A program made the translations under genes and the position numbers. A DNA stretch of 64,000 bases from Corynebacterium camporealensis (GTDB lineage Bacteria; Actinomycetota; Actinomycetes; Mycobacteriales; Mycobacteriaceae): NCBI RefSeq assembly GCF_000980815.1, contig NZ_CP011311.1:1689815-1753814 (forward strand), in the 5' to 3' direction. How positions within the stretch are numbered: position 1 is the stretch's first letter; each line of letters opens with the position of its first letter. Shown in pieces: positions 1 to 64,000 of this stretch. The notes under the pieces were generated by a model, which saw only the letters and a program-made list of their open reading frames with translations, was not told where the DNA came from and searched no databases.

Positions 1-501
1 AGAAGCTAGCACGATGTAACGGTAGGAGTTAGCCGGGTGCACGCCTAGGGAGACCTCAGTGGAGATCATGTACGGGCGGATGTAGAGGGACTCTTCGCCA
101 CCGGCGGCCGGGACCCAGTCGCCATCGACAGCTAGCAGCTGGCGGATGGACTCGACGAATTCATCGACAGGCAGCTCCGGCATCGCCATGCGTCGAGCGG
201 AGTTAGCCAGGCGCTCACCGTTTTGTTCCGGACGGAAAGAAACCAGCTCACCGTTGGGCTGACGGTAGACCTTCAGGCCCTCGAAAATGGCCTGTCCGTA
301 GTGGAAGACGTTGGAGGCCGGGTCCATGATTAGTGGCTGGTACGGCACGACCTGTGCGTTGTGCCAACCATCGGCTTCGCTCCAGTCGATGGTGACCATG
401 TGGTCGCTAAAGTACTTGCCAAAACCTGGGTTGGCCAGAATCTTGTCCAACTCCTCCGGGGAGGTTGGATTGTCAGTGCGAGTCACGGTGTAGTTCAGCA
501 T
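1..501 (-). CDS. ilvE: Branched-chain amino acid aminotransferase (N-terminal part, cut by window edge)
   Basis: This enzyme uses PLP to move the amino group between glutamate and the 2-keto acids of valine, leucine and isoleucine in the cytosol. Only the first 167 residues are in the window. They contain FHYGQAIFEGLKVYR, typical of class IV aminotransferases, followed by a LYIRPYMI stretch. The PLP lysine should lie beyond the edge, so activity cannot be judged. The start is the ATG at 499-501 with AAGGAG at 514-519. It is divergent from the leucyl aminopeptidase gene, leaving about 105 bases for two promoters. Confidence 0.93.
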   Translation of the reverse strand, partial: MLNYTVTRTDNPTSPEELDKILANPGFGKYFSDHMVTIDWSEADGWHNAQVVPYQPLIMDPASNVFHYGQAIFEGLKVYRQPNGELVSFRPEQNGERLANSARRMAMPELPVDEFVESIRQLLAVDGDWVPAAGGEESLYIRPYMISTEVSLGVHPANSYRYIVLAS

Positions 502-606
502 GACCTTAATGTACTCCTTTAACTATTGGGAGGCAGGAATAGGGGTGCATTCACAAACGCGTATGGTGGTAGGTCATAAAAGTATTCCCAATTAAAGGAG
601 GATTCA

Positions 607-2118
607 GTGGCAGCATCGACTGTTGACCTACCCGCACGCGGCAGCTTTCCGGAGGTGAAGCTGGCAAAGAAGGCTCCAAAGAAGGCTGATGCCCTGCTGG
701 TTGTAGCATTTAAGGGCGAGGAAGGCCTGGAGCTTCCTGCTAGCTCCCTGCTGGGCGGTTCTGCTACCCGTGCGCTCTACGAATCCCTGACTGCCGTTGG
801 TGCTACCGGTAAGGCCAACGAGGTCACCCGCGTGCCGGCTCCGGCGAAGGCTGGTGTGGCCTCAGTTATCGCTGTGGGCTTGGGCGATGCCGATGAGCTT
901 GACGATGAAACCATGCGCCGCGCCGCCGGCACCGCCGCACGTGCACTCAAGGGCGTGGGCACTGTTGCAACCTCCCTGGGTGATTTCGGTCTGGCCGCTG
1001 CTGTCGAGGGCATCATCCTAGGCGGCTACAACCACCGCGGCATCCGCTCTTCTGAGCTTGCCGATAAGGAAGCACCAGCTACCGTCGTCTTCGCTGACGA
1101 TAAGTCCAAGGCCAAGGAGTTCGAGGCAGCCAAGATTGGCGCTGAGTCCGTCCTGCTGGCCCGCGACCTGGTCAACACCCCGTCGAACTTCCTCTACCCG
1201 GAGTCCTACGCAGAGTTCCTGCGCGCCCAGGGCGAAGAAGTCGGCCTGGACGTGGAAATCCTGGATGAGAAGGAGCTGAAGAAGCAGGGCTTCGGCGGCA
1301 TCCTGTCTGTTGGCCAGGGTTCTGCTCGCCCACCGCGCCTGGTTCGCCTGACCTGGGCCCCGCGCAAGGCTAAGCGCTCTGTCGCACTGGTTGGCAAGGG
1401 TATTACCTTCGATACCGGCGGAATTTCTTTGAAGCCAGGTTCTGGCATGTGGGACATGATTTCTGACATGGGTGGTTCTGCTGCCATGGCTGCCTCCATC
1501 ATCGCTGCAGCCAAGCTCGAACTACCGGTCAAAGTCACCGCTACCCTGCCGCTGGCAGAAAACATGCCTTCCGGTTCTGCCACCCGCCCAGGCGATGTCA
1601 TCACCCACTACGGCGGCAAGACCTCTGAGGTTCTCAACACTGACGCTGAGGGCCGCCTGGTGCTTGCCGATGCCATCGCACGCGCCAGCGAAGACAACCC
1701 GGACTACCTGCTGGAGACCGCTACCCTGACCGGTGCACAGATGGTTGCTCTCGGCGACCGCACCGCCGGCATCATGGGCTCGGATGAGCTGCGCGACCAC
1801 CTGGCTGAGCTGGGCCGCTCCGTAGGTGAGAACGCCTGGGCTATGCCGCTGCTGGAAGAGCACGACGAGCAGCTGAAGTCCGGCAACGCCGATATGCGCA
1901 ACATCCACGTCAAGCGCGAGGGCGGCATGGAATTTGCTGGTACCTACCTCAAGCAGTTCGTGGGCGAAGGCATCGAGTGGGCTCACATCGATATCGCTGG
2001 CCCATCCATGAACGGCGGCAGTGCCTGGGGCTACACCCCGAAGCAGGCTACCGGCGTTCCGGTACGCACCATCATCGCTGCACTGACTGAGATTTCGCAG
2101 CAGAAAAAGAAGAAGTAA
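607..2118 (+). CDS. pepA: Leucyl aminopeptidase, M17 family
   Basis: This cytosolic two-metal exopeptidase removes N-terminal residues from peptides. The 503-residue length is normal for the family. The metal and active-site region VGKGITFDTGGISLKPG and the family signature NTDAEGRL are both intact in the C-terminal catalytic domain; the N-terminal macro-like domain precedes them. The start is a GTG at 607 with a strong AAAGGAGG at 594-601. The last residues are a lysine run. The gene ends before a two-way hairpin at 2171 and converges on a small gene on the other strand, so it is probably monocistronic. Confidence 0.95.
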   Translation: MAASTVDLPARGSFPEVKLAKKAPKKADALLVVAFKGEEGLELPASSLLGGSATRALYESLTAVGATGKANEVTRVPAPAKAGVASVIAVGLGDADELDDETMRRAAGTAARALKGVGTVATSLGDFGLAAAVEGIILGGYNHRGIRSSELADKEAPATVVFADDKSKAKEFEAAKIGAESVLLARDLVNTPSNFLYPESYAEFLRAQGEEVGLDVEILDEKELKKQGFGGILSVGQGSARPPRLVRLTWAPRKAKRSVALVGKGITFDTGGISLKPGSGMWDMISDMGGSAAMAASIIAAAKLELPVKVTATLPLAENMPSGSATRPGDVITHYGGKTSEVLNTDAEGRLVLADAIARASEDNPDYLLETATLTGAQMVALGDRTAGIMGSDELRDHLAELGRSVGENAWAMPLLEEHDEQLKSGNADMRNIHVKREGGMEFAGTYLKQFVGEGIEWAHIDIAGPSMNGGSAWGYTPKQATGVPVRTIIAALTEISQQKKKK

Positions 2119-2170
2119 AGCGCTGCGTTAAGCTGCAGCGTGAAAACGCTGCAACGCTAAAAACACAGAG

Positions 2171-2208
2171 AAGGTGGCTGGCTCTATGAGCTAGCCACCT
2201 TTACTTTT
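2171..2208. terminator. Bidirectional terminator between pepA and the converging gene
   Basis: The inverted repeat GGTGGCTGGCTC / GAGCTAGCCACC around a three-base loop has A-rich sequence on its left and TTTACTTTT on its right, so it can end transcription from both converging genes. Confidence 0.8.
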
Positions 2209-2238
2209 AGCTTGATGGTGCGTCTACGACGCTGACCA

Positions 2239-2649
2239 TCAACCGACACTGTCTCCAGTGTCTGGGTTTTGGCCCTTTTCAAAGCGGGCGCGACGCTCGC
2301 GTTGTTCTTCACGCTTACGCAGAATCCGCTCGCGCTCCATGCGCTCGCGCATCCGCTGCGGGTAACCGGTGTCTTCGACGTCGTAGACCGGGCACTGCAG
2401 TAGCTTGGCGACGGCGTCGATACCTTTTGGTCCACCAATGCGACGGCGAATGAATTCCCCGTTTTCGTCTACGACGACGACAGACATCTCGTTGACGACG
2501 GTCTCGGGCTCAATAAAGGCCTCGATGAACGCACGTCCTGCAACCCATTTTTGCAGTTCCGCCGCGTCTTCTTCACGGATCGTTTCTCCTGGACCACGGG
2601 GTGGTCGCAGCGGGGATCCTGACTTGTTGCGACGGAAGAGGTTGAACAT
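2239..2649 (-). CDS. Conserved actinobacterial protein of unknown function
   Basis: I do not recognise a named family. The 136-residue protein is cytosolic and soluble, with an Arg/Pro-rich N-terminus, a central part with a VVVVDENGEFIRRRIGGPKG segment that looks like a small alpha/beta domain, and a very charged Arg/Glu-rich C-terminal helix from about residue 100. It lies between pepA and aceF on the opposite strand and starts 125 bases from aceF. The coding frame is convincing because of its regular codon positions, a sensible ATG at 2649 and a shared terminator with pepA. Its role is unknown. Confidence 0.75.
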   Translation of the reverse strand: MFNLFRRNKSGSPLRPPRGPGETIREEDAAELQKWVAGRAFIEAFIEPETVVNEMSVVVVDENGEFIRRRIGGPKGIDAVAKLLQCPVYDVEDTGYPQRMRERMERERILRKREEQRERRARFEKGQNPDTGDSVG

Positions 2650-2774
2650 GATTTAACACCTTACCCGCAAGGAGGGTAGCTAATAGCACCCACTTACACG
2701 CGCCCGTTGCAATCAAGCTGTAGGATTGGGCAACAGCGATATTTACTTCCAACTTTCGAGGAGTCTTATTTCTC

Positions 2775-4982
2775 ATGGCGCACTCCGTTGAGATGCCCGA
2801 ACTGGGCGAATCCGTAACCGAAGGCACGATCTCCCAGTGGCTGAAGTCCGTCGGCGATACCGTCGAGGTCGACGAGGCCCTGCTCGAGGTCTCCACCGAC
2901 AAGGTCGATACCGAAATTCCTTCCCCGGTAGCCGGCACCATTCTGGAAATTAAGGCCGAGGAAGACGACACCATCGAGGTCGGCGAAGTCATCGCCATCA
3001 TCGGTGACGAGGATGAGTCTGCTAACGATTCCGACGATGACGACGAAGACTCCAAGGACGAGTCCGACGACTCCTCCGAGGATAAGGACGACGAAGAGTC
3101 TGACGACTCTTCGGATGACAAGGACGAAAAGAAGGAAAAGAAGTCCAAGGGCGGCTCCGGCGACGCATCTGACGTAGAGATGCCAGAGCTCGGCGAGTCC
3201 GTTACCGAAGGCACCATTACTCAGTGGCTGAAGTCCGTCGGCGACGAGGTCGAGGTCGACGAGCCACTGCTCGAGGTCTCCACCGACAAGGTCGACACCG
3301 AGATTCCTTCCCCTGTCGCTGGCACCCTGATCGAGATCCTCGCCGAGGAAGACGACACCGTTGAGGTCGGCGAAGTCATCGCTCGCGTGGGTGACGAAGA
3401 CGCCGCAGGCTCCTCTGGCGATGATGACGACGAGGACGAAGACGACTCCAAGGACGAGGAGAAGGAAGAGTCCAAGGAAGACTCTGACGACTCTTCGGAT
3501 GACAAGGACGAGAAGTCCGAGAAGAAGGACAAGAAGGAGTCCAAGGGCGGCTCCGGCGAGGCATCCGACGTGGAGATGCCTGAGCTCGGCGAGTCCGTTA
3601 CCGAAGGCACCATTACCCAGTGGCTGAAGTCCGTCGGCGACGAAGTCGAGGTCGACGAGCCACTGCTCGAGGTCTCCACCGACAAGGTCGACACCGAGAT
3701 TCCTTCCCCGGTAGCCGGCACCCTGGTTGAAATCCTGGCTGAGGAGGACGACACCATCGAGGTGGGCGCCGTTATCGCACGCATCGGTGACGAAGACGCG
3801 GCAGAGTCTGGCGACTCTGACGATGATTCGGATGACGAAGACGAGTCCAAGGACGAAGAGAACGAGAAGAAGTCCGCTGACTCTGATGAGGAGCAGAAGG
3901 ACGACTCCGCAGACTCTGACGACGCCAAGAAGAAGGCCAAGGAGAAGGAAGAGTCTGACGACTCTTCGGAGGATAAGGACGACAAGAAGTCCGAGCCCAA
4001 GGATGAGAAGAAGTCCGACGATAAGAAGGTCAACTCCGGCGATGACGTTCCTTACGTCACCCCGCTGGTGCGCAAGCTGGCTGAAAAGCACGGTGTAGAC
4101 CTGAAGCAGGTTGAGGGCACCGGTGTTGGTGGCCGCATCCGCAAGCAGGACGTGCTGGCTGCTGCTGAAGAGGGCGAGAAGCCGGTTGAAGACAAGGACT
4201 CCGGTTCTTCCGATCCGCGCGCTAACTGGTCCACCAAGTCCGTGGACCTGGACAAGCAGGAGCTCATCGGCACCACCCAGAAGGTCAACCGTATCCGCGA
4301 GATCACGGCTACCAAGATGGTGGAAGCCCTGCAGATTTCTGCACAGCTCACCCACGTTCAGGAAGTCGATATGACTGCCATCTGGGACCTGCGCAAGAAG
4401 TCCAAGCAGGCATTCATCGATAAGCACGGTGCAAACCTGTCCTTCCTGCCGTTCATCGTGAAGGCCACCGTTGAGGCTCTGGTCTACCACCCGAACGTCA
4501 ACGCCTCCTACGACCCGAAGTCCAAGGAGATGACCTACCACGAGGACGTCAACGTCGCGATTGCCGTGGACACCCCACGTGGTCTGCTGACCCCGGTCAT
4601 CCACAAGGCACAGGAAAAGACCCTGCCGGAGATCGCACAGGCTATCGCTGAGCTGGCTGACAAGGCCCGCAACAACAAGCTGAAGCCGAACGACCTGACC
4701 GGTGCTACCTTCACCGTGACCAACATCGGTTCCGAAGGTGCCCTGCTGGATACCCCGATTCTGGTTCCGCCGCAGGCAGGCATCCTGGGCACTGCCGCTA
4801 TCACCAAGCGTGCAGTTGTCGTCACCGAGGACGGCCAGGACGCCATCGCTATTCGCCAGATGTGCTACCTGCCATTCACCTACGACCACCAGGTCGTCGA
4901 TGGTGCAGATGCAGGTCGCTTCATCACCACCATCAGGGATCGTCTCGAGACCGCAGATTTCGAGGCTGACCTCGACATCTAA
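2775..4982 (+). CDS. aceF: Dihydrolipoamide acyltransferase E2 with three lipoyl domains
   Basis: E2 carries acyl groups on swinging lipoyl arms and transfers them to CoA. In corynebacteria a single AceF serves the pyruvate dehydrogenase complex, which also associates with the oxoglutarate dehydrogenase. The 735 residues hold three lipoyl domains (about 1-80, 135-215 and 268-345), each with the lysine in EVSTDKVDTEIPSP, then a peripheral subunit-binding domain near 425-465 (VTPLVRKLAEKHGVDL, GGRIRKQDV), then the catalytic domain with FTYDHQVVDGAD, the HxxxDG active site, near residue 700. The start ATG has GAGGAG at 2758-2763. The linkers are unusually rich in Asp, Ser, Glu and Lys instead of Ala and Pro. 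A strong terminator follows. Confidence 0.95.
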   Translation: MAHSVEMPELGESVTEGTISQWLKSVGDTVEVDEALLEVSTDKVDTEIPSPVAGTILEIKAEEDDTIEVGEVIAIIGDEDESANDSDDDDEDSKDESDDSSEDKDDEESDDSSDDKDEKKEKKSKGGSGDASDVEMPELGESVTEGTITQWLKSVGDEVEVDEPLLEVSTDKVDTEIPSPVAGTLIEILAEEDDTVEVGEVIARVGDEDAAGSSGDDDDEDEDDSKDEEKEESKEDSDDSSDDKDEKSEKKDKKESKGGSGEASDVEMPELGESVTEGTITQWLKSVGDEVEVDEPLLEVSTDKVDTEIPSPVAGTLVEILAEEDDTIEVGAVIARIGDEDAAESGDSDDDSDDEDESKDEENEKKSADSDEEQKDDSADSDDAKKKAKEKEESDDSSEDKDDKKSEPKDEKKSDDKKVNSGDDVPYVTPLVRKLAEKHGVDLKQVEGTGVGGRIRKQDVLAAAEEGEKPVEDKDSGSSDPRANWSTKSVDLDKQELIGTTQKVNRIREITATKMVEALQISAQLTHVQEVDMTAIWDLRKKSKQAFIDKHGANLSFLPFIVKATVEALVYHPNVNASYDPKSKEMTYHEDVNVAIAVDTPRGLLTPVIHKAQEKTLPEIAQAIAELADKARNNKLKPNDLTGATFTVTNIGSEGALLDTPILVPPQAGILGTAAITKRAVVVTEDGQDAIAIRQMCYLPFTYDHQVVDGADAGRFITTIRDRLETADFEADLDI
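3147..3736 (+). repeat. aceF: Near-identical DNA repeats of lipoyl modules 2 and 3
   Basis: The DNA of lipoyl module 2 (about 3147-3340) recurs 396 bases later as module 3 (about 3543-3736) with only scattered silent or conservative changes. Module 1 (from about 2780) is similar but more diverged. The repeats are in frame and give the three-lipoyl architecture. Confidence 0.85.
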
Positions 4983-5006
4983 GGTCTAGATGACCGCAAG
5001 CGTTTC

Positions 5007-5057
5007 CCGCCGCAGTAGCTGATAATCAGCCGCTGCGGCGGTTTCGCGTTTTTCGCC
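5007..5057 (+). terminator. Rho-independent terminator after aceF
   Basis: CCGCCGCAG at 5007-5015 pairs perfectly with CTGCGGCGG at 5033-5041, and an inner GCTGA/TCAGC pair lies between them. TTTCGCGTTTTT follows. It separates aceF from the glycine cleavage genes. Confidence 0.85.
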
Positions 5058-5170
5058 ACTACCCCCGTTGGGTAGACCGAATGTTGAACAATTATTCGTT
5101 CCTAGCTCGACTGTGGCTCACATCGCATAAATTGACAGGGGTGACCACAACCAATGTGTTTTAGAACTCT

Positions 5171-5176
5171 TATACT
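5171..5176 (+). promoter_or_regulatory. Candidate -10 element for the gcvPTH genes
   Basis: TATACT lies 46 bases before the gcvP start, in an AT-rich patch. There is no good -35 at the usual distance; a perfect TTGACA at 5132-5137 is too far upstream for this -10. The 5007-5221 gap shows no glycine riboswitch core that I can see. Confidence 0.35.
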
Positions 5177-5221
5177 TGTGGCAAGTTATCTGCCCGCAGA
5201 TCCCAAGGAGTGCATAATTCC

Positions 5222-8056
<2,835 letters not shown>

Positions 8057-8087
8057 GTCAAGTACACCCTCAGAGAAAGGAACCACT

Positions 8088-9200
8088 ATGAGCGAATTGC
8101 TAACCTCTCCTCTCAATGCCGAGCATGAGAAGCTGGGCGCTACCTTTACCGCCTTCGGTCCGTGGAATATGCCGCTGAAGTACGACAACGAGCTCGAAGA
8201 GCACCGCGCCGTGCGCAACGCTGCCGGTATTTTCGACCTGTCGCACATGGGCGAAATCTGGGTCAAGGGCCCGGATGCCGGCAAGTTCTTGTCCTATTCC
8301 TTCATCTCCAACCTGGAGCCGCTGAAGGTGGGCAAGGCGAAGTACTCCATGATTGCTGCAGAAGATGGCGGCATCATCGATGACCTGATTTCCTACCGCT
8401 TCGAAGACGAGAAGTTCCTCGTCGTGCCGAATGCAGGCAATGCGGAGATTGTGTGGGAAGAGCTCAACAAGCGCGCTGAGGGCTTCGACGTGGAGCTGGA
8501 AAATGAGTCCCGCGACGTTGCCATGATTGCTGTGCAGGGCCCGAAGGCTGCAGAAATCCTGGTCCCGCTGGTTGAGGACAACAAGCAGGAAGACGTCCAC
8601 GAGCTCGGTTACTACGCCGCCACCATGGCTAAAGTCGCTCGTACCTTCGCCATCGTTGCTCGTACCGGCTACACCGGCGAGGATGGCTTCGAGATCATCG
8701 TCTACAACGCCGATGCCCCAGCGCTCTGGGAAGAACTGCTCAAGGCTGGCGAAGAATACGACCTGCGCCCGTGTGGTCTGGCTGCACGCGACTCGCTGCG
8801 CCTGGAAGCTGGCATGCCACTGTATGGCAACGAGCTCTCCCGCGATATCACCCCAGTCGAGGCAGGCATGGCACGTGCCTTTGCCAAGAAGGAAGCTGAC
8901 TTCGTCGGTGCTGACGTCATGCGCAAGCGCGCCGAGGAAGGCCCGCAGGTCGCTATCACCGGCCTGACCTCCGACCAGCGTCGTGCTGCTCGTGCGGGTG
9001 CTGAGGTCTACGTCGGCGATACCAAGGTCGGCACCGTCACCTCGGGTCAGCCCTCGCCCACCCTGGGCCACCCGGTCGCGATTGCGCTGCTGGATACCTC
9101 CGCAGAGCTTTCCGATGGCGACGCCGTCGAGGTGGACATCCGCGGCAAGCGCTACCCCTTCACCGTAACCGCAATGCCGTTCTACAAGCGCGAGCGCTAA
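8088..9200 (+). CDS. gcvT: Aminomethyltransferase, T protein of the glycine cleavage system
   Basis: GcvT releases ammonia from the aminomethyl-lipoyl group on GcvH and moves the one-carbon unit to tetrahydrofolate. The 370-residue protein has the expected N-terminus (FGPWNMPLKYDNELEEHRAV, FDLSHMGEI) and the folate-binding core with ARTGYTGEDGFEI and GLAARDSLRLEAGMPLYGNE. The ATG at 8088 is preceded by GAAAGGA at about 8075-8081; the open frame runs upstream into gcvP, but that part is not translated with a ribosome-binding site. It is the middle gene of the gcvPTH set. Confidence 0.95.
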   Translation: MSELLTSPLNAEHEKLGATFTAFGPWNMPLKYDNELEEHRAVRNAAGIFDLSHMGEIWVKGPDAGKFLSYSFISNLEPLKVGKAKYSMIAAEDGGIIDDLISYRFEDEKFLVVPNAGNAEIVWEELNKRAEGFDVELENESRDVAMIAVQGPKAAEILVPLVEDNKQEDVHELGYYAATMAKVARTFAIVARTGYTGEDGFEIIVYNADAPALWEELLKAGEEYDLRPCGLAARDSLRLEAGMPLYGNELSRDITPVEAGMARAFAKKEADFVGADVMRKRAEEGPQVAITGLTSDQRRAARAGAEVYVGDTKVGTVTSGQPSPTLGHPVAIALLDTSAELSDGDAVEVDIRGKRYPFTVTAMPFYKRER

Positions 9201-9248
9201 GAACCAACTAGGATTCAATCAAAACTAATTCTCCGAAAGGAAAGCACC

Positions 9249-9641
9249 ATGTCTAACCTTCCTGCAGATTTTTCCTACTCCGAAGATCACGAGTGGATCA
9301 ACGCCCCGGCCGACAAGGTCGAAGGCGAAACCGTCCGCATTGGTATCACCTCTGTTGCTGCTGACCGCCTGGGCGAGGTCGTCTTCGCCGAGCTGCCGGA
9401 GGTAGGCGACGACGTCACCGCTGGCGAGACCTGTGGTGAGGTCGAGTCCACCAAGTCCGTCTCCGACCTCTACAGCCCAGTCACCGGCACCGTGACTGCC
9501 GTCAACGACGCTGTGCACGATGACTACGCCACCATCAACAACGATCCTTTCGGCGAAGGCTGGCTCTTCGAGGTCGAGGTCTCCGAAGCTGGCGAGCTGC
9601 AGACCGCTGAAGAATACGCTGCTGCCAACGGCGTGAACTAG
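9249..9641 (+). CDS. gcvH: Glycine cleavage system H protein
   Basis: GcvH is the small lipoyl carrier that shuttles the aminomethyl group between GcvP, GcvT and the dihydrolipoamide dehydrogenase. The 130 residues have the family pattern with the lipoyl lysine in [12 protein letters not shown] at about residue 69 and the preceding YSEDHEWI. The start ATG has GAAAGGAAAG just upstream. A terminator follows, and then lipB and lipA, the enzymes that make its lipoyl group. Confidence 0.95.
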
Positions 9642-9698
9642 AGGCAGCGCTACCGCTACCTCTAAGTTCACGCTGAGCTGAGGTAACCGGAACGAAAA

Positions 9699-9731
9699 TG
9701 GGAGAACGTGGAATGCGTTCTCCCCTTTTTG
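9699..9731 (+). terminator. Rho-independent terminator after gcvH
   Basis: GGGAGAACG and CGTTCTCCC form a perfect 9-base-pair stem with a seven-base loop, followed by CTTTTTG. Confidence 0.85.
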
Positions 9732-9765
9732 CGTTGCGTTAGACAAAGGACAACACTGGAGGATT

Positions 9766-10569
9766 ATGACCGCACCACGCGAACCATTTTTCCCCGCCGA
9801 ACGCTCCATCCGTGCCTCCGAAGAACCCTTCGAAGTCAGGTATTTAGGCCGGATGGATTATCAAGAGGCGTGGGATCTGCAGGCGGACATCGCAAAGCAG
9901 CGCGCCGCAGGTGACGTCAATGATGTGGTGCTGGTGGTCGAGCACCCCAACATCTACACCGCGGGCAAGCGCACCTTGGACTCGGACCGTCCAACCAACG
10001 GGCTGCCAGTCATTGATGTCGACCGCGGCGGGCGCATTACCTGGCACGGTGAGGGCCAACTGGTGGTCTATCCGATTATTAAGCTGGCAGAACCTGTCGA
10101 TGTTGTCGATTACGTGCGCCGCCTGGAAGAAGCCATCATCCACACCGTGCGTCAGATGGGCGTTGCCTCTGCGGGCCGCATCGATGGCCGCTCGGGCGTG
10201 TGGGTGCCGTCGACTACTGAACCGAAGGACTCGGCCGCACCGCACCGCGACCGCAAGATTGCCGCATTGGGTATTCGCATTACCCGCGGGGTGACCATGC
10301 ATGGTCTGGCGCTGAACTGCGATAACACGCTGGAATACTATGACCACATTGTCGCCTGCGGCATTGATGATGCGGACGTGACCACCCTGTCGCTGGAGCT
10401 GGGCAAGGATGTCACCATCGACGATGCCACGCAGCCGCTGCTGCAAGCGCTTGACGATGCCCTCTCTGGCCGCATGGTGGTTGCCGATCACACCTTTGGT
10501 TCCGCGCCAGATCCCGGAAAAGCAGCCGCTGAGCAGGCCCGTGCAGCCCGTAAAGCACGTGGCGAATAA
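9766..10569 (+). CDS. lipB: Octanoyl-[acyl carrier protein]:protein N-octanoyltransferase
   Basis: LipB moves the octanoyl chain from acyl carrier protein to the lipoyl-domain lysines of AceF and GcvH, the first step of lipoate assembly. The 267 residues contain the [18 protein letters not shown] substrate-pocket signature, the lysine in KIAALGIRI and the cysteine in LALNCD that form the catalytic pair. The C-terminus has an Ala/Arg-rich tail that is not part of the core fold. The ATG follows GGAGG closely. lipA begins 42 bases later, so the two are probably co-transcribed. Confidence 0.95.
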
Positions 10570-10611
10570 TCTATTAGCCAGATCCCAAATGAATACGTAG
10601 AGTGAGTTTTT

Positions 10612-11703
10612 GTGACTGTTAAGCCTGAAGGACGCAAGATGCTCCGCATTGAAAAGAAGAATGCGGAATCCCCCATCGAACAGAAGCCGCGCTGGATTCG
10701 TAACCAGGTGCGCACTGGCCCCGGCTATGAGGATATGAAGTCGCGTGTGTCCGGCGCTTCGCTGCACACCGTGTGCCAGGAGGCGGGCTGCCCCAACATC
10801 CACGAGTGCTGGGAATCCCGTGAGGCCACCTTCCTCATCGGCGGTGACAAGTGCACCCGTCGTTGCGACTTCTGCGATATCGCTACCGGTAAGCCGGAGC
10901 CACTCGACCGCGATGAGCCGCGCCGTGTGGCTGAGAACATCCGCGAGATGGATCTGAACTACACCACCATTACTGGTGTTACCCGTGACGATCTGCCGGA
11001 TGAGGGCGCGTGGCTGTATGCGGAAATCGTGCGCAAGATTCACGAGCTCAACCCGCACACCGGTGTCGAGAACCTCACCCCGGACTTCTCCGGTAAGCCG
11101 GACCTGTTAGAAGAGGTCTTTGAGGCCCGCCCGGAGGTCTTCGCGCACAACCTGGAAACCGTGCCGCGTATTTTCAAGCGCATCCGCCCGGCCTTCCGCT
11201 ACGAGCGCTCCCTGGACGTTATCCGCCAGGCCCACGAGTACGGTCTGATTACCAAGTCCAACCTGATTCTGGGCATGGGTGAAACCGCAGAAGAAATCGA
11301 AGAGGCCCTGCGCGACCTGCGTGAGGTCGGCTGCGACATCATCACCATTACCCAGTACCTGCGCCCGGGCCCGCGCTTCCACCCGATTGAGCGCTGGGTG
11401 CGCCCAGAGGAGTTCGTGGAGCACTCCAAGCTGGCTAAGGAGCTCGGCTTCGGCGGCGTTATGTCTGGCCCGCTGGTGCGTTCTTCCTACCGCGCTGGTC
11501 GTCTTTACGTCCAGGCTATGGAAGCCCGCGGTCTGGAACTGCCGGATCACCTCAAGCACCTGGCGGAAACCTCCAAGGGCGCTACCGCTCAGGAAGCTTC
11601 CACCCTGCTGGATAAGTACGGTCCTTCGGAAGAAACTCCGGTGACCACCCGCATGGCGAAGACTCCGGCTAACGCCAACTCGGCTGCTGCCACCGTTCGC
11701 TAA
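10612..11703 (+). CDS. lipA: Lipoyl synthase
   Basis: LipA is a radical SAM enzyme that inserts two sulfur atoms into protein-bound octanoyl chains. The 363 residues contain both iron-sulfur cluster motifs: the auxiliary cluster [12 protein letters not shown] (Cx4Cx5C) and the radical SAM motif CTRRCDFC (Cx3Cx2C). The start used here is the GTG at 10612; its ribosome-binding site (GAGTGAG) is weak, and an ATG nine codons later (MLRIEKKN) is the alternative. The C-terminal tail after about residue 335 is Ala/Thr-rich. A terminator follows. Confidence 0.95.
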
Positions 11704-11720
11704 AAATTTCAGCGAATTTC

Positions 11721-11754
11721 GACCCCGTTGCTTGGATAAGCGCGGGGTCGTTTT
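11721..11754 (+). terminator. Rho-independent terminator after lipA
   Basis: GACCCCG at 11721-11727 pairs with CGGGGTC at 11743-11749, with an inner GCTT/AAGC pair, and GTTTT follows. Confidence 0.8.
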
Positions 11755-11788
11755 AACATTTATCTCCCTTGACCTTAAAGTAGGAGCC

Positions 11789-12568
11789 ATGGCACAAACT
11801 GATAAGGCAGCTCTCAAGGCTGCAAAGAAGCAAGAGCGCGCACAGAAGCGCGAAAAGCGGAAGCAGACCCGTTCACAGATGTGGCAGGCCTTCCAGATGC
11901 AGCGCAAGCAGGATAAGGCGCTTATCCCGCTGATGCTGCTGGCCTTCTTGGGCATTGGCCTGCTGTTCTTCCTTATCGGCCTGCTGTTTAACGGCCAGTG
12001 GTTCATGCTCATCCTCGGCCTGGGTATCGGTGCCGTGGTGGCCATGTTCATCTTCACCCGTCGCCTCGAGCGCGATATGTACAAGCAGGTTGAAGACCAG
12101 CCTGGTGCTGGCGGCTGGGCACTGGAGCAGCAGCTGCGCAACACCATGGGTGTGGTCTGGAAGGTCAAGACCGCTGTGGCTGCGACCCGTCAGCAGGACA
12201 TCGTCCACCGCGTGATCGGTAACCCGGGTGTTGTTCTGGTGACCGAGGGCAACCACAAGCGCGTGCAGCCGACGGTCAACCAGATGAAAAAGCGCATCGA
12301 TAAGCTTGCTGCCGGCGTGCCGATTTACGAGGTGCACGTAGGCAAGGGCGAGGGCGAAGTACCCGTCGGCAAGCTGCGCAACCACATCATGCGCATGCCG
12401 CGTAACTTCAACAAGAACGAAACCTATGCCAACATCCGCAAGATTGAGGCCATGGATTCTATGCCAGGTTCCATGCCAGGCATGCCGAAGGGCCCAATAC
12501 CCAAGCAGGCACAAAACATGGCTGGCATGAACCGTCGCATGCGCCGCATGCAGGAGCGTAAGAAGTAA
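11789..12568 (+). CDS. DUF4191 family membrane protein
   Basis: This is the conserved actinobacterial membrane protein normally found beside lipA. The 259 residues have a lysine-rich cytosolic N-terminus, two closely spaced membrane segments at about residues 50-70 and 72-92, and a soluble C-terminal part with IGNPGVVLVTEG, ending in a Met/Arg-rich tail. I chose the ATG at 11789 because TAGGAG precedes it; the longer frame from 11732 overlaps the lipA terminator. The function is unknown. It converges on an RDD protein gene across a strong two-way terminator. Confidence 0.85.
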   Translation: MAQTDKAALKAAKKQERAQKREKRKQTRSQMWQAFQMQRKQDKALIPLMLLAFLGIGLLFFLIGLLFNGQWFMLILGLGIGAVVAMFIFTRRLERDMYKQVEDQPGAGGWALEQQLRNTMGVVWKVKTAVAATRQQDIVHRVIGNPGVVLVTEGNHKRVQPTVNQMKKRIDKLAAGVPIYEVHVGKGEGEVPVGKLRNHIMRMPRNFNKNETYANIRKIEAMDSMPGSMPGMPKGPIPKQAQNMAGMNRRMRRMQERKK

Positions 12569-12595
12569 AGCTTCCACGCTGCCTTATCGACAACA

Positions 12596-12646
12596 AAGCG
12601 CGCCGCCTCCCTACTCATTCGGGGAAGGCGGCGCGCTTCTTTTCGT
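12596..12646. terminator. Bidirectional terminator between the DUF4191 and RDD genes
   Basis: AAGCGCGCCGCCT and AGGCGGCGCGCTT form a long perfect stem with a T-rich right flank and an A-rich left flank. Confidence 0.85.
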
Positions 12647-12714
12647 TTGGGCTCACCCTAAAGTTCTTTAACCACCGCAAAACCGTGCGGTGCGCTTTAG
12701 GCGCACGGCACGCT

Positions 12715-13188
12715 TTACGCGCGGATGACGACCGTACCGGTTGCGCGGTCGTGGATGCCGCGGCCGTCGGTATCGACCATGGCTGCTGGGAAGAGGAAGC
12801 CGGTGAGCACGGTGCGCAGTGCAGCGCGCCAAAGGCCAACGCGCTCGCCCGGGGCGTCCAGGCGGGCAACGCCCATGCCGAGGACTGCCATGCCTGGGGT
12901 GCGGGCGAACAGCCAGCCGCTGATGATACCCAGGGCAACCCACAGGGCGTAGCCCAGGAAGGCGATGCCGCCGAAGGCACCGGTGAAGGTTTCAATGAGG
13001 TTGGCTGCCAGCATGCACAGCAGCCAGTCGATAAGAACGGCTACGGCACGACGTGCCACAGGAGCAAGGGAGCCGGATCCGTTTTCGGGGAGGCCAAGCT
13101 TCTCGCCGGGCCACTTGCCGGGGCCTTCGGAATCATCAAACTCGCCGGGGATGTTGGGTCCATCCAGCCATGTGCGCTTTTCTTCCAT
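12715..13188 (-). CDS. RDD family membrane protein
   Basis: The 157-residue protein has a soluble N-terminus of about 45 residues, then [13 protein letters not shown], the Arg-Asp start of an RDD domain, and two to three membrane helices; the third family motif appears as [20 protein letters not shown] proteins are inner-membrane proteins, some proposed as transporters, but no substrate can be read here. The start is the ATG at 13188 behind GGGTGG; the frame is open for another 20 codons without a ribosome-binding site. It is divergent from glnA. Confidence 0.85.
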
Positions 13189-13294
13189 GCCACCCAATTT
13201 AATGGCCCTAGTGGACAAAAGAGAAACAGGGGGAGGCCGCGGACTCATTTATGCAAAACCTAGTAGGCTATTGGTAGAAAATCTAGGTCTACCC

Positions 13295-13300
13295 GAGGAG
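13295..13300 (+). promoter_or_regulatory. glnA: Ribosome-binding site that fixes a TTG start for glnA
   Basis: GAGGAG lies six bases before TTG at 13307. The frame is also open far upstream, so this site decides the start. Confidence 0.75.
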
Positions 13301-13306
13301 ACACAA

Positions 13307-14740
13307 TTGTCTTTCGAATCAGTGCAGGACATCGTTAAATACATTAAGGATGAAGACGTCCAGTTTGTGGACATCCGCTTCACCGATGTTCCTGGCAGTG
13401 AGCACCACTTTTCCATCCCAGCCAGCGAGTTTACTGAAGAAGCTGCTGAAGAAGGCCTAGCATTCGACGGCTCGTCGATTCGTGGTTTCACGTCCATCGA
13501 CGAATCTGACATGACGCTGCTTCCGGATCCGGCGACCGCAATGGTCGACCCTTTCCGCAGCAGCAAAACCATCAACGTCAAGTGCTTTGTCCACGACCCC
13601 TTCACCCTGGAGCCGTTCTCCCGTGACCCGCGTAACATCGCGCGCAAGGCTGAGGAGTACCTGGCGTCCACCGGCATCGCTGATACCTGTAACTTCGGCG
13701 CAGAAGCTGAGTTCTACCTCTTCGACTCCGTGCGCTACGGCGCTGAGACCCACACCGGTTTCTACGAAGTAGACACCAACGAAGGCTGGTGGAACCGCGG
13801 CGAGCCAACCAACTTCGATGGCACCCCGAACACCGGCTACAAGACCCGCATCAAGGGCGGCTACTTCCCTACCGCGCCCATCGATAAGGACGGCGAAGTC
13901 CGCGATGCGATGGTGTCCAACCTGCAGCGCGTTGGCTTTGATGTAGAGCGTTTCCACCATGAGGTCGGCGGCGGTCAGCATGAGATCAACTACCGCTTCA
14001 ACTCCCTGCTGCACGCGGCTGATGATATTCAGACCTTCAAGTACATCATCAAGAACACCGCGTCCCAGCTGGGCAAGTCCGCAACCTTCATGCCGAAGCC
14101 ACTGGCTGGCGACAACGGTTCCGGCATGCACGCGCATATGTCCCTGTGGCAGGACGGCAAGCCGCTGTTCCACGATGAGTCTGGCTACGCCGGCCTGTCC
14201 GATACCGCCCGCTACTACATCGGCGGCATCCTCCACCACGCTGGTGCTGTGCTGGCGTTCACCAACCCAACCCTGAACTCCTACCACCGCCTGGTCCCGG
14301 GCTTCGAGGCACCAATCAACCTCGTATACTCGCAGCGTAACCGTTCGGCTGCAATCCGCATCCCGATCACCGGTTCCAACCCGAAGGCCAAGCGCATCGA
14401 GTTCCGCGCACCGGACCCATCCGGTAACCCATACCTGGGTTTCGCTGCGATGATGCTGGCTGGCCTGGATGGCGTGAAGAACCGCATTGAGCCGCACGCT
14501 CCGGTCGACAAGGACCTCTACGAGCTGCCGCCGGCAGAGGCTGCCTCCATCCCACAGGCACCGACTTCCCTGGAAGCTTCCCTCGAGGCTCTCGAGAACG
14601 ACATGGACTTCCTCACCGAGGGCGACGTCTTCACCGAGGATCTCATCGAGACCTACATCCAGTACAAGAACGACAACGAAATCGAGCCGAACCGCCTGCG
14701 CCCAACCCCGCAGGAGTTCGAGATGTACTACGACTGCTAA
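13307..14740 (+). CDS. glnA: Glutamine synthetase, type I (adenylylation-controlled form)
   Basis: GlnA makes glutamine from glutamate and ammonia with ATP, the main ammonium-assimilating step. Starting at TTG 13307 gives 477 residues beginning [19 protein letters not shown], which fits the known corynebacterial N-terminus as I recall it. Signatures are [44 protein letters not shown] and NRSAAIRIP. The tyrosine in DKDLYELPP is the adenylylation site modified by GlnE, whose gene is at 50152-53220. I saw no clear AmtR box in the 118 bases upstream, although a GTAGA/TCTAC inverted repeat lies at 13273-13291. A strong terminator follows. Confidence 0.95.
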
Positions 14741-14798
14741 AGAAAGCGGGACATTTGCGTTTCTGACCAGCAGTTATTTGCGAATCTCCCAAACTTAA

Positions 14799-14846
14799 AA
14801 GAAATCCCAGACTTCCCTCTTGAGGAGCCTGGGATTTCTTTTTTGG
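14799..14846 (+). terminator. Rho-independent terminator after glnA
   Basis: AAGAAATCCCAG and CTGGGATTTCTT form a 12-base-pair stem with an inner CTC/GAG pair, followed by TTTTT. It marks the left border of the accessory island. Confidence 0.85.
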
Positions 14847-14909
14847 GCGGACTTTTAATTGTTATCTTGAGTCAATTCTGGCTGAAACTGGTGCCTACGC
14901 ACGACCTGT

Positions 14910-14941
14910 AGACCACGGCCCAGGGTTGGGTCTCGTGGTCT
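14910..14941 (-). terminator. Hairpin downstream of the transposase frames
   Basis: AGACCACG and CGTGGTCT form a perfect 8-base-pair stem with an inner CCCA/TGGG pair. It starts right after the transposase stop codon on the minus strand. There is no T run, so it may be a weak terminator or an end structure of the element. Confidence 0.5.
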
Positions 14942-14942
14942 G

Positions 14943-15671
14943 CTATGCAGCCTGGGTTTCCTCTGGCGGAGCGTTCGACCAAGCAATCTCGAAGATGTCC
15001 AGTTGCCTCTTTTTCCGAGGACGACCGCCCCGTGGAGGGGTCGGGTTCAGTTCTTCCTCCCGCTGACGGCGAAGATAGCCACGAATACGCTTGGCATTCG
15101 AGACAACAACTTGCACCGCGAGTTTGACCGCGAAGCCACAGATTCCGCGCATACCCTTCTTAGAGCGGTCACCGTCTCCCAAAGGGGCGTCGTATTTCAG
15201 CGAAGCATTGCACCCCTCATTGTTGGCGCGACCTGCCTTGTAGATGTCGTACCACTGCGGGGTGTACGGCGTTGGCCCCTGCTGCAAGTACTTGTTGACG
15301 CGGCCCAAGGTCTTGTCCTCGGTGTCGAGGGGAATCGTAACCGTCTGCTGAGTACAGCAGCGTCCAGCGTCGACCTTCTTCGGCGTCTGCTTCGGGGACA
15401 GTGGCAGCGGCGCTCTGCCGCCCCTGACCTTTTTCATTCCAGCCTTTTTCGCCTTGAGGTCTGAACGACGAAGTGGACAACTCACCCGCCCGTCCAAAGC
15501 TGGACACGCAACGCGAACCGAACCATCTTCCTCGACAGAATGAACCCGCATTTCGAGTCGTTCCCGCAGCGCCATGAGGCGGCGGAACTCCCTTTCGTCG
15601 ATTTTGCCTTGCCGGTAGTCGGCTACTGGGTCATGGGCCTGCTGGAGCGTCAAAAGAGCTGGGCAGTGCAT
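14943..15671 (-). pseudogene. DDE transposase, C-terminal part in a second frame
   Basis: This frame overlaps the end of the N-terminal transposase frame and continues it after a -1 shift near 15665. It carries RANNEGCNASLK, an R-x3-E-x6-K match to the glutamate signature of IS4/IS1182-type DDE transposases, which the first frame lacks. The rest is basic and Pro/Arg-rich at the C-terminus. No ribosome-binding site precedes its own ATG at 15671. The two frames together would give one transposase of normal size. Either a one-base change has broken the gene or the ribosome shifts frame at GGAAAATG. Confidence 0.6.
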
Positions 15672-16768
15672 TTTCCATCGGAAAGGACCATGCCTACGTA
15701 GGTGGCTGCGATCCCCCGAGCTTCTTCCTTGTTAGGAATGTCGCCCACTATCTTCCAGCCGTTCTTACGCATGGGGGCTTGGTAGTACTCGGGCTTCGAC
15801 CCCGGCGAGTACGCCATGTCACCGATCATGTACCGGCGTGGGAAGCCCGTGCGTTCCAGCATCGCAACGGCTTGCAGCACGTTCTGACCGGGACGGTGTC
15901 CAGGCTTATCGACGGACACGCCAACAATGAGGTCCGGGACACTCTCGCCAAAAGCGCCACCAACAGCGACCGCCAAGGTCGGGTCAAAGCCGTGTTTGAC
16001 TTTAATCGCGCCCTTGTTTTCGCCGGGGTGGTGGTTGCCTTCTCGCACATAGCTTCCTGCATCCGGCTCCGAGGACGTGAGCTTACTGCCTGACCGCGGC
16101 ATTGTGGTCGAGGTTGCATACATCGTGGCGTCAGAAGCATAGTCGCCGATGTGCCGCTTAAACACGTCGTCGCCAGCTAGTCGCGCCGAGCCGAGAGCCA
16201 AGGCGGAATCGAAAATAGCAATTCGCTTCTTCCGCTGCTCGATCAGTGCCGGCGACCGGGTAGCTTTGAGCGCCGCAAAGACGTCCTTGTCGTACCGTCG
16301 CCCCTTTTTCGTCTCGGGGTACGGGTCGATAAGCGCTCGCGCCCTATTCCTGATGGTCCTGTAGATACGGCTGTACCACTGAGGGTTCCTCCTGTCGGTA
16401 AACAGATTAAGGTCGAGCCCGGCAGCGGCCCATGCTTTGCCGTCGAGTCGATAGCGAAGAATCTCCACAGCCTCGGTGATGTTGAGGGGTTTGTCGTCCA
16501 GTCCGGCCACAATGAGGAGAATCAGTGCGCTCCGCGCCGAAACCTGTGCCGGGCGCCCGCCTCGGTAGCGGTTCGGGTTGTCCGCCTTATCCCAGGACTC
16601 CAAGATTTCAATGACGCCAGAGGTGTCCACCACGCGAGCGGCAGTGGTGATTAAGTCGAGGCTGATCGGCCCTTGAGAATCAAGTGTTGTCGGCTCCAGA
16701 TTCCACGCGGTCATTGGCCGTAGCGCCTGGTTGATAATCGCGCTGGTTACAGTAATTGGCTGGCTCAT
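15650..16768 (-). CDS. DDE transposase, N-terminal part
   Basis: The first frame of the split transposase gives about 372 residues. It holds an N-terminal domain with ITEAVEILRYRLDGKAW and a region with the likely first two catalytic acids, in YASDATMYATS and RRYMIGDMAYSPG. The third acid is only in the following frame, so this product alone should not be active. The ATG at 16768 has GGAGG eight bases before it; a GTG at 16777 is the alternative. It lies 59 bases behind the first recombinase, in the same direction. The exact IS family is not certain. Confidence 0.6.
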   Translation of the reverse strand: MSQPITVTSAIINQALRPMTAWNLEPTTLDSQGPISLDLITTAARVVDTSGVIEILESWDKADNPNRYRGGRPAQVSARSALILLIVAGLDDKPLNITEAVEILRYRLDGKAWAAAGLDLNLFTDRRNPQWYSRIYRTIRNRARALIDPYPETKKGRRYDKDVFAALKATRSPALIEQRKKRIAIFDSALALGSARLAGDDVFKRHIGDYASDATMYATSTTMPRSGSKLTSSEPDAGSYVREGNHHPGENKGAIKVKHGFDPTLAVAVGGAFGESVPDLIVGVSVDKPGHRPGQNVLQAVAMLERTGFPRRYMIGDMAYSPGSKPEYYQAPMRKNGWKIVGDIPNKEEARGIAATYVGMVLSDGKCTAQLF

Positions 16769-16827
16769 GGTGGTCACCTCCGTCCTTCGCGGTGTTGTTG
16801 CCTGAGTCGAGATTGCCGGGTTGGTTA

Positions 16828-17793
16828 CTAGATCAGTCGCAGCCCTGAGTTCTTGTACGGGGTGCCGCCACGCAGGAGCACCCGCGCCGTTTCTTCGCTG
16901 ACCGTCCGAGGACTAAGCCACTTCTTGTAATGCTGGAGGCTTGCAAGACCGGCAGCCGTGGCCACAACAGATTCGGGGACTTGCTCGTTCATGAGCGTCA
17001 CGACCCAGGTGGTGCGCAGTCGTCGGCTGTCGAGCTGCACCGTGGCGGGCTTGCCGACGCGGGAGATAATCGCAGCGACCGACGCTGTGGTGGCCTGCTG
17101 ACGGTTGGGGAAAAGCGCTAGGTGGTCCAGGTCGAGGTTGGCAACAAGCTCCGCCACTTCTTCCTCCCACTCCGCCCGTATCGGAACCCGCCTCGCCCCA
17201 GCGCCTCGGAAGCCCGAAGCGGTGACCGTCACGAACCCCGACTCGGTGGTCACGCCGCGGGCACGAAGCGTAGCCATTTCGCATATCCTCAAACCTGCTC
17301 CGAGTCCCAGGGCGAGCAGCAGCCGAGCGTTGTCTCGTTGGTAGTCGGTGGAGTGGCTGTTGGCCCAGAACCTAAGCTGACGAACTTCCGCTTCGGTGTA
17401 CGGCTCGTCCGGCGCTTTGTAGCCGTAGCGGATGTGGGTATCAGAAAATGGCCACGCGGTGTTCAGTGCTTGGCCGAGGCTAATGAGCACGGAACGTCGG
17501 GCTCCTTTGACTCGGTCTGAGACGCTGTCTGTGTTAACGGAGTATTCGATCACATCGGGGTCGAACACGTCCTCATGGGTGAGAGCTCGCCCGAGTTCCA
17601 GCGCGGTCACCGCAGCGCGAGCAATAGCGAGCACCGCAACGCGCAGCGCCTCGCGGGACGTAACGGTCGGGACGACCTGTTGGACGGTAACGTCGACGAC
17701 GTAGTCCTGTACCTGGCTCCACTGCCCCATCGAAATTGAGCGTGGGGAGTAAGCGGTGGCGAGATGGACAAAATCATGGCCGGTTGCGGGCAT
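16828..17793 (-). CDS. Tyrosine recombinase/integrase-like protein 1
   Basis: The 321-residue protein looks like a divergent tyrosine recombinase that cuts and rejoins DNA through a phosphotyrosine. It shows the first catalytic arginine in GAGLRICEMATLR (about residue 177), a second basic box SRRLRTTWVVTLMNE in place of the usual HxxR, and a late tyrosine in LQHYKKWLS that could be the nucleophile. The N-terminal half has no recognisable domain. The start ATG at 17793 follows AAGGAG. It sits between a second recombinase-like gene upstream and the transposase frames downstream. The assignment rests on motifs and context. Confidence 0.65.
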   Translation of the reverse strand: MPATGHDFVHLATAYSPRSISMGQWSQVQDYVVDVTVQQVVPTVTSREALRVAVLAIARAAVTALELGRALTHEDVFDPDVIEYSVNTDSVSDRVKGARRSVLISLGQALNTAWPFSDTHIRYGYKAPDEPYTEAEVRQLRFWANSHSTDYQRDNARLLLALGLGAGLRICEMATLRARGVTTESGFVTVTASGFRGAGARRVPIRAEWEEEVAELVANLDLDHLALFPNRQQATTASVAAIISRVGKPATVQLDSRRLRTTWVVTLMNEQVPESVVATAAGLASLQHYKKWLSPRTVSEETARVLLRGGTPYKNSGLRLI

Positions 17794-17928
17794 GACAAAA
17801 CACTCCTTGTGAGTGCCCGACGTTTCGGCATTCTCAGCCAGGGTGGTGGGACCTGGAAGAAAAGGTGGTGTCCGAACCGAGCGGGCAGAAAATCCTGTCG
17901 CTTCTTAAAAGAAACGCTATCAGGCCCA

Positions 17929-17952
17929 TATAGGGTTTGACTAGGCCCTATA
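17929..17952. promoter_or_regulatory. Inverted repeat between the two recombinase genes, possible operator
   Basis: TATAGGG at 17929-17935 and CCCTATA at 17946-17952 are perfect inverted copies 10 bases apart, in the 193-base gap ahead of recombinase 1. It may bind one of the XRE proteins encoded at 19075 and 19607; this is inference. Confidence 0.4.
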
Positions 17953-17986
17953 CTCAACAGCAGGCACCTTCGGGGGCCGTAGCACA

Positions 17987-19009
17987 TCACATACCCCCTT
18001 GGATCAGCCGAAACGCAGGCCGGTTCGGTGACTGCCCCTGGCGACCTACCTCGTTTTCCTCGCCCGACCGCTGTGCAGGCTTCACCAGTGGTTGCAATTC
18101 CCGCCCATCAGGCCATGACCGAAATTGCGGAAGTCGAATCGCCGCCCGTTTCGCCACCGCTGCGCCGACCCGTTGCGAGACGTCCTCAAACGTTGCATCC
18201 TCAGAAAATTCCGCCAAGGCCCACGTCAGCCGCAATCGACTAGTGGTCACCTTCACGCCCGCCGGCGGAGGTAGATGGCTCACATAACCAAGACAGTTGA
18301 ACGGGAAAAGCCCACAAGAGCGAACCTCGTCCAAGGCAAGCCGTACCTCCGGGCGAACCGGCAATGTGGCACCGTCCAGGCTCACTGTGTCTGCGGAAGG
18401 AGAAATGGACGAGGGCTTTACGGCTCGGATTTCCGAAGCGTTAAGGCCAGCGCCGAACGCCAGCGCCACCACCACTGTTGCCCTGTGCCTAGCAAGGTCG
18501 GTCGGCAATTGCTCCGGCCATGCGAAAATTCGAGCCAGTTCATGCAGCGTGTACGGCGGCGGCGGTTCGGTCCGAAAACGATACGCTCGTCGCTTCGGGG
18601 TGAGCGCGTCCTCCAGGTACGCCGCCACTGGGTCGCTGGACATCCACACACGCACAAGTTCCAGAAGTCTTGCTTGCCTCCTCCTGGTGTCGGTGCGAGC
18701 AGCCGGGTCACCCGTCTCCCACCACGACGCCCATTCCGGCGTGAGCCATTCCTGCGGTTCGCTGATGTCTACACCTAAGGCAAGAACCTCGGGCAGGAAC
18801 TGGGCGAGAAGGCTTCCCACTTCACACAGGACGCGGTAAGTGGGAATCCCGGCCACGATGCTGCCCTGCCCATGACACTGAACACCACGAACTAGCACCG
18901 TGCGGATCACCTCCGCAATGGGCTCGGTTACCGGGTGCCACGTTGGGCTATAGACCCTCGCCTTTTCAAGGAGTGCTGAACGGTCTTGCTGCGCAGGTAA
19001 TTTCCTCAT
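17987..19009 (-). CDS. Tyrosine recombinase-like protein 2, possibly inactive
   Basis: The 340-residue protein parallels recombinase 1: a similar C-terminal half, a LAFGAGLNASEIRAVKP box and a later SRLRLTWALAEF box. In the first box an asparagine stands where the catalytic arginine is expected, and I find no obvious tyrosine nucleophile near the end. Both proteins finish with an RLI motif. It may be a structural partner, as in elements that use sets of recombinases. The ATG at 19009 is preceded by GGTGGCGACGAA. It is the first gene of the minus-strand set and diverges from an XRE regulator. Confidence 0.55.
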   Translation of the reverse strand: MRKLPAQQDRSALLEKARVYSPTWHPVTEPIAEVIRTVLVRGVQCHGQGSIVAGIPTYRVLCEVGSLLAQFLPEVLALGVDISEPQEWLTPEWASWWETGDPAARTDTRRRQARLLELVRVWMSSDPVAAYLEDALTPKRRAYRFRTEPPPPYTLHELARIFAWPEQLPTDLARHRATVVVALAFGAGLNASEIRAVKPSSISPSADTVSLDGATLPVRPEVRLALDEVRSCGLFPFNCLGYVSHLPPPAGVKVTTSRLRLTWALAEFSEDATFEDVSQRVGAAVAKRAAIRLPQFRSWPDGRELQPLVKPAQRSGEENEVGRQGQSPNRPAFRLIQGGM

Positions 19010-19031
19010 TTCGTCGCCACCCCCTGACGGC

Positions 19032-19068
19032 CTGTTTCAGCCCCTGACCAGGTGAAACCAGATAGGCT
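19032..19068. promoter_or_regulatory. Palindromic operator and promoter between recombinase 2 and the first XRE gene
   Basis: CTGTTTCA at 19032-19039 and TGAAACCAG at 19053-19061 form an imperfect palindrome. TAGGCT at 19063-19068 fits a -10 box and ends six bases before the XRE start codon, so that transcript is probably leaderless and could be controlled by a protein on the palindrome. Confidence 0.45.
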
Positions 19069-19074
19069 TCGCCT

Positions 19075-19392
19075 ATGCCCGAAAGTCCCAATTCCCCACG
19101 CAATCTGTATCCCGGCTGGCCACTGAACCACAGCGAGATCAAGGCCAATCGAGCACATGCCTTGGTGCAGAAAATGGCTCGCAACGTTCTTGAACTGACG
19201 TTTCGCGCCACGGTCGGCGGCATTGCCGAGCGGTGTGGCCTTAACTCGTCCACAATTTCCGACCTCACCAAGGGAACGTCTTGGCCCACCGTGGAGACGT
19301 TGGCAAAAATCGAGGTCGGCTTGGGACAGCCAGTGTGGCCACGAATGAATCCCACTACATCTAGTCATGGCTCTACCGTGACGCACCTGTGA
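19075..19392 (+). CDS. XRE-family small DNA-binding protein 1
   Basis: The 105-residue protein has a helix-turn-helix of the Cro/CI type around residues 48-75 (IAERCGLNSSTISDLTKG followed by WPTVETLAKIE). It probably represses its own promoter or the divergent recombinase genes. No ribosome-binding site is visible; TAGGCT ends six bases before the ATG, which fits a leaderless message. A second, related XRE gene lies 214 bases downstream on the same strand. Homology between the two suggests a duplication. Confidence 0.7.
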   Translation: MPESPNSPRNLYPGWPLNHSEIKANRAHALVQKMARNVLELTFRATVGGIAERCGLNSSTISDLTKGTSWPTVETLAKIEVGLGQPVWPRMNPTTSSHGSTVTHL

Positions 19393-19408
19393 ATGAAAAC
19401 TGGCAAAA

Positions 19409-19473
19409 GTTTCGCCTGCGCAGGTATGTCGCCGGGCTGTCCCGGCGAAACCAATTCAACTGGTTTACCGTGG
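19409..19473 (+). other. Cluster of hairpins between the XRE genes
   Basis: CGCCGGG (19430-19436) pairs with CCCGGCG (19441-19447), and a wider GTTTCGCC/GGCGAAAC pair competes for the same bases. AACCA/TGGTT lies just beyond. It could end the first XRE transcript, though a T run is missing. Confidence 0.45.
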
Positions 19474-19606
19474 AATCGCGGCATGGCCAACTAGTCCGGT
19501 AAGCCGGATCGCTCAAGTCACCTCCACACGCGCTCCCTGGTGTTGGAATCGCAACTCCCAACCCCCAACGCCCCATGAGTTGCCACTTTGGATTAGCCTG
19601 ACTCTT

Positions 19607-19927
19607 ATGACCACCGACAACACCACCCGCCGAGGACGTGCCACGCGGCCCGCTCCCCGCGAGGTGTATCCAACGTGGCCTCACGGCACCGCCGAGGGGC
19701 CGGACGAACTCGTCCGCGCCTTCGTCTCGAACCTCGCAGCGTTTGTCGAATCGCAAGCCGAAGCGGGTGCCTCCCAAGCCGAGCTCTGTCGCCAGGCTGG
19801 GGTGACGAAGTCGGTTCTGACTAAAGTGCTCCACGGCGACGTATGGCCCGACTCGCTAACCGTGGCGAAATTCGAGACGCTGGCGGGTCGGAGGCTGTGG
19901 GTGGGGCCAAAACCGGCGGGGGCCTAA
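19607..19927 (+). CDS. XRE-family small DNA-binding protein 2
   Basis: The 106-residue protein has a Cro/CI-like helix-turn-helix (AELCRQAGVTKSVLTKVLHG, about residues 58-77, then WPDSLTVAKFE). It resembles XRE protein 1 in layout, including the Trp-Pro after the recognition helix. I chose the ATG at 19607; TAGCCT at 19594-19599 ends seven bases before it and no ribosome-binding site is seen, so it also looks leaderless. The target is unknown. An in-frame upstream codon at 19580 has no supporting signal. Confidence 0.65.
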   Translation: MTTDNTTRRGRATRPAPREVYPTWPHGTAEGPDELVRAFVSNLAAFVESQAEAGASQAELCRQAGVTKSVLTKVLHGDVWPDSLTVAKFETLAGRRLWVGPKPAGA

Positions 19928-20011
19928 GAGGTCGCCGTTTACTTGACCCGCGAGGGACGAACCATGGCCCCTTGAAAGCCCACGTTCACCGCTGGTTGTT
20001 TTCAGGAAGGC

Positions 20012-20050
20012 CCAGGTCAGTGCATTTCTTCGGTGCGCACTCCGACCTGG
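20012..20050. other. Long stem-loop of unknown role
   Basis: CCAGGTC plus AGTGC on the left pair with GCACT and GACCTGG on the right, giving 12 base pairs with a two-base bulge and a loop of about 13 bases. No T run follows. It lies between XRE gene 2 and the next gene. Confidence 0.45.
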
Positions 20051-20105
20051 AACCCCGAGCCCCCGAGCTAGACTAAGCCCTCACCTGCCGGCAACGCTGT
20101 CGGGT

Positions 20106-20798
20106 ATGAGTACCCACCACACCTCACACAGAAGGGACGAGAATGTCCCAGCACAAAGCAATGAAACCACCACTCGCCCCACCAGACCACTACAGTTCCG
20201 GGCACATTTCAACCGAAGCGAACTGCGTCGACTTGCCAGCTTCATTGGCCGCCACCGCGACAACTACCGCGTCCTCGGGCAAGACGGCGACAACCTGGGA
20301 GTGAACGAGTCCTCCCCTGCCGGCATTTTGTTCGCGCTGTTCCGCGGGCTGGACGAGCGAGGTTTCGTCACCGTCGAGGCAGACATCGACCCGGTAAAAC
20401 CCCACCGTGAGGACCTGAAACTGCTTTCCGAAGACTTCGCCGAGTTCCAAGACCTACTTCGACTAGAGGACGCGCCCAGCGAGTTTGCCAGCCGAGAGGT
20501 AGAAGAGCCGGACGAGTATGTGTTCCCCGACGCTGTGTACTACGGCTCCAGTCGCTATGCCAGGCAGACCGAAAACCTTGGCATGGTCGGTGAGTCAGGT
20601 GTGCTGGAAAGCCAGGCTCAGAAGGCCGACAAAGCCAGTCCCCTCCCGACCTGGCTCTACCGCTACGAGGTTCGAGACGTCACCGGCGCGTTGGTTGGCC
20701 TTTACCGATACAGGGTTGACGCCGACCGCGACGTTCGGCGTCTCGTGGCGCGTGGCGAGGTCGGGGCGGTGTATGTCGTAAACTGGGAGAGGTGTTAA
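20106..20798 (+). CDS. Hypothetical protein
   Basis: I do not recognise this 230-residue protein. It is soluble and acidic in its centre (DLLRLEDAPSEFASREVEEPDEYVFPD) with no membrane segment or signal peptide. The N-terminal 30 residues are Thr/Arg-rich and probably disordered. The C-terminal 60 residues (WLYRYEVRDVTGALVGLYRYRV) look like a small beta-rich domain. It lies after the XRE genes and before the Abi gene with its RNA. A TAGACT box about 30 bases upstream could be its -10. The start ATG at 20106 has no clear ribosome-binding site. Confidence 0.6.
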   Translation: MSTHHTSHRRDENVPAQSNETTTRPTRPLQFRAHFNRSELRRLASFIGRHRDNYRVLGQDGDNLGVNESSPAGILFALFRGLDERGFVTVEADIDPVKPHREDLKLLSEDFAEFQDLLRLEDAPSEFASREVEEPDEYVFPDAVYYGSSRYARQTENLGMVGESGVLESQAQKADKASPLPTWLYRYEVRDVTGALVGLYRYRVDADRDVRRLVARGEVGAVYVVNWERC

Positions 20799-20911
20799 GA
20801 GAAGGGCTGGGCTGGGCTGGGGCAATCTTAGTCGACTTCTCGGGGGTAACTTTCTAGCACCCACTTATCTTCAATGACCAATCTTCACCAGCAAGCGTGA
20901 TAGCATTTAGG

Positions 20912-20977
20912 TAATCGTTCAGCCCGCCTTGGACCGCCTTCTCCGGGAGGAATCCAAGAGTGGGCTGGATCTTTTTT
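20912..20977 (+). ncRNA. Candidate small RNA with terminator hairpin just upstream of the Abi gene
   Basis: CAGCCC (20920-20925) and GGGCTG (20962-20967) close a hairpin that also has TTGGA (20929-20933) paired with TCCAA (20953-20957) and a small inner CTCC/GGAG helix. TTTTTT follows at 20972-20977. A TAGCAT box at 20901-20906 could start a transcript at about 20912. The T run ends 19 bases before the Abi start codon. It could simply be the terminator of the preceding gene, 114 bases back. I favour an RNA because Abi genes of this type (AbiF) are reported, as I recall, with an upstream regulatory RNA. Confidence 0.5.
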
Positions 20978-20996
20978 ATCCCTGGAGTTTCACGTT

Positions 20997-21956
20997 TTGG
21001 TCAATCCACTCAAACCAGCCACAACAATTGAAGATCACATAGTACGACTGGTTGGACGTGGCATGGAAGTAGATTCACTCGAAGCTACACAGTGGCTAAG
21101 TAACGTCAGCTACTATCGTCTTTCTGCATATTGGTACCCGGCTCGGATAGTAGCTCCTGGAGCATCGGACCCCTCAGACAATTTCGTGAGCGGAACTTCA
21201 TTTTCGCAAGTAGTTCAGCTATATGAAGCTGATCGCAAACTTCGCACTCTCATCCATGATGGTATTGAGCGAATTGAGATTGCAATGCGCACTCAGACTA
21301 CCGAGTTGCTTTGCCTTCAAAACCCAGCAGACCCAGCGGGTTACCTAAACTCGGATTTATTCCGAGAGAAATTTGACCATGTCAACTGGATTTCAACAAT
21401 CTACGGGAGACTTGCCAGAGCCAAGAAAAGCGACTCAATTAAGCACTATTTAAAGACATACAGTGGACGATTCCCCCTTTGGGTGGTTGCGGAATTTATG
21501 GATTTTTCCGACATGTCCCACCTTTATTCAGGACTTAGCAACGCCGATCAAAGGAAGATTACCGAAAACCTTGATTTGAAGATCGAAATTTCAAATCTCA
21601 CCGAGGCACAAAAGCAAAAGCTCAGGAAGGGTCACCCGCTTGCTAGCTGGTTGGAACAGTTAACCATTGTCCGAAATACATGCGCTCACCACAGCCGCCT
21701 CTGGAACAAATCCTTTGCCCCCGCGTCTACGTCAGCCCTTCGCACGAACGGAAATCTCGATCTCCTTCCAGAGGGGCAAAGCGAACGCATTTTCGGAACA
21801 CTTGTTTTGATGTCCCATCTTCTTCGAGCAGTATCTCCCGGAACAACTTGGCCGGATAAGGTATTAAGAATCATTGTAGAAGATTTCCTTCCAAACCCTA
21901 TTGTCCAACCGCTAAGTCTTGGAATCCCAGCCAATTGGAACAAAACAAGGATTTAG
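20997..21956 (+). CDS. Abi_2-family (AbiD/AbiF-like) abortive infection protein
   Basis: The 319-residue protein matches the Abi_2 family of phage-defence proteins: an N-terminal LVGRGMEVDS and SYYRLSAYWYP region, a middle YEADRKLRTLIHDGIERIEIAMRT helix pair, and RNTCAHHSRLWN at about residues 226-237. RNTCAH is the R-x4-H motif of HEPN ribonucleases, so RNA cleavage during phage attack is the likely role. The start is a TTG at 20997 with GGAG at 20984-20987. The gene is AT-richer than its surroundings, a sign of transfer. Just upstream is a terminating hairpin that may be its controlling RNA. Confidence 0.8.
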   Translation: MVNPLKPATTIEDHIVRLVGRGMEVDSLEATQWLSNVSYYRLSAYWYPARIVAPGASDPSDNFVSGTSFSQVVQLYEADRKLRTLIHDGIERIEIAMRTQTTELLCLQNPADPAGYLNSDLFREKFDHVNWISTIYGRLARAKKSDSIKHYLKTYSGRFPLWVVAEFMDFSDMSHLYSGLSNADQRKITENLDLKIEISNLTEAQKQKLRKGHPLASWLEQLTIVRNTCAHHSRLWNKSFAPASTSALRTNGNLDLLPEGQSERIFGTLVLMSHLLRAVSPGTTWPDKVLRIIVEDFLPNPIVQPLSLGIPANWNKTRI

Positions 21957-21996
21957 CAAATCTGCGTCACATAATCACTCGGAGCTGTTCGTGTGC

Positions 21997-22098
21997 GCCA
22001 CAACTCGCCCCGAATCCATGCCAAACTCCATTCCCAGTCTTCAACTTCAACGCCCCTGTGAACGCAGGAATTATCGGCTCCGACAACACTAAAATGTC
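21997..22098 (+). pseudogene. Fragment related to the 186-residue gene at 25385
   Basis: About 100 bases match 25631-25732, the linker-coding part of the intact gene (the NFNAPVNAGIIGS segment), with a frame disturbance before it and no start or stop of its own. It is the only part of that gene left here, between the Abi gene and the next hypothetical gene. Confidence 0.75.
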
Positions 22099-22213
22099 CC
22101 GGTAGCTCAGCTCAAAGATCGTTAGGGAGACAGTGGATTGCGACGAAAAGTCCCTCGCATTCGCTATCACCTCTGGGGGCTGAGAAAACCAGTCGGACTG
22201 CAATACTGGGAGC

Positions 22214-23074
22214 ATGACGACAACTTACGAGAGCAGCAATCTTGACCCTGCTATTGCACAGTTCAAGAAAGAAATGTTTCTACTTTGCACAGGCATTGCA
22301 AACGTCGCCAACGCAATTGGATGCGCCTACCCTGCATGGGGACCCGAAATTACTAAGCCCGTCAACGCCCGATTCAGCTTTGCAGAGTCGAACGCTGCGA
22401 GACTCCCAGATGAATTAGCTCGGGCGGTTATGCAGGTCACCGGCGCCCATGTTCACACCCTTGGCAGGTTCATGCAGGACGAGTTCACCACTCCTGCAAC
22501 GGTTGCACCTATCGCTCGAAGTGCTGTCGAACACACGGCGCTGCTGATCTTCCTCACCCGCGACGAGTCACCCGAATTTCGGACAGTTCGTGCGGCCCGT
22601 GCCATTCGCGTGGGGATGAACAGAGACAATGTCCACAACCTCAAAGAGTTGGAGGGAATGTACGACAACCTCAACAAGCTAGTTACTCGCTACACGAAAA
22701 AAAATGTCATCCCCGAACTCAAACACGAGGACTTCGACTACACAACTATGGTTCAACTAACGCTGGGAGAACTAGTTGGCGACAGTTTCTACAGCGACTT
22801 GTGCAGCTATACGCACCACAACACATGGAAAGCCTTCTACCAATTCGTAGCCGCGAACGAAAACCCAAGAGCTCTGGAGGTGGACTCCCTCTTCTTCACG
22901 CAAAAGGCAGCACTTGCACTAGCCGGCGCCGCATTCTCACTTCTCCGTTACCGCGAGCGAACCCAAACCGCCGAACTTCGAGAGCTCCTCAACGACAAGA
23001 CTCAGCGAATGCTCCAGCTTGGAACTGCGATCGAGCACTACCTAGAATCCGTGGACTCCAGCAGAAACCCATAG
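22214..23074 (+). CDS. Hypothetical protein, possibly HEPN-like
   Basis: I do not recognise a named family for this 286-residue, mostly helical soluble protein. RSAVEHTALLIFL at about residue 102 contains R-x4-H, and the later SYTHHNTWKAF region adds two histidines; such patterns occur in HEPN and DUF5677-like proteins, but the match is weak. AATACT ends six bases before the ATG, which suggests a leaderless message; the nearby GGGAG is too close to act as a ribosome-binding site. It lies in the defence-type block between an Abi gene and a type III restriction system. Its function is unknown. Confidence 0.6.
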   Translation: MTTTYESSNLDPAIAQFKKEMFLLCTGIANVANAIGCAYPAWGPEITKPVNARFSFAESNAARLPDELARAVMQVTGAHVHTLGRFMQDEFTTPATVAPIARSAVEHTALLIFLTRDESPEFRTVRAARAIRVGMNRDNVHNLKELEGMYDNLNKLVTRYTKKNVIPELKHEDFDYTTMVQLTLGELVGDSFYSDLCSYTHHNTWKAFYQFVAANENPRALEVDSLFFTQKAALALAGAAFSLLRYRERTQTAELRELLNDKTQRMLQLGTAIEHYLESVDSSRNP

Positions 23075-23075
23075 A

Positions 23076-23172
23076 CACTGCGAAGCCTTTCGTCGTATCG
23101 ACTTTGCTACAGCGTGGTAGTTAGTTTTCTACAGGTACTTAATTGCTGGCAGGGAGGCTTCCTGAATCCCCC
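23076..23172 (+). repeat. Diverged direct repeat, copy A
   Basis: From CACTGCGAA to GAATCCCC this stretch aligns with 25103-25197 at roughly three bases in four, including GTGGTAG, GTTTTCTA, GGGAGG and GAATCCCC. It begins two bases after the stop of the preceding gene. The gene-free stretch 23075-23575 holds this repeat, a decayed wall-anchor sequence and a terminator; I see nothing else in it. Confidence 0.6.
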
Positions 23173-23300
23173 AAGGAATTAGTGGTAAGGGGTCGGTTTC
23201 CGACCTTTGGGAAAGCCGTTGGAAGCAGTGTCGGGTGGAACCAAAACGGTTTTGCGGTGGAACCGGGGATGGAACCGAGCGGAGTTCTCCTAGGTCAAGA

Positions 23301-23420
23301 TGTTTTCCAAAAGTCCCGGGAACTAACACCAACTCCGTTTCCGCACTAGCCCTAGTGCTCCTGACTCTCGCCGGACTCTCCCTGGCTCTGAGGCGTAAGG
23401 CTAAAAACCCCAGTCCCTAG
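23301..23420 (+). pseudogene. Remnant of a cell-wall anchored (LPXTG-type) protein C-terminus
   Basis: The frame ends with a decayed sorting signal: FPKVPGTNTNS where an LPxTG box would be, then a hydrophobic segment ALALVLLTLAGLSLAL and a RRKAK charged tail. There is no proper start or body upstream, so only the anchor is left. Confidence 0.55.
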
Positions 23421-23434
23421 CCAGACAGCGAAAC

Positions 23435-23467
23435 AGCACCCTCTCCCCTGCCGAGAGGGTGCTTTCG
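23435..23467. terminator. Terminator hairpin
   Basis: AGCACCCTCTC and GAGAGGGTGCT form an 11-base-pair perfect stem with a seven-base loop and TTTCG after it. It follows the wall-anchor remnant and faces the minus-strand gene that ends at 23576. Confidence 0.75.
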
Positions 23468-23575
23468 TCACTGGACGGCCCAAACTTACATTGGCTTTAC
23501 TCCCGCGCAACCAGAGACAATCGCAGGTGGAGCCATAACCCGAGGCCACGAACCCTTAGGACTCGGCGGTTACCG

Positions 23576-24973
23576 TCACTCGTCCCACCACTGAAAGTCG
23601 TCTGCCAGCCGTCCCGCCACCGCTTCGATCTCGGCTCGGTGGTCGTAGCGGTCGAACTTTGCGGGAGCTGGAATCTCCACATCCGACAGGGGCTTCGCTC
23701 GCCCCGCGACCCGAGCACTCCACGCTAGGTAGTCAGGGTCCACACCACCCTCCCGCGCCGCTGCCAAGAACTGCTGCACTGAGACATACTCATGCCACCT
23801 AGACGCCTGCTCGGTCAGGGTTTTCCACTCATGGTCTTCCTGAACGCGCTGCGCTACGAGCTTCGCTGCGGTGTCGAGACGGCGCTGCCAAGCGGAGTCT
23901 TGAATCTCCTTCATTTCCGCCCGTACACTGTCGGCCAATTCGATCTCGACTAGCGCGTCAAGGAGGTCAGAAAGTTCTGTGTCCAGCCGTTCGGGCTTGC
24001 GCTTGGTGTCTCTGACGGAACGAAACCCAACCTCAATGCTCAGCCGCCCGTTTTTGACTTGGGTGTAGAACTTCCGTGTAGGCATGTCAGAGCTTCCAGT
24101 CCACCTCCTGTGCTCTTCAATTTCCTGTTTCGTAGGCTCGCGCTGGAAGGAGTCGTGGGCTTCCACCACCTTGACTTCATAGCTTCGGTGTTTCGTCTTC
24201 ACTTTCACATAGCTGGGAACGTTGTGGGCATAGCTGTAGTACCGTTCATCTCTCTCGTACTCCACTGTCCAGCCAAGACGTTCGACTTCTTTGAACAGGG
24301 CGTGCAGTAAACGGCGGGCACGGGGTTGCGTCTGGGGAGAGACCTTGAAGTGCTTACCCTCGGAGAACTTGCCGACCATGGGGTGAAACTTGTTGACTCG
24401 TTTCTCCCCTGTTGCAATGTCGAGATTGCAGGGGTCAAAGATGACCTTCTTCACAAGACCAACCCAGACGTGCGACGCCGGTTCACGCAGGTAATGCCGC
24501 GGGGCAAACTCGTAATGCAAAACCATGTCTTCGCCAATAAGGTCCTCGCGGTCCGCTAGGGCTTTGAGCCTTGGCTCCCAGATGGTCTTGAAACCTTCTT
24601 CGGAGCACAGGGCGCGGTACGCCACACCTTTCGGGTTGCGCAGGCGCTTGTACAGCTCCTCGACCACTTCATCACTGGGCTTTGGAGGTGGCGGAGGAAC
24701 GGGTGCCGGGCGTTCGATTGGCCGGGGTGGAAAGACTGCAGTGCGCTTGCGTTGTTTCACCAACGGTTCGGTGCCGGCGAGGACTCGTTTACCACGCGCA
24801 GTCACCGTGGCTTTCCAGGTCTGTCCATGGCCCTTGATTTTCACGAGACCGTGGCCCTCTAGGGTACGAGCGGAAATCTTATAGTTACCTTGTGGAACCG
24901 AGTCCGCCGGGCAACCGTCGTTGATCCAGAGCAGGACTTCCTTTTGACGCTCGTTGAGAGTCTTCGCAGCCAT
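23576..24973 (-). CDS. Hypothetical protein with N-terminal winged-helix-like region
   Basis: I do not recognise this 465-residue protein. Residues 1-65 (ERQKEVLLWINDG, ISARTLEGHGLVKIKG, ATVTARGKRVL) look like a winged helix. A proline-rich linker (about 85-98, with a run of prolines) leads to a large Arg/Glu-rich domain with no motif I can name. The start I favour is the ATG at 24973: GATAAT ends six bases before it, as in a leaderless gene; the frame stays open to 25069. It is flanked by two copies of a diverged direct repeat and faces opposite to its neighbours, so it may be a separate cargo gene. Confidence 0.6.
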   Translation of the reverse strand: MAAKTLNERQKEVLLWINDGCPADSVPQGNYKISARTLEGHGLVKIKGHGQTWKATVTARGKRVLAGTEPLVKQRKRTAVFPPRPIERPAPVPPPPPKPSDEVVEELYKRLRNPKGVAYRALCSEEGFKTIWEPRLKALADREDLIGEDMVLHYEFAPRHYLREPASHVWVGLVKKVIFDPCNLDIATGEKRVNKFHPMVGKFSEGKHFKVSPQTQPRARRLLHALFKEVERLGWTVEYERDERYYSYAHNVPSYVKVKTKHRSYEVKVVEAHDSFQREPTKQEIEEHRRWTGSSDMPTRKFYTQVKNGRLSIEVGFRSVRDTKRKPERLDTELSDLLDALVEIELADSVRAEMKEIQDSAWQRRLDTAAKLVAQRVQEDHEWKTLTEQASRWHEYVSVQQFLAAAREGGVDPDYLAWSARVAGRAKPLSDVEIPAPAKFDRYDHRAEIEAVAGRLADDFQWWDE

Positions 24974-25102
24974 AGGTTCATTATCGAATAGGTAAGCCCG
25001 GTGGCGCAGCCCGGAAGTCCTTAGGGGTGCGGTGGGTTGCCCCAGCTTGGGAATGCGACCCGGTGGCACCTAGAGTTCGTGGGCTACAGCGAAACATCTA
25101 GT

Positions 25103-25197
25103 CACTGCGAACTGGTCGTGGTATTGAGTTTGATACGACGTGGTAGCTGGTTTTCTATAGCCGGGTAGGTGCTGGGAGGGAGGTTTCCGAATCCCCT
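25103..25197 (+). repeat. Diverged direct repeat, copy B
   Basis: This is the partner of 23076-23172, in the same orientation 2027 bases downstream. The two copies flank the 465-residue gene. The gene-free stretch 24974-25384 contains this repeat and the leader of the next gene, and nothing else I can identify. Confidence 0.6.
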
Positions 25198-25384
25198 ATC
25201 CTCCGGATAAGCACCACAAATTTACTTCTGCCACTGATTGGGACGCAGCGACTAACGCGACCACAGTAAACAGCCACCAAATGCAGATATCGAACATGCG
25301 TACGACAGCTCCAGGGGAGCTGTCCAGGCAACGGAATAAGGTAGCAATAACACCAATCCCCCATAAACAAAGGAGATGCCCTCA

Positions 25385-25945
25385 ATGTCCCAGTCCGATA
25401 AATACACCATCGCCGACGACCTGATCCGCGAAGTTGGACAGCACCCACTACGCGACCTCAACGCCACCGCCCTAGGCGAGCGCCACGGCGTTGCTGCCGA
25501 AAGCATTGTCAAAGTCGGTCATTGGTGTATCGACAACGGCTACATGACCAAGCAATCCCATTCCGACATGAACCACGTCATGAGGTGCGGCATGTTGACC
25601 GCCGACGGTGAAGAAGTCGCCGCGGGTCTTGCCACCACTCGCCCCGAACCAACGCCAACTCCGGCCCCAGTCTTCAACTTCAATGCCCCTGTAAACGCGG
25701 GAATTATCGGCTCCGGCAACACACAGAATGTCACCCTCACAGTGTCCGAAGCACAGGTCCTTGCCCTTGCCGAAGCGCTCCGTCACGACGGCCACGTCGC
25801 GGAAGCCGACACGGTGCTCGCAGCAACTGAAAACGGAAAACAGCCTGGGCGACTGCTGGGAGCGTTCACAGCCATTGGTCCGGCGCTCGATAGCTACGGG
25901 AAGTTCGCCACCGCGATGCTTGGCATCCTCACCAGCACGCAGTAG
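25385..25945 (+). CDS. Hypothetical protein with winged-helix-like N-terminus, upstream of a type III restriction system
   Basis: The 186-residue protein has an N-terminal part (about 1-85) that reads like a small helical DNA-binding or adaptor domain (IREVGQHPLRDLNATALGER), a Pro/Thr linker near 90, a VFNFNAPVNAGIIGSGNTQN stretch typical of the short repeats found before effector domains, and a helical C-terminus. AAAGGAG at 25369-25375 supports the ATG at 25385 rather than the one at 25376. The mod gene starts 112 bases later in the same direction. A fragment of the same gene survives at 21997. The function is unknown; a regulator or accessory protein is possible. Confidence 0.6.
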   Translation: MSQSDKYTIADDLIREVGQHPLRDLNATALGERHGVAAESIVKVGHWCIDNGYMTKQSHSDMNHVMRCGMLTADGEEVAAGLATTRPEPTPTPAPVFNFNAPVNAGIIGSGNTQNVTLTVSEAQVLALAEALRHDGHVAEADTVLAATENGKQPGRLLGAFTAIGPALDSYGKFATAMLGILTSTQ

Positions 25946-26057
25946 CCCCTCCGACTGCGACCCTATGCCACTAAAAGCAATGGGGTCTATCCGCCTAATT
26001 GCTACCATTGAAAAAGACTTTTCAGCAAACATCCAGTCACGAATATCAGAAGGAACC

Positions 26058-28058
26058 ATGCCCCCCACAAAACTTGAGCTGACCTGGTTCAATAAAGACA
26101 AGGCACTCATTCCCACAGAAGCCGGAAAATATGGGTACACCTGGGTCGACCCCCGCGACCCGCGGTACTGCGAAACGCACACCTTGACGGTTCTCGAAAC
26201 AGTGACGGGTCGGCGAAACGAGAAGTGGGACGGGGTGCAATACGGGGAACGTGCCGATTTGGAGCCACAGAGCGACAACTTGCTCATTCAGGGAGAATCC
26301 GGCGATGTACTGGAGGCACTGACGCGCGTGCCGGAGCTTCGGGACAAGTATGTCGGCAAGGTTAAATGCGTGTACATTGACCCGCCATTTAATACTGGCG
26401 AGACTTTTGATAGGTACGAGGACAACCTCGAACATTCCGTTTGGTTGTCAATGATGCGCGACCGACTGGTACATTTCCGATCACTTTTGCGGGAAGACGG
26501 AACCTTATGGGTACATCTCGACGATGCAGAAAACCACCGGATGCGAGTGCTACTCGATGAAGTTTTCGGGTCTCAAAACTTTATCGGAAACGTCATTTGG
26601 GAAAAGGCCGATAGTCCGCGATCTGGCGGGAAAATGTCGTCGGATCACGACCATATCCTCGTGTACGGGCGGTCCGAAATCGCGAAACTAAATTTGAGTA
26701 AGCGCACAGAAGAAGATAATCGTCGGTTCTCGAACCCCGACAATGACCCCAATGGGGCCTGGTGGGATGACAACTTTTCTGCTCCGCACTCGATTAACAG
26801 CAGTGGCAAGCAAGTTCAGGCAGTTTTTGCCATTCAACATCCTTTGACCGGGAATATGCTATACCCAGCAGCTGGAAGACAGTGGTGGTGCCGAGCTGAC
26901 CGACTCCTTGAATCTTTGCAGCAATTCGCACCGTACAAAAAAGTTTCACCAAATATCGAAGAACGCATGAAAAGAATGCGACTTCCCGAGACTGCCGTGA
27001 ACCCTGAAATTCCAGACTTGGTCCTGGATTGCTCTCTCGAAGATGCACAAGCAACTGCCCGAAAGCGGATGAATCAGTTTCCTCTGCCAGAATCGTTTCT
27101 TCGGGGTGACAAAGGATTTGGGCGGAAGTCTTATATCCCTAGTGACGGTCTAACCCCGCGTACTCTTTGGAAAAATACCGAAGTAGGTCACAATCGTGAA
27201 GCTAAGTCCGAAATCAAACTACTTTTCCCGGATTCGGCAAAATTCGATACTCCAAAGCCAGAGCGACTATTACGCAAAATCATCGAATTATCGACTGATC
27301 CAGGGGACCTTGTGGCTGACTTCTTTGCAGGATCGGGAACAACTGCGGCAGTTGCCCAAAAACTTGGCCGACGCTGGGTTACATGCGAACTCAGTGAAGG
27401 CAACTTCCAAGAATACGTCCTGACCCGATTGAAAAAGGTGGTTTTGGGTGAAGACTTAGGCGGGATTTCCAGCTCTCACAGTCGCGAAAGGCAAGTAAAC
27501 GGAGACAACCATGTACCAGCCGAGTTCACGATCTCAGAAATGGAAACAGCGGCTAAATTGATTCGCTCACTTCCTTCTAACCGCCTTGGTTTAACTGAAG
27601 CTCAGCTTGCTGCCGTCAAAGAAGTCGAAAAGCTGATTTCAACCCGCCCATTAAAGGAAGTTCACTGGCTGGGCGGTGGCGGGTTCACCGTCGCAATGCT
27701 CGGACCGACGTGCTACGACTACTCACCTGACACTGGGTATACAGTCCTGACCTCCGAAGCGACAGGCGAAACGCTGATCGCTTCGGTGGCGGCAAACCTG
27801 GGTTTCCATCTGTCGGCAAGTGACCCACACTTCGACGGCCGCCGTAACAACGAGCATCTAGCCGTAGTGGAGGGTGTACTCACCGAGGCCAAGGTGGGTG
27901 ACCTTATGGCGCACCTGCCGGAGGGCCATTCGATTTTGTTTGCTGCAACCAACCTGGACGAGGGGGTGCGCGATGTGGTCCGTTCCTACAAGAATGGCTC
28001 CCGTGTAGTCCACGTCCCACTTGACTTGTTCCCATTTGGCGAAGAAGAGGAGAACTAG
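26058..28058 (+). CDS. mod: Type III restriction-modification system, adenine methyltransferase subunit (Mod)
   Basis: Mod recognises the target site and methylates adenine; with Res it forms the restriction complex. The 666 residues show the catalytic motif YIDPPFNTGE (about 109-118) before the SAM-binding motif FFAGSGTT (near 424), the beta-class order. The part between them is the expected target-recognition domain. The ATG at 26058 follows AGAAGGA; the open frame extends 110 codons further upstream over the previous gene and should be ignored. res follows after three bases, so the two are one operon. Confidence 0.9.
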   Translation: MPPTKLELTWFNKDKALIPTEAGKYGYTWVDPRDPRYCETHTLTVLETVTGRRNEKWDGVQYGERADLEPQSDNLLIQGESGDVLEALTRVPELRDKYVGKVKCVYIDPPFNTGETFDRYEDNLEHSVWLSMMRDRLVHFRSLLREDGTLWVHLDDAENHRMRVLLDEVFGSQNFIGNVIWEKADSPRSGGKMSSDHDHILVYGRSEIAKLNLSKRTEEDNRRFSNPDNDPNGAWWDDNFSAPHSINSSGKQVQAVFAIQHPLTGNMLYPAAGRQWWCRADRLLESLQQFAPYKKVSPNIEERMKRMRLPETAVNPEIPDLVLDCSLEDAQATARKRMNQFPLPESFLRGDKGFGRKSYIPSDGLTPRTLWKNTEVGHNREAKSEIKLLFPDSAKFDTPKPERLLRKIIELSTDPGDLVADFFAGSGTTAAVAQKLGRRWVTCELSEGNFQEYVLTRLKKVVLGEDLGGISSSHSRERQVNGDNHVPAEFTISEMETAAKLIRSLPSNRLGLTEAQLAAVKEVEKLISTRPLKEVHWLGGGGFTVAMLGPTCYDYSPDTGYTVLTSEATGETLIASVAANLGFHLSASDPHFDGRRNNEHLAVVEGVLTEAKVGDLMAHLPEGHSILFAATNLDEGVRDVVRSYKNGSRVVHVPLDLFPFGEEEEN

Positions 28059-28061
28059 ACC

Positions 28062-30665
28062 ATGCCGCTAAATATCTCCTACGACGAGAATTTGATCGCT
28101 CAGATGGAGGCCAAGTTCGACTTGCGTCAGCCGAATGTTGAAGCGCTCAAGGCCATTGTTCGACGCCTGGAAAGTGGCGATTTTGACCCGCAGAAGCAGT
28201 TGCTCCTCGACCTTGCCACTGGTGTCGGCAAGACGTACATCATGGCGTCGCTAGTGGAATACCTGCGCCGCCAAGGCGTGATGAATGTGATGCTAGTTAC
28301 CCCGAACACTGTTGTGCAGAACAAGACGGTAGCTGACTTCTCGCAGGGTTCGAACCGCTACATCGGTGGTTTTGACATCCCACCTGCCTTGGTCACTCCA
28401 GACGACGTGCATAAGCTGCGCTTGGGTGAGTCGTGGTACCACCTGTTCGCCGGTGAGGGTGCGTCCACGGTCTACATTTTTAACGTCCAGCAGTTGTTCC
28501 CACCAAAAGACGAAGATAAAAACAAGGCGAATGGTGTGGAAGCTCAGCGTCGCAAGACGTGGCGTTTCCAGGAGGAGACGGGCATCCTCGCAGAACGTCT
28601 TATCGAACTGGACGACCTAGTGGTGATCGTCGACGAAGCTCACTTGTTTGGTTCTACTGCTGCGCGTTTCCAAGAATCGTTGAAGGCGTTCCATCCTGCT
28701 GCGACAGTGGGACTTACTGCTTCATCGTCTAAGGACGATGACGTTGTTTTCCGCTACCCGTTATGGAAGGCGATCTCCCACGGGTTCGTCAAACAACCCG
28801 TCTTGGTCTACCGCAACAAGGGCTACAAAAAGGGCGAGGCGGAGCGCCAGCTCCAGGACGCTATGTCTCTTTTGGCTTTGAAGGAGGAAGCATACCGTCT
28901 GCACCGAGAAGCACACCCTGACGGCAAGCAAACGAAGCCACTTCTTTTCGTCGTGTGTACCGATGTCAACCACGCGACGGAAACCGCGACGACGTTGCGA
29001 AACACGTACTTCCCAGACCCGAACGCCGTCCATGCCGTCCTCCAGGTCGATAACCAGCACGATGACGCGACAACGCAAACCCTGCTACGAAACCTTGACG
29101 AACCGAACTCCCCTGTACGGGTCATCGTGTCCGTAAATAAACTGCGCGAAGGGTGGGACACGAAGCGTATCGCGGTGATGTGTACTCTGCGTGCAATGGG
29201 CTCGGAAGTACTCACCCAGCAGGTAATGGGCCGTGGCCTTCGCTTGCCCTTTGGCAAGCTCACGAAAGTTCCCGCCATCGACGAGCTTGATATTATCTCC
29301 CACAAGTCATTCGTTGACTTATTGACGTCGGAGAACGTGCTGCGTGAGTTCGGTATCGAGGAAGACATTCCAGGCGTAAAGCCGGAATTGGTCTTGCCAC
29401 CGAGCGGCGGCAGCGTATCCCCTGTTGTTGATCCTGGTGTGACCGGCGGCGAGATTGGGACGGGTACCGAAGCTGACGACAATACTGGAGATGGCAATGG
29501 AGCCGGCGCGACCACCGGAGATCAGGACCATTCAACAACTGGCGTACCGTCTGCCGGTTCGGGTCTTCCTATCGGGGCGCGAAACGTGGGCGATGACGAG
29601 GAGATCACCACTGGTGTCGAGATTGTCGCGCCGGTTGTCGTAAAAGTGAACGAGGCGTTTGAGGGGCAGACATTTACGTTCCCCTCCTCGACAATGACTG
29701 AGACACAGCGCCCGTTCAGCTTGGTGGATATTCCCACCTCGGTGATCGTCGAGGCCGCGAAGAAAGTCACTGACCACGGGGAACTTCTTGACCGCGCAAA
29801 GATCATCGTCGAAGAAGCCGCCGACAAACTGGGCGTGAAGCACATGGAACGCCAGTCTGTGCCGAGTTTCAGGGAATCGACAAGCAAGGTGGAGAGTGAG
29901 CTGACGAATAGGCTCATGCGAACGGGGCTTTTCCAGGCGACGAAAGAAAATGACTCGGTGCTGCGCCGTAGCATTGTCCCAACGTTTATGAAAGCCTCCG
30001 GGGTTGAGAAGTGGACTGTCAAGGCCAAGGAGTCCGCAGTGGTGAGTCTGCTGGACATGGTAAAGCAGGAAGCGAAGGCTGCGGTTGCGAAGAACACGTT
30101 CACTGAGGTCACTGTCCACCCAGTAACTCTGCCGGTGCAGACCTCCTACATCCTTCCCGTTGGCCGGACGGTACAGAAACCGCTGGAGAACGTGAACCAG
30201 AAGACGCGCACCAAGGACGCTGGGTTTGCAGCCAAGCAGTACTACGGACCATGGGACAAAGGCTTGTTCGACGCCGCCGCCTTCGACTCGTTTACTGCCG
30301 AGTACCAACTCGCCCGGCTACTCAACTTCGACCCGAACGTGACGTGGTGGACACGTATCTATGAGGACAACGGGGCGAAGGTCGCCTACACCACGCGCAA
30401 CGACTATATTCCTGATTTCGTCGTGCTGGGCACAGACGGAACCTATTGGATTGTTGAAGGTAAGGCCGACGACAAGCGCGAGGACGAGATCGTTTTACGC
30501 AAGCGTGAAGCCACCGAGCGTCTATTACGTTCCCTGGTGGCTCACCCGGACTACCAGGACGCCACCTGGGCGTACCTGATTGCGTTCGAGAGCGACATTC
30601 GCAACAGCGACTCGTTTGCAGAGCTCATTAGTATTGGCTGCGTGGAGAGGATGCTGCCGAGTTAA
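28062..30665 (+). CDS. res: Type III restriction enzyme, helicase-nuclease subunit (Res)
   Basis: Res hydrolyses ATP and cuts unmodified DNA together with Mod. The 867 residues hold Walker A (DLATGVGKTYI, near 51), the DEAH-type box VIVDEAHLFG near 188, helicase motif VI (QQVMGRGLRLPFG, near 390) and a C-terminal PD-(D/E)xK nuclease (PDFVVLGTDGTYWIVEGKADD, near 787-807). Between about 445 and 510 lies a Gly/Thr/Asp-rich segment, probably a disordered linker, that is not usual in this position to my knowledge. It starts three bases after mod. Confidence 0.9.
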   Translation: MPLNISYDENLIAQMEAKFDLRQPNVEALKAIVRRLESGDFDPQKQLLLDLATGVGKTYIMASLVEYLRRQGVMNVMLVTPNTVVQNKTVADFSQGSNRYIGGFDIPPALVTPDDVHKLRLGESWYHLFAGEGASTVYIFNVQQLFPPKDEDKNKANGVEAQRRKTWRFQEETGILAERLIELDDLVVIVDEAHLFGSTAARFQESLKAFHPAATVGLTASSSKDDDVVFRYPLWKAISHGFVKQPVLVYRNKGYKKGEAERQLQDAMSLLALKEEAYRLHREAHPDGKQTKPLLFVVCTDVNHATETATTLRNTYFPDPNAVHAVLQVDNQHDDATTQTLLRNLDEPNSPVRVIVSVNKLREGWDTKRIAVMCTLRAMGSEVLTQQVMGRGLRLPFGKLTKVPAIDELDIISHKSFVDLLTSENVLREFGIEEDIPGVKPELVLPPSGGSVSPVVDPGVTGGEIGTGTEADDNTGDGNGAGATTGDQDHSTTGVPSAGSGLPIGARNVGDDEEITTGVEIVAPVVVKVNEAFEGQTFTFPSSTMTETQRPFSLVDIPTSVIVEAAKKVTDHGELLDRAKIIVEEAADKLGVKHMERQSVPSFRESTSKVESELTNRLMRTGLFQATKENDSVLRRSIVPTFMKASGVEKWTVKAKESAVVSLLDMVKQEAKAAVAKNTFTEVTVHPVTLPVQTSYILPVGRTVQKPLENVNQKTRTKDAGFAAKQYYGPWDKGLFDAAAFDSFTAEYQLARLLNFDPNVTWWTRIYEDNGAKVAYTTRNDYIPDFVVLGTDGTYWIVEGKADDKREDEIVLRKREATERLLRSLVAHPDYQDATWAYLIAFESDIRNSDSFAELISIGCVERMLPS

Positions 30666-30792
30666 GAATCAAGTCGCCTAGGTATCGGCCCCTGCTGCAT
30701 GAGCGCCCACTCAGGCACTCGTGCAGCAGGGGTTGTGCCGTCCTCCCGTGAGGTGTCCTGCCAACGTAATCAAGGAAATAGACTCTAAGTCT

Positions 30793-31590
30793 ATGAGCAC
30801 ACCGTCATTCCCATCTGCAACGCTTATCTCACTAGCCAAAGCTATTGGCGACACGGAAAATGGTCTCACCGGCGGCGAGATCGAGCAACTCCTTCACCAG
30901 CTCAACATGTACGACCCTGGCGAAATTACAAAGTGGAAGCGACTGGTAGCCGCTTTTGACCACTCCCAACGCACCCGCGGCAACGCCGACCGCGTAATCA
31001 CGTTCCTCGCACGCGCCTTCGCTCCGGCCCGCTACGTCCACAACCCAGAACTGTTTGACATCAGGCGACGCCTCATCAACCCAGTTCTCGTGCTCCACGG
31101 TCTCAAGGTAAACGATGAGGGTGGAATAGCACGGACAAAGGGCGCGTCGACCCTAATGGAAGTCCAGCGACTCACCAACACAGTGCGGGAGGAGCTAAAC
31201 CGACGTGGTACTCACAAGGAGGTCCTGGCCTACTGCGAGGAAGAGATTCTGCGCCACGGTTACCTTCACGCGGTCTTGGAAGCCTCAAAGTCCGTGTTTC
31301 AGCGCTTGCGGGACATGACGGGGTTGGGCATCGACGGTTCGGCATTAGCAGACGCGGCACTGTCTACAAAGAGTGGCATCTTAGCCATCAACAGTCTTAA
31401 CACCGAGACTGAGCAAAACGAACAAAATGGGCTGTGTAATCTCGTGAAGTCGATTGGTGGCTTGTATCGAAACCCGACCGCACACGACCCGAGACTGAAC
31501 CGAATAGTGACAGAAACGGAACTCTACGAGGCATTGTCGCTGCTGTCGTATGTTCACCGGCGCCTCGACGACGCTACTTTAAGAGCTTAG
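30793..31590 (+). CDS. TIGR02391 (Ymh-like) HEPN protein
   Basis: The 265-residue protein resembles the TIGR02391/Hypoth_Ymh family, found in defence and plasmid regions. LYRNPTAHDPR at about residues 224-234 holds R-x4-H, the HEPN ribonuclease motif; the N-terminal half is a helical domain with an LTGGEIEQLL start. It follows the res gene by 127 bases and could be a companion of the restriction system or a separate RNA-targeting toxin. The ATG at 30793 is used; AAGGAA lies about 16 bases upstream, which is far, so the start is moderately certain. Confidence 0.7.
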   Translation: MSTPSFPSATLISLAKAIGDTENGLTGGEIEQLLHQLNMYDPGEITKWKRLVAAFDHSQRTRGNADRVITFLARAFAPARYVHNPELFDIRRRLINPVLVLHGLKVNDEGGIARTKGASTLMEVQRLTNTVREELNRRGTHKEVLAYCEEEILRHGYLHAVLEASKSVFQRLRDMTGLGIDGSALADAALSTKSGILAINSLNTETEQNEQNGLCNLVKSIGGLYRNPTAHDPRLNRIVTETELYEALSLLSYVHRRLDDATLRA

Positions 31591-31723
31591 CCACGGACAC
31601 AGTCGATTTCGCAATGGGAATTAGTGGAACATTTTCGTGGGAAACTGAGGCTCGGGGCCTGCATTAGCACAGTTCAGGAAGCGATTTATAAATGCCCAGC
31701 GGGGTCCGTGTTCAGTTTTTCTG

Positions 31724-32392
31724 TTATTGCAGTCGCTTCTTGCCGATGAAACTTAGCCTACGAGCTTGTCGAAGTTCCCATGGCTGAGTCAGCGGACCAA
31801 CGGATGGTCTTGGGGTTTTGCGTGGTTTCCATCGCCCTGGATTGACGAACGGCAGTTTGGAAACAAAACGATTCCTCCACACCCACTCCTCTAAGTCCCC
31901 GTTCAAGTCGAAGCGGATGGCTCCAGGTTTCAGACCGACCCCATCAGGTTGGAGCCACGCCACACCAAACCTGATCCCATCAATGAGTTCCTTCTGGATC
32001 ATTGAAACTACACTGACCCTCCTATCTTCACATGTGAGCTTAGGGATGGGCTCTTCCAATCCAGTCCGATCACTCACTCCGTCCTTCCCCCAAGTGTATG
32101 GAATCACCTGGTAGTACTCGGCTGGCCCCGTAACCTCGAAGGACACCATGAACGGAACATACTCGTGCCTCATTCCCGCGAGCGCCTCGTCTATTTTCAC
32201 GGCATCTTCTGGGCTGACATCTTCACGAGAGATGTGCTTAACACTGATATTCATTCCACGACCGCCGTTGGAAGTTGTCGCTTCGTGAAGCTGGCGCCAG
32301 GACAGAAGCAGCGCAACAAGCGAAACAAACAGCGCCGCTGCTGCGACGAGTAATGAAAGAGTATCGAATGGTAGATGTTCCACATTTCCCAT
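31724..32392 (-). CDS. Hypothetical protein with one N-terminal membrane helix
   Basis: The 222-residue protein begins with a membrane segment at about residues 11-31 (LSLLVAAAALFVSLVALLLS) and is otherwise soluble, with a Trp-rich basic C-terminus ending KKRLQ. I do not recognise a domain. It may be membrane-anchored with its C-terminus in the cytosol. It is the only minus-strand gene between the Ymh-like gene and the secreted-protein pair. The start ATG at 32392 has no strong ribosome-binding site. Whether it belongs to the defence block is not clear from sequence. Confidence 0.55.
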   Translation of the reverse strand: MGNVEHLPFDTLSLLVAAAALFVSLVALLLSWRQLHEATTSNGGRGMNISVKHISREDVSPEDAVKIDEALAGMRHEYVPFMVSFEVTGPAEYYQVIPYTWGKDGVSDRTGLEEPIPKLTCEDRRVSVVSMIQKELIDGIRFGVAWLQPDGVGLKPGAIRFDLNGDLEEWVWRNRFVSKLPFVNPGRWKPRKTPRPSVGPLTQPWELRQARRLSFIGKKRLQ

Positions 32393-32987
32393 CTAATCAG
32401 TTTCAGCGGGAAAGCCACGCGGTCTTTCGGGAAGGTTTTCCTTGATGCCCCGTTCGCTTGCACGCCAAATAGAAACGCAGCGACACCGTGCGACACTAAC
32501 CTGACTCGCCCTTCTGACGCTTGCAGCGTGAGCACTTTCGGTTGGGGTAACTGCGTGAACTTAACCTGGTTGACCTGCGTAAAGCTCCGGCGCCGTGAAA
32601 TCAGAGGGGGTTTCGTCGTGAAGAGCCACTAGGTGGGTGTGTGTTCGCGCTGGTCAAAGAGAAACGCAAATGTCCCAAAGCAGTACCCTCCTGCTAACCA
32701 CGCGTTAGCTGGAGAACACACCACTAAGCCAAGCCGCCTGGTCTCAGTTGAGGCCAGGCGGCTTCGCCGTTGCCGCACTCTTCAATGCCTCACACCCACT
32801 GACTCGATCCCCTTCTGCCCCACCCCTCGACATATTCAAGCATTTAATCTTATCCACCAACACGCCCTTTGGTTACTGCTGGAATTGTGATAAATACCAA
32901 AGGTGAATGCCTATATATTTATATGCGGAGTGACTTATCCTTGAGGTGTTGGAAATACTTCCACCACCATTTACCTAGGAGCACAAG
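32393..32987. other. Gene-free stretch with a candidate small RNA
   Basis: No convincing gene is seen in these 595 bases. GTGTGTTC near 32640 can pair with GAACACAC near 32713, and GCCGCCTGG/CCAGGCGGC at 32733-32761 makes a strong terminator-like hairpin followed by TTCGCCG. Together they could be an RNA of about 130 bases (32636-32765). A 12-codon frame MSQSSTLLLTTR lies inside. The right end is AT-rich and holds the leader of the next gene. Confidence 0.35.
32945..32968 (+). promoter_or_regulatory. Inverted repeat in the leader of the secreted-protein gene
   Basis: GGTG-T-TGGAA and TTCCA-C-CACC pair around ATAC with one mismatch. It lies 19 bases before the start codon at 32988, just upstream of the TAGGAG ribosome-binding site, after an AT-rich promoter-like patch (TATATATTTATATG near 32912). 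Confidence 0.45.
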
Positions 32988-33530
32988 ATGCATACAGCAG
33001 CAAAGAGCCTGGCAGCAGCTATCATTGCCCTATCCATATCGCTGACCCAAACACCAGCGATCGCAGTCCAGGCCCCACCATCGCAAACACTCACTGGCAC
33101 ACGTCCAGTAAGCCAAACTCCTTCCGAGATCCCCGCTTTTCTTGGCGGTGAACTTCACGGACTCACCACTCAAACCTTGTCAATCGATAGCCACGGTGAC
33201 ATTACCGCAACCATCAACAATGACACCGGAGAGGTAACTAGCACTTACCCTGACGGTTCGATTAAGACAGTCACCGTTGAAGAAAGTGCGCAAGCACTAC
33301 AAAATCTTCTTAACGAGGCAACCCCGGAACAAGTCGCCAGCCTGCAAGCCTCCATGGAAGCACGCATTTCCAAAGAACAGGTGTGTCCTTACGTTGTTGG
33401 CTTAGTCGGCGCAGGACATGCCGCAGCTTGGGGGAAAGTACTAGCTCTAGCCGCTGTTAATCCCGCGATCGCGGTACTAGCACTTGCTGGTGAATCCATA
33501 TTCTGGACCTGGGTATCCACCCACTGCTAA
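32988..33530 (+). CDS. Small secreted protein, possible bacteriocin-like
   Basis: The 180 residues start with a clear signal peptide (charged start, LAAAIIALSISLTQ, cleavage likely after TPAIA at about residue 26). A soluble middle part follows, then a hydrophobic C-terminal third from about residue 132 bounded by cysteines, beginning CPYVVGLVGAGHAAAWGKVL and ending FWTWVSTHC. Two cysteines around a membrane-seeking segment suggest a disulfide-closed pore-forming peptide, but I recognise no named bacteriocin family. TAGGAG precedes the ATG. A small membrane-protein gene follows after 12 bases and could be its immunity partner; this is inference. Confidence 0.6.
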   Translation: MHTAAKSLAAAIIALSISLTQTPAIAVQAPPSQTLTGTRPVSQTPSEIPAFLGGELHGLTTQTLSIDSHGDITATINNDTGEVTSTYPDGSIKTVTVEESAQALQNLLNEATPEQVASLQASMEARISKEQVCPYVVGLVGAGHAAAWGKVLALAAVNPAIAVLALAGESIFWTWVSTHC

Positions 33531-33542
33531 AAGGAGTACGTA

Positions 33543-33677
33543 ATGCCACTGTGGATCATTGCAGTTATAGTTCTTGCCGGAGGTAGCTTCGGCTACGCCA
33601 TGGGCCTTAAAAAGCGTATGGAAGATAACCCAGAGCTCCAAGGAAAAGGCCTTCGGGTTTTGTTCACCAAGAAATAA
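33543..33677 (+). CDS. Small membrane protein, possibly frameshifted
   Basis: The 44-residue frame has one membrane helix (WIIAVIVLAGGSFGYAMGL) and a charged tail. AAAGGAG at 33531-33537 lies right after the stop of the secreted protein, so the two form an operon. After the TAA at 33675 the +1 frame continues to 33807 with a protein-like sequence (GVYPSEWLEDITGYESEFWT), which suggests that one base has been gained and that the ancestral protein had about 88 residues. It could be an immunity or transport accessory protein. Confidence 0.5.
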   Translation: MPLWIIAVIVLAGGSFGYAMGLKKRMEDNPELQGKGLRVLFTKK

Positions 33678-33807
33678 ACCTCCGGGTGTCTACCCCAGCG
33701 AATGGCTTGAGGACATCACCGGTTACGAAAGCGAGTTCTGGACTCACATGCAGAACAAGTACAACGAACGGCAAGCTGCGAATTCCGTCACGAACCAGGA
33801 TGAATAA
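33678..33807 (+). pseudogene. Out-of-frame continuation of the small membrane protein
   Basis: The frame carries about 42 acidic, soluble residues ending QAANSVTNQDE with a TAA at 33805. It has no start signal of its own. It reads naturally as the lost C-terminal half of the gene at 33543. Confidence 0.4.
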
Positions 33808-33816
33808 GAAAGCAAT

Positions 33817-33844
33817 ACCCACTGCACAAGTCAGTGCAGTGGGT
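33817..33844. terminator. Bidirectional terminator at the right end of the island
   Basis: CCCACTGCAC and GTGCAGTGGG form a 10-base-pair stem around AAGTCA, between converging genes. Confidence 0.75.
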
Positions 33845-33863
33845 TAAAGCTCAGTAAAGGGTT

Positions 33864-35111
33864 TTACTGGTAGGTGTACTTGCCCTGGGTAATGGACTGC
33901 CAACCTACGGGCATCTGGCGCTTGTAGTACGGCCAGTCGTGGACGTTGCCTGGTTGGAAATCGAACTCGATCTGGTCGGTCATCAGGCCCTTGGACTTGA
34001 TGGAATTCTCCAGGTCCTTGGTGCACTGGCCGCTCATGATTTCCAGTACAGATCCGCCCATCAGGCTGATGGCTCCATCTTCGCGGTAATCGTTGTAGTC
34101 ATCCGGATTGATCGCGCCATCGGAAGCAAAGAAGTACGCCGGCATAGAGGCAATGCCCTGTGGGTTGCGGACGATGTCAGCACGCAGGCGCTCTGGAGTA
34201 TCGCCACGGCCCCACATGTAATCCGGATCGCCGCCAGTAGCCATGACGGTGAAGTTAAAGAACTCGCGTCCCACGGTGCTGGTGGTGGAATAGCAACCCG
34301 ACACGGAGAACACACCGGAGTACAGATCGGGGTGCAGGTTTGCCAGGCGTGCGGCACCAGAACCGCCCATGGACAGACCACCGATGTAGCGCTCACCGTT
34401 GAACGGAATGCCGGTTTGGGTTTCCAGAACCTGCGGCAATTCCTGCGTCATGAAGGTTTCCCACATGGAGCGACCGATGTACGGGTGAGTCTTGACCCAG
34501 TCGGTGTAGTTAGTACCCATGGCTTCACCTGGCATGACCGCGGTGACATGCTCGTTAGCAAGTGCACCTTGGATGTCACCTTCGCGCAGCCAGCCAGACT
34601 GACGCGGTGCGGAGACACCGTCGAGCATGTACAGCATCGGCGCTGGAGTGGTGCGGTCCTTCGGGTACTGGATCTGTACCTGCACAGTCCTGCGCATGGC
34701 TGGCGACTCGATGTAGAGACGCTCCACATCGAAGCGCTCGTCCGGCTCACGCTTGATGAGCTTAGGTTCTGCGATATCGCGTTCCTTGTCCTGGGTGTAC
34801 GGAGTCTGCGTGCCCCAGATATTCGGAATCGGCAGGCGCGCATCCGGGCTGAGTTTATGGAATGCGCGGTAAAGGTTGTTCAGATGATGGATGTTGCCCG
34901 GCTGCTTGGACAGCTCCACCAGCAAAGATGCCGGAATGTCGTAAGCCGGGTCCATAGATGACAACGGCAGACCGTCATAAGTGGAGGACCCCAGGGCTGC
35001 CGAGGACGTAGAGGATGGCGCGTAGTTCTGCGCTACCGCAGGAGTCGACGACGCAAGCGCAACGACAGCTGCTGCCGACGCTGCCTTCATGAGCAAACGA
35101 GGAAACTTCAT
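33864..35111 (-). CDS. Trehalose corynomycolyltransferase (antigen 85-type esterase)
   Basis: This secreted enzyme moves corynomycolic acids between trehalose and the cell wall, building the outer mycolate layer. The 415 residues start with a signal peptide (KAASAAAVVALASSTPAVA, cleaved near residue 27). The alpha/beta-hydrolase core has the nucleophile in GGLSMGGSGA and the catalytic histidine in NVHDWPYYKRQM near residue 391. The acid residue is likely in the FFASDGAINPD region. This gene marks the return to core chromosome and shows that the organism makes mycolates. The ATG at 35111 follows GAAAGAA. Confidence 0.9.
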   Translation of the reverse strand: MKFPRLLMKAASAAAVVALASSTPAVAQNYAPSSTSSAALGSSTYDGLPLSSMDPAYDIPASLLVELSKQPGNIHHLNNLYRAFHKLSPDARLPIPNIWGTQTPYTQDKERDIAEPKLIKREPDERFDVERLYIESPAMRRTVQVQIQYPKDRTTPAPMLYMLDGVSAPRQSGWLREGDIQGALANEHVTAVMPGEAMGTNYTDWVKTHPYIGRSMWETFMTQELPQVLETQTGIPFNGERYIGGLSMGGSGAARLANLHPDLYSGVFSVSGCYSTTSTVGREFFNFTVMATGGDPDYMWGRGDTPERLRADIVRNPQGIASMPAYFFASDGAINPDDYNDYREDGAISLMGGSVLEIMSGQCTKDLENSIKSKGLMTDQIEFDFQPGNVHDWPYYKRQMPVGWQSITQGKYTYQ

Positions 35112-35292
35112 TCAGTTCTTTCGGGAGAGAAGGGAAGAAAACACAATCCTTTAGATCTTACCCCCTTAGCTGTAATTTCCTAGCATCCTGCGCATTCAAA
35201 TTTCTGCAGTTACGCGCTTCCATTCCCGGAGGAAGAACGGCATTTTTATGTAGTTGCTCTCACTTTCCAAGGCTACAAACTGTCGTTAACCG

Positions 35293-35321
35293 TTGATCGA
35301 TTGTAGTATATGTACTACATT
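35293..35321 (+). promoter_or_regulatory. Promoter with overlapping palindromic operator for the ABC exporter operon
   Basis: TTGATC (35293-35298) and TACATT (35316-35321) are 17 bases apart and fit -35 and -10 boxes. TGTAGTATATGTACTACA at 35302-35319, a palindrome with 7-base arms, covers the spacer and part of the -10. A repressor bound there would block transcription. Confidence 0.65.
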
Positions 35322-35348
35322 CGGTAGTGCACGAGAAAGGAACTGTAT

Positions 35349-36215
35349 ATGAAACCTGTAGTAGCAGTGGAGCAACTCCACTTCGCCTACGGCAAGAATT
35401 CTGTGCTCAAAGGCGTTGACCTCAACATCGACCAAGGCGAAATCGTCTGCCTTCTAGGACCTAACGGTGTGGGCAAGACGACACTAATTGAAAACCTCTT
35501 CGGCTCACTTAAACCCAACGAGGGCTCCATCCGGGTTCTCGGCGAAGATCCGATGAGTGCCAGTAATGACTTCTGGGCCAAGGTGAGCTTGGTTCAGCAG
35601 AATTGGGCCGACCACAAGAAATGGACTGTTCGCGACCAGCTGGAATGGATTCGCGCAACCTATGCAACACAGACCGATGATGTCTTGAGCGTCGATGAAG
35701 CACTCGACTTAGTTGGCCTGCCAGAAAAGGCAAAGAGCAAGATGTCACGCCTTTCCGGTGGTCAGCGTCGCAGCATCGATTTTGCAGCAGCACTACTCCC
35801 CAACCCGCAGCTGTTGGTTCTCGACGAGCCGACCACTGGCCTGGACCCTCGTTCCAAAGCACGCATCCATGACCGCATCAGCATGCTGCAAGACAAGCAG
35901 ACCACGGTTCTGATGACCACGCATGACCTGGCAGAAGCAGAAAAGATTGCCGACCGCGTGGTGATTATGGACAACGGTCGCATCGTCGCCAATGGCACCC
36001 CGCGCCAGCTGCGCAGCGAATACGACCACGGTGCGGAGGTCTCCTGGACTCAAGACGGTCAGGCTTTCGTCCACAGCACCGAAAGCCCCGAGGCATTCCT
36101 GCAGGCGTTGGACCTCAACAGCATTAGCAACCTCACGGTGACGCGCTCTTCCTTGGAAGACGCCTACCTCCAAATCGTTCAGAAGTTCGCTCAGAAGGAA
36201 GAGGAAGCAGCATGA
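35349..36215 (+). CDS. ABC transporter ATP-binding protein (ABC-2 exporter type)
   Basis: This cytosolic ATPase drives the membrane protein encoded next. The 288 residues contain Walker A (GPNGVGKTT, near 39), the Q-loop (SLVQQNWAD), the signature LSGGQRR near 137, Walker B LLVLDEPTTGLD and the H-loop MTTHDL. The C-terminal 70 residues carry the typical extra domain of drug-export ATPases. GAAAGGA precedes the ATG. It is the first gene of a three-gene operon: the permease start overlaps its stop as ATGA. The substrate is unknown; antimicrobial or lipid export is common for such pairs. Confidence 0.9.
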   Translation: MKPVVAVEQLHFAYGKNSVLKGVDLNIDQGEIVCLLGPNGVGKTTLIENLFGSLKPNEGSIRVLGEDPMSASNDFWAKVSLVQQNWADHKKWTVRDQLEWIRATYATQTDDVLSVDEALDLVGLPEKAKSKMSRLSGGQRRSIDFAAALLPNPQLLVLDEPTTGLDPRSKARIHDRISMLQDKQTTVLMTTHDLAEAEKIADRVVIMDNGRIVANGTPRQLRSEYDHGAEVSWTQDGQAFVHSTESPEAFLQALDLNSISNLTVTRSSLEDAYLQIVQKFAQKEEEAA

Positions 36216-37033
36216 AAACCCTCCACGCAGCGCTAACCCAAGCCCGCGGTGACCTGCGCCCAATCTTTTTAGGTGTCAGCGTCTTATTGGTCATTGCCCC
36301 GGTAATTTTCTTCATCTTCGTTTTCCGCAATAACACCCTCAATGATTTCGCTCAGGTCCCTGCGGGCCAGATCGTTCTTGCAGGCCTTGTCGGCGGTTAC
36401 TGTTCATTCATCGTCATGCAAATTGCCTCCGAGTATTACGTCGACCGCATCGGCGGCGCGCTGCTGCGAGTACGCACCCTCCCGAACGGGCCGAAGGTCT
36501 GGACGCTTGGCAAGACTATCTCGACTCTGATTATCACGTTTACCCCGCAGCTGATGCTCCTTATACTCAGTGCGATTTTTATCCCCAACTCCCCTTTCTC
36601 ACTCGGGTCCGTCCTCCTGGCAGCACTGATTGCATTCTTTGCCTGTGTGGCTTCCACACCGCTCGGCTTCATCATCGGCGCTTTCCTGCGCGGTACGTAT
36701 ACACAGCTATTGGCATATTTCGTCATTATTCTTTATATGGCCACCTCCGGACTGTTCTTCCCGTTGGATGTATTGCCACGGTGGGCGCAGTTGATTCATC
36801 AGGTTCTCCCTGGCTACTGGTCCGGCCATCTGACTCGCTGGGCGCTTGTCGATGACACATCCTTCGAGCTCAGCGGACAGTTCACTCCCCTGTTGGCCTT
36901 TGGTATCCTAACTATCTGGCTCGTTGTCGGCTTCGCCCTCCTGCCGCTGATTATTCGGCGAAGCTTCCGCCAAGAATCCATGGGTTCACTGGCTTCCCTT
37001 CAGGAAAAGACTCGTTCACAGGCAGGCGTTTAA
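36212..37033 (+). CDS. ABC-2 type transporter permease
   Basis: The 273-residue inner-membrane protein has about six helices (first VSVLLVIAPVIFFIFVF near 27, last ILTIWLVVGFALLPLII near 240) and the GLFFPLDVLPRWAQ loop typical of ABC-2 permeases. Its start overlaps the stop of the ATPase gene by four bases, so translation is coupled. The XRE regulator gene begins directly after its stop codon. With the ATPase it forms a half-size exporter working as a dimer. Confidence 0.9.
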   Translation: MKTLHAALTQARGDLRPIFLGVSVLLVIAPVIFFIFVFRNNTLNDFAQVPAGQIVLAGLVGGYCSFIVMQIASEYYVDRIGGALLRVRTLPNGPKVWTLGKTISTLIITFTPQLMLLILSAIFIPNSPFSLGSVLLAALIAFFACVASTPLGFIIGAFLRGTYTQLLAYFVIILYMATSGLFFPLDVLPRWAQLIHQVLPGYWSGHLTRWALVDDTSFELSGQFTPLLAFGILTIWLVVGFALLPLIIRRSFRQESMGSLASLQEKTRSQAGV

Positions 37034-37258
37034 ATGTCAGAGGATATCGTTCACAACCGCATCGCGTTGCTGCGCACCGACCGCAAGGTCAGTCGCCGGC
37101 AGTTCGCTGAAGCGCTCGGAATCCACTACCAAACCGTGGGTTACCTCGAGCGCGGCGAGTCCTCGCCTTCCCTGCACCTCGCACTGCGCATCGCCCGCTA
37201 CTTCGACGTCCCAGTCGAATCCGTCTTCTCCTTAGAAGAATTCCCCCGCCTTACTTAA
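37034..37258 (+). CDS. XRE-family transcriptional regulator of the ABC exporter operon
   Basis: The 74-residue protein is almost only a Cro/CI helix-turn-helix (SRRQFAEALGIHYQTVGYLERGE, about 20-42, then PSLHLALRIARYFDVPVESVF). The single-domain form is common for regulators encoded with small ABC exporters. The start follows the permease stop immediately. It probably controls its own operon through the palindrome at 35302-35319, which lies in the promoter; this link is inferred from position. Confidence 0.85.
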   Translation: MSEDIVHNRIALLRTDRKVSRRQFAEALGIHYQTVGYLERGESSPSLHLALRIARYFDVPVESVFSLEEFPRLT

Positions 37259-37366
37259 TCAGCATAAAATCCCTGGCTAATGCAGTTCGAACGCTGTTCG
37301 GGATGCGATGTCCGGGCCTCCCACTAAGCTTGGCCGTACTCATACAGAAACGGTTTGGGAGGGCCG

Positions 37367-40093
37367 ATGAGAATTGATTTTGGCTGGGAGTTCGACGGAA
37401 CTGCCTGGGATAGTTCGGGGGATTCTTTCGGTCGGTTGGTGTGCGGACCGCGGGAGTTAACCCAGTTGCTGGCAACCCGTTTGGGTGTTGCTGGTCCGTC
37501 GCCCACGCCGGCGCTGCGCATTGCGTCTTATCGTGCGGCAGCCCGGCGCGCCATCGAGGCCGGGCAGGGTGACTGGTTTGCAGATTCTTTTGAGTTGAAT
37601 TCTTGGGCGATAGCGTCCACGATGCTGCGCTGGCGGGACTTCCTCATTGAGTACGGGTGGACGCCGCAGGCTAATGCGTCATTGGAGCTAACAGGTGTTG
37701 CCGTCGATATTCAGCAGCAGGCTTTCCAGCGTCTGCATGCTTTGGCTGCGGTGGAGCAACAGCTTTCCGATGTCCCTAGCTGGCAACCGGGCTGGACCGA
37801 TTCTTTAGCCGATGTTCGCTCCCGGCTACGCGTGCTAATCGGACGCGGCGCGCAGTGGGAGTTGGGGATCTCCGCTATTAACTTGCACGCATTATCCCTT
37901 GATGAACTTCCCGGGGTGTGGCGGGAGCTCTTTCAGATGTTGCAAGACCACTTCGGTGTCACGCTCGAGAGCAATCCTTCGCTGCCGGAAGTCCGCAGCG
38001 TCAATCTGATTAGTAGTCAGAACATCTACGAATCAGTCCTTACTGCAGCGCGTTTCCTTAGTGGTGCGGGTGGTTTCGAACCCACCCACATTCTTGCTGA
38101 TGCACCCACTTCCGTCCTCGATGACGAACTATCTAAGCGCGGCATGCCGCGTCTTGGCGTGGGTGCCCAAACGCAGCACCCGCTACTTCCTGTCTTCCTC
38201 GAGGCAATCTCTGCCCCGCACACGCTTAATAGCTTGCTGAGTGTGCTCACGATGACTCTCCCCGGCGAGCTGGGCTCCGTTCCACTCATCCCGGCGCGAG
38301 TCAGCAAACCTCTTCTCTCCGCGCTCAATCGCAGCCCCGGAATCGGCACTGTCTCTCGTCCATCTCAGATGTGGAAAGAAGCTATCGAGTCGCTGCACAC
38401 TGACGACGACCCCAGCTCCTATACCTTCGCCCTAGAGCTAGACCGGGTCCTTCGTCTTGAAGAGCTTGATTCTTCCTCCGAAACCATTGAAGCCAGCGAT
38501 ATCGCTGGCCCTTTGCTCTGGCTAGACGAACACCTGAAGTCGTTATCGGCGCAAGGCGCGCTGGTCCCGCAAGCACGCGAAGATATCCGCCAGCTTCTCG
38601 AACTGCTCGAACTCACCGGCCCTATTCGCCGAACCGAGTTCACGTCCCTGCTTGAGTCCATCACCACGCATGACACATTTGCTCCTGCGGAGGCGAGTGA
38701 AAAGTGGACCGTCTCCACTACTGCTTCTCAATTGCCGTTTACGCAGGATATTAATGCTGTGTTGTTGTGGTGGGTCCCCATCGCTGATGGCGGGCGCTCT
38801 TCTTATCCCCTAACTGAGCTGGAAGTCCAGGCACTGCACGCAGCTGGAGTCGAGGTGCCTACTGCACGGGATTTGGCCACGCTGTCGACGGCTAGTCAGT
38901 TATCCAAGCTCAACCAGTTCAGCAACATCATCGCGATTATCCCGGAGTACTACGCAGGTGAAGCCACTCGCCCGCACCCGCTGCTGAATCTGCTGAGTGA
39001 CGAGGTCCGCGCGTCCACGCCAGCACTTGCCGAACTCAGCGTCGAGGATGCCTTCGACGAGATGAGCACGACCTCCGACGAGCTAGTCCACTCACGCCAG
39101 TGGACTCCGTCGTTGTTGCCCGTCGAGCAACGCTCTTTACCCCGGGGCAACCCTATTGAGCGCACTTTCGAGTTCAATCCTTCACTGTTGCCGACCAAGC
39201 TGTCGTTCTCGCAGATCGACAAGATTCTCCACCACCCCATGGAGTGGCTCTTTGCCTACGCCCTGGGTATCCGTCCTAGCGCGGTTCGTGCGATGCCGAA
39301 TACCAGTGCCATGCTGGGCACGCTCATGCACGCGGTTCACGAAAACCTTGGCGACGGCGCAATTACTCGCGACTCCATCGAAGCCACCTTCAATGAGCTG
39401 GTGCCGGAGTTCTACACCGACTTAAGCCAGGCCGAAAAGCAGGCTCTGTATGAGCGCCATCGCGCAACGACTGTGCGTGCACTCGTGGAATTTGACCGCC
39501 AGCTACGCACTCACAATGTCAAGGTCACCGGCCGGGAAGAATACTTCGACGTACCGCTGCCTGAGCTTGACGATGACACCCGGCAACCCATTTCTCTTTC
39601 TGGTTACCGCGACGTCGATATCACCTCTGCTGGCAATCCTGGCGTCGTGGATTTGAAGTACACCGCAAGCAAGCACAAGTTCTGGCAACTCATCGCGCGC
39701 GGTGAAGCCGTACAGCTTGCCGTGTACGCACGCTCTTTCGCTGAGAATCAGACTGGTCTCGACCGTTTTGCGGTCAGCTACTACGACCTAGCTCAACAAA
39801 GCTTTTACCCACCTGTTGGCGCGCCAGTGAATACCAATGACCCGTTGGCACTGGAAAGCCTGTGGATGGACGTTTCTAACCACATCCGGCTTTTCTTGGA
39901 ACGGCTCAGTGTGGGTGAAGTCTTTGACGTCGATAACTACCGCAACTGCATAGATGCAGGCCTCATCGACCCGGTCACCAACCCATGGACTGAAACCGCC
40001 ATGCTCTACGAAACTAGGGGCTTTACCACCCAATCGCCGAACACCTATACCGATTTCGACTTCCTTACCGGCCTGGCAGGAGACTTCGAGTGA
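37367..40093 (+). CDS. AddB-like nuclease subunit of a helicase-nuclease pair
   Basis: The 908-residue protein looks like the nuclease partner of a RecBCD/AddAB-type DNA-end processing enzyme. The C-terminal part (from about 600) has LSFSQIDKILHHPMEWLFAY, GTLMHAVHENL and VVDLKYTASKHKFWQ, the histidine, Asp and Lys of a RecB-family PD-(D/E)xK nuclease. I see no Walker A box in the N-terminal two thirds, so the helicase part is degenerate, as in AddB. GGGAGG at 37357-37362 supports the ATG at 37367. The next gene overlaps its stop by three bases, so the two are made together. Confidence 0.75.
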   Translation: MRIDFGWEFDGTAWDSSGDSFGRLVCGPRELTQLLATRLGVAGPSPTPALRIASYRAAARRAIEAGQGDWFADSFELNSWAIASTMLRWRDFLIEYGWTPQANASLELTGVAVDIQQQAFQRLHALAAVEQQLSDVPSWQPGWTDSLADVRSRLRVLIGRGAQWELGISAINLHALSLDELPGVWRELFQMLQDHFGVTLESNPSLPEVRSVNLISSQNIYESVLTAARFLSGAGGFEPTHILADAPTSVLDDELSKRGMPRLGVGAQTQHPLLPVFLEAISAPHTLNSLLSVLTMTLPGELGSVPLIPARVSKPLLSALNRSPGIGTVSRPSQMWKEAIESLHTDDDPSSYTFALELDRVLRLEELDSSSETIEASDIAGPLLWLDEHLKSLSAQGALVPQAREDIRQLLELLELTGPIRRTEFTSLLESITTHDTFAPAEASEKWTVSTTASQLPFTQDINAVLLWWVPIADGGRSSYPLTELEVQALHAAGVEVPTARDLATLSTASQLSKLNQFSNIIAIIPEYYAGEATRPHPLLNLLSDEVRASTPALAELSVEDAFDEMSTTSDELVHSRQWTPSLLPVEQRSLPRGNPIERTFEFNPSLLPTKLSFSQIDKILHHPMEWLFAYALGIRPSAVRAMPNTSAMLGTLMHAVHENLGDGAITRDSIEATFNELVPEFYTDLSQAEKQALYERHRATTVRALVEFDRQLRTHNVKVTGREEYFDVPLPELDDDTRQPISLSGYRDVDITSAGNPGVVDLKYTASKHKFWQLIARGEAVQLAVYARSFAENQTGLDRFAVSYYDLAQQSFYPPVGAPVNTNDPLALESLWMDVSNHIRLFLERLSVGEVFDVDNYRNCIDAGLIDPVTNPWTETAMLYETRGFTTQSPNTYTDFDFLTGLAGDFE

Positions 40094-43000
40094 GTACGAC
40101 TATGACCAACCCACAGGACACCTACGACACGTCTCGTTTCACCATCATCCGCGCCTCGGCTGGTTCGGGAAAGACGTATCGGCTGATGGAGATTCTCGCG
40201 GAACGCCTCAGCGATCCCGACGATGGGCTGGAGCCATCCCAGATTATCGCCACGACTTTTACTCGTAAGGCCGCCGGCGAGCTGTCTCAACGCATTCAGC
40301 AGCGTCTTCTCAACGAAGCCTCCAAAGCTGACAAGGCGAATAAGACCCGCTTGCAGCAGCAGATCCTCGCACTACCCAGCGCACTGATTGGCACGGTCAA
40401 CTCCATTACTGACCACTTGCTGCGCCGCTACGCTGTCGATGCAGGAATGAGCCCCGAGCTGTCCATCCTGTCGGAAGAAACTGAGCAGCGCGCTTTCGAT
40501 ACCGCCACTGCGCCTATTATTTCTCGCTACCAACGTCAGTACTCCAATCTTCTATCCCGGATGGAATATGACGACCTGCCGGGAAGAACCAGCTTCGGAA
40601 AATCTCGCGTGTGGAGTGATGAGGTCAAAGCAATCGTCACCAAAGCCCGCGCGGAAAACCTCTCCCCTGCCGAGGTCAGTGCGTTAGCCGCCCATTCCCA
40701 GAACGCACTTGCCGATGCCCTAGGCCCCACCGCCACTTCCCACCTCCGGGAATCCGCATGGCAATCAATGCAGCTAGCCAGCCAGCTCGTGGCGGAGAAA
40801 TACAAGCCGTCGGGCAACAATGCCCGCAATCTCGTCGACTTAAAAGAACAGCTCGATACGAAGCTGCCGCGTCTGCAGGTGAATAGTCCTGATGAGCCAT
40901 GGCGTACCTGGATGAGCCTTTGCAGCGACAAGCGCACCATGTTTGGCAAGAATCCGCCGGCATTTATCAAAAAGGCAATCGACGGCATCATGGACGGCGT
41001 CATTGCTTACGAGGACGCCGAATTCCGCGCTGACGTTGACCAGCTCATCGCAATCACTTTTGAAGCCGCCGCAGAATGCATGCAGCAGTACGCGGACTAC
41101 AAGCGGGCGCTGAGCCAGATTGACTTCGTTGACCAGGAACGCCTTGCTCTCGAGCTCATTTCCACCAACCCGCGCGTCCAGCGGGAGCTGCAGGAGCAGT
41201 TCAAGGTGCTCATTGTCGATGAGTTTCAGGACACCTCCCCGATCCAGCTGGCTTTCTTCATGGAGTTGTCCAAGTATGTTGAGCAGGTCATTTGGGTAGG
41301 TGACCCAAAACAATCCATCTACGGCTTCCGTGGTGCTGACCCACAGCTGATGGCCGCAGCTGTCGATGCCTTAATCCACGACCAGGATGATGACGCTAAT
41401 GTTCTCAAGCATTCCTGGCGTACCCACGAGGTTCCACTGGAGCTCAGCAACCACCTGTTCGTGCCACTGTTTCCCAACGATGTTGCAGCCACGTTGTCGA
41501 TTCCGGAGGCCAAACGCGAAGAGCACACCGGTGGTTCCATTCAGTGGTGGAGTCCTGGAGCAACCCCAGGAAATACCAGGATGAAGTTCAAAAATGAGGA
41601 CACTTACCGGGCTATCGCTTACGGCCTTCACACCGCGATTAGCGTTGATGGTCCGCTTGAGCGCGGTCGTGCGGTGCTCACCCGCACCAATTCCCAAGCG
41701 CAGGAAATCATTGAATTCCTCAACGACTTCGGCATCGACTGCGAAGGTACTGCAAGCCCAGTCATTGACACTCGTGAGGGAACCGCAGTCGCAGCGGGCT
41801 TGTCGTTGTTGCTCGACCCGACCGACACCCAAGCGCTGCTGGAGCTCGTGACCATCCTGGATGATCATCCTGCGCACACCAATTGGTTTGAGCAGCTTAC
41901 TAGCACGGACAAGAAAGGCCGCAATAAGCTCTTCCAGGCCTGGCGGAACGACGAGTCCTTGGCCGCGCTTTTCGATGCCCGCGGCGCCACCGGCGCCATG
42001 GGTCTCGCAGAGCTCGTCAGCACCGTGATTACTGCCCTTGGCCTGCCCCGTCGTATCCGTCATTGGTCACAGCCGAAACAGCGCATGACCAATCTGCAGT
42101 CGTTGTGCGAGATTGCCGAGGAGTACGCGTCCACAGTTTCCGGTGAAGCGGCTGCTTTCTCCATCACGGAGTTTTTGCATTATCTGCAGGGCACTTTCTT
42201 CGAGGAAGGACCGCATGCACGCGCTGCAGCCCGCTCCGATGCGGTGAAGGTCATGACCATCTGGAAGGCCAAAGGCTTGGAGTGGGACAGCGTCATCATC
42301 CCGCGCTGCAGCGTGGAAAAGGCCCACTCCCCCGTTGGTCTGTGGGTGAATCCGGCTGAAGAATTCGATGTGTTCAATCCGCTGTCGGGACGCACCCTCT
42401 ACTACTGGCCCGCCACCCTTCTCACGGCGAAAGCCGGTCCGGAGCTTCTCGATACCTCACTTCAGCAGACCCAAGTTGAAGCCGATGCTGAAGAAAAGAA
42501 GCGAGTTCTTTACGTGGCGTTGACGCGTTCTCGGCAAGAGACCATCATCGCCAGCCACCACAGTGTGCAAAAGTCGTTGGCTCCAATTGCGACGAATCGC
42601 GCACTCAAACTTGCTGACAACGACGGCCTTGTTGCAGTCAGCAGCATTCCCGAAGGTCAGCTAGGTGAACCCCAAGACAACACAATGTTGATTCACAACC
42701 CGCACCAAGTCATCGATGGTGCCACTGGCGGGCCGCGCACGTGTCCGGGCTGTGAGAAGTGTCTGCGCGCCGAGTTGGACATCACGCAGTTCTGGTGGCC
42801 AGTCGAGCCACCCGAAGAAACAAGCCCAAAGGAATTGAGCGAACCGGAAGAACCACTGGCGTGGATTTTTGGTGATGGTTCGGAAGCAGTCACCCAGCAC
42901 CGTGAGTTCCCTGCCGCCCGCTTTGTTCCTTCCCAAGCACTGGCACCCGAAACTCCTGCGGCGGTAAAGAAGGTTGCCACCATCGGTAAGGTCCTCGTCG

Positions 43001-43491
43001 AAAAGGGCGCTGCTGGTTGGGACGCCGTCGGTGATGCCGTGCACGGCTACTTAGGGGTAAACACCACGGCTCTGGATGCACAGACTCGCGAAGACCTCGC
43101 TGCTGACCTGCTTCGCCGGTGGCGGGTGGAAGAGCAGCTAACGCCTGAGCAACTGCTTGCTGCAGGCGAGGCGTGGAATCAGTGGGTTACCCAACGCTTT
43201 GGTGACGATGCTGAGGTGCGCACGGAGGTTCCTTTCGCCTTCCGTGGTGATGGTGGTGCGCACGCCCAGGGTTGGATGGATGCCATTGTTGTCGATGCCG
43301 ACGGCACGTGGTTCATCGTCGACCACAAGACCTATCCCGGAAGTGAACCGGAACAGCATATCCGCGACAACTATTTAGGCCAGATGGCTACCTACCAAGC
43401 AGCAGCGCGTGCTGCTGGGCACAGGCTTGGCGGATTGTTTATCCATATGTCTTTGCGCGGTGAGGTCTACGAGGTGAGCTTGAGCGACTAA
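40090..43491 (+). CDS. AddA-like UvrD-family helicase-nuclease
   Basis: The 1133-residue protein is a superfamily 1 helicase with a C-terminal nuclease. It has Walker A (ASAGSGKTY, near 22), Walker B (LIVDEFQDTSPIQ, near 375), motif III (VGDPKQSIYGFRGAD), a later helicase motif (VMTIWKAKGLEWDSV, near 720) and motif VI (RVLYVALTRSR). The nuclease holds VGDAVHGYL, WFIVDHKTYPG and QMATYQAA. CPGCEKC at about residues 885-891 is a compact cysteine cluster that may bind metal or iron-sulfur. It starts with GTG inside the stop of the AddB-like gene. Double-strand break repair or degradation of foreign DNA is the likely role. Confidence 0.85.
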   Translation: MSTTMTNPQDTYDTSRFTIIRASAGSGKTYRLMEILAERLSDPDDGLEPSQIIATTFTRKAAGELSQRIQQRLLNEASKADKANKTRLQQQILALPSALIGTVNSITDHLLRRYAVDAGMSPELSILSEETEQRAFDTATAPIISRYQRQYSNLLSRMEYDDLPGRTSFGKSRVWSDEVKAIVTKARAENLSPAEVSALAAHSQNALADALGPTATSHLRESAWQSMQLASQLVAEKYKPSGNNARNLVDLKEQLDTKLPRLQVNSPDEPWRTWMSLCSDKRTMFGKNPPAFIKKAIDGIMDGVIAYEDAEFRADVDQLIAITFEAAAECMQQYADYKRALSQIDFVDQERLALELISTNPRVQRELQEQFKVLIVDEFQDTSPIQLAFFMELSKYVEQVIWVGDPKQSIYGFRGADPQLMAAAVDALIHDQDDDANVLKHSWRTHEVPLELSNHLFVPLFPNDVAATLSIPEAKREEHTGGSIQWWSPGATPGNTRMKFKNEDTYRAIAYGLHTAISVDGPLERGRAVLTRTNSQAQEIIEFLNDFGIDCEGTASPVIDTREGTAVAAGLSLLLDPTDTQALLELVTILDDHPAHTNWFEQLTSTDKKGRNKLFQAWRNDESLAALFDARGATGAMGLAELVSTVITALGLPRRIRHWSQPKQRMTNLQSLCEIAEEYASTVSGEAAAFSITEFLHYLQGTFFEEGPHARAAARSDAVKVMTIWKAKGLEWDSVIIPRCSVEKAHSPVGLWVNPAEEFDVFNPLSGRTLYYWPATLLTAKAGPELLDTSLQQTQVEADAEEKKRVLYVALTRSRQETIIASHHSVQKSLAPIATNRALKLADNDGLVAVSSIPEGQLGEPQDNTMLIHNPHQVIDGATGGPRTCPGCEKCLRAELDITQFWWPVEPPEETSPKELSEPEEPLAWIFGDGSEAVTQHREFPAARFVPSQALAPETPAAVKKVATIGKVLVEKGAAGWDAVGDAVHGYLGVNTTALDAQTREDLAADLLRRWRVEEQLTPEQLLAAGEAWNQWVTQRFGDDAEVRTEVPFAFRGDGGAHAQGWMDAIVVDADGTWFIVDHKTYPGSEPEQHIRDNYLGQMATYQAAARAAGHRLGGLFIHMSLRGEVYEVSLSD

Positions 43492-43507
43492 GTCTAGAAT
43501 TGTGCGC

Positions 43508-43879
43508 ATGAGCGCTGATACTTTGCCACCTTGTCCTGAGTGCGAGAGCGAATTTACCTACGAGATGCCACCGCTGTTGGTGTGCCCGGAATGCGCCCAC
43601 GAGTGGTCGCCGGAGGCAGCCAGCGATGCGGCTGAAGCTGAGTCCGAGGCTGTGATTAAGGATTCGGTAGGCAACGTGCTTTCCGATGGCGACTCAGTCA
43701 CCGTCACCACCACCGTCAAGGTCAAAGGCACACAGAAGCCGCTGAAGTCCGGCACGAAGGTGCGTGGCATTCGCCTGAACTACGACGCAGGTACTGGCCC
43801 GGAAGACCACAACATTGACTGCAAGATTGATGGCTTTGGTGCCATGACGCTTAAACCCGCGGTCGTGAAGAAGAGCTAG
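43508..43879 (+). CDS. PhnA-domain protein (YjdM-like)
   Basis: The 123-residue protein has an N-terminal zinc ribbon (CPECESEFTYE and CPECAHEW, four cysteines) and the PhnA C-terminal domain (DSVGNVLSDGDSVTVTTTVKVKG). The E. coli namesake was once linked to phosphonate use, but its role is unclear. I chose the ATG at 43508; a GTG two codons upstream is possible. It sits between the helicase-nuclease pair and a small hypothetical gene that starts on the base after its stop codon. Confidence 0.9.
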   Translation: MSADTLPPCPECESEFTYEMPPLLVCPECAHEWSPEAASDAAEAESEAVIKDSVGNVLSDGDSVTVTTTVKVKGTQKPLKSGTKVRGIRLNYDAGTGPEDHNIDCKIDGFGAMTLKPAVVKKS

Positions 43880-44218
43880 ATGCCGGAACCGGCAACCTTT
43901 ATTGCCTGGGAACGCGCGGACATGGATGCAGTCCGCGCGGTTCTTTCTGCCCACGGGCCTTTTGAGCGCAGTGGTGTGTACTTGCAGCGCAATGAGTTAG
44001 TACTGGAAACCTCGTGGTTAGGCGGAGAGGATTTCTACGGCACTGCCTGGCGTTTCGGGGCTGACGATATCCCGCTGTTCTTTAAGCTTGCCCGCCAGGG
44101 CGGGCTGCTGATTACCCAGGATGAGCGCATCCTCAACTGCGCGTTCGAACCGGATGAGGAATGGATTACGGTGCGCTCAGCTGAACAATTAGCTGAGCAT
44201 CTTTATCCGCGAGCGTAG
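43880..44218 (+). CDS. Conserved hypothetical protein
   Basis: The 112-residue soluble protein is rich in aromatic residues and reads as a compact alpha/beta domain (ERADMDAVRAVLSAHGPF, LLITQDERILNCAF). I recognise no family. Its ATG follows the phnA-like stop codon directly, so it is co-translated with that gene. It converges on the Nudix gene with only three bases between the stops. Confidence 0.7.
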   Translation: MPEPATFIAWERADMDAVRAVLSAHGPFERSGVYLQRNELVLETSWLGGEDFYGTAWRFGADDIPLFFKLARQGGLLITQDERILNCAFEPDEEWITVRSAEQLAEHLYPRA

Positions 44219-44221
44219 TGC

Positions 44222-44767
44222 TTAGCGTCCGGGCATTTCCGAGCGCTTCATAAAGCCCATGCGTGGTTTAAATCCTTGTGGGTGTTTCATCTGTGCCACG
44301 GCATCGCCAATCATCAGGCGCGAGCGGGCAGGCACAGAGCTGGGCAGATGCGCAACGCTAAACCACTTGGCGGCGACGTTTTCATCATCGGAGATGACCG
44401 GTTCGGCATCGTCAGGCACGCTAAGACGCATGACGGTGGTCATGAAGCGACACTGATCCCCGTTGGGGTAGGTGATGGGGCCATTCGTGCCAACGCCAAG
44501 GAGTGCCTCGACACGAGCGTCCAGGCCTACTTCTTCTTTGACCTCCCGCACGGCGGTCATGCTGATTTCTTCACCAGGTTCGCAGATGCCATCGATGGGC
44601 GTCCACTTGTCGTTGTCAGCGCGCTGTACCAGCAGCACAGTCGGTACTTCCCAAATGGGAGCGCCTTCCGGCACAGGGCGGATAATAATCGCGCTGCAGG
44701 CGGGAAGGTACAGCTCGTCGTGGCCGATCTTTTCGCGCAGGTCGGTGATGAACTTCGGAGTTGGCAT
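44222..44767 (-). CDS. Nudix hydrolase
   Basis: Nudix enzymes hydrolyse nucleoside diphosphates linked to another group, often to remove damaged or surplus nucleotides. The 181 residues contain a complete Nudix box, GICEPGEEISMTAVREVKEE followed by VG, near residue 80. The upstream WTPIDG and downstream FMTTVMRLSVP fit the family fold. The substrate cannot be told from sequence. The ATG at 44767 is used; the gene is a single unit between the small hypothetical gene and the serine protease gene. Confidence 0.9.
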   Translation of the reverse strand: MPTPKFITDLREKIGHDELYLPACSAIIIRPVPEGAPIWEVPTVLLVQRADNDKWTPIDGICEPGEEISMTAVREVKEEVGLDARVEALLGVGTNGPITYPNGDQCRFMTTVMRLSVPDDAEPVISDDENVAAKWFSVAHLPSSVPARSRLMIGDAVAQMKHPQGFKPRMGFMKRSEMPGR

Positions 44768-44818
44768 GTCCCCTACTCTAGCGCGGGCGACGCGCGGGAA
44801 ACCCTTGCGGCCCGCGGG

Positions 44819-45736
44819 CTACGTCCGCACGACGTTAGACCCTAAGACCACCGGGACGATGGCAAGAACGTCGCTGGCTACAGTAAAGGACATTTCCATG
44901 TCGGGGTGGTGGGCGCAGCTTTCGCCTTCGCCGAGCAGTTCGGTGGTGCCGGAGACCAGCCCGACGATGGTTTCCTTGCCGTTGATGTCGGCAAAGACGG
45001 CACCGCCGGAATCGCCACGGGTGCCGCAGACTTCCGCGCGGGCACCGAAGGCATCGATTTCTTGGTCGCCGGCGTGTAGGCGCGCGGTCACGGCTTCGGA
45101 GGTTAAAGGACCGCAGGTTTCGCCGGTGACCCGGCCGAATTTGCAGACATCGTCAGGCAAGGCGCCGCTGGCATCCACGGTCGTTTCCATCCACCGTGGA
45201 GTGTAGTAGGCCTCATCGCGGTAGAGCTCCACGAAGGCAACATCGAGACCGTGGGAATCTTCAGCGTAGAGGTCAGAGTAGATGACCTTGCCGATGGGCT
45301 CGGAAGGGTATTCAAAGCGACCGTCCTGATTACCAGCCCACACAGTTTCGCCTTCTTGGGCGCAGTGCGAAGCAGTCACGGCGATAGTGCGGCCATCTTC
45401 AAGCTGAAAAGACCAGGCAGCGGTACAGATCTGGAAATTGAAGCTCGAGCCCGGAGTGGGTTCGTGGGCGGAGATATCCAGCGCGGTCCCCGGTGGCAGG
45501 GGTGCGACGTTGATGTCGATGGGGTCTGGTTCCGGTGCGGCTTCGCTACTTAAAGCCTCGTGTTCGGCATCGGTTTCTTCGGCGTTGTTCCACGCCTCGG
45601 CGATGCGGTCTTCGAGGTTGTCGGTTGCATCGGAAAGCTGTGGGATGCTGCCACAGCCGACAAGCAGTGCAGCAGCGCCCAAGATGGCGCCACCACACTG
45701 CAGCATCCGCCAGCGGCGGTTATTCAGACTGCTCAC
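44819..45736 (-). CDS. Trypsin-like (S1) serine protease lipoprotein
   Basis: The predicted product is an exported lipoprotein with a chymotrypsin-type protease domain. The lipobox LLVGC near residue 28 follows an NNRRWR charged region and a hydrophobic stretch. The catalytic triad is visible as VTASHCAQ, HGLDVAFVE and GTRGDSGGAVF. Starting at GTG 45736 gives 305 residues with a normal signal peptide; ATG 45706 would drop the charged residues and ATG 45772 would add 12 residues. The start overlaps the end of a 50-residue gene from thrC. The substrate is unknown. Confidence 0.75.
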   Translation of the reverse strand: MSSLNNRRWRMLQCGGAILGAAALLVGCGSIPQLSDATDNLEDRIAEAWNNAEETDAEHEALSSEAAPEPDPIDINVAPLPPGTALDISAHEPTPGSSFNFQICTAAWSFQLEDGRTIAVTASHCAQEGETVWAGNQDGRFEYPSEPIGKVIYSDLYAEDSHGLDVAFVELYRDEAYYTPRWMETTVDASGALPDDVCKFGRVTGETCGPLTSEAVTARLHAGDQEIDAFGARAEVCGTRGDSGGAVFADINGKETIVGLVSGTTELLGEGESCAHHPDMEMSFTVASDVLAIVPVVLGSNVVRT

Positions 45737-45872
45737 CAGAGCCGTCTTCGTTGCCAGCGGCGTTGTCTTCATCGTTCTTCTCGGCTTCTGCCTGAGCCTT
45801 GAGATCGCGGATGAACTTTTCCGGATCGAACTCGGTGTAGTGCTCCGGGCCGGCGAAATTTTCCAAAGCCAT
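45720..45872 (-). CDS. Small acidic conserved protein downstream of thrC
   Basis: The 50-residue protein starts MALENFAGPEHYTEF and ends in an acidic Glu/Asp/Gln tail. It begins three bases after the thrC stop, with GAGG inside the end of thrC as its ribosome-binding site, so it should be translated from the thrC message. No known domain is visible. Its size is below common gene-calling cutoffs. Confidence 0.6.
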   Translation of the reverse strand: MALENFAGPEHYTEFDPEKFIRDLKAQAEAEKNDEDNAAGNEDGSGEQSE

Positions 45873-45875
45873 GCC

Positions 45876-47330
45876 TTAGACCTCGCTGTTCTTAATCGAA
45901 GAGGTGATGTAGTCCTTGACGGCGGCGACATCGTTAGGCAAGTCCTTGACGATGCGCTCCGCATCCAAGATATCTGCAAAACGCTCCGGAACCTCTGGCT
46001 CCTTGCCAATAGCTTCCTGGATAGTCTCGGAGAACTTCACCGGCAGTGCGGTCTCCAGGCAGATGATCGGGGTGTCGATGTCGTGCTCGTCGCGCGCAAT
46101 GCGGGCAGCACGCACACCATCGGCGGTGTGGGGATCCAGCAGGTAGTCGTACGCCTCGTAGATATCCTTGATGGTCTCCAGGCGGTTGGCGTGGGTGGAG
46201 CTGGCAGAGGCAAAGCCGAACTTCACTTGGGCATCGTTAAGCAGCTCTTGCTCCACCGTGAATCCACCCTCCTTGACCTGGGTGCCAAAGAGATCGGTAG
46301 TGCGCTCGGCGTCGCGACCGGTCAGGTCAAAGATGAAGCGCTCAAAGTTAGACGCACGGGAGATATCCATCGACGGCGAAGAAGTCGCCATGGTTTCTGA
46401 GGACGGACGCGGGCGGTAGTTGCCGGTGCGGAAGAACTCATCCAGCACGTCGTTTTCGTTGGTCGCAACGATGAGACGGTCAATCGGCAGGCCCATCTGG
46501 CGGGCGATGTGGCCAGCACAAATGTCACCAAAGTTGCCGGTCGGCACGGAGAAGGACACCTTCTCGGTGTTCTCGCTAGTGACCTTGAGGTAGCAGCTGA
46601 TGTAGTACACGACCTGCGCCATCAAGCGCGCCCAGTTGATGGAATTGACCGCACCGATGCGGTGCTCCGCCTTAAATTCAGCATCAGCCGAAACCGCCTT
46701 GACCACGTCCTGGCAGTCATCAAAGACGCCATCGAGAGCAATGTTGAAGATATTCGGGTCATCCAGACCAAACATCTGCGCCTGCTGGAACGGGGTCATG
46801 CGTCCGGCCGGGGTCAGCATGAACACGCGGATGCCCTTGCGACCGCGCATCGCGTACTCGGCCGAGGAACCAGTATCGCCCGAGGTCGCACCCAAAATAT
46901 TCAGGGTCTCATCCCGGCGCGCCAGCTCGTACTCGAAGAGCTCGCCGAGCATCTGCATGGCCATGTCCTTAAACGCCGCAGTCGGGCCTTCGGACAGGTG
47001 ACCGATAAAGAGGTTCTCCCCCAGCTTGGTCACCGGGACGATTTCTTCGCTGGCAAACTTCGGGGTAGTGTACGCACGCTGAGCGATGCCCTCCAGATCC
47101 TCATCCGGAATATCATCCACAAACAGCTTGAGGACTTCTGCCGCCAAGGCCGGGTACCCCTGCTCAGCCAGCAGGTTACGCCAGTTATTTAGGGTGGCGT
47201 CATCAATCTGCGGGTAGGACTCAGGCAGGTAGAGTCCACCGTCCGGGGCGAGGCCGCCAAGCAAAATGTCGCAGAAGTCGGCCGGGGTCTGGGTGTTATC
47301 GCGCGTCGAAAGAAACTTCACGCCCTGCAT
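45876..47330 (-). CDS. thrC: Threonine synthase
   Basis: ThrC converts O-phosphohomoserine to threonine with PLP, the last step of the pathway. The 484 residues match the long bacterial form: TRDNTQTPADFCDILLGG at the start, the PLP-lysine region GPTAAFKDMAMQ near 110, LGATSGDTGSSAEYA near 148 and SVPTGNFGDICAGH near 262. I chose the ATG at 47330 (MQGVKFLSTRD); the longer frame runs into the divergent gene. No ribosome-binding site is visible. A 50-residue gene and a protease gene follow on the same strand. Confidence 0.95.
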   Translation of the reverse strand: MQGVKFLSTRDNTQTPADFCDILLGGLAPDGGLYLPESYPQIDDATLNNWRNLLAEQGYPALAAEVLKLFVDDIPDEDLEGIAQRAYTTPKFASEEIVPVTKLGENLFIGHLSEGPTAAFKDMAMQMLGELFEYELARRDETLNILGATSGDTGSSAEYAMRGRKGIRVFMLTPAGRMTPFQQAQMFGLDDPNIFNIALDGVFDDCQDVVKAVSADAEFKAEHRIGAVNSINWARLMAQVVYYISCYLKVTSENTEKVSFSVPTGNFGDICAGHIARQMGLPIDRLIVATNENDVLDEFFRTGNYRPRPSSETMATSSPSMDISRASNFERFIFDLTGRDAERTTDLFGTQVKEGGFTVEQELLNDAQVKFGFASASSTHANRLETIKDIYEAYDYLLDPHTADGVRAARIARDEHDIDTPIICLETALPVKFSETIQEAIGKEPEVPERFADILDAERIVKDLPNDVAAVKDYITSSIKNSEV

Positions 47331-47359
47331 TCTATCTGTTAGCGCGTAAAGTATCAGCC
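47331..47359. promoter_or_regulatory. 29-base divergent gap between thrC and the MFS gene
   Basis: Two start codons face away from each other with only 29 bases between them and no Shine-Dalgarno sequence on either side. On the plus strand TAAAGT at about 47347-47352 ends seven bases before the ATG, fitting a leaderless transcript. Confidence 0.45.
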
Positions 47360-48640
47360 ATGTCTCAGCCAAATCCCCGGGAGGTCATCACGACCAAGGC
47401 CTTAGGCGTGTGGGTTGCCGCCGTGGCGGTCTACATCGTCGCCATTACTGGCCGCACCTCTTTCGGTGTGGCCGGACTACCTGCCATGGAACGCTTCGGT
47501 GTCGATGCCGCCAGCATCGCCGTGTTCACCACTGTGCAGGTCGGCGTCTATGCTGCCGCGCAAATCCCCACCGGCCTGCTTATCGATCGCTTCGGCCCGC
47601 GCCGCCTGTTGGTCATTGGCGCCATCATCATGGGGGTTGGCCAGCTGATACTTGGCTTGACGACGACCTATTGGGTCGCCATCGGTGCCCGCGTACTGAT
47701 TGGCGCCGGCGATGCCACCGCATTCCTCTCGGTGATGCGCATCCTGCCCTATTGGTTCCCGCTGCATCGCACCCCGATGTTTACCCAGGTCACTTCCTCG
47801 CTGGGACAACTGGGCCAGTTCGTTTCCGCTGTGCCATTCTTAGCGATGCTCAACTTCGTCGGCTGGGCACCCGCCTTCATCACCCTCGGTGCCGTGGGCA
47901 TTCTCATCGCTATCGCCTCGGCAGTTGCGGTTGCCGATGCCCCGGAAGGTTTCGCTAGCGAACAACCCAACTCCCAGCGCTACAAAATCTCTGAGCAACT
48001 CTCCACGGTGCTGCGCTCCCCTGTCGCTTGGCAGGCATTCTTCGTCCACTTCTCCGGTCTCATGCCCGTCAACGTTTTCATCTTGTTGTGGGGCATGCCG
48101 CTCATGGTCGAAGGCTTAGGTCTGTCTGAAGCCCAAGCCGGCACCTTGCTGACAATTAACACCATCGCACTGATTTTCATCGGCCCCCTCCACGGCCGCA
48201 TCTCCGCCCGCGCCCGCGATGGCCGCGACTTCGCCGCCCTCGGCTTCGTCCTTTTCCACCTCGCTGCCTGGTTCGTGTTCTTCTGGCTAGCCGACAACTT
48301 CGTCTCCATGCTGATTATGGGACTTATCATGGCCATGTGCGGACCAGCTGCCAACTACGGCTTCGACATCGTCCGCGACAACCTCGACCACCGCGTCGTG
48401 GCCACTGCCACTGGCCTGGGCAACATGGGCGGGTTCTTATCCACCATGGTCGCAGCCCAAATCATGGGCATCATGCTCTCCCAAACCGGCCATTCCCCCA
48501 ACTTCGAATTCGCCGACTTCCGCTACGCCGCCCTCGGCGTGCTCGCCGTCTGGCTCGTCGGCATCACCGGCGTCCTGGTTACCCACTTCCTGCGCCGCGG
48601 CAACAAGGGCCCGAGTGCGAAAATTGTGTCAGTCTCGTAG
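47360..48640 (+). CDS. Major facilitator superfamily transporter
   Basis: The 426-residue inner-membrane protein has 12 predicted helices. DRFGPRRLL after helix 2 is the classical MFS loop motif. It resembles the general MFS group that includes nitrate/cyanate-type carriers, but no substrate can be inferred. It is divergent from thrC, which raises, without proving, a link to amino acid or related transport. Its last 118 bases overlap, in antisense, the extended end of the ATPase gene. Confidence 0.88.
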   Translation: MSQPNPREVITTKALGVWVAAVAVYIVAITGRTSFGVAGLPAMERFGVDAASIAVFTTVQVGVYAAAQIPTGLLIDRFGPRRLLVIGAIIMGVGQLILGLTTTYWVAIGARVLIGAGDATAFLSVMRILPYWFPLHRTPMFTQVTSSLGQLGQFVSAVPFLAMLNFVGWAPAFITLGAVGILIAIASAVAVADAPEGFASEQPNSQRYKISEQLSTVLRSPVAWQAFFVHFSGLMPVNVFILLWGMPLMVEGLGLSEAQAGTLLTINTIALIFIGPLHGRISARARDGRDFAALGFVLFHLAAWFVFFWLADNFVSMLIMGLIMAMCGPAANYGFDIVRDNLDHRVVATATGLGNMGGFLSTMVAAQIMGIMLSQTGHSPNFEFADFRYAALGVLAVWLVGITGVLVTHFLRRGNKGPSAKIVSVS

Positions 48641-49404
48641 AGCCAATGCCTCGCTCTACGAAACGACTCCGGAGTCACGGAACTTGGGTTACCCCAAGTT
48701 CCGCAGGATAAAGGACATCGTGCCTTGGGGTCTTCTAAGAACTCGCGGGTGGCGGCGACTGATTCGGCGTGGTCGAAGTCGATGCGCTCGAAGCCTACAT
48801 CGTTAAGCTCGACGATGTCTGCATCTGGGCAGCCAACCAGGATGGGCGAATGCGTGGCGATGATAAATTGCGCACCGCGACCGGCTGCCAGAGCAATCTG
48901 GGCGGATAGGGCAAGCTGGCTAATCGGAGTCAGGCCGGCTTCAGGCTCATCGAAGATATAGAGGCCGCTGCCGTGGACATGCTCTTCGACTAAGTCGAAA
49001 AGCGATTGGCCGTGGGAACGACGTCCCAGCATTTGCGTGGTATCTAAAATGCTGCGTCCGCCGCGGATTTCCGGTGCATCGGATTGCGCGATAAGTGCCG
49101 CGTGGGTTTCTGCGGTGAGATAAAAGCCGCGCCGCGGTGTCTCGTTGCCTTTGATTTTCAGTGGTAACGAAGAATGTACAGGGCTCTCACTAAATCCGAG
49201 TGCGCCGCCTTCTGCCGGGAAGTTAAAAGCAGCGGCGAGTGCTTCCAAAATGGTGGATTTACCAATGCCGTTATCGCCGACCAGGATGGTTACTGGTGCG
49301 CGCAGTGCGAAGTATGGCAGGTCAATAAGGTAGTCCGCAGCAGGTAGTTCGCGGACCCAGTCCTCTTCCACTGGATCTGCGATGGAGAACTGGTCGATAA
49401 TCAT
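48523..49404 (-). CDS. AAA/ABC-type ATPase, C-terminus probably frameshifted
   Basis: The protein has Walker A (VGDNGIGKST), a signature-like GRRSHGQSLF, Walker B (LYIFDEPEAGL) and a HSP switch (IIATHSPILVG), so it is a soluble ATPase of the OLD/RecF-like predicted-ATPase type with unknown partner. It fits well for about 225 residues, until REFLEDP. After that the frame runs through three hairpins and antisense over the MFS gene, which looks unnatural. In another frame the protein would end ILRNLG at 48689. The real end is therefore probably near 48690. Confidence 0.75.
   Translation of the reverse strand: MIIDQFSIADPVEEDWVRELPAADYLIDLPYFALRAPVTILVGDNGIGKSTILEALAAAFNFPAEGGALGFSESPVHSSLPLKIKGNETPRRGFYLTAETHAALIAQSDAPEIRGGRSILDTTQMLGRRSHGQSLFDLVEEHVHGSGLYIFDEPEAGLTPISQLALSAQIALAAGRGAQFIIATHSPILVGCPDADIVELNDVGFERIDFDHAESVAATREFLEDPKARCPLSCGTWGNPSSVTPESFRRARHWLYETDTIFALGPLLPRRRKWVTRTPVMPTSQTASTPRAA
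48635..48702. other. Three adjacent perfect hairpins after the MFS gene
   Basis: TCGTAGAGC/GCTCTACGA, the palindrome ACTCCGGAGT and GGAACTTGGG/CCCAAGTTCC follow one another. They overlap the MFS stop codon and the doubtful end of the ATPase gene. They probably act as a two-way transcription end, though no T run is present. Confidence 0.6.
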
Positions 49405-49410
49405 GCTGGT

Positions 49411-49836
49411 TTAGCTCGCAGGATTAGATTCGGCGAAGATGGCATCGCTAGCTGGTGCGATAAGGCCTAAGTCGAAAGCTTCGAGGACGGTTTCCGCATC
49501 GTCTTCTTCAATCTGATCGGCATCGATCGCATGCTGCAGAATTTGCTTAAGCTCTTCGCGGCTTTGCAGTGAGCGCTGTTCAGAATAGACGAAACCACTA
49601 GGCATGGATTCTTCCGGGATACCCAGAGCTTCAGCCAGACGCGCAAGCCTTTCAGCGCGTGCCGGATCCAGTGGGGTGGTGTTGTTTTGTTGCACGCCGC
49701 CATCGACAGCTTCTTGCACTGTGCGGGCGTGTGCTGGCAATTCCTCGCGCTGGGTTAACCACCAGCCGGCGACGAGTGCGCCTACAACACCGATGGCAAC
49801 GACAATCCACACCACGACTATGTTGCGATGCTTCAC
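49411..49836 (-). CDS. Hypothetical membrane-anchored protein
   Basis: The 141-residue protein has one N-terminal membrane helix (IVVVWIVVAIGVVGALVAGWW, split by no charge) and a soluble helical C-terminal part rich in Glu and Ala, likely outside the membrane. No family is recognised. It lies six bases upstream of the ATPase gene on the same strand and nine bases downstream of another small gene, so the three form an operon behind glnE. Confidence 0.7.
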   Translation of the reverse strand: MKHRNIVVVWIVVAIGVVGALVAGWWLTQREELPAHARTVQEAVDGGVQQNNTTPLDPARAERLARLAEALGIPEESMPSGFVYSEQRSLQSREELKQILQHAIDADQIEEDDAETVLEAFDLGLIAPASDAIFAESNPAS

Positions 49837-49845
49837 AAAAGATCC

Positions 49846-50142
49846 CTACCCAAAGTGGCCAAAGGTATCCCCGCGGCCGTCGTTGTTGTTGCGCGAATTT
49901 TCTAGATACTTACCAATGGCATCGAGAACCGACGAGGCAGTGTTATCTAATCCCTTAGGCGAACGCGGGGCGGGGTGATCGTTCTGGGTCCTACGCGGGC
50001 TATCGATATCGACGTGTAAGACCTCTCCTTCCAGGCGCAACGCAGCGGTCTCTGGTACACCGGCAGCACGCGCAGCCGCCAGCAGCGCCTCCAAGTCGGC
50101 GATGCTAGCGGTGTTCAGATCCAGGGAAAGATTCAAAGACAT
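49846..50142 (-). CDS. Conserved hypothetical protein downstream of glnE
   Basis: The 98-residue soluble protein has an N-terminal helical half (NTASIADLEALLAAARAAG) with a short beta segment (LRLEGEVLHVDI) and a disordered, Asn/Gly-rich tail. I do not know the family. The ATG at 50142 is nine bases after the glnE stop, so it is probably co-transcribed with glnE. Confidence 0.65.
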   Translation of the reverse strand: MSLNLSLDLNTASIADLEALLAAARAAGVPETAALRLEGEVLHVDIDSPRRTQNDHPAPRSPKGLDNTASSVLDAIGKYLENSRNNNDGRGDTFGHFG

Positions 50143-50151
50143 ATCCCTAGC

Positions 50152-53100
50152 CTAATCATGCTCGAAGGATTCTGCTTCACCCCAGAACACTTCATCGACA
50201 ACCTTGCGCGCGTGACGCGTGGCCTTGAGGTACGCATCTAAGAACTCCTGGTTTTCTTCCGGAGCCCAACCTGCAGCACCGGCAACCTGCGCCAACTGCG
50301 GTCCTGGTGTGGGCAGTTGGTCCACGCGCTTGCCGCGGACTAACACCAGGGCGTTGCGGGCATCGGTAGCCATCAGCCACGCATCGCGAAGGTCCGTGAC
50401 CTGGTCTTTGCGCAGCAGCTCATGTTCTTCCAGCGCGTCGAGGACTTCCAGCGTGGACGCACTGTGCAGATCCTCGTATTCGTGGGCGTGCATCATCGTT
50501 AGCAGCTGTACGGTCCACTCAATATCGGTCAGTGCGCCGCGGCCCAGCTTGGTGTGGGTATTGCGATCCGCACCACGCGGCAGACGCTCGTTGTCGACGC
50601 GCGCCTTCATACGGCGAATCTCGCGGATAGTTTTCTCGCTGACGCCTTCCTTCGGGTAGCGGAACTCGTCGATCATCTCCATGAACTTGTCGCCGACTTC
50701 CTTGCTGCCCGCCACGAAGGCTGCGCGCAGGAGTGCTTGCATCTCCCAGGCTTCACCCCAGCGCTCGTAGTAGCGCTTATAGGAGGCAATGGTGCGCACG
50801 ACGGCACCGGAACGACCCTCCGGGCGCAGGCCCAGGTCGACTTCGAGTGGCGGGTCACCGCTCGGCTTGGACAGGCGCCTACGCAGCTTATCGACGATAC
50901 CAATCGCCCAGCGCAGAGCCTCATTTTCTTCCTCGGGGTCGGCAGGTTCGGCAACGAACATGACGTCCGCGTCAGAGCCGAAGCCCAGCTCCATGCCTCC
51001 CAGGCGGCCCATGCCAATCACGGCGATGCGCGCTGGCGGTTCGGCCTCGGGGTCTTCTTCGCGCTTGTCCAGCAACCAGGCACGCACCTCCGCGCGCAGG
51101 GCGGCTTCGAGTACGGCATCCCAGATGGTCGATAGTTCGTGACACACCTGCCGCACTGGCATAAAGCCCAATAGGTCGGCGGCGGCGATGCGGGCGAGCT
51201 CGGTGCGTCGCAAAGCACGTGCCACCGACACAGCCTTATCCGGATCGCGGTGGCGCTTGGTGGAATTGACCAAGGCCTTAGAGACCTGTTCTGGTTTGGT
51301 TTCCAGCAGCTTCGGGCCGGTGGCGCCATCGGAAAGCTGCTTGACCACCTCGGGCACCTTGATGATGAGGTCGGAAGCAAAGGGCGAGGTACCCAGGATG
51401 CGCATGAGGCGCTGGCCGACGATGCCTTCATCGCGCAGCATGCGCAGGAACCACGTGCGATCATGGGCTGCTTCCGACAGCTTGCGGTAGTTGAGCAGGC
51501 CCATATCCGGGTCGGCGGTATCGGCCAGCCAACCCATAAGGGTCGGCAGCAAGATCGCCTGGATGCGTGCCTTGCGGGTGCTGCCGGCAGCCAGGGAGGT
51601 GAGGTGCTCGAAAGCGCGATCCGGTGCGCCGTAGCCCAGGGCGGCCAGCTGCAGCTTTGCAGCTTCCGGGGTGAGCTTGAGTGCGTCGGCAGACATGCCC
51701 ACCACAGAGTTCAGCAGCGGACGGTAGAACAGGCGCGAGTGCAGCTCCGAGATTTGCAGACGAATCTTGCGCAGGTGCTGATTCATCATCTGCGCAGCAG
51801 ATTTATTGCTGGTTGGGTAGAAACCAGAAATGATCGCCAGCCACTTTTGTGACTGCTCGTCGTCTTGTTTCGGCAGGGTATGCGTGCGGCGGAAGCGCTC
51901 AATCTGCAGGCGATGCTCCAGCAAGCGCAAGAACTCATAGGCCTCAATAAGCTGGTGGCCGTCTTCGCGGCCGACGTAACCGGCATCCACCAAGGCGGAG
52001 AGCGCCTCGACCGTAGAGAGCACTCGCAGCGACTCATCGGAACGACCGTGAACCAACTGCAAAAGCTGGACTGCGAACTCTACGTCGCGCAGACCACCCT
52101 CGCCCAGCTTGAGCTCGCGATACTTCAGCTCATCTGGGACATTTTCCAGCACGCGACGGCGCATGGCCTGGACATCTTCGACGAAGGATTCACGCTGCGA
52201 GGCCGTCCACACCATCGGTCGAATCTGGGCCAGGTAGTCCTCACCCAGTGGGATGTAACCTGTCTGTGCACGGGCTTTGAGCAACGCCTGGAATTCCCAC
52301 GTCTCCGCCCAGCGCTTGTAGTAGGCCACGTGCGAATCCAGGGTGCGCACCAACGCGCCGGACTTGCCTTCGGGGCGTAGGTTGGCATCGACTTCGAAGA
52401 AGGTGGTCGAACCAATCTTGTTAAATTCTGCTGCCAAGCGGGTGGCCTTAGCGTTGGCATCAGTGGTGATGAAGATGACGTCGACGTCAGAGATATAGTT
52501 CAGCTCGCCTGCACCACACTTGCCCATCGCCATGACGGCCAGCTGGACGTCCATGTCCTTATCGCCGTAGACGTGGCGTACGGCCATGGCCAGGGCGGCG
52601 GTCAGTGCGGCATCGGCAAGCGCGGTGGTCAGCCGGGTAACCGTCGTAAAAGGAATCTCCGGCTGTGGCTCGGTCTGGCCCTTGCGGGAGTGGAACGTAC
52701 CGGCCAAATCATGGGCGGCAACGCGCATCATCAGCGTGCGATAATCCGCGCGCAACTGGGCTTTATAGTCGCCCTCCCCGGCGCGATAGGTACCCGGGGT
52801 GGACAGGTCGTCCTTCGCGGTATCGGGGCGTTCGGGCTGTTCCTCGTAGGTCGCCGGGACTGCCTCCACGGTGCCCAGCAGGGTCTGCAGCATCTCCGTT
52901 TCAGTCGGTAGGGGCTTATCCAGCTCATGCCACAGCTCCGGGTTGGCAGCCAGGTGGTCGCCAAAGGCAGTAGAACCACCCAGCAAAGCCAGGGTGCGTA
53001 CGCGCAAGGCTTCGTTGTCGCGCAGGGCATCGTTAAGCTCAGGTGCCGCTTCGCACACGCGGATGAGATTGTTCAGCGCTAAGTCGGGGTCACCGGTAGA

Positions 53101-53220
53101 CGCCAGGGTCCACAACAGGTGCAAAGAATCCGGGTTATCCCAGCCCAGCTGAGCTAAATCTTTGCCTGCCGACGAGCGCCCCAGGCCCAGCGCGGCCGGG
53201 GAAGGTACGGGGCTTCGCAT
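50152..53220 (-). CDS. glnE: Glutamine synthetase adenylyltransferase/deadenylylase
   Basis: GlnE switches GlnA off by adding AMP to a tyrosine and back on by removing it. The 1022 residues contain two nucleotidyltransferase domains with the GxG/SDxD signature: MGKCGAGELNYISDVDVIF near 230 in the N-terminal (removing) half and MGRLGGMELGFGSDADVMF near 745 in the C-terminal (adding) half. The target tyrosine is in the GlnA encoded at 13307-14740. It follows glnA2 by 12 bases in the same operon, as in other corynebacteria. Confidence 0.95.
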   Translation of the reverse strand: MRSPVPSPAALGLGRSSAGKDLAQLGWDNPDSLHLLWTLASTGDPDLALNNLIRVCEAAPELNDALRDNEALRVRTLALLGGSTAFGDHLAANPELWHELDKPLPTETEMLQTLLGTVEAVPATYEEQPERPDTAKDDLSTPGTYRAGEGDYKAQLRADYRTLMMRVAAHDLAGTFHSRKGQTEPQPEIPFTTVTRLTTALADAALTAALAMAVRHVYGDKDMDVQLAVMAMGKCGAGELNYISDVDVIFITTDANAKATRLAAEFNKIGSTTFFEVDANLRPEGKSGALVRTLDSHVAYYKRWAETWEFQALLKARAQTGYIPLGEDYLAQIRPMVWTASQRESFVEDVQAMRRRVLENVPDELKYRELKLGEGGLRDVEFAVQLLQLVHGRSDESLRVLSTVEALSALVDAGYVGREDGHQLIEAYEFLRLLEHRLQIERFRRTHTLPKQDDEQSQKWLAIISGFYPTSNKSAAQMMNQHLRKIRLQISELHSRLFYRPLLNSVVGMSADALKLTPEAAKLQLAALGYGAPDRAFEHLTSLAAGSTRKARIQAILLPTLMGWLADTADPDMGLLNYRKLSEAAHDRTWFLRMLRDEGIVGQRLMRILGTSPFASDLIIKVPEVVKQLSDGATGPKLLETKPEQVSKALVNSTKRHRDPDKAVSVARALRRTELARIAAADLLGFMPVRQVCHELSTIWDAVLEAALRAEVRAWLLDKREEDPEAEPPARIAVIGMGRLGGMELGFGSDADVMFVAEPADPEEENEALRWAIGIVDKLRRRLSKPSGDPPLEVDLGLRPEGRSGAVVRTIASYKRYYERWGEAWEMQALLRAAFVAGSKEVGDKFMEMIDEFRYPKEGVSEKTIREIRRMKARVDNERLPRGADRNTHTKLGRGALTDIEWTVQLLTMMHAHEYEDLHSASTLEVLDALEEHELLRKDQVTDLRDAWLMATDARNALVLVRGKRVDQLPTPGPQLAQVAGAAGWAPEENQEFLDAYLKATRHARKVVDEVFWGEAESFEHD

Positions 53221-53232
53221 CTAATCTCCCTT

Positions 53233-54570
53233 TTAAAAGTCGAGGTTGTTGCGCAGTTCCACCGTGGTGATCTGGCGCTGGTAGTCGTGCCATTCTTCCC
53301 ACTTGGAGCGCAGGAAGTACTCAAAGACATGCTCGCCGAGTACTTCTGCCATAAACTCCGACTGCTCAAACTCGCGCAGTGCCTGGTCCAGGCTGGCTGG
53401 CAGGTCCTTGTAGCCCATGGCGCGGCGCTCACGGCGGGTGAGCTGGTAGACGTCATCCTCAGCCGGGTCGGCGAGCTCGTATTCCTCACGAATACCCTTC
53501 AGGCCGGCAGCCAACAGCACGGCGTAGCTCAGGTAAGGATTCACGCCTGCATCGACGGAGCGGATCTCGACGCGGCGGGATTCTTCCTTGTTCAGGCGGT
53601 AGGTCGGCACGCGCACCAGCGCAGAACGGTTGGACACACCCCAGGTAGCGGAGCCCGGTGCCTCATTGCCAAACATCAAACGCTTGTAGGAGTTAATCCA
53701 CTGATTCGTAATCGCGGTCATCTCGTGCGAGTGCTCGATGATGCCCGCGATGAAGTGCTTAGCCGTCTGCGACAGGGAGAACTCATCATCCGGGTCGTGG
53801 AAGGCATTGGATTCGCCTTCAAACAGGCTCAAGTGGGTGTGCATGCCGGAACCGGGGCGGTCCTCGAAAGGCTTGGGCATAAAGGTCGCGCGCACGCCCT
53901 GCTGGCTAGCGACCTGCTTGACCATGTAGCGGAAGGTCATCACGTGGTCTGCCATGGTCAGCACGTCTGCGTGGCGCAGGTCAATCTCCTGCTGGCCCGG
54001 CGCGGTTTCATGGTGACTGAACTCGGTGGCAATGCCCATCGATTCCAGCGACAACATCGCCATACGACGGAAACGCGGCGCCGTGTCGTGGGTGGCCTGG
54101 TCAAAGTAGCCGCCATTGTCAGTCGGCTGCAGATCCGTGATGTCTTGAGTGCGCTTGAGCAGGTAGAACTCAATTTCCGGCGCAGCCATACACGTAAAGC
54201 CTTCGCTGGCAGCCTCAGTCACCTGACGACGCAGAATATGACGCGGGTCCACCAAGGACGGCTGACCATCCGGCTGTGCGATATCGCAGAACATACGCGC
54301 GGATTGCAGGTCCGGCTCGTCCTGGTCAAAGGGCATGATTTGGAAGGTCGACGGGTCTGGCAGGGCGATGGTGTCCGACTCCGAGATACGCGAGAAGCCT
54401 TCGACGGACGAGCCATCAAAACCAACACCTTCTTCGAAGGCGGATTCCAGTTCGGAGGGGCTCATCACCACGGACTTCAGTGCGCCGAGGATGTCAGTAA
54501 ACCACAGGCGAATAAAGCGGATGTCGCGCTCTTCGACGGTGCGCAGGACGAATTCGTGTTGGCTGTTCAT
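53233..54570 (-). CDS. glnA2: Glutamine synthetase-like protein, non-adenylylated type
   Basis: The 445 residues carry the type I glutamine synthetase signatures VGFDGSSVEGFSRISESD, KPFEDRPGSGMHTHLSLFEG and NRSALVRVP. The segment around the usual adenylylation tyrosine reads DVYQLTRRERRAMGYKDLP, the form seen in the group not controlled by GlnE. The organism therefore has two synthetase genes of different types. It is the first gene of the glnA2-glnE operon. No normal ribosome-binding distance is seen; TAAGCT seven bases before the ATG may be a -10 for a leaderless message. Confidence 0.92.
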   Translation of the reverse strand: MNSQHEFVLRTVEERDIRFIRLWFTDILGALKSVVMSPSELESAFEEGVGFDGSSVEGFSRISESDTIALPDPSTFQIMPFDQDEPDLQSARMFCDIAQPDGQPSLVDPRHILRRQVTEAASEGFTCMAAPEIEFYLLKRTQDITDLQPTDNGGYFDQATHDTAPRFRRMAMLSLESMGIATEFSHHETAPGQQEIDLRHADVLTMADHVMTFRYMVKQVASQQGVRATFMPKPFEDRPGSGMHTHLSLFEGESNAFHDPDDEFSLSQTAKHFIAGIIEHSHEMTAITNQWINSYKRLMFGNEAPGSATWGVSNRSALVRVPTYRLNKEESRRVEIRSVDAGVNPYLSYAVLLAAGLKGIREEYELADPAEDDVYQLTRRERRAMGYKDLPASLDQALREFEQSEFMAEVLGEHVFEYFLRSKWEEWHDYQRQITTVELRNNLDF

Positions 54571-54591
54571 GCCTTAAAGCTTAGCGACGTT

Positions 54592-54607
54592 GCACACTGC
54601 AGTGTGC
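54592..54607. promoter_or_regulatory. 16-base perfect palindrome upstream of glnA2
   Basis: GCACACTGCAGTGTGC is its own reverse complement and lies 22-37 bases before the glnA2 start codon, where a repressor would overlap the promoter. Confidence 0.5.
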
Positions 54608-54743
54608 CCAACTACCCACCCCAATTTGCCCAGCTCGGCAGAGTATCTCGGGGGTATGTCATGGGGGTTATGGCCGAAAACTATGTCCGCCAGGAGTGTT
54701 TAGCTAGTTCCACAGAAGTTAGAACATCACCAAAGGATCAGCC

Positions 54744-55853
54744 ATGACCAGCACACATGCTCTTTATAGCGCCGTTATCGATACCGTTATTTATTGCGCC
54801 CGCATCGGGTGGACCCCACAAGATATCCTGCACGTAGTCGGCCCGAAAGCCGCTCCTTTTATATTCCGCGCCTCACCCCGGGTGCCAGCACGCATTACCT
54901 CACCATTCCTGCGCAAAGCCTGGATCTCTTTCCCACCGCCAACCAATACGAGCATGACGCGTGCCGATGCCCGCGTAGTCGGCAAAGCACTGCGCAACAT
55001 GGCTGTCCTGCGCGATACGGAATTACTCTCTGGTGTGCAGAATGACTCTGCGCCGGAAAAGAGCAAGTACCACAAGAAAATCCGCAACCTGCTGGCCAAG
55101 GCTGAATCCACCCAATTCTCCGACGAAGCCGACAGCCTCATTGCCAAAGCCCAGCTACTCCAGCAGCGCTACCGCATCGACGACGTACTCAACGACGATG
55201 CCCCAGACGTCATCGCCCGCCGCGTGCATATCAGCGCGCCGTACATCAAACACCAAACCCTGCTGCTGTCCGTCGTCGCCGATGCCAACGCATGCACTTC
55301 CCTACTCATGCACGACCAAGGCCTGGCCACCGTCATTGGCGCACCTGACGATGTCGAGCACACCATCGACCTGTTTGCCTCCCTCAACCGCCAGTGCGAC
55401 TGGTACATGCGCCACGGCGAAGGGGCCGAGGTCGCCCGCTTTACCCGCAGCACCAGCTCCTATCGCCGCAGCTTCCGTCTCGCTTATGCCGGCCGCATCG
55501 CCGAACTCCTCCAAGAAGCTAACGCTGAGGCCGTCCAGGAAGCCACCGCCGAAGCGGGGACCAAGTCCTCCACTACCGCCAAAGATGAACCTTCCTTCGA
55601 TGACGGCGCTGACGAGAACAGCGTCAACCAAAGCAAGGACTTCCTGCCTGCCCTGCAGCAACGCGCCCTGCGTGCCGAGGAAACTCGTGACCGCATCTTC
55701 CCTAATTTGAAGGAATCAACGCTGTCGATGAATAGCATGCTGGGCGTCAATGACGGCATCATTGCAGCAGAAAACTCGCACCTCCGCGGGGATTCTGCCG
55801 GGGTTGGCAATGGCCCACAAGCAAGCTTGACCCAAGGTAGGATCGGGGCATAG
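54744..55853 (+). CDS. DUF2786 domain protein
   Basis: The 369-residue protein has the DUF2786 core at about residues 108-150 (KIRNLLAKAESTQFSDEADSLIAKAQ, shown here in two parts: KIRNLLAKAEST and DEADSLIAKAQLL). The C-terminal part is helical and carries an acidic Asp/Glu linker near 285. The family has no firm function. AAAGGA precedes the ATG. It is divergent from glnA2 and is followed by the CYTH-CHAD gene 34 bases later on the same strand. Confidence 0.85.
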   Translation: MTSTHALYSAVIDTVIYCARIGWTPQDILHVVGPKAAPFIFRASPRVPARITSPFLRKAWISFPPPTNTSMTRADARVVGKALRNMAVLRDTELLSGVQNDSAPEKSKYHKKIRNLLAKAESTQFSDEADSLIAKAQLLQQRYRIDDVLNDDAPDVIARRVHISAPYIKHQTLLLSVVADANACTSLLMHDQGLATVIGAPDDVEHTIDLFASLNRQCDWYMRHGEGAEVARFTRSTSSYRRSFRLAYAGRIAELLQEANAEAVQEATAEAGTKSSTTAKDEPSFDDGADENSVNQSKDFLPALQQRALRAEETRDRIFPNLKESTLSMNSMLGVNDGIIAAENSHLRGDSAGVGNGPQASLTQGRIGA

Positions 55854-55887
55854 TACGCGAAAAATCCAGTTCATTGAGGGTGAGTGC

Positions 55888-57594
55888 ATGTCTCCGAAAG
55901 CCTTCCTAGAAGTCGAAGCAAAGTTTGCCGTGGCAGAGCACACGCAGCTGCCAGAGCTAACCAAATTAGAAGCAGTCGATCAGCTCGCCGAAACGCGTGA
56001 GCATAATCTTTCTGCCATTTACTACGACACCGCTGACTTGCGGCTTACTCGGGCCAAGGTGACACTTCGCCGCCGCACCGGTGGCAACGACGATGGCTGG
56101 CACATCAAGATCCCTGCCGAGCAAGGCCGCACGGAACTTCGCGCCGAGCTTTCGGAACCGACCGACGGCAAGTACGAAGTACCAGCAGAACTGCTGTACG
56201 AGGTGCGCTCCCTTATTCGCAACCGCCCGCTGGAACCGATTGCGCAGGTAGATAACCAGCGCACCGAAATCCTGCTTGCCGATGAAGCCGGCAACCCCGT
56301 CGCCGAATTCTGCGACGATCACGTCACCGCCTTTTCCTTCCTGTCAGGTGGTGAGGAAAACAGCTGGCGTGAATGGGAAATCGAATTAGCCGAACCACTT
56401 GCTGGCACCGATGAAGGCAGCGACCTCATTCGCCGCGCGACCTCGCTGTTTATTAGCTCCGGTGCCCGCGTTTCCAGCTCGCCATCGAAGCTGAAGAGCG
56501 CCCTGGGCAAGTCCATCAACAACGCCCCACTTCCGCTGTCCCAGCAGACCCCGGATGTTCCAGAAGACTCCCCTGCACTCGCTGTGGTCAACGCCCTGCG
56601 CGAAAACCGCGACAAGCTCGTCGAGTATGACCCGCGCGTGCGCCGCGACGAATGGGATTCGGTCCACCAGATGCGCGTGGCCACCCGTGAGCTGCGCAGC
56701 CACCTGCAGACCTTCCACGGCATCGTCACCGGCCCGGAAGTTGAGTACATCGAATCCGAACTCAAGGCACTGGCCGGCATGCTTGGCCAGGCACGCGACG
56801 CCGAAGTTGTCGAAGAACGCTGGCAGGATCTACTGGCCGCCGAAGATTCCGACACCTTGGATGCCGCCACCCGCGAGCACCTATCCAAGGACATGGGTCG
56901 CGACTATGCCCGCGCCCACCGCCGCGTGGTCAACGCTCTTAACTCTGACCGCTACCTCGATCTGCTTGAAACCCTCGACGAGTTCCTCGCCAACCCACCC
57001 GTTGGCAACGCTGAAGAGGAAGAAGCAGCCGGCCGCCACCGCCTGGAGGAAGGCGAAACCGCCTCCTCCAGTGAAGAAACGGAGGCCCAGCAGGCCTCCG
57101 AGCAGCAGCCAGCAGAGCCTGCGAAGGATGACCATGACGAGCCCCAAGACATGGAAACCGTCATGGCTAACCATCTGAACAAGGCCTACAAGAAGCTGGT
57201 GAAGCGCCATAAGAAGGCAGTTGAGAATTGGGATAACCCCGAGTTGACGCTGCACGAGCGCGAGGAATACTTCCACGACATGCGCAAGGCAGCTAAGAAG
57301 CTGCGTTATGCAGCTGAAGCTGCTGGCAAGTCCACCAAGCTCAAGACCAAGCCTTTGTACAAGGCCTGCAAGAAGATGCAGTCAGTCCTGGGTGACTTCC
57401 AGGATTCGGTGACCTCACGTGACCGTCTGCTCAAGTTGGCATCTCGGGCACGTGCTCGTCATGAAGATACCTTTGGCTATGGCTTGCTCTACCAGCGTGA
57501 GCGTGCCATCGGACTCGAAGCCCTCGAGGACTATTCAAAGTCCTACAAGGGCATCCGTAGTGCGTTTAAGCCATTGGCAAAGAAACTGAAGTAA
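55888..57594 (+). CDS. CYTH and CHAD domain protein
   Basis: The N-terminal CYTH domain (about 1-200) begins with EVEAKFAV, the ExExK phosphate-binding motif of triphosphate tunnel enzymes. The C-terminal CHAD domain (from about 235) is helical and rich in conserved histidines and arginines (VHQMRVATRELRSHL, FHDMRKAAKKLRYAAE). CHAD domains bind polyphosphate, so a role in phosphate metabolism is likely. The 568 residues include an acidic insert near 375-420 inside the CHAD part. The start ATG follows GAGGGTGAG. Confidence 0.9.
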   Translation: MSPKAFLEVEAKFAVAEHTQLPELTKLEAVDQLAETREHNLSAIYYDTADLRLTRAKVTLRRRTGGNDDGWHIKIPAEQGRTELRAELSEPTDGKYEVPAELLYEVRSLIRNRPLEPIAQVDNQRTEILLADEAGNPVAEFCDDHVTAFSFLSGGEENSWREWEIELAEPLAGTDEGSDLIRRATSLFISSGARVSSSPSKLKSALGKSINNAPLPLSQQTPDVPEDSPALAVVNALRENRDKLVEYDPRVRRDEWDSVHQMRVATRELRSHLQTFHGIVTGPEVEYIESELKALAGMLGQARDAEVVEERWQDLLAAEDSDTLDAATREHLSKDMGRDYARAHRRVVNALNSDRYLDLLETLDEFLANPPVGNAEEEEAAGRHRLEEGETASSSEETEAQQASEQQPAEPAKDDHDEPQDMETVMANHLNKAYKKLVKRHKKAVENWDNPELTLHEREEYFHDMRKAAKKLRYAAEAAGKSTKLKTKPLYKACKKMQSVLGDFQDSVTSRDRLLKLASRARARHEDTFGYGLLYQRERAIGLEALEDYSKSYKGIRSAFKPLAKKLK

Positions 57595-57792
57595 TTACTT
57601 CTCCCACGAAGCAGGCTCGCCCCAGTCGTCCTCCGCGGCTTCTGCGGCGTCGGCCTGCTCGTTGCGTTTTTGGGCCTTCTCGAGTGCCTGCTCTGCTTCC
57701 TCGCGGGTAGCATACGGGCCGAGACGATCATTCCAGCTGGCTTCCTTGCCCTGGCTGACCTTGCCGGTAGAGGGGCTGTAGTACCACTGCAT
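57595..57792 (-). CDS. Small SPOR-domain-like protein
   Basis: The 65-residue protein has WYYSPSTGKVSQG and LGPYATREEAEQALEKAQ, the compact pattern of SPOR-like proteins, and an acidic tail. There is no signal peptide, so binding to peptidoglycan is doubtful. It ends on the base after the stop of the converging CYTH-CHAD gene. Confidence 0.75.
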   Translation of the reverse strand: MQWYYSPSTGKVSQGKEASWNDRLGPYATREEAEQALEKAQKRNEQADAAEAAEDDWGEPASWEK

Positions 57793-57892
57793 GCGGAAAC
57801 TCCTTCTCTGTTAGACGGTATCTCCCACCCTACCGAGTACCCAGTTAGACTGTGAGAGTTAGTTACCCAACCGCAAAAGGAGCACCGCCACC

Positions 57893-59131
57893 ATGTGGAA
57901 CCCGCCTTCAACCCCCGTTGCCGACCGCGCCCGCGCCGCGCACGAGGAGCTGGCGGGTGCTCCCGCACAGCACGTGGCCAGCGCCCCGGCAACCTGGGTT
58001 CTACTAGGCGAGCACATCGACCACTTCGGCGGCATGGCCATTGTCGGTTTAAGCTCCCTGCGCGCAGCTGCCGCGGTCAGCACGCGTGATGACGGCAAAA
58101 TCGCCGTGCAGGTCGAAGGCAACGAGGTCGAATACACCAGCCTGCAAGAGCTGTCCGAACTCGCTTCCGCACAGCAGCCCACCGTGGATGCCGAAGGCCA
58201 GCCCGTACTTCCCGATGCCCCCACAGGCAGCACCTCCCTGCGCCTGGCCGGCATCGTGCACTCGCTGATCAACCGCCAGCTGCTGTCGCGCGAGACCACC
58301 GGCGTGACCATCACCGTCGCCAGCGATATTCCCGCCAACGCCGGCCTCGGCGAGCTGTCCGCTATGGATGTGGCCACCGCTCTGGCGCTGCACGGCGACG
58401 ACGCCGACGATGCCCCACTGCGCGCACGCCTGGCGGAAGTTTGCACCCAAGCAGTCACGCTCTTCTCGAAGGTCCCTGCCCTGCGCGCTCGCCACTCGGC
58501 GGCCCTGCGCGGCGGCGAGTCCATCACCTTGATTGATTACGCCGACCACTCGGTCACCCCGGCACCGCACCTGCTTAACGATGACCTCTCCGCCTTCCTC
58601 GTCGCCGTCCCCGGCACCCCGGAAGACACCGCCGCTGCTGACATCCGTCGTCGCGAGCACTTCCTTGACGATGCCTGCCACGCTTTTGGCACCGAATCGC
58701 TGCGCTTGCTTCCCGATGCCACCCCGCGCGTCCTCGACTGGCTCACCGCAGTCCACAAGGTCTACGGCACCGAGAACCAGCCGACTGTCGATGAAGCACG
58801 TCAGTGGCTGAGCTTCTACGAATCGGAAACCCAGCGCTCCCAGGACTTCGCCCGCGCACTGCGCTCCCGTCGCGGCACTGAACTCTTCCCACTGATCGAG
58901 CAATCCCAAGCCGCCTTGGTGCACGAATACGGCATGGAATCTGGCTCGCAGCTCTCGCAGCTCGCACACGTCCGCGGTGCAGTCACCGCCCGCGCCGCAC
59001 ACGCCGGCCTCGCCAACGCCACCATCGCATACGTACCCACCAAGCACGCCACGAATTTCGCTGCTGATCTCGACGCCGACGGCCTGACCGTCCTCCCCCT
59101 GCACAGCGGCTCCCCGGCACACCTCCACTGA
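57893..59131 (+). CDS. Galactokinase-like GHMP kinase
   Basis: The 412-residue protein has the galactokinase N-terminal signature as LLGEHIDHFGG. The second GHMP motif, normally P-x3-G-L-S-S-S-A, reads PANAGLGELSAMD, and the third glycine-rich motif near the C-terminus is not recognisable. AAAGGAG precedes the ATG. It may have a changed substrate or be a non-catalytic sensor; the galactokinase name is therefore only a family call. No galactose genes are nearby. Confidence 0.75.
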   Translation: MWNPPSTPVADRARAAHEELAGAPAQHVASAPATWVLLGEHIDHFGGMAIVGLSSLRAAAAVSTRDDGKIAVQVEGNEVEYTSLQELSELASAQQPTVDAEGQPVLPDAPTGSTSLRLAGIVHSLINRQLLSRETTGVTITVASDIPANAGLGELSAMDVATALALHGDDADDAPLRARLAEVCTQAVTLFSKVPALRARHSAALRGGESITLIDYADHSVTPAPHLLNDDLSAFLVAVPGTPEDTAAADIRRREHFLDDACHAFGTESLRLLPDATPRVLDWLTAVHKVYGTENQPTVDEARQWLSFYESETQRSQDFARALRSRRGTELFPLIEQSQAALVHEYGMESGSQLSQLAHVRGAVTARAAHAGLANATIAYVPTKHATNFAADLDADGLTVLPLHSGSPAHLH

Positions 59132-59198
59132 CGTTCCGGTGCGCCGTAAGGTTCGGAAGCTCGCCAACCAAAGGCCACAAGGGCCTACAAAAATAGGG

Positions 59199-59594
59199 GC
59201 GAATGAGCTGGCCTATAAGCCGGATTCTGTCGAAGGATGAACATCCATCTGGACCGACTGTTGCCAATCGGCCTCAAGCAGCTACCTTCAGGCTTGGACG
59301 AGCAGCCCGCCTGATCAAGCCCGCGCACGCGCGGGCCATGATGCCTTGCTCCCGGTGGGGTTTACCCAGCCGCCGCCATCACTGACGACGCTGGTGCGCT
59401 CTTAACGCACCGTTTCACCCTTACCCCAGAAAACTGAGGCGGTCTACTTTCTGTTGCACTTGCCCGCGGGTCACCCCGGGTTGCCGTTAGCAACCACCGT
59501 GCTCTGTGGAGTCCGGACTTTCCTCGGCCTTCGCCTAGCACCACAAAAAGGTGCTGGTTCGTTAGCCGCGTTCACCCGGCCTGCTCATTCGCGC
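59199..59594 (-). ncRNA. rnpB: RNase P RNA
   Basis: This is the catalytic RNA that trims the 5' end of tRNA precursors. On the minus strand it contains GAGGAAAGTCCGGACTCC, the universal 5' conserved core, and ACAGAATCCGGCTTATAGGCC near its 3' end, shown here as ACAGAATCCGGC and TTATAGGCC. The ends GCGAATGAGC and GCTCATTCGC pair to form helix P1, and a T run follows. TACACT at 59600-59605 (minus strand) is a good -10 and lies over the stop of the upstream gene. Confidence 0.93.
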
Positions 59595-59595
59595 T

Positions 59596-60768
59596 CTATA
59601 GTGTAGCGCAATGCGACGCGTCGTTGAATCCGCGCACTACAGAGCCTTCCGGCCAAAACTCCACGGTAGAAATCGATGCCAGGTCAATATGCATCCGGTG
59701 GCACACGCTTGCCCCTGCGCCTAATCCTTGGCGCAGGAAGCACTTAATCGGATTGACGTGGCTGACCACCAACACAGTCTTGCCGGCATAGCGCTTTTCT
59801 AGCTCCCGTCGCGCTTTGCGAGTGCGCTTATGTACCGCCACCAGTGATTCACCACTCGGGCAGGCGACGCTGGCATCCTCCATCCACTTCGCATGCAGCT
59901 CCGGATCGGACTGGCGAGCATCGTCGAAGTTCTTGCCCTCCCAGTCACCGAAGTCCATTTCGATGAGGTCATCGAGAGTCTCTACAGCTACGTCACGACC
60001 ACGCGCGACCGCCGCCGCAGTCTGTTGGCAGCGGTGCAGCGGCGAGCTGACAATCGCATCGAACTCGACCTCAGCCAGTGCTTGTGCAGCAGCCAAGGCT
60101 TGCTTCTGTCCGCGCTCAGTAAGCGCCGGATCCGAATGCCCGGAGTACTGATGTGCCACGGACATCTCAGTTTCACCATGGCGCAGCAGCACGAAACGGG
60201 TAACCGGGCCGCGATCACCGAGCCATCCGGCAGAGTCCTTATTGCCAGTGGTCTCCTGCTGCGCAGGAGTCCGAGAGGACGTCGGCGCGCTTTCCGTTTG
60301 GCTAGCGGGAGTTTCAACATCCACGGTTGTCGAATTGTCGACAACCCCTGGGGCATGGCCGGCAGCGGCCGCATCCATCGCGTCGTTGGAGAGCGTGTCG
60401 GCGACTTTATTCTTCGCGCGCGGGACCCAGTCGAGCTGGAAGGAGTTTAGTTGGCTGACCAGCTTGCGGGCTTTAATGGCCAGCTTTTGCATGTCGGGGT
60501 GCTTGATTTTCCAGCGGCCGTTCATTTGCTCGACGACCAGTTTGGAGTCCATGTGGAACTCCACCTCGTCGGCACCCAGTTCGACGGCGGCTTCGAGGCC
60601 ACGCAGCAGGCCGTGGTATTCGGCGACGTTGTTGGTGGATTTTTGCCCCACCACGTAGACGATTTCGCGCAGGATGGTCTTACCATCCGCGTCGTAGACG
60701 ACGGTGCCGGACCCGGCGATGCCGGGGTTGCCGCGCGAGCCGCCGTCGGCGTAGATGACCAGCTTCAT
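59596..60768 (-). CDS. Bifunctional RNase H / acid phosphatase (histidine-phosphatase fusion)
   Basis: The 390-residue protein joins two enzymes. Residues 1-130 are a type I RNase H (YADGGSRGNPG, EYHGLLRGLEAA, MDSKLVVEQM, DTLSNDA). After a Thr/Pro-rich linker, residues from about 188 on are a histidine phosphatase (LLRHGETEMS, SSPLHRCQQTA, VVSHVNPIK). This fusion is known in mycobacteria and corynebacteria, where the phosphatase half is related to CobC. The ATG at 60768 overlaps the stop of the zinc-ribbon gene (TAATG), so the genes are coupled. Confidence 0.93.
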   Translation of the reverse strand: MKLVIYADGGSRGNPGIAGSGTVVYDADGKTILREIVYVVGQKSTNNVAEYHGLLRGLEAAVELGADEVEFHMDSKLVVEQMNGRWKIKHPDMQKLAIKARKLVSQLNSFQLDWVPRAKNKVADTLSNDAMDAAAAGHAPGVVDNSTTVDVETPASQTESAPTSSRTPAQQETTGNKDSAGWLGDRGPVTRFVLLRHGETEMSVAHQYSGHSDPALTERGQKQALAAAQALAEVEFDAIVSSPLHRCQQTAAAVARGRDVAVETLDDLIEMDFGDWEGKNFDDARQSDPELHAKWMEDASVACPSGESLVAVHKRTRKARRELEKRYAGKTVLVVSHVNPIKCFLRQGLGAGASVCHRMHIDLASISTVEFWPEGSVVRGFNDASHCATL

Positions 60769-61463
60769 TAGACCGCCCGGATGAGGTAGGAGCCGCACTC
60801 GACGCACTGCGGGAGTTCCTCAGCAGCAGCGCCACGGGCAGCATTCAGTTCAGCCGGCGGCAACACGATGAAACAACCACCGCAGGCCTTGCCCTTCAGA
60901 GCGGCAGCGCCGACGCCGTTTTCGTTGCGCTGGGCGTCGAATTCGTCGAGGACATCGTCAGGCAATTGCCCACGCAGGTCAACCACGCGCTGGGTGAGAT
61001 CCTCTGGTTCCGGAACGGCTTCGGCAGCACGGCGCAGCTTTTCAATCTGGCGCTCAGATTCCGAGACACGCGCACCGCAGACATCAACGTTGGAACGCAG
61101 CGCATGGATTTCGTTGTGGGCTTCTTGCAGCTCACTCATGAGATCCGCAATGCGCGACTTGGCCGCATACATATCGTGCTCCAGATCGCGACGGGTTTCC
61201 TTATCGGTCGCCGCGCCCAGCTGGGCCTTGTCGTCGCGGACGCGCTTGCGCAGTTTGCGCTCATCGGACTGGATGCGCAGGATTTCAGCTTCCATGTCGT
61301 CGACGGCCATCTGGGCGGAACCGGCGGCATCGATAAGCCGGGTGTGCTGTGCCTGGGCCTTTTCCAGTTCCTTCTGCTCCGGGTTTTCCTTCTCGTGCCC
61401 CTCCGAGCGCTGGATGTTCGCCAGCTCGAGCAGTACCGGTTGCAGTTCGGTAGAAAGTTTCAT
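60768..61463 (-). CDS. Coiled-coil protein with C-terminal C4 zinc ribbon
   Basis: The 231-residue protein is a long helical coiled coil (about residues 20-170) followed by a zinc ribbon built from CGGCF and CVECGSYL. Proteins of this type are common in actinobacteria, with an unclear role, possibly in nucleic-acid handling. It lies between the Nif3-like gene and the RNase H fusion with overlapping or adjacent start and stop codons, so the three genes are one operon. Confidence 0.88.
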   Translation of the reverse strand: MKLSTELQPVLLELANIQRSEGHEKENPEQKELEKAQAQHTRLIDAAGSAQMAVDDMEAEILRIQSDERKLRKRVRDDKAQLGAATDKETRRDLEHDMYAAKSRIADLMSELQEAHNEIHALRSNVDVCGARVSESERQIEKLRRAAEAVPEPEDLTQRVVDLRGQLPDDVLDEFDAQRNENGVGAAALKGKACGGCFIVLPPAELNAARGAAAEELPQCVECGSYLIRAV

Positions 61464-62603
61464 TTAAGACTCCTTCGGGTGAGCAGAAATAGTCCACGGA
61501 TCAGTGCGTAGCTCAATGATTTCAGTATCTACGCCACATTCTTCCTTCACGATATCGCGCGCCTGCTGCGTCCACGGAAACTCGCTGGCCCAATGGGCGG
61601 TATCAATCACCGCAGGACCCCCGGCGCGCAGGTGCTCATCAACGGGGTGATGCCGCAGGTCGGAAGTGACATACACATCCACCCCCAGCTTCGCCGCGGC
61701 ATCCAGGAAGCTATCACCCGAGCCAGAGGATACCGCCACACGCTTAACGATGCCCTCTGGGTCACCCGCCGCACGCACTCCCCACACGGTCTCCGGCAGG
61801 GCGTCGGCGACCTGCTGAGTAAACTCCGCCAGGGTCATCTCCTGCTCGAGCTCGCCGACGCGACCCAGGCCGAGCGCATCATCGATAGGCCTAGAGCCTG
61901 CAGTTTCGACGATGTCGTAGGCGGGAACTTCGTAGGGGTGGGCATCGATAAGCGCCTGCTCCACGTCCTTACGGACGGTGGAGGGGGCAACGAATTCCAC
62001 GCGGACCTCGGCGTCGCGGTAGAGCTCCCCAACCTGCCCATCGGTGGGGTCCGCGCCTTCTTGCGGAATGAACTGGCCGGTGCCCTCGATATCGAAGGAG
62101 CACTCCGCGTAATTGCCAATGCTGCCTGCACCTGCGGCAAAGACTGCCTGCTTGACGGAATCAACACTGGCAGCGGGCACGTGCACGCCCCACTTATCAA
62201 TCACCGCGGGGTCCACCGGAACAATCGGACGGCCCGGCTTAATACCGACTAGCTCCGCGAGCTTGTCGTTAACGCCCGGACGCGCCTTATCGGCGTTGGT
62301 ATGAGCGGCAAACAGCGCCACCCCACCGCGGACCAGAGTGTGGATGGCCTTGCCCTTTGGGGTATCCGCGGCAACAGAATTGACCCCGAGCATCAGCAAT
62401 GGATGGTGGACTACTAACATATCGGCGCCAGCTTCTACGGCTGCTTCTGCCACCTGCTGGGTGCAATCCAACGCGAAGGCTACCTTGTTCACCTCGGCTG
62501 CCGGGTCGCCACAAATCAATCCCACGGCATCCCACTTTTCTGCCAAATGAGGTGGATAAGCAGTCTCTAACGTGCGGCGGATGTCGCCAACAGTAACCGG
62601 CAT
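61464..62603 (-). CDS. Nif3-like dinuclear metal-center protein
   Basis: The 379-residue protein has the Nif3 N-terminal part (WDAVGLICGD, FALDCTQ, ADMLVVHHPLL with the metal-binding HH) and C-terminal part (YVTSDLRHHPVDEHL, VIDTAHW). The central insertion near residues 140-230 resembles the PII-like domain found in some members. The biochemical role is not known. I chose the ATG at 62603 (MPVTVGDIRRTL); the frame is open much further upstream into the divergent phosphatase gene. Confidence 0.9.
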   Translation of the reverse strand: MPVTVGDIRRTLETAYPPHLAEKWDAVGLICGDPAAEVNKVAFALDCTQQVAEAAVEAGADMLVVHHPLLMLGVNSVAADTPKGKAIHTLVRGGVALFAAHTNADKARPGVNDKLAELVGIKPGRPIVPVDPAVIDKWGVHVPAASVDSVKQAVFAAGAGSIGNYAECSFDIEGTGQFIPQEGADPTDGQVGELYRDAEVRVEFVAPSTVRKDVEQALIDAHPYEVPAYDIVETAGSRPIDDALGLGRVGELEQEMTLAEFTQQVADALPETVWGVRAAGDPEGIVKRVAVSSGSGDSFLDAAAKLGVDVYVTSDLRHHPVDEHLRAGGPAVIDTAHWASEFPWTQQARDIVKEECGVDTEIIELRTDPWTISAHPKES

Positions 62604-62685
62604 GGCAGTAACTCCTAATTCTGGTTGGAAGCTAGTCCTGCTATATCCTAGCTTCCGTGCAACTTCGTCTCGAGAAAGATTTTTA

Positions 62686-63174
62686 ATGAGCACCTCCGAA
62701 GATTCCTCCCTGCACCTAGTATTCGTGTGCACCGGCAACATCTGTCGCTCCCCGATGGCAGAAATCATCGTCCGCGATGAGATGGAAGCCAACCTCCTCG
62801 ACTTTCTCGCCCGCGTATCCTCCTGCGGCTTGGGCGGATGGCACGTCGGCCAGGGCGCCGATGAGCGCGCCATCGCTGAGTTGCGTCGCGCAGGACACGA
62901 CGGCGGTTCTCACCGGGCCGCACAGCTTGGCGATGAACACATGGACGCCGACCTCTTCATCGCCCTCGACACTGGCCACCGCGATGCGCTTATTGAAAAG
63001 GGCATCGAGCCGGAGCGCGTACGCCTGATGCGCAGCTTCGATCCTTCTGCGCCTGAAGACGCCAGTGTCGAAGACCCCTACTACGGCACCGAGAAGGACT
63101 TCACCAAAGCCCGCCGCGATATTGAGGCAGCCGTGCCTGGCCTGCTGGATTGGATTCGCGAACAACGCGGCTAG
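62686..63174 (+). CDS. Low-molecular-weight protein tyrosine phosphatase
   Basis: The catalytic loop VCTGNICRSPMAE (Cx5R) is at about residues 15-27, and the acid loop DPYYG is near 129. The 162 residues are normal for the family. It removes phosphate from protein tyrosines, or acts as an arsenate reductase in some relatives. AGAAAG precedes the ATG at 62686. It is divergent from the Nif3-like gene and is followed nine bases later by the SURF1-like gene. Confidence 0.92.
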   Translation: MSTSEDSSLHLVFVCTGNICRSPMAEIIVRDEMEANLLDFLARVSSCGLGGWHVGQGADERAIAELRRAGHDGGSHRAAQLGDEHMDADLFIALDTGHRDALIEKGIEPERVRLMRSFDPSAPEDASVEDPYYGTEKDFTKARRDIEAAVPGLLDWIREQRG

Positions 63175-63183
63175 ACTGGGCAT

Positions 63184-64000
63184 ATGCTCAAGACGTTCCT
63201 CAAGCCCGGTTGGGTACTGATGCTGATTTTCGTCATCGTGTTTTCCTGGCTGTGTTTCACGGTCTTCGCGCCGTGGCAGCTGGGCAAAGATGACGACATC
63301 GTCGAACGCAACGAGCAAATCACCGCCGCCTACGAGGCCGACCCGGAACCTGTCGACCAGATCGTCGATGAGGAAGGCCGCATACGCGACCACGAATGGT
63401 CCCGCGCGCTGATTACCGGGCATTACTTGCCTGACGACGAAGTCCTACTCCGCCTGCGTCCCGTCGCCTCCGGCCCGTCCTACCAGTCCCTGGTTCCTTT
63501 TGAGACCACCGATGGCCAGCAGCTGTTGATTAACCGCGGCTGGTTGCCGGCGGAAGAAAACAACGCCGTACCCGATATCGAACCCGCCCCTACCGGCGAG
63601 GTCACCTTGGTTGGTATGGTCCGCCGCGGCGAGGCCACCCACCCGAATCCTCCCATTGAGGAAGAAGGCTTCCAGCAGGTCTACTCGGTAAATACCCCAC
63701 AGGTTTCGGAACTGACCGGCACCGACTTGGGCACCGACTACTTCCAGCTTTCCGACGACAACGAACCCGGCGTCCTCAACCCAATGCCGATCCCGCAGCT
63801 GGAGCGCGGCAATCACCTGTCCTATGGCTACCAGTGGATCGCCTTTGGCTTTATGGCGCCGATGGGCTTTGCCTACTTCATCTGGTCCGAAATCCGCGAA
63901 CGCCGCCGCGCCCGCAACGAGGAAGCGGAACTTAGCGCCACCGCGCACGATGCGAGCGCCGACTCCGATTCCACCGACACCGCCGGCGCTGCTGGCCAGG
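63184..64000 (+). CDS. SURF1-family protein (cut by window end)
   Basis: SURF1 proteins help assemble cytochrome c oxidase. The visible 272 residues have an N-terminal membrane helix (WVLMLIFVIVFSWLCFTVFA), the FAPWQLGK motif, LLINRGWLPAEE near 118, and a second membrane helix near 219-238 (WIAFGFMAPMGFAYFIW). An Asp/Ser/Ala-rich tail begins near 250 and continues past the window end. The start ATG at 63184 is nine bases after the phosphatase stop. Confidence 0.88.
   Translation, partial: MLKTFLKPGWVLMLIFVIVFSWLCFTVFAPWQLGKDDDIVERNEQITAAYEADPEPVDQIVDEEGRIRDHEWSRALITGHYLPDDEVLLRLRPVASGPSYQSLVPFETTDGQQLLINRGWLPAEENNAVPDIEPAPTGEVTLVGMVRRGEATHPNPPIEEEGFQQVYSVNTPQVSELTGTDLGTDYFQLSDDNEPGVLNPMPIPQLERGNHLSYGYQWIAFGFMAPMGFAYFIWSEIRERRRARNEEAELSATAHDASADSDSTDTAGAAGQ

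Follow-up and report, generated by a model that had tools for sequence, protein, structure and literature searches.

A new class of hairpin RNA upstream of an Abi_2 HEPN ribonuclease gene in Corynebacterium camporealensis and its stand-alone copies in phages

Proteins of the AbiD/F type are held to be ancestral to Cas13. One of them, PbAbiF, was reportedly described together with the ncRNA AbiFr (structure 8vz6) by Zilberzwige-Tal et al. (Cell 2025). According to the available part of a second source, one ncRNA is bound per PbAbiF monomer (PMC12737573), and in C. difficile, as far as the accessible text describes it, the RNA RCd22 has its own promoter, mostly stops before abiF, and binds and neutralises AbiF in cis and in trans (PMC12373285). 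The corresponding Rfam family, RF03085, is mentioned beside AbiD/F in the available portion of PMC12165695, and a single abiF sRNA in cyanophage S-CREM1, along with three bacteriophage genomes in Rfam, is noted in PMC9964418, whose accessible part gives no decoy role. An RNA that defeats a defence system has been tested elsewhere: pseudo-ToxI of phage PhiTE is an RNA mimic that overcomes ToxIN type III abortive infection, per the available text (PMC3475682). For the class A to E RNAs described below, and for phage decoys directed at AbiD/F, we found no report in the freely accessible literature searched.

Here we analyse a 64,000-nucleotide stretch of the C. camporealensis genome (contig NZ_CP011311.1, positions 1,689,815 to 1,753,814; hereafter the window, whose coordinates we use, + strand unless indicated) that contains a gene for an AbiD/F-type HEPN ribonuclease of 319 aa (20997-21956, TTG start). 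The ORF matches Pfam Abi_2 at 176.9 bits (cut-off 25.6; profile positions 1-184) and is called AbiD by PADLOC (215.8 bits). Codons 21672-21689 encode RNTCAH, the R-x4-H HEPN active-site motif (residues 226-231), of which R226, N227, A230, and H231 are invariant across seven aligned proteins, and the TTG start aligns with ATG or TTG starts in relatives. By sequence, the protein matches PbAbiF with an E value of 1.1e-29 over residues 6-292. An AlphaFold2 model built with seven sequences (pLDDT 80.7) had a single PDB match at E ≤ 0.001, namely 8vz6 (TM 0.75/0.80; E 2e-12), the PbAbiF dimer bound to its ncRNA; the fold is common to both proteins, with 26% identity in the structural alignment.

Upstream of this gene lies a 54-nt hairpin (20917-20970), which would make up most of a predicted small RNA of ~66 nt (20911-20977; both ends predicted). 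Folding and alignment show a conserved lower stem with the 5′ arm GUUCAGCCCGC (20917-20927) and the 3′ arm GUGGGCUGGAU (20960-20970), a variable upper stem and loop that is extended in the window copy (20928-20958), and a bulged A joining the upper and lower stems (20959), which most members of the class have. A predicted -10 box, TAGCAT (20901-20906; no clear -35 seen), is placed ten bases 5′ of the hairpin, and a run of six T (20972-20977), the predicted termination point with read-through into abi, follows one base past it; 19 further bases lead to the TTG at 20997 and include GGAG (20984-20987), a plausible ribosome binding site. The original prediction had described a U6 hairpin 19 bases 5′ of a TTG-started Abi_2 gene carrying RNTCAH, and both the coordinates and the Pfam match agree with it. 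A predicted RNA directly 5′ of the gene that ends in a predicted terminator would fit the anatomy of a type III toxin-antitoxin unit. The hairpin folds at -34.9 kcal/mol (z = -4.60 for 78 nt and -4.73 for 66 nt), and 0 of 200 shuffles equalled it in either case. A simple promoter/terminator scan listed neither the -10 box nor the hairpin, and its one promoter-like and one terminator-like site both fall inside the Abi gene, so that folding and conservation are the basis of our observation.

As for the surroundings, a type III restriction-modification pair (25728-30665; PADLOC: Mod 533.9 bits, Res 145.4 bits) is located ~4 kb downstream of the Abi_2 gene, the two together being a defence island. 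An 81-nt direct repeat is found at 22009-22089 and 25642-25722 (83% identical); the second copy is inside the ORF at 25376-25945, and the first, just past abi, looks like the remnant of a gene like that ORF. Upstream of the Abi_2 locus, 14943-19009 (-) is likely a mobile region, with an integrase-family protein (16828-17793; PF00589) flanked by two large ORFs without a Pfam match (15650-16777 and 17987-19009). The window also holds an RNase P RNA, class A (59200-59587, -; 282.1 bits).

Nine relatives of the window protein were found in genome contigs. Directly 5′ of the Abi_2 gene, eight of them (loci L003-L010; 47-56% protein identity) carry a hairpin with the letters GTTCAGCC(C/T)GCC ... G(T/C)GGGCTGGAT and varying upper stems, which we call class A; it is absent upstream of the ninth (L011; Bacteroidota, 30% identity). 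A covariance model, R1, built from L003-L010 with the window held out, matched 20911-20974 of the window at 53.3 bits (E 2e-12), the next-best window match being 10 bits. The window RNA hence shows both features by which we define membership of class A, the conserved lower stem and recognition by a model from which the member had been left out. In the whole genome, R1 had a single match at E ≤ 0.001. Among 397 genomes of the order it matched in eight, and the seven matches above 45 bits (window included) were all just 5′ of a PF07751 gene on the same strand, these genes having come from a separate search of the 397 genomes; the eighth match (L019; 29.5 bits) was rejected as a generic G+C-rich hairpin without Abi_2. 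Searching 394 genomes of the taxonomic class returned four matches: the window, one known already, one that is apparently L006, and one at 28.8 bits (L050) in a stretch that reads like coding DNA without Abi_2, which was taken as chance. The lower stem and its 5′ AAUC leader are nearly fixed where the Abi_2 proteins are 47-68% identical to that of the window. In two loci (L009 and L021), the Abi_2 open frame stops early and the upstream hairpin is intact.

We then aligned 23 members of class A, 18 of them next to Abi_2 and five from phages, which give 22 distinct rows. In this alignment 97.8% of cells are paired, and both sides change in 6 of 17 pairs, giving 40 such cells in comparison to 11.9 in shuffles (0/500 as high) and at most 5 in slid structures. 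The alignment was fitted to a structure model, which favours structure; however, the fifth pair (A-U in 14 rows, G-C in 8) is in an ungapped arm and is independent of the fit. Eight of the 17 pairs are invariant, so support for the lower stem comes partly from sequence conservation. Two of five covariation measures gave no clear gain over shuffles (both-side-changed pairs, 24/500; pair types, 213/500), and the first eight sequences alone showed slight covariation. The compensatory changes support the predicted fold, and conserved structure upstream of homologous genes, whose absence would have refuted the original prediction, was found before related Abi_2 genes.

To place class A among other Abi_2 loci we turned to the order as a whole, where 44 of 397 genomes have Abi_2 matches. 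Upstream DNA was read only for the 23 matches near the full domain (E < 1e-30), weak or partial domains not being counted for RNA. By their letters, these loci fall into class A (4), A2, its G-C form (3), B (3, plus the B-like L221), C (2), D (3), E (1), and F (6). In class F, L039, L031, and L023 match RF03085 (47.1, 42.0, and 41.3 bits; cut-off 37), L029 and L027 score below the cut-off (29.4 and 27.7 bits), and L222 was assigned by eye. The window, in contrast, has no match to RF03085 at E ≤ 10 and does not reach the gathering score of 37 bits, and none was found in L003-L010 or L052-L057, nor at E ≤ 1 in L020-L022, L032-L034, or L036-L038; phiC2, our positive control, scored 37.6 bits. Of the proposed AbiF-type pair of RNA and HEPN protein, then, the conserved hairpin 5′ of Abi_2 stands, whereas the suggested covariance search with the known AbiF model puts the window RNA outside that family, in a separate class. 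We conclude that the window RNA is a real, conserved, and new class of Abi_2 RNA, apart from RF03085, and that class A is one of several hairpin classes occupying the same site before Abi_2. Two classes can also occur in tandem: a class C hairpin precedes the class A hairpin and its Abi_2 gene by ~70 nt in L005 (230-264) and by ~117 nt in L006 (2778-2818) and L007 (2781-2821), a spacing too small for an intervening Abi_2 gene.

With a hairpin defined as closed, at or below -15 kcal/mol, and followed by at least four T in the next 10 bases, 22 of the 23 Abi_2 genes of the order had a T-tailed hairpin, compared to 15 of 49 control genes. When a TAnnnT box just upstream was also required, the counts were 20/23 and 1/49; since T-tailed hairpins are common in controls, this separation is owed to the added box alone. 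An earlier statistic, with long windows that included neighbouring bases, gave no separation (2/23 vs. 1/49) and is superseded. L031 fails the hairpin test because the start chosen for it is too far downstream; its RF03085 match is upstream. That TAGCAT is a plausible -10 box, as had been suggested, agrees with a TAnnnT box 10-14 nt before the hairpin at 18 of the 23 loci.

RNA class was next mapped onto a tree of 35 Abi_2 proteins, plasmid and other relatives included; L009, L011, and L021 (short or broken ORFs) and L058 and L059 (RNA class unset) were excluded, and L221 and L222 were later finds. The seven classes require six changes, which is the minimum, and 0 of 200 shuffles did as well. 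Class F, taken alone, falls into two parts (2 changes), its placement being uncertain owing to the long branches of L039, L051, and L038, and support for A2 and B is modest. This fit implies that RNA and protein seem to evolve as matched pairs, and suggests that each Abi_2 clade has its own RNA class as a matched lock.

To our surprise, class A RNAs are also present, without Abi_2, in phages of Mycobacterium, Rhodococcus, and Gordonia. A class A pattern found nine stretches in viral contigs and a short-loop pattern five more. By model score, L067 (62.2 bits), L066 (46.5), L062 (41.5), and L064 (32.2) from the first scan and L226 (42.6), L223 (41.3), L227 (35.3), and L224 (31.5) from the second are members; L061, L063, L065, L068, and L069 (13.2-21.2 bits) and L225 (22.4 bits) were discounted as chance or doubtful matches. 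L064 is Mycobacterium phage GuuelaD, L066 represents Gordonia phages Phinally/Leonard, and the RNA coordinates of L224 agree with Rhodococcus phage Takoda. PF07751 was found in none of the whole records of L062, L064, L066, and L067 (0/4), nor in those of L223, L224, L226, and L227 (among 0/8), although any virus record may be a fragment, and a search of viral contigs with the window Abi_2 protein gave no match. In six of the eight viral records the RNA is part of a tRNA array: tRNA genes are 2-4 bases off on both sides of the hairpin in L062, L064, L223, L224, and L227, and L226 has the same upstream tRNA, its examined stretch stopping 11 bases past the hairpin. The Phinally copy occupies the gap between two genes and is on the other strand, and the L067 contig has a major head protein and no tRNA in the stretch examined. 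A 51-base query around the GuuelaD RNA had matches of 98-100% in 21 Mycobacterium phage records, in which three of the phages appear twice. The four Rhodococcus-type copies have two base pairs (plus a tetraloop) above the lower stem, keep AAU 5′ of it and GGAUC at its end, lack the U-run, and differ from one another by an A-U to G-C change in one pair. In L067, which has no Abi_2, a class A hairpin (2077-2117) is followed in tandem by one that resembles class C (2268-2305). In Mycobacterium phage Crossroads (L096, 698-731), the gap between tRNA-Gly and tRNA-Lys, which in its sister phage GuuelaD holds the class A RNA, contains other hairpin-forming letters, perhaps an exchanged cassette.

Other classes were searched for in viral contigs as well. 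The class C pattern matched 16 stretches, eight of which, on seven contigs, adjoin a whole or partial Abi_2 gene and have no tRNA gene in the DNA examined (L071, L074, L075, L077, L079, L080, L082, and L084). In the remaining eight (L070, L072, L073, L076, L078, L081, L083, and L085), Abi_2 is absent, whole records included, and a tRNA gene is 4-6 bases away in L070, L072, L078, and L081; as L070/L072 and L083/L085 share their RNA context, the distinct tRNA-adjacent count is 3/6. Class B gave eight matches, which resemble terminators ahead of phage genes, with no Abi_2 ORF in the DNA examined and none in the whole records L088 and L093; class D gave none. For RF03085, an 18-base core pattern matched at least 120 viral stretches. 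Among the matches listed, 0/120 had an Abi_2 ORF in the DNA examined (positive controls 7/7 found), with more than 1 kb of downstream DNA examined for 107/120, and PF07751 was absent from all 39 whole records picked, as longer than the examined stretch, from the first 80 matches listed. Of the 112 different contexts among the matches listed, a perfect stem of 5 bp or more is present in 83, and a same-strand tRNA gene lies within 40 nt in 18 (11 of these with the stem); the corresponding figure for random positions in those loci is 170 of 48,000. RF03085 scored above the Rfam cut-off in 13 of 14 viral loci tested, most of them picked for a nearby tRNA, and in several loci the tRNA is 4-11 bases away. 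One viral contig with a solitary abiF RNA also has a glutamine-II riboswitch (L164, 5032-5087). A DNA region of lactococcal phage sk1 is said, in the title of Rince et al. 2000, to give phage 712 protection against AbiF; at gathering scores, neither sk1 nor 712 has an RF03085 entry in Rfam, and the lactococcal RNA may be of another class.

We propose, with a probability of roughly 0.8, that the hairpin RNA, with its own predicted promoter, and the AbiD/F-type HEPN ribonuclease are a two-part unit in which the RNA binds the enzyme and keeps it inactive, and that the phage copies would be decoys. The window has the anatomy of RCd22 with other letters, which makes RNA restraint of the HEPN enzyme the likeliest reading, and we infer the antitoxin action of class A by analogy with PbAbiF and the C. 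difficile AbiF. The RNA would start at its own predicted promoter ahead of the HEPN gene, and most transcripts would stop at the U6 run, so that the RNA would be in excess and abi mRNA would arise by read-through only. Bound by the RNA, the HEPN enzyme would be held inactive until phage infection cuts the RNA supply; the freed HEPN dimer would then cleave cellular RNA and growth would stop. Stand-alone phage copies of class A and two other classes would act as decoys, keeping the enzyme locked in infection, and their spacing suggests that tRNA-wedged copies could be cut out by tRNA-processing enzymes. In a broader form, which we somewhat favour, phages of many hosts would carry stand-alone AbiD/F RNA locks class by class, many in tRNA arrays and predicted to be co-excised with the tRNAs, as a natural RNA anti-defence directed at relatives of the ancestors of Cas13, with cassettes maybe exchanged between sister phages.

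The alternative that weighs most is that the phage copies are not decoys but passengers, terminators of unrelated origin, or RNAs that do something else for the phage. Five of the nine matches of the first viral scan are chance-like (≤ 21.2 bits), the terminator-like class B matches would suit it, 29 of the 112 RF03085-core contexts among the matches listed have no perfect 5-bp stem in a simple test, and the cyanophage abiF sRNA comes with no such role in the available text (PMC9964418). Yet the members at 31.5-62.2 bits share the lower stem, tRNA genes closely flank the hairpin in five records, one base pair changes doubly among the Rhodococcus-type copies, and no whole record searched has PF07751, making this alternative unlikely, if the most serious we face. 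Carrying the RNA would benefit a phage provided that the enzyme is bound in trans, and the copies without Abi_2, their tRNA-array sites, and the missing U-run argue for action in trans and suggest RNA decoys. We consider it improbable that the hairpin is solely an attenuator, which would stop transcription from its own promoter before abi and leave the RNA idle in trans. Such a role would agree with the U6 run, with T-rich tails at 22 of 23 Abi_2 loci, and with RCd22, which also terminates transcription in cis according to the available text (PMC12373285); however, it would need no fixed stem letters, whereas the lower stem and AAUC leader hardly vary, and RNA class fits the protein tree. It also cannot explain the phage copies, where the hairpin is kept without the gene and, in the Rhodococcus type, without the U-run. 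Very improbable, in turn, is an RNA that serves as guide or activator of the HEPN nuclease, like the crRNA of Cas13, rather than as inhibitor, since no long stretch that is both unpaired and variable is seen in the aligned members, an activator would be of little use to a phage, and the RNA is an inhibitor in the two AbiF systems tested, so far as the accessible texts go (PMC12373285; PbAbiF via PMC12737573). The other explanation offered in the original prediction, a simple terminator for the gene that ends at 20798, has hardly any probability left even though the hairpin follows this gene on the same strand and T-tailed hairpins are common, because the hairpin stays with Abi_2 while sequence further upstream differs between relatives, the TAnnnT box sits between the hairpin and the upstream gene, and conserved letters, class-tree fit, and copies without a U-run would go unexplained; a chance hairpin is rejected on the same evidence.

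RNA restraint was known for two AbiD/F proteins, and our analysis adds several clade-matched hairpin classes without a match to the Rfam abiF family. Since the classes match clades, the rule "one Abi_2 clade, one RNA lock" can be put to the test through RNA swaps between clades. The surprising part is the phage copies without Abi_2, which allow a direct test of RNA decoys in established laboratory phages of M. smegmatis and would account for non-tRNA hairpins within phage tRNA arrays.

Compared with AbiF_Cd/RCd22 of prophage phi027 (RF03085), as described in the available text, the window has the same R-x4-H Abi_2 HEPN protein and an ncRNA directly upstream that ends in a terminator before the gene, promoter and terminator being predicted in our case. 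RCd22 has two RF03085 motifs and a separate terminator hairpin, whereas in the window one hairpin, without an RF03085 match, is both RNA body and predicted terminator. In sister loci of the order, RF03085 abiF RNA takes the same position ahead of Abi_2 and is, like class A, a small hairpin, but it conserves unpaired letters (the CUCUC-ACGAUGC region) where class A is marked instead by a long lower stem that hardly varies and by a bulged A. The ToxIN toxin belongs to a protein family other than Abi_2. With ToxIN and pseudo-ToxI, going by the available text, our system would share an RNA antitoxin and a phage-borne RNA mimic (both putative here); ToxI is a tandem repeat, in contrast to the single hairpin here and its tRNA-wedged copies in wild phages (PMC3475682). 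RNA anti-CRISPRs (Racr) target CRISPR-Cas and mimic array repeats, unlike the class in the window, but they too, as far as the accessible text shows, are solitary phage copies of the RNA of a defence system (PMC10651486).
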